NCBI GenBank assembly: GCA_015232935.1
Contig: JADFYT010000004.1
Coordinates: 1 to 35,565, forward strand
From: Desulfamplus sp.
GTDB lineage: Bacteria > Desulfobacterota > Desulfobacteria > Desulfobacterales > Desulfobacteraceae
DNA: 35,565 nt
Direction: 5' to 3'
Every line of letters begins with the position of its first letter. The first letter of the stretch is position 1. Below are positions 1 through 35,565 of this stretch, in pieces. The notes beneath the pieces are model-generated. The model was not told the origin of the DNA. It ran no database searches and worked only from the letters and a program-made list of their open reading frames with translations. A program made the translations under genes and the position numbers.

Positions 1-1
1 A

Positions 2-244
2 GTATCAGAAGAAGACGGCTCTGATGAAGTATCAGAAGAAGACGGCTCTGATGAAGTATCAGAAGAAGACGGCTCTGATGAAGTATCAGAAGAAGACGGC
101 TCTGATGAAGTATCAGAAGAAGACGGCTCTGTCGAAGTATCAGAAGAAGACGGCTCTGATGAAGTATCAGAAGAAGACGGCTCTGATGAAGTATCAGAAG
201 AAGATGACTCTGACGAGAAATCAGAAGAGAGTGACTCTGATGAG
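2..244 (+). repeat. 27-bp tandem repeat, 9 units (gtatcagaagaagacggctctgatgaa), degenerating toward the 3' end
   Basis: Direct reading; units at 2, 29, 56, 83, 110, 137, 164, 191, 218. Confidence 0.95.
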
Positions 245-301
245 GTATCAGAAGGTGAATATGCTCAGAAGAGTTATGAACCCTATAATCCTGGTGCATA
301 G
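2..301 (+). CDS. C-terminal part of a highly acidic repeat protein (VSEEDGSDE)n, 5' truncated by the window edge
   Basis: Frame starting at base 2 is open to TAG at 299-301 and reads (VSEEDGSDE)n...VSEGEYAQKSYEPYNPGA*; next gene ATG is at 304. The listed ORF 24..314 is a different, highly basic frame of the same repeat. Confidence 0.8.
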   Translation, partial: VSEEDGSDEVSEEDGSDEVSEEDGSDEVSEEDGSDEVSEEDGSVEVSEEDGSDEVSEEDGSDEVSEEDDSDEKSEESDSDEVSEGEYAQKSYEPYNPGA

Positions 302-303
302 CC

Positions 304-951
304 ATGTCAAATAAAGATGAACCTGAAAAAAAGACCGGTCCGCCTGGCAATGACCTGGAAAGAGTGCTGGAAAACAAAAAGAGAACTTTGTTTGCAAGGT
401 TTTCAGATAATAAAAATCTCCTGAAATTAACAAGAGGCGAGATGCTCAAAGAGAGGGCATCTCTACAGTCTGCAATAGAGGCTCTTGAGCACAAGAACCA
501 TCTGTCATCCAGAAAACTCAATGATCTTGATTTCGGGATCACGGAAAGGAAAAAAGAAAAACAACGGGCAGAACAGGAGGCAGAGCGTCAGAATAAAGAG
601 CTGATAAGGCTGCTCACAGAAGAGAGCGGCCTTGCCAACGAGATTGAATTTTACATCTCTGAAAAAAAGCAGATTATGGATGCTCTGGAAAAAACCGCGG
701 CCAGGATGGAGTCAAGCATTAGTGCCGTGGAAAAATCTGTCAGGGATATTGGATTTATCAGAGGTGAAACCGGTGCTTTAATTGAAAAAATAGGCAGGCT
801 TGAGAATGGTATCCCTGAAAAAAGCTCGGATATAGAGGGCCTTGATGATTCGATTTATGGAGCAATAAAGGCACTTAGGGAGCTTTATGTCAGGATGCAC
901 AGTATGGAAAAATCTGCAAAGGCCCATTACTATAATCTTAAGGGAGAATAA
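304..951 (+). CDS. Coiled-coil protein
   Basis: 215 aa, rich in E/K/L/Q with heptad-like spacing; starts 2 nt after upstream stop. Confidence 0.75.
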   Translation: MSNKDEPEKKTGPPGNDLERVLENKKRTLFARFSDNKNLLKLTRGEMLKERASLQSAIEALEHKNHLSSRKLNDLDFGITERKKEKQRAEQEAERQNKELIRLLTEESGLANEIEFYISEKKQIMDALEKTAARMESSISAVEKSVRDIGFIRGETGALIEKIGRLENGIPEKSSDIEGLDDSIYGAIKALRELYVRMHSMEKSAKAHYYNLKGE

Positions 952-965
952 AGGAGCAGCTCACT

Positions 966-1838
966 ATGCCAACGGTTAATGTGGGGAAAAAAGAAGATTA
1001 CGTGGATGCTGAAATTACAGAGCAGTTCAGGGTGATAGACAGTATTTCAGATATTGATATGCAGGTTAAGAATATATTGAAAAAAGGCTCCGCCCGATCA
1101 CAGCCCGCTATTGAACTGCCAAAAATCAAAGAGCTTGAACTTCTTAAAAAAGGGATGTATTCCATTGACCTTGAAAAGACAATAAACGACATGTTTCAGG
1201 TCATGAAAAATATGGAGTCCCAGCTCAGAAGTGTTCTTTCGATAAACTCTTCCCTTGAAAAGGATCTCAAGGATTCCAAGGATATAATAGCTGATCTTAA
1301 TACAAGAAACAGCCGTCTTGAAGAAGAACTCTCTCATGCTAAATCCGAACTTCCTTCAAAAAGGGATCTCCAGATCGAGATTGACTACCATCTGGATGAG
1401 AGAAACAAGGCTGAACTCAAGATCCGTGACCTAAAATCAAAGATAGAGAAGCTCAAGCAGAGCCTGGATAAGAATCAGCAAAAAGCATATCATCTGGAAG
1501 AGCAGAGGGGCGATTTTTTAAATGAGATCAATTTCCTGGAAGCCAGATTGAACGCAGACACTGAAACTACAAGGCATCACCAAAGAGAGATCAGCATACT
1601 CAAAGGCAAGATTCTTGTTGGACAGGAGAAGATAAGTGCCTTGCAAAGTCAGCTAAAGGATGCCACAGATGAGAAATACAGGCTTGTAAATGAGCTCAAG
1701 GCGTCAAGAAGTGCTGTAAGGGAACTGCACTCCGCACTTACAGCAACAAAAATTCATGCCAAGAAGACCTTTTATCAGAATGCGGATCAAAACAGGATGG
1801 ATGATGTAAAAGATGCTGTTCAATCTGCAAAGCAGTAA
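966..1838 (+). CDS. Long coiled-coil protein
   Basis: 290 aa, RBS-like aaaggagc upstream; long E/K/L/R heptad-like segments. Confidence 0.75.
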   Translation: MPTVNVGKKEDYVDAEITEQFRVIDSISDIDMQVKNILKKGSARSQPAIELPKIKELELLKKGMYSIDLEKTINDMFQVMKNMESQLRSVLSINSSLEKDLKDSKDIIADLNTRNSRLEEELSHAKSELPSKRDLQIEIDYHLDERNKAELKIRDLKSKIEKLKQSLDKNQQKAYHLEEQRGDFLNEINFLEARLNADTETTRHHQREISILKGKILVGQEKISALQSQLKDATDEKYRLVNELKASRSAVRELHSALTATKIHAKKTFYQNADQNRMDDVKDAVQSAKQ

Positions 1839-1916
1839 TTTGGCAAGGAGGGGGGGTGTTTTACCCAAAAAGGCCGGAGAGTATTTTTCCCAAACGAATG
1901 ATGGGCTGGAACTGAT

Positions 1917-2504
1917 ATGGAAAAAGCTATGGAAGAAGAGCAGTTAATCAGTGATTTCGGGTCAGGCTACGAGGACTACAAAGAGAGGCGTGACCTGTTA
2001 AAAGAGATTGAAGAACTTAAAAAGATAAAACTCTTTCTGGATGAAGAAGATATCAGGCTCGCAAGGGAAACCGAGATACTTTCAGGAGAGCTTGAGGGGA
2101 TAGATATTGCCCTTTCCTCGGCAAATACGCATATTCTGTCATTTGAAAAGAGAAAAAAAGAGTGCAGAAAAAATATAGAACTGCTTCAGAACAAAAAAGA
2201 GGAGATGATAAAGGAGCTTGACAAGCTGCATTTAAAAATGAGGGCTTTGAAAGCCGAGGAAAAATCAAGTGCCGCAATTGACAAGAACCTGAGAAGTGAA
2301 CTCAATGCCATTAACAGCGAAAAAAGCAGGGTTGTGAAGCGTCTTGATATTGTCAAGGCCGGCATCAGGGCTATTGCTAAAGATCAGACAGAGAGATTGC
2401 CAAACCTGGAGGGGTGTGATTCCATACTCAAGCAGGTTTACAATGTTCTTCGAGAGACCCAGGACAGAATGGAAGTATCTGTACTGATGAAAAAAGGGAT
2501 GTAA
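1917..2504 (+). CDS. Coiled-coil protein
   Basis: 195 aa, heptad-like composition; collinear with neighbours. Confidence 0.7.
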   Translation: MEKAMEEEQLISDFGSGYEDYKERRDLLKEIEELKKIKLFLDEEDIRLARETEILSGELEGIDIALSSANTHILSFEKRKKECRKNIELLQNKKEEMIKELDKLHLKMRALKAEEKSSAAIDKNLRSELNAINSEKSRVVKRLDIVKAGIRAIAKDQTERLPNLEGCDSILKQVYNVLRETQDRMEVSVLMKKGM

Positions 2505-2572
2505 GAAGTACAGGCAGTCCTGCTTAGGAATTTTTGCTGGACTGAAATTCCTGATTAATAAAAAAGGATGTA

Positions 2573-2962
2573 ATGAGACAATCTCCTTTGGCACAATTAG
2601 ATGACATGGTTGAAAGAATGGAACATGATCTTGGTCTGATAAACAGCACCTTTGAGATAATGTCGTCAAAAGAGCAGAAGAAGCTGTCAAAAGACATTAA
2701 ATATCTTCTGCTTGATAATATTGCCAAAAAGATAAGGTTTACATTCTATGACATAAAAAACAGGGATGCTGTGCTTTATCAATATATCTACAGAAATAAC
2801 GGTGTTGCTGACAAATCAGATTTCCCGGGCTCTTTTGATAATTTCAAGGATGATTCCATAGCTTTTGACGTGTTTATAGATTTTACAGATACTTTTCTGG
2901 CATTGCGAAAGCAGGACAGGGATACCTTGCTTCAAAATACTGAATATGACTGGTTTGTTTGA
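2573..2962 (+). CDS. Hypothetical protein (129 aa)
   Basis: ORF with RBS-like aaaaaaggatgta upstream; collinear with operon. Confidence 0.6.
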   Translation: MRQSPLAQLDDMVERMEHDLGLINSTFEIMSSKEQKKLSKDIKYLLLDNIAKKIRFTFYDIKNRDAVLYQYIYRNNGVADKSDFPGSFDNFKDDSIAFDVFIDFTDTFLALRKQDRDTLLQNTEYDWFV

Positions 2963-3074
2963 CTTTTATGACGAGATTTGTTTAAATCAGGGCTGACATG
3001 TTTACCTCAGGGTTCCAATGTGGATGGCCTTGATATTTAAAACTGCAAAAAAATATGTGTAAAGGGATCAAAAG

Positions 3075-3380
3075 ATGAAGGTACAGCCAATAGTGTCAGA
3101 TGACGGAAAAACATTGACCCTGGAAGTCTGGGGAAAACTTGATATTACGCTCTACAAGAGTTTCAACGACTCCTATAAAGATAAGGTCGCTTCTGTTTCC
3201 AAGGTTATTATCGATTTCAGTGAAGTTGAATATGTCGATTCATCAGGGCTTGGCATGCTGCTTGTGCTAAGGGAGCGTTGCGGAGGTGATGAGGCGGATA
3301 TTGATATCGTTAATGCAAACACCAGTGTCAGAAAAATACTTGAAACCACAAATTTCCAGCAGTTGTTTACTATAAAGTAA
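3075..3380 (+). CDS. STAS-domain protein (anti-sigma factor antagonist type)
   Basis: VIIDFSEVEYVDSSGLGMLLVL matches the SpoIIAA/STAS signature with the phosphorylatable Ser region. Confidence 0.88.
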   Translation: MKVQPIVSDDGKTLTLEVWGKLDITLYKSFNDSYKDKVASVSKVIIDFSEVEYVDSSGLGMLLVLRERCGGDEADIDIVNANTSVRKILETTNFQQLFTIK

Positions 3381-3448
3381 ATGACCTTAAACCCTGAAAT
3401 ATCCAGGGTCATCCCGCCAATAATTGATAAATGGAGGTATGCAAAATA

Positions 3449-4633
3449 ATGGCAACAGATCGAACAAGTCTCCAGGAACGTCTGGAAGCCCTGAAAAGGG
3501 CGGAAACAGACAGCAGTGCCGTACTGGAAGATGACAAGCAGGATTTTAAGATTGAGAGCAGGATGGCACAGGCTGAGAGCTCGTTAAAAAAAGAGGTACG
3601 CAGCAGGGGCAGGGAAGAGGGCGAGGATGCCGAAGCACCTTCAGGGCCTGTAGGACTTGATATTGGTACAAGCCATGTAATTGTTGCCCAGAATGAGCGG
3701 CGTTATATCAAGACAACCAACCAGTTGAATGCCTTTTTTACCATTCCTCACTCAAAATTTGCAAAAGACATCCTGGTCAAAAATGATGTCTTTTTCTTTG
3801 AACAGGATGGCATGTACTATATTGTGGGCTATTCGGCAGAAAATTTTGCCAACATGTTTGATACAGATACAAGAAGATCCATAAAACAGGGTCTGCTCTG
3901 CTCCGATGAAAAAGAGGGCATTACCGTTATTCAGGCCATTATTCTCTCCTTGATCCAGAAGCCGAAACGTTTTGGGGAGGTATTGTGTTTTGGTATTCCT
4001 GGTGAACCGCTTGATGGCATCGGCTCTGTAACATACCATGAGTCTATAATTAAAATGTTTATCGCCAGAATGGGATTTTCACCCATATCCATAAATGAGG
4101 GGATGGCTGTTGTTCTCTCCGAGCTTGCCGAACATGACTACACCGGCATTGGAATCAGCATTGGCGGCGGCATGTGCAATGTATGTCTCTCTTACCTCTC
4201 TTTTCCTGTCCTTACATACAGCATCCAGATAGGCGGAGATTACATAGACAACTCGGCAGGAGCGGTTGTGGGTATTCCTGGAACCAGGGTCAAGGCGATA
4301 AAAGAGAAGGAGCTGTCACTTGTTGTAAAGCCCAAAGACCGTTTGACAACCGCGTTGCACATATTTTACAATGAACTTATTCAGAAGCTCCAAAAAAGCA
4401 TGGAGAGAGTATTCTCTGCATCTAACCAGATTCCGATGATCTCAAAGCCGATCCCTATTGTCTTGAGCGGTGGTTCTGCCATGCCTGACGGCTTTACGGA
4501 TATTTTTGAAAGATCCCTTGCAAAGGTACGCCTTCCGGTCGAGATATCCTCTGTGCATCTTGCAGAAGATCCTTTGAATACAACCGCCAAAGGGGCTCTT
4601 ATCATGGCCATGACCGAGGAGGTTGCTGAGTAG
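3449..4633 (+). CDS. Divergent actin-like (MreB/Hsp70-fold) ATPase
   Basis: PHOSPHATE1-like GLDIGTSHVIVAQ, PHOSPHATE2-like GIGISIGGGMCNVCL, ADENOSINE-like PIVLSGGSAMPDGF; ATG at 3449 is preceded by GGAGGT (ORF track start 3431 overlaps that RBS). Confidence 0.75.
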   Translation: MATDRTSLQERLEALKRAETDSSAVLEDDKQDFKIESRMAQAESSLKKEVRSRGREEGEDAEAPSGPVGLDIGTSHVIVAQNERRYIKTTNQLNAFFTIPHSKFAKDILVKNDVFFFEQDGMYYIVGYSAENFANMFDTDTRRSIKQGLLCSDEKEGITVIQAIILSLIQKPKRFGEVLCFGIPGEPLDGIGSVTYHESIIKMFIARMGFSPISINEGMAVVLSELAEHDYTGIGISIGGGMCNVCLSYLSFPVLTYSIQIGGDYIDNSAGAVVGIPGTRVKAIKEKELSLVVKPKDRLTTALHIFYNELIQKLQKSMERVFSASNQIPMISKPIPIVLSGGSAMPDGFTDIFERSLAKVRLPVEISSVHLAEDPLNTTAKGALIMAMTEEVAE

Positions 4634-4652
4634 AACAAATCTGAGGTAATCA

Positions 4653-5297
4653 ATGTCTGTTCAGGTAATTATTTACTCTTCAGACCGGATAAGAGGCGGA
4701 ATTTTAAAGGAAATTCTCAGGCGAGTCAAGATTGATGCTCTGCTTCTGGATAATATTATGGATGTGAAGAGTGCCATCTCTTCACATAAACCCCCGGTTG
4801 TTATTTTTGACACGGTGAACAGTCTTAAAAATGAGGTTGCGTTCCTGAAAAAAATCTCCTCTTCTGTTGATGAGTGCATAGTCATGCTGCTTGGTGATGT
4901 TTCGATAATAAACTCCTGGCGTGACCATCATCAAGGGGGTATCAGAAACAGGATATTTCTTCCTGACCCTCTTGATCCTGAAATAATAATATCAAAATCC
5001 AGGCAGATTCTGTCAGACTGGCAACAGGATGTTCTGATTCAGGAAGATGCTGGCAAGGAAGAGTCAAATAAGGAAAAGACAGATAAGGAAGAGTCCCTTG
5101 ACAGTGTCGCATCCTCAGATAGTGCTGCTGCAGATGAAATAGCCACCAGGATTGTGAATCACAAGAATCATGCTGGTGATAAAAAATCTGGTGCTGTGGA
5201 TGAAAAAGATGCTGCATACGAGAAATACGCTGTGGATGAAAACTATGACATTGAACTCCTTGAAAGCGAGTTAAGACAGTATCTCAAGCTGGATTGA
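4653..5297 (+). CDS. Receiver-like protein with charged low-complexity C-terminal tail
   Basis: N-terminal ~120 aa has alternating hydrophobic-strand pattern with VVIFDT at the phosphoacceptor-like position; tail rich in E/D/K. Confidence 0.5.
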   Translation: MSVQVIIYSSDRIRGGILKEILRRVKIDALLLDNIMDVKSAISSHKPPVVIFDTVNSLKNEVAFLKKISSSVDECIVMLLGDVSIINSWRDHHQGGIRNRIFLPDPLDPEIIISKSRQILSDWQQDVLIQEDAGKEESNKEKTDKEESLDSVASSDSAAADEIATRIVNHKNHAGDKKSGAVDEKDAAYEKYAVDENYDIELLESELRQYLKLD

Positions 5298-6280
5298 TGC
5301 AATGGAACCGCAAGCAGAATATGTGTGCGGCAAATCAAGCGGAATTGGCAAGTGGTAAATGTCCAATGGTTAATAAAGATCCTGTAAAGATTGTGGCTGT
5401 TATCGGACCAAAAGGCGGTGTCGGCAAAACTTCCATATCAGCAAACCTTGCAATATCCCTATCCAGACTTGGCCGAAAGGTTGTAGCTGTTGACCTTGAC
5501 CTTGGTGCCTCAAACCTCAATACCTTTCTGGGAATCAGAAAATCAAAATATACTCTTGATGATTTTGTGTTGAACAAGGTTGACAAACTGCATGAGATTG
5601 TCCTTGAAACAGGCATCAAAGACATGGGCTTTATATGCGGCGGAAACATTCCTGGAATTGCCAATCTCCATTACAGCAAAAAGATGAAGCTGATCCGTAA
5701 CCTCTCCATGCTGGAACATGATTTTGTACTGCTCGACCTTGGTGCCGGTGCCTCATACAACGTAGTTGATTTTGTTATTATATCCCGGCAAAACCTTCTT
5801 GTGACAACTCCGGAAATCCCCTCTATACTCAACACCTACAGTTTTTTAAAAACGCTTGTTTTCAGAAGGCTTGCAATGGCTTTAAAAGCACTGGATAATA
5901 AGGCCATACTTGATCTTGTTGAAAGGGCAAGGGATGTTGATAAAAATCCTCATCTTAAAAAAATGGGTGATCTTGTACGTACACTTGGCAGGATTGATGA
6001 AAGGGCATCTGATCTTGCTGTAGAGGTACTTGCTGGTATCAGGCCGACCCTGGTTCTGAACAGAATACGGTCAGACAGGGATGAAAACGCCTGTGCCGCG
6101 ATTGAGAACCTGATGAAACAGTATCTTGGCATTGAAGCCAGACGGATACTGCATGTACATGAGGATGCGGCTGTCGGCCATGCCATTGCAAAGATGAGAC
6201 CTGTCATGATTGAGAGGCCGGATTCTGTTTTTGCAAAGGATATAAACGAGATAGCCCTGTTTTTAACTCAGGATACCTGA
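5297..6280 (+). CDS. MinD/ParA/FlhG-type P-loop ATPase
   Basis: Deviant Walker A GPKGGVGKTSISANLA, VDLDLGASNL, HDFVLLDLGAG; ATG overlaps upstream TGA (tgatg). Confidence 0.88.
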   Translation: MQWNRKQNMCAANQAELASGKCPMVNKDPVKIVAVIGPKGGVGKTSISANLAISLSRLGRKVVAVDLDLGASNLNTFLGIRKSKYTLDDFVLNKVDKLHEIVLETGIKDMGFICGGNIPGIANLHYSKKMKLIRNLSMLEHDFVLLDLGAGASYNVVDFVIISRQNLLVTTPEIPSILNTYSFLKTLVFRRLAMALKALDNKAILDLVERARDVDKNPHLKKMGDLVRTLGRIDERASDLAVEVLAGIRPTLVLNRIRSDRDENACAAIENLMKQYLGIEARRILHVHEDAAVGHAIAKMRPVMIERPDSVFAKDINEIALFLTQDT

Positions 6281-6293
6281 GTGTTTCCGCATC

Positions 6294-8195
6294 TTATGGT
6301 TTAACCACAACCTTTTTCTGATCAGTCGTACTATTATGGTTATTCAAACCCGATTTCTGGTCAGCCGCCTTGACCTGAGCTATTGCCTGCCAGATCAGCT
6401 CCAGTTTTGCCGAGATCTCTTTTAGCTCATTTTCAATATCTGCAATATCTATCTGCTTTGTATCAATGTTGGCTGTTTTTGTTAAAACCGACTTGAGTTT
6501 GATCAAGTCAGAGTTACCCTCTTCATTTATGGCCGCTTCTTCCGATATGACAGGTTCTTCTGATATGGCGGGTTTTTCGGATATGAGAGATTCTTCAGGA
6601 TTTTTTATTGAGCCGGCACTGCTTGATTTGTTCATCAAATCATCTTTTGCAAGGTTCTTTTTATTGTGATCTCCGGAATTTCCCATTTTCTGGTACCGCT
6701 CTTCCAGACGCTGCTCTATCTTTGAGATAAGAGCAAGAAGATGGCCTGACCTGAAACGCACTTCATCTATTTGCTGCTCAAGCTCTTTTTCTGCAAGGTG
6801 GTTGTTATCGCCATCTGGTGATGTCGCCGGTAGGTTTTTTGTTGTTTCTTCCGGTTCTGGTGGTGCTGTTGTTGATTGTGCTGCTATTGTTTCTGCTGGT
6901 GTCAATGTCGTTCTCTGTGCTGGTTGTTCTGTTGTCTGTGCTGGCGATGGTTCTATTGCTGGAAATGAGCCGTCAGATTGAATAGTTAGGGCAGATGCAG
7001 TGTATTCATTTGAAGGCCGGCCGGCAGTTTCAGGTTGGTTGACAAAATCATGCTGGTTTGAGGTTTCATGCTGGTTTGCAATTTCAGGCTGATTTACAGT
7101 TTTATTTTGGCTCAAAGTTTCAGGCTGATTGATGGCAGAAGAAACTTCTGTTGTGGCATTAAGATCAAATATCCCTGTCGCATTGATATTAAAAAGCCCC
7201 ATGGCTTCAAGATGTGGTGCTGCTAATGAAATTATGTTTGTTTGTCCTGATCTGGTCAGTATTGATAATCCTATAAGTGACGCAATGCCCAGATAAAGAG
7301 CAATGCACAGGTATGCATAGGATTGTTTTTTTCTGCCAAGGATGCTTTTTAGCTGCAAAAAAAGATAGATCAGGAATCCCAGCGGCAGCAGAAACTCAAA
7401 AAAGAGATAGGCGGGCTTGAGAAAAAATGGCCATCTGGAAAACAACTTCAGATCAAGCACTGCCTGCATCACTGTAAGATCATTTCTAAGACCCGCAATA
7501 AAAGGAAAGCAGCAGAAAAGAGCCAGCAGAAAGACTGGAATAACTACCACCTGGCTGCTTTTCAGAAAAAAGAATGATGCATAAAACAAGATGGCAGAGC
7601 TTATAAAAAACATAAACAGAAGTTTGAAGTAGGATATGCCAAAAATAAGGAAGTGCTGATCCAAAGGCGGATTGTTAAGATAGAAAATCAACAGTACGGG
7701 AAGAGCAAGCCCAATGAGAAAAAGTGCGGAAGCGATAAACAGTAGTGATTGCCCCATGGACTCTGCCTGGTTGATCCTGTTAAACTCGTTGCTTTTTTTT
7801 CTGGAATAAAAGTGATCTTCAAAACTCTCGCCATTTTCTGAATCTCTTTTTTCAAGAAATTTTCTCTTTTCCGGCTTCTCCTGATAATCTTCATCTTCAA
7901 ACAATTCTCTCTCTTCATCATGGTCATCTTCAGATATGGCTCTATACTCCTCATCTTTGGATGTCCCGCTCTTTTTATAAAGATAATCATCACTATCTTG
8001 ATCCAGATTCATGCCTTTATTACAGTTTGTATATTCATCAGAAGTACTCTCAAAAGAGTCATTGTCAAGCTCCAATCTGCTTTTGGTGAAATCATCGTCA
8101 AATATCCTGTCTTCAACAGTATCTCTATTTGCATCAGAGTTCTTTTTAAAATATTTTCTTTTTCCCGCAAAAGACTTTTTGTTCTTTTTCCTCAT
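6294..8195 (-). CDS. Multi-pass membrane protein with acidic N-terminus and Q/T/E/P-rich repetitive C-terminal region
   Basis: Several hydrophobic helices in the middle; repeats such as NQPETLSQNKTVNQPEIANQHETSNQHDFVNQPETA; start placed at MRKKNKKS with ggggtatt upstream. Confidence 0.6.
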   Translation of the reverse strand: MRKKNKKSFAGKRKYFKKNSDANRDTVEDRIFDDDFTKSRLELDNDSFESTSDEYTNCNKGMNLDQDSDDYLYKKSGTSKDEEYRAISEDDHDEERELFEDEDYQEKPEKRKFLEKRDSENGESFEDHFYSRKKSNEFNRINQAESMGQSLLFIASALFLIGLALPVLLIFYLNNPPLDQHFLIFGISYFKLLFMFFISSAILFYASFFFLKSSQVVVIPVFLLALFCCFPFIAGLRNDLTVMQAVLDLKLFSRWPFFLKPAYLFFEFLLPLGFLIYLFLQLKSILGRKKQSYAYLCIALYLGIASLIGLSILTRSGQTNIISLAAPHLEAMGLFNINATGIFDLNATTEVSSAINQPETLSQNKTVNQPEIANQHETSNQHDFVNQPETAGRPSNEYTASALTIQSDGSFPAIEPSPAQTTEQPAQRTTLTPAETIAAQSTTAPPEPEETTKNLPATSPDGDNNHLAEKELEQQIDEVRFRSGHLLALISKIEQRLEERYQKMGNSGDHNKKNLAKDDLMNKSSSAGSIKNPEESLISEKPAISEEPVISEEAAINEEGNSDLIKLKSVLTKTANIDTKQIDIADIENELKEISAKLELIWQAIAQVKAADQKSGLNNHNSTTDQKKVVVKP

Positions 8196-8291
8196 AATAC
8201 CCCCGAATTTTAACTTTCTGCCGAGAAGTCCCCTTCCTGAGCGTAGCAAAGGGATGGGTAGTTGACTGGCTCGATTCTGGCCATTTTGCAT

Positions 8292-8317
8292 CGTGAAAAT
8301 CATAATGCATTTTCACG
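8292..8317. repeat. Perfect 9-bp-stem palindrome CGTGAAAAT-cataatgc-ATTTTCACG, member of a dispersed family
   Basis: Direct reading; related copies near 9879, 18044, 18108 and 30394. Confidence 0.7.
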
Positions 8318-8442
8318 GTAAAAATATCTGAGCTTTTTATAATGCCGTTAAAGACAAAGTCAAACAGAATAAACATGGCTCCAAATGGCCATGAATGTTT
8401 AGTGTGGATATTTTTTTTTGTTTATGAGAGTATTTTTTTCAA

Positions 8443-9333
8443 ATGAATACTATACTTGAAAACATTACAAAAGTTTTTACGGAAGCTCTTTTCCCGCCGA
8501 AATGCCTGAAATGCGGAAAGTTTTTAATAACAGACAGAGCTGATAGCCTTATGAAAATCAAAAATCCGGAAATTTCGGATATTGAGCCCGGTTATTCAAG
8601 AATGCTCAATATTGGGTCGGTTGCTCCTGAAGTTTCGGATATAAAACCTGTTGACTCGAATGTTCCGGGAATTGAATCGTTAACTAACCACTTTTTGCAA
8701 TATTTTTGCTCCTCATGTTTTAAAGATGCCCGGGAGGATCAGACAAAACGATCAGTATATGATTGTCAATCGCACTCCTTCTGCATCGCTGCATCTGCAT
8801 CCCGTGCCATATCTGTTGAGATAGAAGCCGCGTCAGCCTATCATGGTGTAGTCAAGGAATCTATCCATCTGCTCAAGTACAGCGGCAAAACAGCTCTGGC
8901 TGATCCTCTTGGAGCCTTGCTGTTTCAAACCTTTGCAAGATATAGTGACAAAACGCCGGTTGATTTCATTGTTCCTGTTCCCCTTTACAGGCTCAGAATG
9001 ATAAAACGCGGGTTTAACCAGTCATTTCTGTTGGTCAGGAATTTCAGAAAATACTGGATCCAGTCCAAGGGTACCGAGCCTGCCTGGAAAATTGATCCTG
9101 AAATTTTAATACGAAAACGCAACACCAAATCCCAGACCGGTTTTGACAGAAAGCAGAGACAGGAGAATATAAAGGATGCTTTTGCCTCAGGAAAAAACAG
9201 GATAATCAGGGATCGGCATATTGTTCTTGTGGATGATGTTTACACAACCGGTGCTACAATCAGGGAAGCGGCAAACATTTTGCTTGAGGCTGGAGCCTCA
9301 TGTGTGGGAGTGGTTGTGGTTGCAAAGGCGTGA
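8443..9333 (+). CDS. comF: ComF family phosphoribosyltransferase-like protein
   Basis: N-terminal CLKCGKF...FCSSC zinc ribbon, KRGFNQS, and IVLVDDVYTTGAT PRPP loop. Confidence 0.85.
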   Translation: MNTILENITKVFTEALFPPKCLKCGKFLITDRADSLMKIKNPEISDIEPGYSRMLNIGSVAPEVSDIKPVDSNVPGIESLTNHFLQYFCSSCFKDAREDQTKRSVYDCQSHSFCIAASASRAISVEIEAASAYHGVVKESIHLLKYSGKTALADPLGALLFQTFARYSDKTPVDFIVPVPLYRLRMIKRGFNQSFLLVRNFRKYWIQSKGTEPAWKIDPEILIRKRNTKSQTGFDRKQRQENIKDAFASGKNRIIRDRHIVLVDDVYTTGATIREAANILLEAGASCVGVVVVAKA

Positions 9334-9382
9334 TTTCAAGCTGAAAAAAACAAGGAGGAGCGGTTTTTTGTGCCAAAATTTT

Positions 9383-9877
9383 ATGAAAAGAGATAAAAAA
9401 CAGAAAATTGTAGATAGAGATGAGATAAGGAATATTGTTGATCAACATAAATCCAGATATCATACTGTTGTTTTTACCAACGGATGCTTTGATATTCTTC
9501 ACGCCGGGCACGTCAGCTATCTTGCTGCGGCTGCCGAGCTTGGAGATGTTCTTGTGGTGGGATTGAATTCCGATATCTCGGTCAAACTGATAAAGGGAGA
9601 CAAAAGACCTGTTGTTCAGGAGGCACACAGGGCAAAGGTTCTGGCAGCTCTTGAGTGTGTTGATTATGTGGTGCTTTTTGATGAGCCTGATCCCGGAAAT
9701 CTTGTCAAAAATATAACGCCCAATATGCTTGTAAAGGGTGCGGACTGGACTGAAGATAAAATTATCGGAGCTGATTTTGTGAAGCAGTCCGGTGGAAAGG
9801 TTGAGCGTATAAATCTTGTTCCTGAAATTTCAACCACCGCAATTATTGAACGGATAATCATGAGATATGGTGGTTAA
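9383..9877 (+). CDS. rfaE2: D-glycero-beta-D-manno-heptose 1-phosphate adenylyltransferase (RfaE2/HldE C-terminal type)
   Basis: VFTNGCFDILHAGHVSYL nucleotidyltransferase motif, VGLNSDISVKLIKGDKRP, EISTTAII. Alternative TTG start at 9368 lies nearer the strong AAGGAGG at 9351. Confidence 0.87.
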   Translation: MKRDKKQKIVDRDEIRNIVDQHKSRYHTVVFTNGCFDILHAGHVSYLAAAAELGDVLVVGLNSDISVKLIKGDKRPVVQEAHRAKVLAALECVDYVVLFDEPDPGNLVKNITPNMLVKGADWTEDKIIGADFVKQSGGKVERINLVPEISTTAIIERIIMRYGG

Positions 9878-9980
9878 CCATGAAAATCCATTATGATTTT
9901 AATGATTCTCAGTGGCCACATAACGGCGATGAATGTTTTATATACAGAGGACTTCATAACGAACGGAGGACTTCATACCA

Positions 9981-10850
9981 ATGCATTTGTGCAAATCTTC
10001 AAACGATAACCCTGATTACTACTGTTTTGACAACCTTTGTGCATTTCCTGGTCTTGTGCATGGCGTATTTACAAGAGATGGCGGTAGCAGCGACCTTGAT
10101 TTCAGATCACTTAATGTCGGGCTTTCAGTAGGAGATGACAAGGAGAATGTCTGCTTGAACAGAGAAAAAATTGCCCGATCCATGGGGATAGCCGAACATC
10201 ATGCTATCTATCTTAACCAGGTACATGGAAAGGAGTTTCTTGTGCTCAAGGATCAGATATTACCTGAATTGGCAGGTGGAGATATATCTGTTGGTCATAT
10301 GCTCAAAGAAGAGCCGTTAGAGAAAGAGGGCATGGTTAAAAAAAATGGCGTATTGCCCAAAGTACCTCTTTGTGCCAGAGATGCTGACGGCATTGTGACC
10401 AACATTAAAGGGATACTCGCAGTTATGCAGGTAGCAGATTGTCAGGCTGTGATACTTTATGATCCTGTCAGGCAGGTTGTCGCCAATATACATTCAGGAT
10501 GGCGTGGAAGCCTTCTTGATATAGTTGGCAGGGGAGTAGATATAATGACAGAGGATTTTGGCTCTGATCCTGTTCATATTCATGCGGGCATTGGTCCATC
10601 TCTTGGCCCGTGCTGTGCCGAGTTCAAAAATTACCGCGATGAAATTCCTGAACAGTTCTGGAAATACAAAACAGGGCAATACCACTTTGATTTCTGGCAG
10701 ACAAGCTGCGACCAGTTGGCTGAAAAAGGCATTTGTCCTGAAAATATAGAGGTCTCCAGAATATGCACCCCATGCACATCTCATATTTTTTATTCATACA
10801 GAAAAGAGAACATTACAGGCCGTTTTGCCGTGGCTGCCGGTTTGATTTAG
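9981..10850 (+). CDS. pgeF: YfiH/PgeF family laccase-domain protein
   Basis: GVFTRDGGSS, NQVHGKEF, DADGIVT, VADCQAVILYDP, IHSGWRGSL, GIGPSLGPCC. Confidence 0.88.
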   Translation: MHLCKSSNDNPDYYCFDNLCAFPGLVHGVFTRDGGSSDLDFRSLNVGLSVGDDKENVCLNREKIARSMGIAEHHAIYLNQVHGKEFLVLKDQILPELAGGDISVGHMLKEEPLEKEGMVKKNGVLPKVPLCARDADGIVTNIKGILAVMQVADCQAVILYDPVRQVVANIHSGWRGSLLDIVGRGVDIMTEDFGSDPVHIHAGIGPSLGPCCAEFKNYRDEIPEQFWKYKTGQYHFDFWQTSCDQLAEKGICPENIEVSRICTPCTSHIFYSYRKENITGRFAVAAGLI

Positions 10851-10996
10851 AGTACTCTTGAGGCCAGGGTGAAAAAACTTTGAAGCCAAGGTGAGAAAAA
10901 GAGAAATTTTGACATTGACTTGAAATAAATCATGTGTTAATTCCACTTGAATCATTAAGGTCTCCGCTTGAACTGACAGATAAAAGGTCTATGTAG

Positions 10997-11215
10997 ATGA
11001 AAAAAGAGACATCCAAAACCATACGAGAGCTTGCTTATTACAGCAGTCTTGGTCTTACGGTGGCACTCTCAATATTTATAGGACTTTTTATAGGTATATG
11101 GCTTGATGGGAAATTTGACACAAAACCTGTTTTGACAATGGTGTTTCTGGGACTTGGCATTGCTGCCGGTTTCAGGAATCTGGTCATGGCAGCAAAAAGG
11201 AGCAGAAAACTGTAG
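10997..11215 (+). CDS. AtpZ/AtpI-type small membrane protein
   Basis: 72 aa, GLFIGIWLDGKFDTKPVLTMVFLGLGIAAGFRN; directly upstream of F0 genes. Confidence 0.8.
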   Translation: MKKETSKTIRELAYYSSLGLTVALSIFIGLFIGIWLDGKFDTKPVLTMVFLGLGIAAGFRNLVMAAKRSRKL

Positions 11216-11222
11216 CAATACT

Positions 11223-11654
11223 ATGGATATGGATATTCATCGAAGAATGGCAAGTTTTGTCGTTAAATCAAACTGGTTTCTTTTTGTTGTGGCAACGCTT
11301 CTCGGTTTTATCAACACCCCTTTCAAATTCGCCCTTGGCATTTTGTGCGGCGGCATCCTTGTTACATTGAATTTTCATCTTCTCAGGCACACACTCTATA
11401 AAGCATTTGACCCTTCAAAAATGGAATTTAGCAGCAGAAACATGACACCCTGGCAGGGGCGTTCCATATTGAATGCGGTTCTTTTTAAATATTATATCCG
11501 GTTTGCGATAAGCGGAATTGTGATATTCGCGCTTATAAACAAGAATATAGTTGAGCCGATGGGGCTTATTATTGGCCTCTCGGTTGTGGTTGCAAGCATC
11601 ATGGCTGCAACCGCACTTGAGTTAACAAGACTTATTTTCAAGGAGGCGGTCTAA
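11223..11654 (+). CDS. ATP synthase subunit I-like membrane protein
   Basis: Four hydrophobic helices, located between atpZ-like gene and atpB. Confidence 0.7.
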   Translation: MDMDIHRRMASFVVKSNWFLFVVATLLGFINTPFKFALGILCGGILVTLNFHLLRHTLYKAFDPSKMEFSSRNMTPWQGRSILNAVLFKYYIRFAISGIVIFALINKNIVEPMGLIIGLSVVVASIMAATALELTRLIFKEAV

Positions 11655-11655
11655 G

Positions 11656-12345
11656 GTGGAACATCCGTATCTGTTTTTTGTAAAGCTATTTGAAGTAATA
11701 GGTCTGGGTCACTTTGTCCATGCGAATGTTCATGTTGTTTATATGTGGGTGGTCATGGCGATACTGATTCTGTTGGGCTGGCTTGCTGGTAAGAATACCA
11801 AGCTGGTTCCTGAACCTGTCCAGAATGTTTTTGAGGTTCTGGTTTCCGGTCTTGAGGAGTTCATGGTTGAAATTACCGGCGAAGAGGGAAGATGGCTTTT
11901 CCCCCTTGCGGCATCCATATTTCTCTTTGTGTTTATTGGAAACCTCATTGGCCTTGTGCCCGGGTTTTTCCCGCCCACGGCAAATCTTAATACAACCGCG
12001 GCTCTTGCTCTTGTGACGGTTGTTTTTACCCATGTGATTGGTATCAGGTATCATGGGGCAAACTACTACAAGCACTTTATAGGGCCGGTCTGGTGGATGA
12101 TCCCCATTATTCTGCCTATCGAGCTTATTGGCCACGCTGCAAGAATACTCTCTCTCTCTTTCCGTCTTTTTGGAAACATGATGGGACATGAGCTTGTTCT
12201 TGGAATTCTGTTTGCACTTGCCGGTGCCTTTTTTGCTCCACTGCCAATCATGGCACTGGGTATCTTTGTTGCTCTTGTTCAGGCTTTTGTATTTTTCCTT
12301 CTCTCTGTTATGTATTTTACAGGGGCAATGGAGCACGCACACTGA
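11656..12345 (+). CDS. atpB: F0F1 ATP synthase subunit a
   Basis: ARILSLSFRLFGNMMGHELVLG and typical C-terminal helices; GTG start. Confidence 0.95.
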   Translation: MEHPYLFFVKLFEVIGLGHFVHANVHVVYMWVVMAILILLGWLAGKNTKLVPEPVQNVFEVLVSGLEEFMVEITGEEGRWLFPLAASIFLFVFIGNLIGLVPGFFPPTANLNTTAALALVTVVFTHVIGIRYHGANYYKHFIGPVWWMIPIILPIELIGHAARILSLSFRLFGNMMGHELVLGILFALAGAFFAPLPIMALGIFVALVQAFVFFLLSVMYFTGAMEHAH

Positions 12346-12575
12346 TTTTAAATCAGTGTTGCCTGTATAGTTAAAAAATAGTCAAGATCAGTAATAAACT
12401 TTTGTTTCTTGTATCCGGATTTTTTGATTGTATCCGGATAATGCTAAAAAACAAAAATTAAAGAGTAGAAAACGATAATTATCAGCATGTCGCTGATGCG
12501 TTATAAATGGAAAAGCGGGTTTTGGAAGAAGCCGCAGAGTCATTAATCTAATTTTAAGGTAAAAAGGAGAAAAAA

Positions 12576-12845
12576 ATGGATTTTTTTACCGCGTGTGTAT
12601 GGGCAGCAGGCATTGCAATCGGAGTAGCAGCATTTGGTTGCGGTATTGGTCAGGGCATGGGTCTTAACGGTGCAGTACAGGGTATCGCAAGAAATCCTGA
12701 GTCTTCCGGAAAAGTAACTGTAACCCTTCTGATCGGTCTTGCCATGATCGAGTCTCTTTGTATTTATGCCCTTGTTGTTGCTCTTATTCTTATCTATGCA
12801 CACCCACAGGCAGCAGATATTCTCAAGACAATAGCTGGTAGCTGA
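12576..12845 (+). CDS. atpE: F0F1 ATP synthase subunit c
   Basis: Hairpin of two helices, [20 protein letters not shown] loop, [26 protein letters not shown] upstream. Confidence 0.95.
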
Positions 12846-12900
12846 TATCAAGCCTTATTATGATTTAAAATAGGGTTTTTTTACAAAAGAGTATTTATAA

Positions 12901-12941
12901 GGGATGTTTTGAGTCAGCAAGACTTAAAACATCCCTTTTTT
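12901..12941 (+). terminator. Rho-independent terminator after atpE
   Basis: GGGATGTTTTgAGTC...GACTtAAAACATCCC followed by T6. Confidence 0.85.
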
Positions 12942-12991
12942 ATTGCTGTAGGGGCACAGCGTGCTACGCTTCCCCTGATGCTGCCAGACGA

Positions 12992-14329
12992 TCAAAAAGA
13001 CAAAATATAATCGTCGTACCCAAGGCTGTTGAGAACTTCAGCACCATTTTCAGTAACGCGGATCATGTTTTCAAGTCTTATTCCGCCCCATTCAGGGATA
13101 TATATTCCAGGCTCAACCGTTACCACCATGCCAACTTCAAGCAATGTGTCATCCAATCTTGACAGACGCGGAGGTTCATGAATGGCAATCCCGACACCGT
13201 GACCCAGGGCGTGGTTGAACTTGCCGTTGAACTTTGAATTGTCAATATGCTCTCTTGCAATCCGGTCAATATCACTGCATTTGATTCCGGGGCGAATAGC
13301 CTCCACAGCTTTTTTTTGTGCATCAAAAAGGGTCTCGTATGCCTCCTTGAACCTCTCATCAGGCTCTCCAGCCACAAGTGTCCTTGATATGTCACTGCAA
13401 TATCCATTTAGTTTGGCACCAAAATCAAAAAGCAGGGGCTCATTTTTTTTGAATCGCCTCTGTTCTGGTATGGCATGTGGCAGAGCACTGTTGGGGCCTG
13501 AAGCGGCAATAACGGGAAAGGAGAGACCATCTCCTCCATTTTCCCTGATCAGCTTTTCAAGCAGCCATGCAGCCTCTTTTTCTGTCATGCCCGGATGTAT
13601 CTGGCTTTTAAGTTTCACAAAAGCGTTTTCAGCAATCTCAAGACTTGCCTTTATCGCCTCTATCTCTTTTGTGTCTTTTGTGATTCTAAGGTTTTTCAAA
13701 GTCTCGTCAGCCGGTACAAGATCAATTTCAGGGCACTTATCATCAATGGTTTTCTTTATTTTGCTGTATAGGTCAAATGTTAGTCTTGATGTTTCCAAAG
13801 CTATCTTGTATCTGTCAGATCTCCTGTCAGACTGCTTTGCTGGATATGCTGTCCCATTGATATCTTTCTTGCCTGTTCCATTGATATCTTTTTTTGGCAC
13901 ACTATTGACATCTTTGACTGTGTTATTGCCCTCCTTTCTGGATTCAGATGATTTGAGTATCCCGGGTAGTTCTGATGCAATCCCCTTTTCGTAGCAGAAA
14001 ACAGAGTATAGTCTGGCCTCGCTGAGTGCTTGCAGCTTGTATCTGGAATCTGTGGCAAGTATCAGATCTTTTGGGGTTATTACAAGAAACCCCGCACTTT
14101 CATCATAATTTCCATCTTCACCTGTAAAGCCACTCAAATATCTTCTGTTTTCGTCCGAGAAGATTATAACAGCATCAAGGTTGTTTTTTTTGATGCCTTG
14201 TCTAAGGATGTCAATCCTTCTTTTGATGCTGGCATGTGGGTTTTGAGTGTGATAAAAATCAGATCGTCTCGGAGCATCTGTACGGTCTGAATTTGTCTTG
14301 TCTGAATTTTTCTGGTAAATATCTTGCAT
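12992..14329 (-). CDS. M24 family metallopeptidase (Xaa-Pro aminopeptidase type)
   Basis: LLFDFGAKLNGYCSDISRT, HALGHGVGIAIHEPP, VTVEPGIYIPEWGGIRLEN; internal repeat-like insertion KKDINGTGKKDINGTA. Confidence 0.9.
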   Translation of the reverse strand: MQDIYQKNSDKTNSDRTDAPRRSDFYHTQNPHASIKRRIDILRQGIKKNNLDAVIIFSDENRRYLSGFTGEDGNYDESAGFLVITPKDLILATDSRYKLQALSEARLYSVFCYEKGIASELPGILKSSESRKEGNNTVKDVNSVPKKDINGTGKKDINGTAYPAKQSDRRSDRYKIALETSRLTFDLYSKIKKTIDDKCPEIDLVPADETLKNLRITKDTKEIEAIKASLEIAENAFVKLKSQIHPGMTEKEAAWLLEKLIRENGGDGLSFPVIAASGPNSALPHAIPEQRRFKKNEPLLFDFGAKLNGYCSDISRTLVAGEPDERFKEAYETLFDAQKKAVEAIRPGIKCSDIDRIAREHIDNSKFNGKFNHALGHGVGIAIHEPPRLSRLDDTLLEVGMVVTVEPGIYIPEWGGIRLENMIRVTENGAEVLNSLGYDDYILSF

Positions 14330-14459
14330 GACTGTTATCCAAATTCCTGTATTTCAGATAGAAAATTTTATGAGGACTTGATATAAGCCCTTATTTATGA
14401 AAGGTTATTGACGCTGGCAAGAATAGCGTCTCTCTACCATGCACTGTTAAAACAAGTCA

Positions 14460-17174
14460 ATGGATGGTGAAAAAATGGCTGCACAAAACAAGGAAACAGG
14501 CTCTTTTGCAAGATCTGCGTTGAAAGTATCTGTACTGATTTTCATCATTGCAGGTGCTTTGGTTTTTATCACTATTCCTCATGTGGTGGCTCCTGTTGCA
14601 CAAAATCTGCTTCTTGAAAAGGCAAGGTCAATTCCCGATCTTGGCCGCTTTGATCTTGACATTCAAAGCATAGGACTTTCAGGCATTGGCATCGGCAACA
14701 TAACCACCGGAGATTCCATCTCAATAGACTCTCTGTTCTGTGGCTATTCTCCTCTATCCTTGGTGAAAAAAAGCATCAGCAGTCTTGATATTTCAGGGCT
14801 TGAAATAAAAGGGGTAATAGATGACACAGATCCTCTTTTTGCAGATTTTTCACCATCTTCGGCAAAGAGTGATAATGGCGAGGATTCGCGGGTCAAAAAA
14901 GAATCCAGGATCAGGCACCTTGCTTCCATATTGCCTTTTCTGCCACCTGTGATAGCGATCAAGCACTCGTTTCTGACCATGAAATATCAAAATTCAATTA
15001 TGAGCATACCTTTTAGCCTTATTGCTGAAATAGACCACAAAAATTACCATATCAATCTGATCTTGACCCTTCTTCCTATGGGACAGAAGGTTAAAATTTC
15101 TATAGATGCAGATATCAGAAATATCGCTGGATCCCAAAATCAATCTCGCATTAAAACCCTGTTTCGCTCTGTAGTGCTTGATGCCTACAATGTCTCCTGG
15201 TCACATGTCAATGAATTGATCTACATATTTGCACCGGAGGCCGATATAAAATTGACAGGCAAATCCGATGTCACCCTTCTAATGGACTCGGATATCTCAA
15301 AGTGGAGGCTCAATGTGTCACACATTGGAATAAAAGAGCCTCTTGATGGAGAGATAAACAATATTGTTTTAAATCTGGCTTTAAATGATTTTGAAAAACT
15401 TTTTGGACAGCGGGCAGATAAGAGTGAACCTGTGCAATCATCCTCCCCGTCTCTTTATCCGGCTGTTGCGGCAGAAGGGTCTTTCTGGTTTGGCAGCGAT
15501 ATGGTCTCGCCGGTAAATGTTATATATGGCATTACAGTTAATAATGACAAAAAATGGTCATTCTCTTTAAAGGGCAGGGAGATGTGGCCACGAAAAACTT
15601 TTACCATTGGAGACAGGGATTCTGTTCTTAGGGTGAATGCTCCTGATATTGAGATCGACTGCAATGGAGAAGGGGGATCAACAGATGGAATAGTTAAAAT
15701 GACTATGGGAAGGCTGATTTCCGAAAAGCAGGACATTGCTTTGGAAAGCGTAAAATTTCAACTACCGTTCAAATATGGGGACAACATAAAATATGGTGAG
15801 AACGGGAAAAAGACACAGAAAAAAGAGATCAGCAAATATGGCACAAAAGGCTACTTCAATATTGACGCGATTCAATACAAGGGCAGAAAGATCGCATCTC
15901 TTGACAGTAGCGTATCCATGCTTCCGGCAGGAAAAAACAGCAAGAAAGACGCAGGGGTCAGCATGGGAATCACGGTTGATGGCAAGATAAATATCGATGA
16001 CCTGACCGGCATTCCTGTGAAGTCAAAAATTGGGATGCTAAAGGATAGTGGCTTGATGGCAGATTTGAGCTATCAGCTCGATCCCACAACCGTGACACCT
16101 GATCTGGTCAGGAAAATATATCTGTTTTCTGATGGCCAAAAGTTCTCTGCTGACGCGGCAGGCAAGGCAAAAAAAAGGACAGAATATACAGGCAAAGATT
16201 CAGAGAATGCGGGCAACGGTACAGATATAATGTCTGGAATGGATTTCAGTTTCAGGATTGCGTCAAATGGCTGGTTTGCATTTCGTGATCATCAGATGGA
16301 TAGCCATCTGAATCTTGATCTGAGTGACGGAACATTTTCAATGCCTGAAAAGAAGATCAATCTGAGCGGTATCAGCACATCTGTTGTCTTTAATGAACTT
16401 CCTTCCATGCGATCTGTTGCAGGACAGGTTCTGACCATTGAGAAGATCGACATCAAGGATCTTGAAATATCCAACGCAAGGGTAAAATATACAATTGAAT
16501 CCAACAAGAAGTCTGTATCCGGCAAAGAGCGTCTGCCAACTAAAGGCAAATCTGAATACATCCCCGCACTTCTTGTTGAAAATGCCTCTTTTAACTGGTG
16601 TGACGGCAAGGTTATATCTGATTCCATACGTTTTTCCTCGTCAGATAGCAATTATCATATGAGCCTCTTCTGTGACAGGCTCAAACTCTCGTCTATCTTG
16701 CAGCAGGTAGGGGCATTTGACGCAGAAGGGGAGGGTACTCTCAATGGCAGGATTCCAGTATCGTTTTCAGGGGGCGATATCTCTTTTGACAATGGTTTTC
16801 TATATTCAACACCAGGTCAGGGTGGAAAGATAAAGGTGCTTGGCACAGAGAAACTTACAGCAGGCATACCAATGGACACGCCACAGTTTTCTCAGGTCGA
16901 TCTGGCCAGGGAGGCACTTAAAAACTACAGGTATGAATGGGCAAGGCTCGGGTTTGATACGCAGGGAGATCAACTTGTAGTTAAAATGGAGTTTGACGGC
17001 AAACCCGAAAACGCACTGCCATTTGTATATAAGAAAGATTTGGGAAGTTTTGTTAGGGTTAGTGGAAAAAATGCCGGCTCTCATTTTCAGGGGATCAAGA
17101 TAGATCTGAATCTTCAACTGCCGTTTAATAGAGTGTTGAGGTTCGGCAATCAGATGAACAATCTTTTTAAATAA
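14460..17174 (+). CDS. YdbH/AsmA-like large envelope protein
   Basis: N-terminal TM then long beta-rich region; C-terminal EALKNYRYEWARLGFDTQGDQLVVKMEFDGKP...IDLNLQLPFNRVLRF resembles YdbH-like C-terminus. Confidence 0.55.
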   Translation: MDGEKMAAQNKETGSFARSALKVSVLIFIIAGALVFITIPHVVAPVAQNLLLEKARSIPDLGRFDLDIQSIGLSGIGIGNITTGDSISIDSLFCGYSPLSLVKKSISSLDISGLEIKGVIDDTDPLFADFSPSSAKSDNGEDSRVKKESRIRHLASILPFLPPVIAIKHSFLTMKYQNSIMSIPFSLIAEIDHKNYHINLILTLLPMGQKVKISIDADIRNIAGSQNQSRIKTLFRSVVLDAYNVSWSHVNELIYIFAPEADIKLTGKSDVTLLMDSDISKWRLNVSHIGIKEPLDGEINNIVLNLALNDFEKLFGQRADKSEPVQSSSPSLYPAVAAEGSFWFGSDMVSPVNVIYGITVNNDKKWSFSLKGREMWPRKTFTIGDRDSVLRVNAPDIEIDCNGEGGSTDGIVKMTMGRLISEKQDIALESVKFQLPFKYGDNIKYGENGKKTQKKEISKYGTKGYFNIDAIQYKGRKIASLDSSVSMLPAGKNSKKDAGVSMGITVDGKINIDDLTGIPVKSKIGMLKDSGLMADLSYQLDPTTVTPDLVRKIYLFSDGQKFSADAAGKAKKRTEYTGKDSENAGNGTDIMSGMDFSFRIASNGWFAFRDHQMDSHLNLDLSDGTFSMPEKKINLSGISTSVVFNELPSMRSVAGQVLTIEKIDIKDLEISNARVKYTIESNKKSVSGKERLPTKGKSEYIPALLVENASFNWCDGKVISDSIRFSSSDSNYHMSLFCDRLKLSSILQQVGAFDAEGEGTLNGRIPVSFSGGDISFDNGFLYSTPGQGGKIKVLGTEKLTAGIPMDTPQFSQVDLAREALKNYRYEWARLGFDTQGDQLVVKMEFDGKPENALPFVYKKDLGSFVRVSGKNAGSHFQGIKIDLNLQLPFNRVLRFGNQMNNLFK

Positions 17175-17244
17175 TCTGAAGTGATCCGGTTTGCCTGAAA
17201 AGGTAGTATCTGGATGATAAGGTTTAAAATGGAATGCAGCTCTT

Positions 17245-17514
17245 ATGGTCTCTTTGGTATTGTTAATTTTCTTTTTCTGGATATTGGTTCTGTTTTATCC
17301 CTTGGCGGTCGCAATAATTGTTCTGACCGGGTGGATTATCAAAAAATGGGGCGACTCTTCTTCTGAAGATAAAGAGTCAAGGATCATACGCCACAAACAG
17401 ATTGATTTCAGAACTGATCGTCTCAAGGAGATTGTTTTCCAGGTCTCTGTCTGGCTGGTATTGTTTGTTGCCGCACCATTTGCCATGTACTGTATTTATG
17501 TAGGTATATATTGA
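17245..17514 (+). CDS. Small membrane protein (89 aa)
   Basis: Two strongly hydrophobic segments flanking a charged loop. Confidence 0.5.
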   Translation: MVSLVLLIFFFWILVLFYPLAVAIIVLTGWIIKKWGDSSSEDKESRIIRHKQIDFRTDRLKEIVFQVSVWLVLFVAAPFAMYCIYVGIY

Positions 17515-17524
17515 TATTTAATTT

Positions 17525-17633
17525 GGGGCATGCTTCATTTGCGGGCTTAGACGTTCTTTAACCTCATTCCCATTTTCAGGGGATTTTCTGAAAAAAAAGT
17601 GTAAACTGCTTTTGAGGTGATATGAAACATGCC
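17525..17633. repeat. ~109-bp intergenic element, copy A, bounded by imperfect terminal inverted repeat
   Basis: GGCATGCTTCAT ... ATGAAACATGCC ends (1 mismatch in 12); second copy at 32211-32317. Confidence 0.8.
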
Positions 17634-17767
17634 GAATTTTGAGTGTTTTTTCTATTTTTAGATTGACTTTACCTTCTATTTGAGATAGAGAGTACCCCAC
17701 ATAAATTTGACTGTAACATTATCTTGTCAGTTGTAACATCCTTGATGTCCGGTCAAACAAATGATGT

Positions 17768-17852
17768 GCCGAAGTGGTGGAATTGGTAGACACGCTAGAC
17801 TTAGGATCTAGTACCGCAAGGTGTGGAAGTTCAAGTCTTCTCTTCGGTACCA
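17768..17852 (+). tRNA. tRNA-Leu (anticodon UAG), CCA encoded
   Basis: gccgaag...ctTAGga...ttcaagt...cttcggtACCA; class II variable arm. Confidence 0.95.
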
Positions 17853-17865
17853 TCAAGTTAACAAC

Positions 17866-17909
17866 AAGGGTTTTGAGATTGTTTTTACAATTTCTCAAAA
17901 CCCTTTTTT
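17866..17909 (+). terminator. Rho-independent terminator after tRNA-Leu
   Basis: AAGGGTTTTGAGA...TCTCAAAACCCTT followed by T run. Confidence 0.85.
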
Positions 17910-18152
17910 GGGTTTTGGGGTCAGCCCCTTCCGGTTTTAATTATCCGCAGGAAAAAATCGTTGATTGTTTGATGCCCTGTTGGTATTTAAAGATCAATAA
18001 AATCAATATAAACATTCATGGTCGCTGCGTGGTCACCCCGAATCATGAAAACCAGCATGAATTTTAACGCTAAACGCTCATGGTCAGAGTTCAGCTCCTC
18101 CCCCAACCATGAAAAATACTATGTGTTTTCACGGTAAAACAAAAGGATTACA

Positions 18153-19628
18153 ATGGCAGAAAAACAGATTATTTTAAGAAAAATTACACCTGTTCTGGTT
18201 TATGGCCGTCCTCTTCTGGTTTTTGCAGGGATGATTTGTGCAATGGCTGTCATGTTTACCCGTAATTACTCTATATACCTTGCCGGTACTTTTCTGCTTT
18301 TCACATCCATGATATTTGATCTTGTTGACGGCTGGTTTTCCGAACGTTTCAGCCGAAATCCTACTCTCGCGGAACTTGCTGATCTTATTATGGATAGAGT
18401 TGTCTATTCGATTGTTTTTCCTCTTGTTGCCGTTGGCATGATGTGGAGGCTGCTTTTTGTTTCACCTGCCCATAGCCGTTTGGAGCTTTTGCATGCTATT
18501 TTTGTCTTGATTATCTGTGTGACAGTTCTTGTTAGAAACAATTTTGCTCACTTCATGCGTGGTTTTGCTTCAAGATATGGCCAGGAACCTGAATTGCGCG
18601 AACTTACCCGCCTTCGCACTATTGTCGCTGCCCCGCTTGGACTTTTGCTTTATGTGCACGCATTTTATGTCCCTTTTTCAGGAGAATCCTCAACTCTTTA
18701 CGCATTTATAACAAAACTTGGGAATTTGCCGTTGCGAAACCTGTTTATTGTGGAGATACTTTTTCTGATAATCAATTTTGGTTCTATTGCAGGTTATTGC
18801 AGAAAATATGGAACATATTGCCTTGACGAAATATGTCTTGACGATAACATGTTGAGACGCAGGATACTTTCAGTCTTTCCTAACGCATTAACCTCCATGA
18901 ACGCTATTATGGGATTGCTGGCAGTTTTTTTTGCCTATCAGGGAAAGATGACAGAATCATATCTTCTTCTTATAGGAGCCGCTGTTTTTGACAAGCTGGA
19001 CGGAGCAATGGCAAGAAAACTTGGTTTGACAGAGCCTCTTCCGGGAGTTGTGCCCAAGGGCCATATAACTTTTGGCGGTCTTATGGATGACATAGCTGAC
19101 GGGGTGAGTTTTTGCATAGCTCCCGCATGGATATTCTATATATCTCTTTCTGTCCATCCAGGTCCTGATATTCGGACTCTTCCTCTAAATATTGTGGCAA
19201 TACTCTATGCACTGGCAGGCATTGCCAGACTTGTCTATTTTACGCTTGACAAGAATGCAATTCCGGGACTTTTCAAGGGGTTGCCAACACCGGCGGCCGC
19301 ACTTTTCGTCACTTCACCCCTGGTTATTATCGCACATGTGACAACTTCAGATCCTGAATGGAGCAATCAGCTTGCTTTTTTCACTTTTGGATTATTTATA
19401 TTTACATCTATCCTTATGAACTTCTATCCGGTCAAATATCTGCACATGGGACGGTTCATGGATCGTAATCCCTGGTTTACCTGGATTACGTTAACCTTGC
19501 TGATAATTTTTGTCTTTACTCCGTGGTTCGGGTATCTGGTGTTTGTTTTGATGCTTCTATATATTTTTTCACCGGCGATATCCTGGCGAATTGATCCTCA
19601 AGCTGCCGCAAGAGAGGGGAGAAAATGA
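18153..19628 (+). CDS. CDP-alcohol phosphatidyltransferase protein with two domains (PssA-like second domain)
   Basis: Two CDP-OH-P signatures: FDLVDGWFSERFSRNPTLAELADLIMD and FDKLDGAMARKLG...GGLMDDIAD. Confidence 0.82.
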   Translation: MAEKQIILRKITPVLVYGRPLLVFAGMICAMAVMFTRNYSIYLAGTFLLFTSMIFDLVDGWFSERFSRNPTLAELADLIMDRVVYSIVFPLVAVGMMWRLLFVSPAHSRLELLHAIFVLIICVTVLVRNNFAHFMRGFASRYGQEPELRELTRLRTIVAAPLGLLLYVHAFYVPFSGESSTLYAFITKLGNLPLRNLFIVEILFLIINFGSIAGYCRKYGTYCLDEICLDDNMLRRRILSVFPNALTSMNAIMGLLAVFFAYQGKMTESYLLLIGAAVFDKLDGAMARKLGLTEPLPGVVPKGHITFGGLMDDIADGVSFCIAPAWIFYISLSVHPGPDIRTLPLNIVAILYALAGIARLVYFTLDKNAIPGLFKGLPTPAAALFVTSPLVIIAHVTTSDPEWSNQLAFFTFGLFIFTSILMNFYPVKYLHMGRFMDRNPWFTWITLTLLIIFVFTPWFGYLVFVLMLLYIFSPAISWRIDPQAAAREGRK

Positions 19629-19631
19629 CCC

Positions 19632-21761
19632 TCATTTGTAGGCTGGCAGGTAAATCTTGAAAATTGTCCCCTCATTGACTCTGCTGTAACAGAAAATATA
19701 CCCGTTATGGGCTTTTAGTATGCCATAAATCACTGACAGCCCAAGCCCTGTACCTCCGCCAACACCTTTTGTTGTGAAAAACGGGTCAAATATGCGATCT
19801 ATTACCTCTTGTGCCATTCCTGTACCTGTGTCAGATACTGTCAGCAATACATATTTCCCTTTTTTCATTGTTGGCTCTTCAGGGTACTCTTCTTTTATGA
19901 TTATATTGCGGGTTCTGATTTCGATTGTGCCACCTTGAGGCATGGCATCTCTGGAATTGAGGCAAAGGTTGGTAATAACCTGCTCAAACTGGTCTGAGTC
20001 AGCCAGCACAGGTTTTAGATTTTGGGCAAGATCAAGCTGTATATCAACCATTGTCGGAAGTTTGCGAGCAAGTGCTTTTTTGATGTTTAATACCCTGTTG
20101 TTCAGGTTGGTTGGCTCAAGATTGAGTTCAGCTCTGCGGCTGAATGCAAGCAGGTGCCTTACAAGATTTGCCCCTTTTCTGGCCGCGTCTATTATATCCT
20201 GAAGAATGTCTCTCTCCTTTTCCTGGGCATCCTCAATCAGGAACTCGCAGTTTCCATGAATGATATATAAAAGATTGTTGAAATCATGGGCAATGCCACC
20301 GGCAAGGGTGCCTACCGCTTCAAGTTTTCGTGCCCTTCTGAGATCTTCGTTCAGCTTCTCGATTGCTTTTCTCTCGGTGATATCCCTTGCGATTCCATAA
20401 AAATAGAGCTGGTGATTATTTTTGAAAAACATTGCGTTCATCTCTACAGGGAAAAAGGAACCATCCCTGCGTCTGTGTGATGTTTCAAAAATATGGGCAT
20501 CCCCTTCGGCTTTATTTTTCCACAGGTTGAGAAATTCTTGTTTGGTGAAAGAGTTATCAATATCTGAAAAATTGAGGCCGATCAGCTCGTCATGGGTTGT
20601 TCTTATCAATCTGCATGCCGATTGATTTGCATCAATAATCCTGCCGCTGTCTCTGCTTACAAGATAGATGGCGTCTGTGGCATTTGTAAACAAAAGGCGA
20701 TATTTACTCTCGCTCGCGGTAAGTCTTTTTTCCGCATCAAGGCGTTTTGCAATATCGCTCCTTGCCATTTGATAAAGTATCGCCAGAAACAAAAATACAG
20801 TGGCGACAAGCGACAAGACCACATATCCGATCCTGTTGAGAAAAAGTGAGTTTATATTTCTTGAAATGGCTGTCAGATTCGCAAGGTGGACAATATGCCA
20901 TCCCGGCAGATTGGCAACGGCTTCCCTGACCATATGATACTCATTGCCGGATCTGTCCCATACCCTGTTGTTGCTGTCCAGGGTAAATCCTGCCCAATCC
21001 CAGGGTCCCTCCCCAAACTGCCTTGAGTCGGACAGCCACTTTATATCCTTTTCCGGAATTTTCCACAGCAGCTTGTAAAGAAGTTCATCATTATCCGAAA
21101 CAAAGACAATGTCATGGTTGCCGGATATAACGGCACTTATTCCTGAAATATTTTGAACATCTGGAATATTTTGAAAATAGTGATCCTTGGGCATGAATAT
21201 TTTTTCAATTTTATCGATAGTATCCTTGACTACCAGCACTCCGGCCGGATGTTTCTGATCATCCAGATAGACAGGATGGCTGTAGTAGATTCCCCTTTTT
21301 CCTGATGTTACACCCTTGGCCATATAAACCATGTATTCTCCATCCATGGATTTTTTAAAATATGGCCGGAATGCGTAGTTTTTGCCTGTAAAACTGTCAG
21401 GATCATCGCGGTTGCTTGATGCCAGAACAGTGCCGTTTGAGTTCATGATATAGCATACATCAGCTCCCAAAGAGGCATTGATGTGATCAAGCATCAAATC
21501 TGCCTGCCCCAGGCTCTTCTTGTCAGGGCTCATCAATGGCTGTTTGAGTTTTGTAATGGCTGAAAGTACTTTTACCGCCTTTATATTGCCTTCAATAATA
21601 TTTGCCGTGATATTTTTAAGATTTTTGGTGTGTGCAGAAGCATGTATTTCAAATTCCTGTAATGATCTGCTCTTGAAGGATGAGTAATAGGAAAAAACTC
21701 CAATAATCGTGGAGAGAAGAGTCATAATACACAGTATGAAAAGAATGGATCGCAGTTTCAT
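19632..21761 (-). CDS. Cache/PAS sensor histidine kinase
   Basis: N-terminal TM plus extracytoplasmic Cache-like region, PAS (YRLLFTNATDAIYLV), HisKA GGIAHDFNNLL, HATPase motifs GTGMAQEVIDRIFDPFFTTKGVGGGTGLGLS. Confidence 0.92.
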   Translation of the reverse strand: MKLRSILFILCIMTLLSTIIGVFSYYSSFKSRSLQEFEIHASAHTKNLKNITANIIEGNIKAVKVLSAITKLKQPLMSPDKKSLGQADLMLDHINASLGADVCYIMNSNGTVLASSNRDDPDSFTGKNYAFRPYFKKSMDGEYMVYMAKGVTSGKRGIYYSHPVYLDDQKHPAGVLVVKDTIDKIEKIFMPKDHYFQNIPDVQNISGISAVISGNHDIVFVSDNDELLYKLLWKIPEKDIKWLSDSRQFGEGPWDWAGFTLDSNNRVWDRSGNEYHMVREAVANLPGWHIVHLANLTAISRNINSLFLNRIGYVVLSLVATVFLFLAILYQMARSDIAKRLDAEKRLTASESKYRLLFTNATDAIYLVSRDSGRIIDANQSACRLIRTTHDELIGLNFSDIDNSFTKQEFLNLWKNKAEGDAHIFETSHRRRDGSFFPVEMNAMFFKNNHQLYFYGIARDITERKAIEKLNEDLRRARKLEAVGTLAGGIAHDFNNLLYIIHGNCEFLIEDAQEKERDILQDIIDAARKGANLVRHLLAFSRRAELNLEPTNLNNRVLNIKKALARKLPTMVDIQLDLAQNLKPVLADSDQFEQVITNLCLNSRDAMPQGGTIEIRTRNIIIKEEYPEEPTMKKGKYVLLTVSDTGTGMAQEVIDRIFDPFFTTKGVGGGTGLGLSVIYGILKAHNGYIFCYSRVNEGTIFKIYLPAYK

Positions 21762-21766
21762 GTTTT

Positions 21767-22798
21767 TTACTCCTCCGGCTCATAAGGTCTATAAGGAGAG
21801 TTATAAATGGTCTTTGGATCAGAAGATGAATTTTGTGAAGAAGATAATTTTTGTGAATCAGAAGCGTGCAGTTCTTGATATTCTGTTGTCTTTAAATATA
21901 ACGTTTCATCAGGCTCCTGATTCGTTTGATCTCCCCTTAAGCCAAACCGCTCCCTGATCTTGTTGATGGATATAAGAGAGCCTCTTCTTGCTGACGGGGT
22001 AAGAAACGACTTGAGTTTTCTCTCAAGCATTCGGGGATGAAGATCAGCGGCAATCGCAACAGCACCTTCGGTGATTATCTTTTGCAGCATCAGCTCCTTG
22101 ACAGTCCTCTCCTTGATGTTGGCAGAAAAAGGGATAAAAATGAAGTTGGAAAGGATAATGCCGTAAAGGGTTGAGGTCAGTGCAATTGGAACTGTCGCAA
22201 GAATTACGGACGAGTCTCCCACGCCTGCAAGCATTCCAATAAGCCCAACAACACTTCCCACAAGTCCAAAAGCCGGAGCAACATCAGCCATTGTGTGCAG
22301 TATCCTTATCATCTCGTCCCGCCGCATTCTGAAAAAATACATCTCTGCATGGAGTGACTCCCTGATCTGCTCCGGCGAGTAGTTGTCCACAATAAAGCCA
22401 AGTGCCTGCCGCAAAAAAATTATGGTTGTCTCCTCTTCATCATCCTGAAGGGCCATAACTCCTTTAAGTCTTCTCTTTACAGAGAGTTCAAGCAGAATTT
22501 CAACAATAGAATCAGGATCTCTTAGAGCCCGACCATAGGATGTAATCAGTACCTTGGCAAGGATCTCAAGCCTGTCCATGCGATAGCTTAAAATGGTTGC
22601 ACCAAAAGTGCCACCAAGCACAACCGCAAATCCGGAAAGGTTTATGTACATGGCAAGATTGCCGTCAAGAACAAATCCTGTGCAAAATATCATAACGCAT
22701 AGAACAAGCCCCAGAAGGTTTTTATGGCCGTGCTCCCAAAAGGAGTCTCTGTCATTGTCTTTGCTGGTTTTGTTTGATCCTGAAGGAGTCTCTGTCAT
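21767..22798 (-). CDS. MotA/TolQ/ExbB-type (MotA-like) stator protein
   Basis: DVAPAFGLVGSVVGLIGMLAGVGDSSVILATVPIALTSTLYGIILSNFIFIP. Confidence 0.87.
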   Translation of the reverse strand: MTETPSGSNKTSKDNDRDSFWEHGHKNLLGLVLCVMIFCTGFVLDGNLAMYINLSGFAVVLGGTFGATILSYRMDRLEILAKVLITSYGRALRDPDSIVEILLELSVKRRLKGVMALQDDEEETTIIFLRQALGFIVDNYSPEQIRESLHAEMYFFRMRRDEMIRILHTMADVAPAFGLVGSVVGLIGMLAGVGDSSVILATVPIALTSTLYGIILSNFIFIPFSANIKERTVKELMLQKIITEGAVAIAADLHPRMLERKLKSFLTPSARRGSLISINKIRERFGLRGDQTNQEPDETLYLKTTEYQELHASDSQKLSSSQNSSSDPKTIYNSPYRPYEPEE

Positions 22799-22825
22799 TG
22801 TCCGTGCTGATTTTGTTTGATTTTG

Positions 22826-23755
22826 TTATCTGTCATATGGGGCTTGTCCTTTTGTGGACAATGGCAATTGAGATACCTTGTACGGCATCTCCTTCATCAA
22901 AAGTATTTCAACCCGCCTGTTGAGAGCCCTGTTTTGGGTAGAGTTGTTGGGAACAACCGGCTGATGCCATGAATGGCCGCTTACAAAAAAACGCTCCTCT
23001 TCAATTCCCTCATCCTCTATCAAAAATCGTGCTACCCTGCATGCCCTGGCTGTGGATAGCTCCCAGTTGGTCGGAAACATCTCGGAGTGGTTGGGAACGC
23101 TGTCTGTGTGGCCTGCCACATTTATTATAAAAGAGTTCTCTTTGAGAACCTGTGCCAACTGCCGAAGTTCCCAGATCGCCTCGGTTTTGAGATCCGCTCT
23201 GCCTGTATCAAAAAAAAGATCGCCTGAAAGGGTGATTCTGATTGCCTTGTCCTTGACCAACTCAACAGAGGTTGACTCCTTGACCCAGATATCCTTGATG
23301 GCTTTTTTTGTTTCATCATATATTTCAGATGGCTTTGTCTCGGTATTCTTTTTCATGATAATGCCTGATCCCGCATCTGAAATATTTTTATGGCCAGGCA
23401 CCTGTCCAAATTCAAGCTCTCTGTTACCAGATTTATAGATATAAAGTACAGCAAAAAATATGAACATTGTCATCATGAGATCAGACCATGATACAGACCA
23501 TCTGAATGTGTTCTCCTGAGCGGCATATGTCAAAAGATCATCGGAAAAAGGATCAAGCGGATCTGAAGAAAAAGAGCCTGAAAAAACGGAATGAGAGCCC
23601 TCTGTTTTTAAAGTTGAGTTATTTAAAGCAGATTCATTTAAGCCTGATTTGTCTGAATATGCTTTCTTCTTGGCCGGATTTTGTGTAACAGAGTTGCTCT
23701 CTTGAGACAAGGTTCCTTTTATGGAGTCAGGCTGTGAGGTTGTGTTCTTTTCCAT
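22826..23755 (-). CDS. MotB-like OmpA-domain stator protein
   Basis: WSDLMMTMFIFFAVLYIYK TM with Asp; OmpA-like NVAGHTDSVPNHSEMFPTNWELSTARACRVARFL; start placed at MEKNTTSQ. Confidence 0.87.
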   Translation of the reverse strand: MEKNTTSQPDSIKGTLSQESNSVTQNPAKKKAYSDKSGLNESALNNSTLKTEGSHSVFSGSFSSDPLDPFSDDLLTYAAQENTFRWSVSWSDLMMTMFIFFAVLYIYKSGNRELEFGQVPGHKNISDAGSGIIMKKNTETKPSEIYDETKKAIKDIWVKESTSVELVKDKAIRITLSGDLFFDTGRADLKTEAIWELRQLAQVLKENSFIINVAGHTDSVPNHSEMFPTNWELSTARACRVARFLIEDEGIEEERFFVSGHSWHQPVVPNNSTQNRALNRRVEILLMKEMPYKVSQLPLSTKGQAPYDR

Positions 23756-23973
23756 TGGACAAAAAATACTCAACAGATGGTTTTTGAATTGATGTCAGAA
23801 GGTACTGGTCGTTGGTTCTTTCAGGTAACGGATATTTGTATTTTATCGGACCACATATCGCACGGGTCTGATCTCAATGCTGTTGAATCAATCTATACTT
23901 CGATCCCTGCCATCCTGATTCATACAGCAGTAAATAACCATTGACAACCATGGTGCTGCAAAAAACAGAACAT

Positions 23974-23979
23974 TATAAT
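23974..23979 (+). promoter_or_regulatory. Possible -10 element TATAAT upstream of 24019
   Basis: cattataattt; no convincing -35 at 17-bp spacing. Confidence 0.3.
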
Positions 23980-24018
23980 TTGCTTGCAAAACAACAGCAC
24001 TCTGATTACATTGGTAAT

Positions 24019-25014
24019 ATGAATACAACAGATAAAAACAAAAAACCAGATAAAACAGACTGGCACCGGCTTTGGGGAATGATGATGTCTCCTTTGTTTG
24101 AAAAACTTGGCTGTGATGTAACAGTTGAAGTTGATCTTTCACTCAAAGTCCAGAAACTTGACATGACTGTAGTAACCAGAACAAAGCCGCTTTGCTTTGA
24201 TGATGTAAACCCTGCATATTATCAGGGCTTTGAAAACCTCAATGACCACAATCTGATATCTTTCAAGTCTTTTAACGAAGTCTTCAACATGGCTGCCATT
24301 GAGGAGTTTTACGGACATTTTACCAATTACAAAAAAATCAGGGAACTTAAAGATCAGGGAAGTATAAACCTGTATGCTGTAACTCACCATTTTCCAAGAG
24401 ATCTGTTTGACCGCTACAGAGGAACCGGTCTTCTTGAGTGTATTCATGAAAACAGGATATATGACCTCAAAGTGTTTACTCCTGTCCGTTTCATTATTAC
24501 CAATGCTTTTGACCATCCGGTTCTGGGGCTTTTTTCAAACAACACGGAACAGATTGTAAAAAGCAGGCATCAACTTGAAAAAGATGGCTGGCTGCTTGCA
24601 AATGTAAGTTCCTATCTTGAGAAACTCTATAAATTTTATTCATTGGAGGGTATAAACATGCCTTATACAAAAGAAATGTTCTTCAGAGACTACTATCCTG
24701 AGAAGTATGAGCAGTTTATGTTGGAACGGAAAAAAGTGCTTGAAGAGGGACTTCAACAGGGCATTCAAAAAGGACTTCAACAGGGCATTCAAAAAGGACT
24801 TCAACAAGGATTTCAAAAAGGACGACAGGAAGGACGACAGGAAGGACGACAGGAAGGACGACAGGAAGGGGAAATGATAGGACGAATCCAGTTACTCCAG
24901 CAAATACTCGGCAAGATTGTCATCACAAAAGAGGAGCTGCTGGAAAAGAACATCAGTGAACTACAGGAGATCTTCAATAATCTTGAGAAGATCTGGAAGA
25001 GTGTTCAAAATTGA
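24019..25014 (+). CDS. PD-(D/E)XK/Rpn (YhgA/DUF4351-style) putative nuclease-transposase family protein
   Basis: Nuclease-like N-terminal region and the (QQG/QKG/QEGRQEG)n C-terminal repeats typical of this family; start placed at MNTTDKNKK. Confidence 0.6.
   Translation: MNTTDKNKKPDKTDWHRLWGMMMSPLFEKLGCDVTVEVDLSLKVQKLDMTVVTRTKPLCFDDVNPAYYQGFENLNDHNLISFKSFNEVFNMAAIEEFYGHFTNYKKIRELKDQGSINLYAVTHHFPRDLFDRYRGTGLLECIHENRIYDLKVFTPVRFIITNAFDHPVLGLFSNNTEQIVKSRHQLEKDGWLLANVSSYLEKLYKFYSLEGINMPYTKEMFFRDYYPEKYEQFMLERKKVLEEGLQQGIQKGLQQGIQKGLQQGFQKGRQEGRQEGRQEGRQEGEMIGRIQLLQQILGKIVITKEELLEKNISELQEIFNNLEKIWKSVQN
24751..24870 (+). repeat. In-frame tandem repeats: 3 x 24 bp (cttcaacagggcattcaaaaagga) then 4 x 12 bp (cgacaggaagga)
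   Basis: Direct reading. Confidence 0.95.
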
Positions 25015-25113
25015 GTTGTCAGACGCACTCATTTTTAATCTGTATAATCCGCACTTTTTACCATAAATCTGTCTTGATCAGGATGCCTCAAAAGGCCAGA
25101 ACCTTCCCCAAAT

Positions 25114-25140
25114 GGCTGGAGCCGGCTGAAGGCTCCAGCC
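25114..25140. repeat. Perfect 10-bp-stem palindrome GGCTGGAGCC-ggctgaa-GGCTCCAGCC
   Basis: Direct reading; lacks a T tract so not a clear terminator. Confidence 0.8.
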
Positions 25141-25143
25141 AAT

Positions 25144-25245
25144 CTATTTCGCAGCGTCGGGGAAATAGAACTGCATCAGCTCCATGAAATATCTTGTGAT
25201 GATATCTTTCCAGGGATTGTCATAATCATCCTGTTGCTCGATCAT
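25144..25245 (-). pseudogene. Short ORF resembling the N-terminus of an Rpn/PD-(D/E)XK putative transposase, truncated
   Basis: MIEQQDDYDNPWKDIITRYFMELMQFYFPDAAK* ; resembles the conserved N-terminal start of that family but stops at 33 aa. Confidence 0.6.
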
Positions 25246-25257
25246 CTGGATTTTTCC

Positions 25258-27996
25258 TCAATATTCAATATTTTCCACAATCACTCTTCTGGGCTTGACC
25301 CCGTCCGAGGGTCCTACAATACCTCTTTTTTCCATTATATCAATGATTCTGGCAGCCCTGTTGTATCCCACCCTGAGTGCCCGCTGAATACCTGAAATGG
25401 ATGCCTGTTTTGTTGTCACAACAAAATCCAGAGCTTCATTGTATTTGTCATCATAATCATCATCCATCCCACCATCCTGCTGGGGCTCTTCATCATTCTC
25501 TGTAATCACGTCAAGAACATATTCAGGTTTTCCCTGAGATTTTAAAAATGTGGTGATATCCATAAGTTCATTTTCTGAGAGATATGTGCCGTGAACTCTT
25601 GTAAGCCTTGCTGTACCAGGTGGAACAAATAGCATGTCCCCGTTGCCAAGAAGCGTCTCGGCTCCATTGGAGTCAATAATTGTTCTGGAATCAGTTTTTG
25701 AGGAGACCTGAAATGATATTCGGGTGGGGAAATTTGCCTTTATAATGCCGGTCAGTACATCCACCGAGGGTCTTTGTGTCGCAAGAATCAGGTGAATACC
25801 GGCAGCTCTTGCCATCTGTGCGAGTCGTGCCAATGAGAACTCGATATCTCTGGATGCGGTCATCATAAGATCTGCAAGCTCATCAATTATTACAACAATG
25901 AATGGCAGATGTTCAGCCTCTTCTGAATCCTGGTTTTCCAAAACCGTATTTTTGATTTTCTGGTTGTACTGTTCAATGTGCCTTACCTGTGATTTGGCAA
26001 GAAGCGAGTAGCGGCGATCCATCTCCCTGACCATCCACTGAAGTGCGATTGTTGCCTTTTTCATATCAGTGATTACCGGAGTCAGAAGGTGCGGAATGTC
26101 ATTGTAAAATGAAAGTTCTATGCGTTTGGGATCAACCATGAGGAATCTTACCTCCTCAGGCGTTGATTTATACAAAATGCTTGTGATCATTGCGTTGAGA
26201 CCGACACTCTTTCCCGTACCGGTTGCCCCGGCTATAAGAAGATGCGGCATCTTGTCAAGTTCCACCACCACCGGATTGCCGATAATGTCTTTGCCAAGAC
26301 AGATTGGAACCTTTGATTTTGTATTAATAAAGTCATCAGAGTTCACAATATCAATAAAAGGAACCAGGCTCTTTTTGATGTTGGGAATCTCGATCCCCAT
26401 AACATCCTTGCCTGGAATCGGAGCCACAATTCTGATGCTGAAGGCACTCAATGCAAGTGCAAGGTCATCAGCAAGGTTTACTATCTTGCTGATTTTTATT
26501 CCGGGTTCTGGCCTGTATTCAAATGTTGTGATTACAGGGCCTGGCGAAACACCCATAACCTCGCCCTTTATGCCGAAATATCCAAGTTTCTTTTCAAGCA
26601 GCTCTGCATCCCTTCTTATGCTGTGGTGATCAACTTCTGTTTTCTTGCTGGTATTTTTTAAAAAAGAGAGGTTCGGGAGCTGAAACTCACCTTTACGGTA
26701 AACCTTGGGCTTCTGGATATGATTTTTATGTTCCGGTCTGTTTATGATGTAGGCAGGTTCTGCTTGCTCAACAGGCGGTTCGGTCGGAATATCAGACGAG
26801 GTATTTACAGCATCGGCAGGTGGAGCCTGTGCCGCAGATGCGGTCTGAACAGCAGATGTTGTCAGTGGCTGGGCAACAGGTGGTGATTGGGCAACAGGTG
26901 ATGGTTGGGCAACAGATGGAGGTTGTACAACAGTGATTGATGGATCTGGATTTATCTGAATAAATGGCAGATCAGTATCAACTATTATTGAGGGTAAGGG
27001 TAGCGGCGGTATAACAGAGACCTGGAGTGCGGGTATCTCAGGTTCCTCTTTTGTTTCATTTATGTGAAAATCTTTTTGGATATCTGTTGTAATAATTGGA
27101 TTCTCGTTCCTGGTTGTACCTGACAGGGAATCAGCGTTATCAGGAGTACTTTGAGACTCGCTTACTGCCCCTGTTATTTTTTCCATAGCCTTTCTTTTCA
27201 TAGCAAGATATGAATGCCTTAATTTCCAGTTGGCAATACTGGATCTGCTGGTCAGAGAGTTGTCAGAAGATGCCTCCGCTTCCATTGGTTTCGGATCAGT
27301 CTCTACTGGTGCAGGCTCGGTTTCTGCTGGTGCGGGCTCGGTTTTCATTTGTATGTATGCGTATTCAGTCTGCACAGGTAATGGTTGTGCCGGAACTGAT
27401 TCTGTTGATACAGGCATGGACTCTATTGGTGCAGGAGACCTATATTCTGTCTGTACCACAGGCGTGGATTCAGTTGAAACAGTCGCGATGTCGCCTGCTG
27501 TCATGAAAGAAGGCGACATGGTTGACTCAGGAACATAGCCAGATTCAGGGGATAAAGTAACAGAAGCATGTCCAGGGGATGCAGGAACAGAATCAGGTTC
27601 AGGGGATACCGTAACAGAGTCAGGTTCAGGGGGTACAGGAACTTGATCTGTAATCACGGCATCGGTTTGAGGTGAATTCTGGGATAAAACAGTTGCTGAT
27701 TCAAGTTTTCTGTTTATGGATTCAATTTTTTCAGTGAGGCTTTTGTATTTATCTTCAAGCTGTATGTACTTTTCGCAAAGATTTAGATTGGTCAGAAGCA
27801 GTCGGGCATATTGACCTGATTTTTCTCTTCTGGAGCTGGTTTTTTTATCAACCTTGTCTATTTCGCTGATCATCAGGCTGACAATACGTTCTGCATTGTC
27901 AAGCAGGGCACTGCCCTCTATTTTAAACTTGTAGTGGCCAAAAGTGGTTTTTATCGTCAATACATCTTTGTTGAGGCTATAACTGTTGTTTTTCAC
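25258..27996 (-). CDS. FtsK/SpoIIIE-type DNA translocase motor, no membrane domain, ZapA-like N-terminus
   Basis: Motor: LLIAGATGTGKSVGLNAMI, VVIIDELADLMM, ATQRPSVDVLTGIIKANFPTRISF; C-terminal winged-helix gamma-like region; no TM helix visible; N-terminal ~100 aa ZapA-like. Confidence 0.88.
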   Translation of the reverse strand: MKNNSYSLNKDVLTIKTTFGHYKFKIEGSALLDNAERIVSLMISEIDKVDKKTSSRREKSGQYARLLLTNLNLCEKYIQLEDKYKSLTEKIESINRKLESATVLSQNSPQTDAVITDQVPVPPEPDSVTVSPEPDSVPASPGHASVTLSPESGYVPESTMSPSFMTAGDIATVSTESTPVVQTEYRSPAPIESMPVSTESVPAQPLPVQTEYAYIQMKTEPAPAETEPAPVETDPKPMEAEASSDNSLTSRSSIANWKLRHSYLAMKRKAMEKITGAVSESQSTPDNADSLSGTTRNENPIITTDIQKDFHINETKEEPEIPALQVSVIPPLPLPSIIVDTDLPFIQINPDPSITVVQPPSVAQPSPVAQSPPVAQPLTTSAVQTASAAQAPPADAVNTSSDIPTEPPVEQAEPAYIINRPEHKNHIQKPKVYRKGEFQLPNLSFLKNTSKKTEVDHHSIRRDAELLEKKLGYFGIKGEVMGVSPGPVITTFEYRPEPGIKISKIVNLADDLALALSAFSIRIVAPIPGKDVMGIEIPNIKKSLVPFIDIVNSDDFINTKSKVPICLGKDIIGNPVVVELDKMPHLLIAGATGTGKSVGLNAMITSILYKSTPEEVRFLMVDPKRIELSFYNDIPHLLTPVITDMKKATIALQWMVREMDRRYSLLAKSQVRHIEQYNQKIKNTVLENQDSEEAEHLPFIVVIIDELADLMMTASRDIEFSLARLAQMARAAGIHLILATQRPSVDVLTGIIKANFPTRISFQVSSKTDSRTIIDSNGAETLLGNGDMLFVPPGTARLTRVHGTYLSENELMDITTFLKSQGKPEYVLDVITENDEEPQQDGGMDDDYDDKYNEALDFVVTTKQASISGIQRALRVGYNRAARIIDIMEKRGIVGPSDGVKPRRVIVENIEY

Positions 27997-28095
27997 AATA
28001 CCATACCATCTGATTTTTTAGATTAATAATTATTAATGGGGAAACAGAGGATAAAAAGCCAAGGCTAAAAGAGAGGAGTTCTTGTTTTGTCGCAG

Positions 28096-29529
28096 CTATT
28101 TGTAATCCTTTGGCTGAATATCATATTTTTTTATTTTGTAATTGATTGCTCGTCTGCTTATGTCCAAAAGCTCGGCTGCTTTTTTCTGGACACCTCTGGA
28201 TTCTTTAAGAGCCCTTATTATTGTATTCTTTTCGCTGTCTTCAATCGAAAAACCGGTTTCACCTTCCCTGGACAGCCTGTAATCCAGGATACTACTTTTT
28301 TGGTCAGCTCCATTCTGTTTTCTTGATTTTTGATTGTTGCCTAACTGCAGATCCCACGGCTGCATGATATCGTTTTTGCAAAGCACAATGCCGGCTTCCA
28401 GGGCATTTCTTAACTCTCTTATATTGCCAGGCCAGTCGTGCTCTTCCATAAGCTTAATTGTGGCATCAGTAAATCCAGCTTTGGGAAGATTATGTTCTTT
28501 GGTGTATCTATCTACAAAAAACTTTGCAAAATCGGCAATCTCCTCTTTTCTCTCCCTAAGCGGAGGTATTTGAAGCGTCACCACCTTCAGCCGGTAGTAG
28601 AGATCCTGACGAAAGGTGCCAGCTTCGATATCAGCACTCAGATCCGCATTGGTGGCTGATATTATTCGGCAGTCAACAATTTTTTCATGGACAGAACCGA
28701 CCTGGCGGATAGTTTTATCCTCAAGAAAACGTAAAAGCCTGCACTGCATCTCATGTGAAATATTGCCTATCTCGTCAAGAAACAGGGTACCTTTATCAGC
28801 AGTCTCTATAAGTCCTTTTTTATCCTTGACAGCATTTGTAAAAGAACCTTTCAGGTGGCCAAACAGTTCGCTTTCCAGAATTCCGGCTGGTGTGGAGCCG
28901 CAATCGACAACCACATAAGGCTTGTCTCTTCTTGAACTGTTACGGTAGATCGCTCTTGCAATCCACTCTTTTCCAACTCCGCTCTCTCCCAGAATCATTA
29001 CATTGACATTCGTGGCCGCAACTTTTCTTATCATGCGGTAAAGTTCCTGCATGGCAGGAGTTTTGCCCCAGTAAAATTCATCTTCAAACACCAGTGTTTC
29101 ATGTGAAGGCATTGCTCCTGAATCAATATTTCTGTTTTCAGAGAAAAGTACCCCTTGTTGTCTGGCTCCAAGTACCTGATGAATCTTGTTTATAAGCTCT
29201 CTTCCGTCAAAAGGCTTGGATATATAGTCAACAGCTCCCTGTTTGATGGCATGGACAGCATCTGGTATTGTGCCATATGCTGTTAAAAAGATGACCGGAA
29301 GGTCAGGCATTGTCTTTTGTATGTCAAGAAAAAGATCCATTCCGCTTGTGACCGGCATTTTCATATCTGAAATCAGCAGATCAACATGCTCGGATTCCAG
29401 TATCTGCATGGCGGTCAGTGCGTCTGGTGCCTTGAATACATTAAAACCGGATGCGCTTAGCCTCGCATCAAGAACTTCAAGAATATTGGGATCATCGTCA
29501 ACAATGAGTATCTTGCATCCCTTTGTCAT
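28096..29529 (-). CDS. Sigma-54-dependent response regulator (NtrC family, GlrR/QseF-like)
   Basis: Receiver ILIVDDDPNILEVL...DLLISDMKMP, AAA+ GESGVGKEWIARAIY, ESELFGHLKGSFTNA, Fis-type HTH at C-terminus. Confidence 0.93.
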   Translation of the reverse strand: MTKGCKILIVDDDPNILEVLDARLSASGFNVFKAPDALTAMQILESEHVDLLISDMKMPVTSGMDLFLDIQKTMPDLPVIFLTAYGTIPDAVHAIKQGAVDYISKPFDGRELINKIHQVLGARQQGVLFSENRNIDSGAMPSHETLVFEDEFYWGKTPAMQELYRMIRKVAATNVNVMILGESGVGKEWIARAIYRNSSRRDKPYVVVDCGSTPAGILESELFGHLKGSFTNAVKDKKGLIETADKGTLFLDEIGNISHEMQCRLLRFLEDKTIRQVGSVHEKIVDCRIISATNADLSADIEAGTFRQDLYYRLKVVTLQIPPLRERKEEIADFAKFFVDRYTKEHNLPKAGFTDATIKLMEEHDWPGNIRELRNALEAGIVLCKNDIMQPWDLQLGNNQKSRKQNGADQKSSILDYRLSREGETGFSIEDSEKNTIIRALKESRGVQKKAAELLDISRRAINYKIKKYDIQPKDYK

Positions 29530-30371
29530 TGGGTTTTCCTCTTGTGCTGAAGTTTGCGGTCAATACTTTCAAGTTCAGATATCTGATGTTTAAGGGTCTT
29601 TATGGTTTTTTGCATCTCTTCTTTTTCTTTTGTCTCTTTTTTGAATATGGCATTGAGAAGTTTAATTTTTTCATTCTGTTTTTTAACAAGACTGTTGAGC
29701 GTTTTTATTTTTCCTTCCTGCTCTCTTAGCAGGCGGTCAAGCCTTGAGTTCATCTGGTTTGTCTCTTTTACAATGGAATCTATCTCCTGTGCTTCATGCA
29801 TATCACTGATAAGATTAAATCCCTTAAAGTCATCATCATCATCATCTTTATTTTTATATTTAAGAAGATCTGTACTCTTGATAAGAGCCTTTATGACAAG
29901 CTGGGGATTTTCATAGTACATGGGAATTTTTTGGGAGGCTTTCCAGTGCATCAGCATCTCTGCTGCCTCAATAAATTCAGCGTCACTCTCTGCTGTTATC
30001 AGTTTGGTACAGGCAAGATTGTAAAGAGCGGTGTTTTTGTTCCGTCTGTTTGTGCTGCTGCTTATGACCTTGCTGAACATGTCCTGTGCGATCTTGTAGT
30101 TTCCCTGCATAAAAGCATCTTCACCTGCCTCCATAATCTTTTTGTCAGACTTGAGTTCATTTAGTGGCTTTAAAACAGAGCATCCTGTAGCAGCAAATGC
30201 TAATAACATCAATATTCCAATGGCAGTAAACTTTGTGGCAGCAAGTTTTAATGACGGCAATATAAAACACTGAACAAAATAAATATCCTTTTTTGTTCTT
30301 GCTACTTGATTGTTCAGTAATTTCAATTCGTTAATAATAATTGCAGCGAAGCTGCCCGTGTTCTTGATCAT
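29526..30371 (-). CDS. Putative lipoprotein with C-terminal coiled coil (QseG-like position)
   Basis: Hydrophobic segment ending LLAFAATGCS (lipobox-like), C-terminal coiled coil; stop overlaps next start by ATGA; start codon uncertain. Confidence 0.65.
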   Translation of the reverse strand: MIKNTGSFAAIIINELKLLNNQVARTKKDIYFVQCFILPSLKLAATKFTAIGILMLLAFAATGCSVLKPLNELKSDKKIMEAGEDAFMQGNYKIAQDMFSKVISSSTNRRNKNTALYNLACTKLITAESDAEFIEAAEMLMHWKASQKIPMYYENPQLVIKALIKSTDLLKYKNKDDDDDDFKGFNLISDMHEAQEIDSIVKETNQMNSRLDRLLREQEGKIKTLNSLVKKQNEKIKLLNAIFKKETKEKEEMQKTIKTLKHQISELESIDRKLQHKRKTQ

Positions 30372-30458
30372 CTTTGAATTACCTGTCTTGACTGTGAAAA
30401 TGCATTCTTGTTTTTATGATTTTGAGTAGGCTTCAAAAAACGGCCATGCCAGTTTGAT

Positions 30459-32018
30459 TCAGTTTTTGCCGGTTTCAGTCGGCAGAGTGAAAAAGAATGA
30501 ACATCCCTTGTCACTGTTGTTCTCCATGTAAATTGTTCCGCCGTGGGCGTGTACGATTCGTTTGGATATATTCAGTCCAAGCCCCACGCCATCCATATGT
30601 GTTCTTATCTCTTTGCTTCTGTAGTATTTCTTGAAAACAAGTGCCTGTTCCTCTTCGGGAATTCCGGGCCCCTGGTCAGATATTTTAAATATAAGAACAT
30701 TGCTTGCTTTATCTTCAATAAGGCTGATATCAATTTCACTGTTTCTATACGAAAATTTGATGGCATTGCCAATAATATTCAACAAGACCTGCAAAATCTC
30801 GTTTCTGATTCCCATAACCAATGGAGCGTCGTTCAACTCATGAACATTTAACTCCACATTGCTTGCATTGGCAGTGCCAATAAGCCCCATTGATGCATCG
30901 TTGATAAGCTGGTTCGGGTCAAGTGGTTCAGGTTTCAGTTTGTCCGAGGCGGACTTGAGCATCGAGACGTTGAGAAGATGGTTCAGAAGAACGGTTATCC
31001 TGCTGATTTCAGAGCTTGCAATCTCAAGAAACTTTCTTTGCTTCTCATTAACCGGACCAAATACATCCTCTACTATCATGTTGACCGACTCCCGTATAGA
31101 TGCAAGAGGCGTTCTTATCTCATGGCTCAATATAGCTATAAAATCAGACCTGATACTCTCACTCTCCTTGAGCTGTCTGCTCATGTCATTGAAGACAGAT
31201 GCAAGTTCGCCAAATTCGTCACTGGATTTGATATCCACAATATGGTCGTAATTGTCATGGGCAATTCCTTTCAGTCCATTTTTCAGTTTATTTAGCGGTT
31301 TGAGCATGGACTGGGATATAAACCATACACCGAGAATACCCACAACAATGGATACGCCAAAACCGATCATACCTTTCCTGACGCTCTGACGGCTTCTATC
31401 ATTTATATCAATTAAAGACTGCTCGATCTCGATCTCATTATCATGCCTTGCATTTGAGATTGTACTCATCCACTCTTCAAGCAGAGACTCCTGAATCCAT
31501 CCGTCTGTTTTTTCGGATGATTTCTTGTCCGGATCTGGTTGATTAGATCCCTTGTCTGAATCTGGTTGATCAGGGTTCTTGCCAGAATTTGATTGCGAAG
31601 ATGCCTTGTCAGAAGCTGATTTAACAGTTGAATCTGGTTGGATATATGGAAGAAGCTGGTGTTCAAATTTTTTTTGGATATTTATCCATGTGTCAGGAAG
31701 TTTATACTCAGTGGAGTCAAGTTCCATTATATGGTCAAGAGCTTTTAGATAATCCTTTCTGGCTGTCTCAAAATATGTAAGATAGATATTTTTTTTAAGA
31801 AGCCTGTATTTCTTGTCATTGACATCCATGCTGATAAGGCTGTCGAGCATAAGTTTTGATAACGAGGCTATCTCATTGTTAATGCTTGCAATCTGCCCCG
31901 AGGTTCCGGACATGGTCTGTATATTGATAAGCAGGTCAAGAACTGTTCCATAAAGAATAAGGATAAAAAACAGACACAGTATTGATAGTTTTTTTGCGAT
32001 GCCAAGTTTAGGTTTCAT
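30459..32018 (-). CDS. Sensor histidine kinase with HAMP (GlrK/QseE-like)
   Basis: Two TMs, HAMP, HisKA FIAILSHEIRTPLASI, HATPase GNAIKFSYRN, DQGPGIPEEEQ, GVGLGLNISKRIV; start moved to MKPKLGIAKKL because the ORF-track start lies in a repeat. Confidence 0.9.
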   Translation of the reverse strand: MKPKLGIAKKLSILCLFFILILYGTVLDLLINIQTMSGTSGQIASINNEIASLSKLMLDSLISMDVNDKKYRLLKKNIYLTYFETARKDYLKALDHIMELDSTEYKLPDTWINIQKKFEHQLLPYIQPDSTVKSASDKASSQSNSGKNPDQPDSDKGSNQPDPDKKSSEKTDGWIQESLLEEWMSTISNARHDNEIEIEQSLIDINDRSRQSVRKGMIGFGVSIVVGILGVWFISQSMLKPLNKLKNGLKGIAHDNYDHIVDIKSSDEFGELASVFNDMSRQLKESESIRSDFIAILSHEIRTPLASIRESVNMIVEDVFGPVNEKQRKFLEIASSEISRITVLLNHLLNVSMLKSASDKLKPEPLDPNQLINDASMGLIGTANASNVELNVHELNDAPLVMGIRNEILQVLLNIIGNAIKFSYRNSEIDISLIEDKASNVLIFKISDQGPGIPEEEQALVFKKYYRSKEIRTHMDGVGLGLNISKRIVHAHGGTIYMENNSDKGCSFFFTLPTETGKN

Positions 32019-32119
32019 AGTGCCGTCAAGAAAAAAATTAACTGGGGAAAAAATGAAAAAACATAACTGTTTGCCAGGAAGTTCCACCTTTCTGTAACAT
32101 ACATGGCAGATTGTCCTGC

Positions 32120-32176
32120 CACAACGAAAAATGAAAGTCTCATGATCTCGGCTATTTTTAAAGACTTTCACATAAA
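32120..32176 (-). repeat. Two-hairpin intergenic repeat, copy 1 (inverted relative to 34041-34097)
   Basis: 57-bp alignment to 34041-34097 with 5 mismatches by hand; internal GAAAGTCT/AGACTTTC stem. Confidence 0.88.
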
Positions 32177-32210
32177 AGATCTCAATGTGGAGAGGGACAT
32201 TATCTTTTTT

Positions 32211-32317
32211 GGGGCAGCTTCATTTGCCGGCTTTCACTTTCCGTAACCTCATTCCCATTTTCAGGGGATTTTATCAGAAAAATGCAAACTGCTTTTGCAG
32301 GTGATATGAAACATGCC
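32211..32317. repeat. ~107-bp intergenic element, copy B of the 17525-17633 repeat
   Basis: Shared blocks CCTCATTCCCATTTTCAGGGGATTTT and GGTGATATGAAACATGCC. Confidence 0.8.
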
Positions 32318-32639
32318 TTTTTTGCCGGATTGTCTTTATTAAATTTATCATGAGAGCCTCTTCATATCAACTTCATTTGTTCTTTCAGGAATGGGTTTTA
32401 AATAATTTGCCCATTTCAGAATACAGTGTCCTTGAAGGACGGCGTATATAGATTTTAAAATGGGAATGCTATTTCGGACTCATTTAGGGAGGGGTAATTG
32501 ATATGTATTAACTATAGCAACGGAACATTTATTTTGTGTTGCAATATGGCACAATGTTGATAAAATCACAAAACATCAAACTGGATCAGTAAAAAAAATC
32601 CAAATTTAATTGCGTCTGCAAGAGGAAAAAGGGTCATCT

Positions 32640-34016
32640 GTGGAGTTTATTTTAAATGACAGGGTAGTGCTGAAAAATCCTGATGAACAAAGTATCAGGC
32701 AGATCAAGTCGGCACTTACTTACCCTAACCCGGAGTACAAAACATTGTCCCGCCTTGGTAAATGGACAGGAAAAACTCCTGAAAAAATAACCTTTTATGA
32801 GCATGAAGATGATATTCTGACCTGCCCGAGAGGATTTGCGGACAAGGCATATCGTATCTGCAAAGGAAATCATGAAAAAATCAATATAGTTGACCAGAGA
32901 CTGGAACTCAAACCTGTTGATATCTTTTTCAATGGTCAACTCAAAGACTTTCAGTCAAAGGCTGCTGATGCTATTCTAAAAGAGTCCCACGGGGTTCTTT
33001 CTGCTGGAACCGGAAGCGGAAAAACCGTTATTTCCCTGAATGTTATAGCAGAACGCGGACAGCCAACCCTTGTTGTGGTTCACAGCATTGAGCTTATGCA
33101 TCAGTGGATTGATCGGATTGATATGTTTCTTGGTATTCCGCCGCATGAAACTGGTGTCATTGGCGGAGGCAAATATAAAATAGGTGAAAAGATAACTGTT
33201 GGTTTATATCAGAGCGTTCGCAAGAAAATTGAAGAGCTCAATCCGATGTTTGGCCATGTGGTGGTCGATGAGTGTCATAAATGCCCTTCCAGGACATTTA
33301 CCGAAGCAGTCGCGGGTTTTTATGCAAAATACCGGCTTGGTTTAACGGCTACGGCATACCGCAGAGACGGGCTTGGTATTTTGATCTGTCTTGTGCTTGG
33401 AGAGCAAAGATATCATATTGAAAAGGCTCCTCTTGTTGAAAATGGAGATATAAGTGAGGCTAAGGTCGTTTGCCGCCCCACTGGCTTCAATACATCTCTT
33501 GATGCAAGTGTGGAATATTCCAGAGTCATAAGAGAGCTTACCCTGGATGACGCAAGAAACAGGCTTATCTGCAATGATATTGCAAAAGAGGACAGAAGTG
33601 GCATACGGTTGGTGCTGACAGATCGTCGGGAGCACGCCATTTTGATCCATGATATTCTGAAGCATCAATATAATCTCTCCTCACAGGTGTTGACCGGCTC
33701 CGCACAGAGTAATGAGCGAGAGATAATTGTGGACGAACTGAATCGGGGCAATATCTCGACCCTGATAGCAACTGGTCAGTTAATTGGAGAGGGGTTTGAC
33801 ATGCCAGATCTTACCTCGTTGTTTCTGGTGACCCCAATAAAATTCAAAGGGCGATTGATCCAGTATATTGGCAGAATTCTGCGTCCATCTCCGGAAAAAA
33901 CCATAGCTGTTATTTATGACTATATAGATATGAATGTGGGTGTTTTAAAGGCATCTGCCACGACAAGGTTAGACATTTACAGGCAGGAAGGTATTGCTGT
34001 TGATTGTGATATGTGA
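32640..34016 (+). CDS. Superfamily 2 helicase (XPB/SSL2-like DEAD/DEAH box)
   Basis: SAGTGSGKTVISL, VVDECHKCPS, RLGLTATAYRRDG, GEGFDMPDLTSLFL, QYIGRILRP; GTG start at 32640 with AAGGG 6 nt upstream (ORF track TTG 32610). Confidence 0.9.
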   Translation: MEFILNDRVVLKNPDEQSIRQIKSALTYPNPEYKTLSRLGKWTGKTPEKITFYEHEDDILTCPRGFADKAYRICKGNHEKINIVDQRLELKPVDIFFNGQLKDFQSKAADAILKESHGVLSAGTGSGKTVISLNVIAERGQPTLVVVHSIELMHQWIDRIDMFLGIPPHETGVIGGGKYKIGEKITVGLYQSVRKKIEELNPMFGHVVVDECHKCPSRTFTEAVAGFYAKYRLGLTATAYRRDGLGILICLVLGEQRYHIEKAPLVENGDISEAKVVCRPTGFNTSLDASVEYSRVIRELTLDDARNRLICNDIAKEDRSGIRLVLTDRREHAILIHDILKHQYNLSSQVLTGSAQSNEREIIVDELNRGNISTLIATGQLIGEGFDMPDLTSLFLVTPIKFKGRLIQYIGRILRPSPEKTIAVIYDYIDMNVGVLKASATTRLDIYRQEGIAVDCDM

Positions 34017-34040
34017 CAAAATACTTGTTTGTCAATTAAT

Positions 34041-34097
34041 TTTATGTGAAAGTCTTTTAAAATATTTGAGATCATGAGACTTTCGTTTTTCGTTGTG
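34041..34097 (+). repeat. Two-hairpin intergenic repeat, copy 2
   Basis: See 32120-32176; second hairpin TGCCCgccaGGGCA at 34096-34109. Confidence 0.88.
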
Positions 34098-34178
34098 CCC
34101 GCCAGGGCATGAGTGTTGTATTGAATGCTAAATTGTTGAACTGGATGTATATTCTGGGATGAAAGTCATGGTTATGAT

Positions 34179-35198
34179 ATGAGGAAAAAATACAGAAGCC
34201 CTTTAATCATTCTTGTTATTATTACCATTTTATGGTTGATATCCCTTCCTTTTTTTTATGAAATTTTTGTTTCGAAGCTCTTCTATATGCCTTTTGTCGG
34301 AGCTGTTGCAGCTATTGTGGCAAATATCACACCCGCGGCTGCCGGAATTGTCTATTTTCCCATACTAACCCATATGAACATCTCGCCAGTTACTGTGTCC
34401 CAATTTAGTCTGATAATTCAGGCCTATGGAATGGGGCTTGGAACATTCAGATGGTTTTTGTTTAACAGAAGGCTTTTTGTATTTAATTTAATTCCAATAA
34501 GTATCGCAGGGGGATTGCTCGGAGAAATTGTCAGCATTGTCCTTTTTCCAATTAATAATCCGGAATTGCTTAATCTGATTTTTAATTTTATAGCATTTCT
34601 TTTTACGCAGATTATATTTTTCTCTCTTCTTAGAGATTCCAAATATCCCAATATGTCGGTTGAACTGAATTTATTCAGATATTTGGTTCTATTGTTTTTT
34701 TCATTTGTGGGTGGTTTGCTTTGCGGCTGGATAGGTTTTGGTATTGATACCATTTTTTATTTTATTATGACTGTTATGTTCAGGATAAATCCAGCCGCTT
34801 CCATCGTAACGAGTGTTTCTCTTATGGCTGCCATGTCTATCTCTGGTACGATATTGAATTCCATATTTCATGATATTCCGTTGGCATTATGGTATAGTGC
34901 CATTCCAGGTGTTACTATAGCGGGTCTGTTTCTTGCGGCTTATATTGCCGTAAAAATTGGTTCAAGAAATATATTGCTCCTGTTCACATTTTTTTTGAGC
35001 ATTGATTTTTTTCTTGCCCTGTGGACACAGCAGACTCTGCCTATGAGTGAGGCTGGCAAAAAGATGATTATATATCCTTTGGCAATTTATATGCTCGCTA
35101 TGCATATAAGAATATTGGTGAAAAATATAGGTGCTTCTATGGGGGAATTTAATGCGTTAGGAGAGACTGAAATTGAACGGAAGTATTGGAAAAAATAA
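34179..35198 (+). CDS. TauE/SafE family permease
   Basis: About 8 hydrophobic helices; duplicated GAVAAIVANITPAAAGIVYFP / FVGGLLCGWIGFGIDTIFYF type motifs. Confidence 0.75.
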   Translation: MRKKYRSPLIILVIITILWLISLPFFYEIFVSKLFYMPFVGAVAAIVANITPAAAGIVYFPILTHMNISPVTVSQFSLIIQAYGMGLGTFRWFLFNRRLFVFNLIPISIAGGLLGEIVSIVLFPINNPELLNLIFNFIAFLFTQIIFFSLLRDSKYPNMSVELNLFRYLVLLFFSFVGGLLCGWIGFGIDTIFYFIMTVMFRINPAASIVTSVSLMAAMSISGTILNSIFHDIPLALWYSAIPGVTIAGLFLAAYIAVKIGSRNILLLFTFFLSIDFFLALWTQQTLPMSEAGKKMIIYPLAIYMLAMHIRILVKNIGASMGEFNALGETEIERKYWKK

Positions 35199-35240
35199 AA
35201 CCATCAGGCCGTTGGGTTGTTTACAGGCTCTGATGGTTTT
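35197..35240. terminator. Bidirectional rho-independent terminator between convergent genes
   Basis: AAAACCATCAG...CTGATGGTTTT. Confidence 0.85.
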
Positions 35241-35295
35241 AATAAAGACTACGGTTTTTCTTTTTGGTTTTGTGTAAAAAGTCAGTATTTTAGGG

Positions 35296-35565
35296 CTATT
35301 TATTTTCAGCCTTTTCTTCTTCAGCGGGCTCGGCCTCAACAGCTTCTGTCTCTTCCTCTGCCGCAGGTTTTGCCTCAGCAGATTCTGTCTCTTTCTCTGC
35401 CGCAGGTTCTGCCTCAACAGCTTCTGTCTCTTCCTCTGCCGCAGGTTTTGCCTCAGCAGATTCTGTCTCTTTCTCTGCCGCAGGTTCTGCCTCAACAGCT
35501 TCTGTCTCTTCCTCTGCCGCAGGTTCTGCCTCAGCAGATTCTGTCTCTTTCTCTGCCGCAGGTTC
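35296..35565 (-). CDS. C-terminal part of an acidic Ala/Glu repeat protein, truncated by window edge
   Basis: Frame from 35565 reads (EPAAEKETESAEA/EPAAEEETEAVEA)n EPAEEEKAENK* with TAG at 35298-35296; listed ORF 35157..35495 is an off-frame reading of the repeat. Confidence 0.75.
   Translation of the reverse strand, partial: EPAAEKETESAEAEPAAEEETEAVEAEPAAEKETESAEAKPAAEEETEAVEAEPAAEKETESAEAKPAAEEETEAVEAEPAEEEKAENK
35332..35565 (-). repeat. 39-bp (13-aa) tandem repeat, 6 units alternating in two variants (78-bp higher-order unit)
   Basis: Direct reading. Confidence 0.95.

Follow-up and report, generated by a model that had tools for sequence, protein, structure and literature searches.

A Volactin-family actin assigned to Mad28 in a mad23-mad29-type magnetosome gene block of a Desulfamplus-like bacterium

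Introduction

Does a run of same-strand genes that encodes coiled-coil proteins, a STAS protein, an actin-like ATPase, a receiver-like protein, and a MinD-like ATPase represent an undescribed cytoskeletal system, or is it part of a known one? A preliminary description of positions 2-6280 of a 35,565-nt stretch (hereafter the window; one complete contig, G000:C431) favored the former. Our analysis left us in very little doubt that the block is mad23-mad24-mad25-mad26-(HORMA-like)-(STAS)-mad28-RECN-mad29, part of the magnetosome gene cluster of a Desulfamplus-like magnetotactic bacterium, for which a mechanism is proposed below.

Results

Positions 2-6280 contain eight complete, consecutive plus-strand open reading frames (ORFs) with intergenic gaps of 2-112 bp, the last pair sharing 4 bp. 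The nine closely spaced same-strand genes reported previously were thus reproduced except for the first (2-301), which is only the tail of a gene. The features are as follows.

2-301, plus strand: 3' end of a mad23-type HEAT-repeat gene with an acidic repeat tail, truncated by the contig end (complete homologue in locus L060)
304-951, plus strand: coiled-coil protein CC1, mad24 position (between the HEAT gene, mad23, and mad25, as in FSS-1)
966-1838, plus strand: coiled-coil protein CC2, mad25 position (order kept in mad loci and matching FSS-1)
1917-2504, plus strand: coiled-coil protein CC3, mad26 position (order in mad loci and FSS-1)
2573-2962, plus strand: small conserved accessory protein with at most a HORMA-like character (bacHORMA_1 score under the cut-off)
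3075-3380, plus strand: single-domain STAS protein (PF01740, E=2e-14)
3431-4633, plus strand: Volactin-family actin, assigned to Mad28 (PF25216, E=3e-76; BW-1 clade; motifs)
4653-5297, plus strand: receiver-fold protein RECN LLESELRQYLKLD (AlphaFold2 [AF2] model, PDB fold matches, homology to a penicillin-binding protein [PBP] N terminus)
5294-6280, plus strand: MinD/ParA-type ATPase, mad29 position (CbiA, E=3e-17; gene order)
6294-8303, minus strand: flanking membrane/low-complexity protein (equivalent position in L060; membership in the system is not claimed)

The actin probably starts at ATG 3449, inside its ORF, giving 394 aa as in L060. Candidate starts of the ATPase are TTG 5294, ATG 5297, and ATG 5366, with ATG 5297 or 5366 likely to be used. 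The flanks of the block, whose translations were read by eye, resemble housekeeping genes (ComF-like, ATP synthase, MotAB, and FtsK).

Positions 2-301, previously taken for a separate acidic repeat protein, are the last part of the upstream HEAT-repeat gene and encode its acidic C terminus, with a repeat array of a 27-bp unit in 9.4 copies (positions 1-254). In L060, a complete HEAT-repeat gene (4777-6864) with a similar acidic repeat end precedes the counterpart of the window's next gene, and a HEAT domain occurs in Mad23 (PMC12748827). The three successive coiled-coil proteins were confirmed, with weak SMC/Crescentin-like profile matches at most, and CC1 is kept in L060, L065, L038, L073, L075, and L105. 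We infer the names mad24, mad25, mad26, and mad29 from gene order and domain type. The STAS assignment was also borne out, and the gene is present in L060, L065, L069, L073, and L096. The ORF at 2573-2962, left uncharacterized in the preliminary description, also occurs in L060, L065, and L069. It fell just short of the gathering cut-off of bacHORMA_1 (PF18138; 32.9 bits; cut-off, 35.6), and its homologues gave 19.6 bits or no match; its poor AF2 model (pLDDT 55) was uninformative on a HORMA fold.

The actin fold of the ATPase at 3431-4633 was confirmed, with Volactin (PF25216) as the best family (257 bits; cut-off, 35; residues 74-393). By profile it is not MamK, PilM, MreB, or FtsA, all scores being far below the curated cut-offs: 20 bits for MamK (NF040964; cut-off, 400) and 22, 17, and 16 bits for PilM, MreB, and FtsA (cut-offs, 133, 293, and 176, respectively). 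Sequence search returned no relatives of solved structure. Close relatives occur in Desulfamplus magnetovallimortis BW-1, "Candidatus Magnetobacterium casense" MYR-1, and "Candidatus Magnetominusculus" HCH-1. In the phylogenetic tree, the window actin grouped with that of BW-1 (L041/L073; support, 100/97) within a Desulfobacterota Mad28 clade (support, 100/99). Mad28 is diagnosed by Ser in place of Asp in phosphate-2 (xxxSxGxG) and by the lack of Pro in connecting-1 (xExx) (PMC10653835), and the window actin shows both features (GISIGGGMC and SINEGMAV). Ser without Pro was found in 106/106 actin relatives, and Asp with Pro in 17/17 MamK sequences; being common to all sampled bacterial volactins, the Ser/no-Pro motifs are necessary for Mad28 and not specific to it. 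The gene is located close to mad23-mad26 and mad29, and its genome contains mam genes. A single mad28 has been published for BW-1 (PMC10653835), and the BW-1 genome has only one PF25216 match. On the identity of this one family member with the one published gene, the window actin is assigned by sequence to Mad28, the second magnetosome actin. Our literature search found no paper naming both Mad28 and Volactin, and the membership of Mad28 in the Volactin family appears to be unpublished, as do the peptidoglycan-enzyme neighbors of other volactins and the homology of RECN to PBPs described below.

The receiver-like protein named in the preliminary description has no Pfam match. Its AF2 model comprises a receiver domain (residues 1-135), a disordered linker, and a C-terminal helix; the five-fold beta-alpha receiver fold is confident (mean pLDDT of at least ~95 across most of residues 1-130), and its PDB fold matches are receiver domains, with that of CpaE (4dn6) among the best. 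The candidate phospho-acceptor Asp53, which closes beta-3, did not vary among 28 sequences, and a DP(L/F)DP motif stands, judged by alignment only, where typical receivers carry KP with the switch Lys. RECN shares homology with the N-terminal domain found in class A PBPs that are encoded 3' of other volactins (E=1.7e-35). The receiver profile used for comparing neighborhoods was built from seeds excluding PBP-fused and unrelated sequences. The adjoining ATPase fits the earlier MinD/ParA assignment at the level of the superfamily: it missed the cut-offs of the MinD profiles TIGR01968 and TIGR01969 (80 and 103 bits; cut-offs, 213 and 202), and by these sequence scores it is a superfamily member and not MinD itself. 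In loci of Desulfobacterota and Nitrospirota, an ATPase gene comes after mad28 and RECN.

Conservation of the neighborhood in relatives, the check suggested with the preliminary description, was strong. The published FSS-1 cluster reads mad23-x-mad25-mad26-mad28-x-x-mad29, and the order in the window is equal to it. The same block recurs across many genomes, far more than chance could explain. The genes do not always form a strict operon, as mad28 lies apart from the other mad genes in four or five Desulfamplus relatives. MamA and magnetochrome were found in 7/7 mad-context genomes tested, and MamA, magnetochrome, MamK, and the actin share one contig in G035 (= G199), G085, G132 (= G197), and G156 (= G196). 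The window contig, which ends inside the HEAT gene, carries no mam gene; mamK and other mam genes sit on other contigs of the fragmented source genome. In that genome, the contig that encodes MamK (476 bits; cut-off, 400) also bears a MamN-like gene. MamA (265 bits; cut-off, 200) and a magnetochrome protein over its cut-off are encoded as well; MamB, MamE, and MamQ gave best-family matches, but below the NCBI curated cut-offs.

Volactin relatives also occur in genomes without detected magnetosome markers. Peptidoglycan enzymes made up 14/23 of the neighbors directly 3' of non-magnetosome volactins in the order, compared with 4/287; these enzymes were class A PBPs carrying a receiver domain at the N terminus or Amidase_2 proteins. 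An artefact of same-locus profiles was rejected as the source of this adjacency, since independent Pfam matches confirmed the enzymes in those single cases that were examined. G063, a 97% complete genome in which MamA did not exceed its cut-off and no magnetochrome was found, has actin-RECN-MinD beside a PBP. A ~940-aa protein near Desulfobulbaceae volactins, a PBP-like enzyme where checked (L101), was discarded as an operon partner, as ~3 kb and a gene on the opposite strand separate it from the upstream volactin (L101).

Discussion

Our data place the locus, which the preliminary description did not recognize as MreB-MreCD, ParMRC, MamK, or a flagellar or pilus locus, in the known mad23-mad29 magnetosome set: its actin is indeed not MamK itself, but Mad28 belongs to the type of cluster that contains MamK and has known partners. 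Such a placement was one of two outcomes that the preliminary description had named as refuting it. The accompanying idea of a spatial-organization machine, in which a MinD-like ATPase and coiled-coil scaffolds work with a filament former, fared better and matches the published role of mad genes in chain organization (PMC12748827, PMC12713370). The Mad28 proteins of RS-1 and BW-1 form filaments, bind membranes, and localize to the concave side, and in relatives Mad28 puts the magnetosome chain at the preferred concave cell surface (PMC12713370, PMC10653835). Mad23, Mad25, and Mad26 act in relatives in the assembly and straightening of subchains, with Mad25 as a hub that touches Mad28 (PMC12748827, PMC12713370). 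By homology, the window operon would position magnetosomes as mad23-mad29 do in these relatives. RECN would be an adaptor coproduced with Mad28 and may dock Mad29 through the conserved helix modeled at its C terminus. The MinD-like Mad29 could time or place assembly, by analogy with the receiver-plus-ATPase protein CpaE/TadZ, and the STAS and HORMA-like proteins are putative lineage-specific regulators.

The initial proposal of a new positioning operon unrelated to magnetosomes would fit an actin that profiles separate from MamK, PilM, and MreB, and volactin relatives that occur in genomes without magnetosome markers. However, among the genomes tested the CC1-CC2-CC3 plus HEAT block was found in those with MamA and magnetochrome, the gene order equals that of a published magnetosome cluster, and the source genome itself carries magnetosome genes; this linkage to mam genes refutes the proposal, to which we attach hardly any probability. 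A plasmid or chromosome partition system of an actin plus ParA, suggested by the joint presence of actin-like and ParA/MinD-like genes, has a negligible chance of being correct, given that no ParR/ParB-like gene was identified beside the actin and ATPase, that the flanks look like housekeeping genes, and that synteny extends across Desulfobacterota and Nitrospirota magnetotactic genomes. The actin-receiver-ATPase set might instead mainly direct wall growth or cell shape here, its place in a magnetosome cluster being incidental. In Haloferax, the actin VolA functions in cell shape (PMC10869688), PBPs or amidases lie 3' of volactin relatives, and the arrangement in G063 points the same way; nevertheless, deletion of mad28 in RS-1 was reported to misplace the magnetosome chain (PMC12748827), and the window receiver gene has a C-terminal helix in place of a PBP, which makes a main role in the cell wall unlikely.

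The assignment to a magnetosome cluster agrees with the close likeness of the window to the mad23-mad29 regions of Solidesulfovibrio magneticus RS-1, Fundidesulfovibrio FSS-1, and Desulfamplus BW-1, which share its order and its HEAT, coiled-coil, Mad28, and MinD-like components in genomes that, like the source genome, contain MamK and MamA. The window differs from these known clusters by the HORMA-like and STAS genes between mad26 and mad28 (the BW-1 locus has its STAS gene after mad28 and yielded no HORMA-like gene) and by the very acidic repeat tail of its HEAT protein. MamK, like Mad28, is an actin-like, magnetosome-associated protein encoded in the same genomes, but it belongs to a different family with opposite diagnostic residues. 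By profile, VolA of Haloferax volcanii is in the same actin family as the window actin; it serves archaeal disk-shape formation, and PMC10869688 describes no magnetosome or receiver partner for it. CpaE/TadZ of Tad pili also combines an atypical receiver with an adjoining MinD-like ATPase, although in one protein rather than two overlapping genes and for other cargo, a resemblance only. The PBP-linked volactins are analogous to MreB with class A PBPs in the Rod system, where an actin is likewise paired with a peptidoglycan synthase, but the actin family differs and the receiver domain is fused to the PBP in the volactin case.

Because the operon itself was already known, its discovery value is small, and the comparison matters more. 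Mad28-RECN appears homologous to a pair of volactin and receiver that in other bacteria would act through a peptidoglycan synthase. Judged from these sequences, the magnetosome system may have re-used a cell-wall actin module, and probably did. It is a tentative reading, held at somewhat less than an even chance, that bacterial volactins are cell-wall-directing actins and that the Mad28 version arose by separation of the receiver from the PBP, the receiver acquiring a conserved C-terminal helix and being joined with a MinD-like ATPase and coiled coils. If this is true, a module that formerly set the sites of wall growth now sets the location of magnetosomes, and the concave-membrane preference of Mad28 would be inherited from its cell-wall role. 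The comparison links Mad28, of the magnetosome actins the one least understood, with a family that owes its name to an archaeal actin of cell shape, points to RECN, encoded between mad28 and mad29, as an unstudied adaptor candidate, and raises the possibility of a second actin-peptidoglycan system besides MreB. Collectively, it offers a concrete origin hypothesis for the evolution of a bacterial organelle-positioning system.

Gene content of the operon

The region 304-6280 is packed with eight complete open reading frames (ORFs) on one strand, separated by gaps of 2-112 bp, the final two overlapping by 4 bp. The preliminary description had counted nine consecutive same-strand genes; this was largely borne out, except that the acidic repeat at 2-301, taken as a ninth gene, is actually the 3' end of a larger one. 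The order is as follows, all on the same strand:

2-301, tail of a HEAT-repeat protein gene
304-951, CC1, coiled-coil protein (mad24 position)
966-1838, CC2, coiled-coil protein (mad25 position)
1917-2504, CC3, coiled-coil protein (mad26 position)
2573-2962, HORMA-like protein
3075-3380, STAS protein
3431-4633, actin (Mad28)
4653-5297, receiver-fold protein (RECN)
5294-6280, MinD/ParA-type ATPase (mad29 position)

The contig begins within a 27-bp repeat, and in a Desulfamplus genome (L060) the complete gene encodes a 695-aa HEAT-repeat protein with a like acidic repeat tail, 3 bp upstream of the CC1 homologue. Tandem repeats at both contig ends (1-254, 27-bp units; 35333-35565, 39/78-bp units) probably broke the assembly of the window, which is one entire contig of a genome 64% complete in 486 contigs.

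Pfam returned weak coiled-coil matches for CC1, CC2 and CC3, a below-threshold bacHORMA_1 match for the HORMA-like ORF, a STAS domain in the ORF just before the actin, Volactin for the actin (E=3e-76) and a MinD/ParA-type ATPase for the last ORF, with no Pfam family match for the receiver-like protein. NCBIfam profiles excluded the actin as MamK, PilM, MreB or FtsA, and the ATPase as MinD proper. The adjacent 6294-8303 (minus strand) encodes a 669-aa membrane/low-complexity protein of no family, whose homologue lies in the same place in L060 and elsewhere in L063.

A magnetosome gene cluster

The earlier view of the operon as an undescribed system is refuted by the gene order of Fundidesulfovibrio FSS-1 (mamK, mad10, ..., mad23, x, mad25, mad26, mad28, x, x, mad29; PMC7951924) and by accompanying mam genes, which place it in the known magnetosome cluster; the names mad24, mad25, mad26 and mad29 were assigned by gene order and domain type. 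In three genomes of the order, an actin, more coiled coils and a HEAT protein precede the same block, the preceding actin exceeding the NCBI MamK cut-off in both genomes tested. The window genome is incomplete, with magnetosome genes spread over separate contigs: C51 carries MamK (476 bits; cut-off, 400) and a MamN-like gene, and C432 carries MamA above cut-off, MamE-like proteins, a magnetochrome protein, and MamB and MamQ as best-family matches, yet under curated cut-offs. MamA, magnetochrome, MamK and this actin share one contig in Desulfamplus magnetovallimortis BW-1 (G035) and three further genomes (G085, G132, G156). Named magnetotactic bacteria matched by an actin-profile scan of 85,462 species genomes were BW-1, Ca. 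Magnetobacterium casense MYR-1 and Ca. Magnetominusculus xianensis HCH-1. MamA above cut-off and magnetochrome occurred in 7/7 mad-context genomes tested, and neither occurred in any tested genome where the sole such actin detected adjoins a penicillin-binding protein (PBP) or amidase gene or is of the Desulfobulbaceae type, most of these marker-negative genomes being at least 90% complete. In Desulfamplus relatives (L061, L062, L063, L064 [=L046]), mad28 lies apart from other mad genes, and the mad cluster thus rearranges often.

The suggested spatial-organization function was right in kind. In Solidesulfovibrio magneticus RS-1, Mad28 holds the chain of magnetosomes at the concave side. MamK sets the spacing between subchains, which Mad23, Mad25 and Mad26 assemble and straighten; Mad25 is the interaction hub as well as the tested partner of Mad28 (PMC12748827). 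Mad28 also binds liposomes and prefers concave membranes (PMC12713370).

Mad28 has been described as having Ser in its phosphate-2 motif and lacking Pro in connecting-1 (PMC10653835). This signature was present in the window actin and in all 106 volactin-family proteins compared, and therefore marks the whole family; Asp and Pro occupy these positions in 17/17 MamK. In the maximum-likelihood tree, the window and BW-1 actins formed a clade (100/97) within the Desulfobacterota Mad28 clade (100/99), the two receiving support of 97 and 98 in a larger quick tree. BW-1 has one published mad28 (PMC10653835) and one family member by search. Desulfobulbaceae-type genomes (L088, L150, L151, G205, G206, G209, G212, G213, G215), including the isolate Desulfurivibrio sp. 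AMeS2, encode MamK-family actins above the MamK cut-off, mostly as a closely spaced pair, plus a close Mad28 relative; magnetochrome was not found in them.

RECN as a putative adaptor

RECN and the MinD-like gene trail the actin in Desulfobacterota and Nitrospirota alike, so that Mad28-RECN-Mad29 constitutes a conserved core, the HEAT, coiled-coil, STAS and HORMA-like genes being the more variable part of the neighborhood. In the RECN model, a receiver fold (pLDDT mostly >95) is joined through a disordered linker to a C-terminal helix. The structures it matches in the PDB are receivers; one of them comes from CpaE, where a receiver-like domain stands ahead of a MinD-like ATPase in one protein. 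The 28 sequences compared, whose mean column identity is 20%, all have Asp53 in the position of the usual phospho-acceptor. The helix (consensus about LExDLKxFLxLK/D) is kept in most stand-alone RECN and absent from PBP-fused copies. We infer roles for RECN, the STAS protein and the HORMA-like protein, with RECN a putative adaptor.

Volactins and peptidoglycan enzymes

Volactin was named for a Haloferax volcanii actin acting in disk-shape formation (PMC10869688). Both in the order and in Nitrospirota, further bacterial volactins have a peptidoglycan enzyme gene directly downstream, encoding either a class A PBP (Transgly and Transpeptidase) that carries a receiver domain at its N terminus or an Amidase_2 protein. 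Among family-search loci within the order, such enzymes made up 14/23 downstream neighbors of volactins vs. 4/287 other genes (Fisher p=3.5e-15, which ignores shared ancestry); the profiles were seeded from some counted loci, and Pfam confirmed the individual cases checked. The PBP arrangement is seen at L135 (9953-13245) and likewise at L044, L048, L050, L052, L121, L134 and L136-L139, and the Amidase_2 (muramoyl-alanine amidase) arrangement at L032, L033, L035, L036, L037, L039, L042, L043 and L045, whose volactins form one clade (100/100). MYR-1 has a PBP-linked volactin alongside Mad28-type copies. When the order was searched with PF25216, the top score (320 bits) belonged to a volactin inside a gas vesicle cluster (L031, 3388-19680; with GvpK, Gas_vesicle and an ArsA-type ATPase), a further organelle-like context in which volactins occur.

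RECN is homologous to the PBP-fused receiver domain (profile-profile E=1.7e-35; cross-searches mostly 1e-13 to 1e-36), and at L188 the actin, RECN and PBP are three separate genes. At L040 (genome G063), an actin-RECN-MinD trio within the Mad28 clade adjoins class A PBP sequence; this genome (97% complete) had no MamA above cut-off and no magnetochrome, suggesting a transitional or magnetosome-lost state. In a search mostly without subscription papers, no paper was found with both 'mad28' and 'volactin', or with both 'mad28' and 'penicillin-binding protein'. The interest lies in the volactin-peptidoglycan connection, not in the operon itself: on the simplest reading of these sequences, from a tree that is unrooted and does not fix the direction, magnetosome positioning may have re-used a cell-wall actin module.
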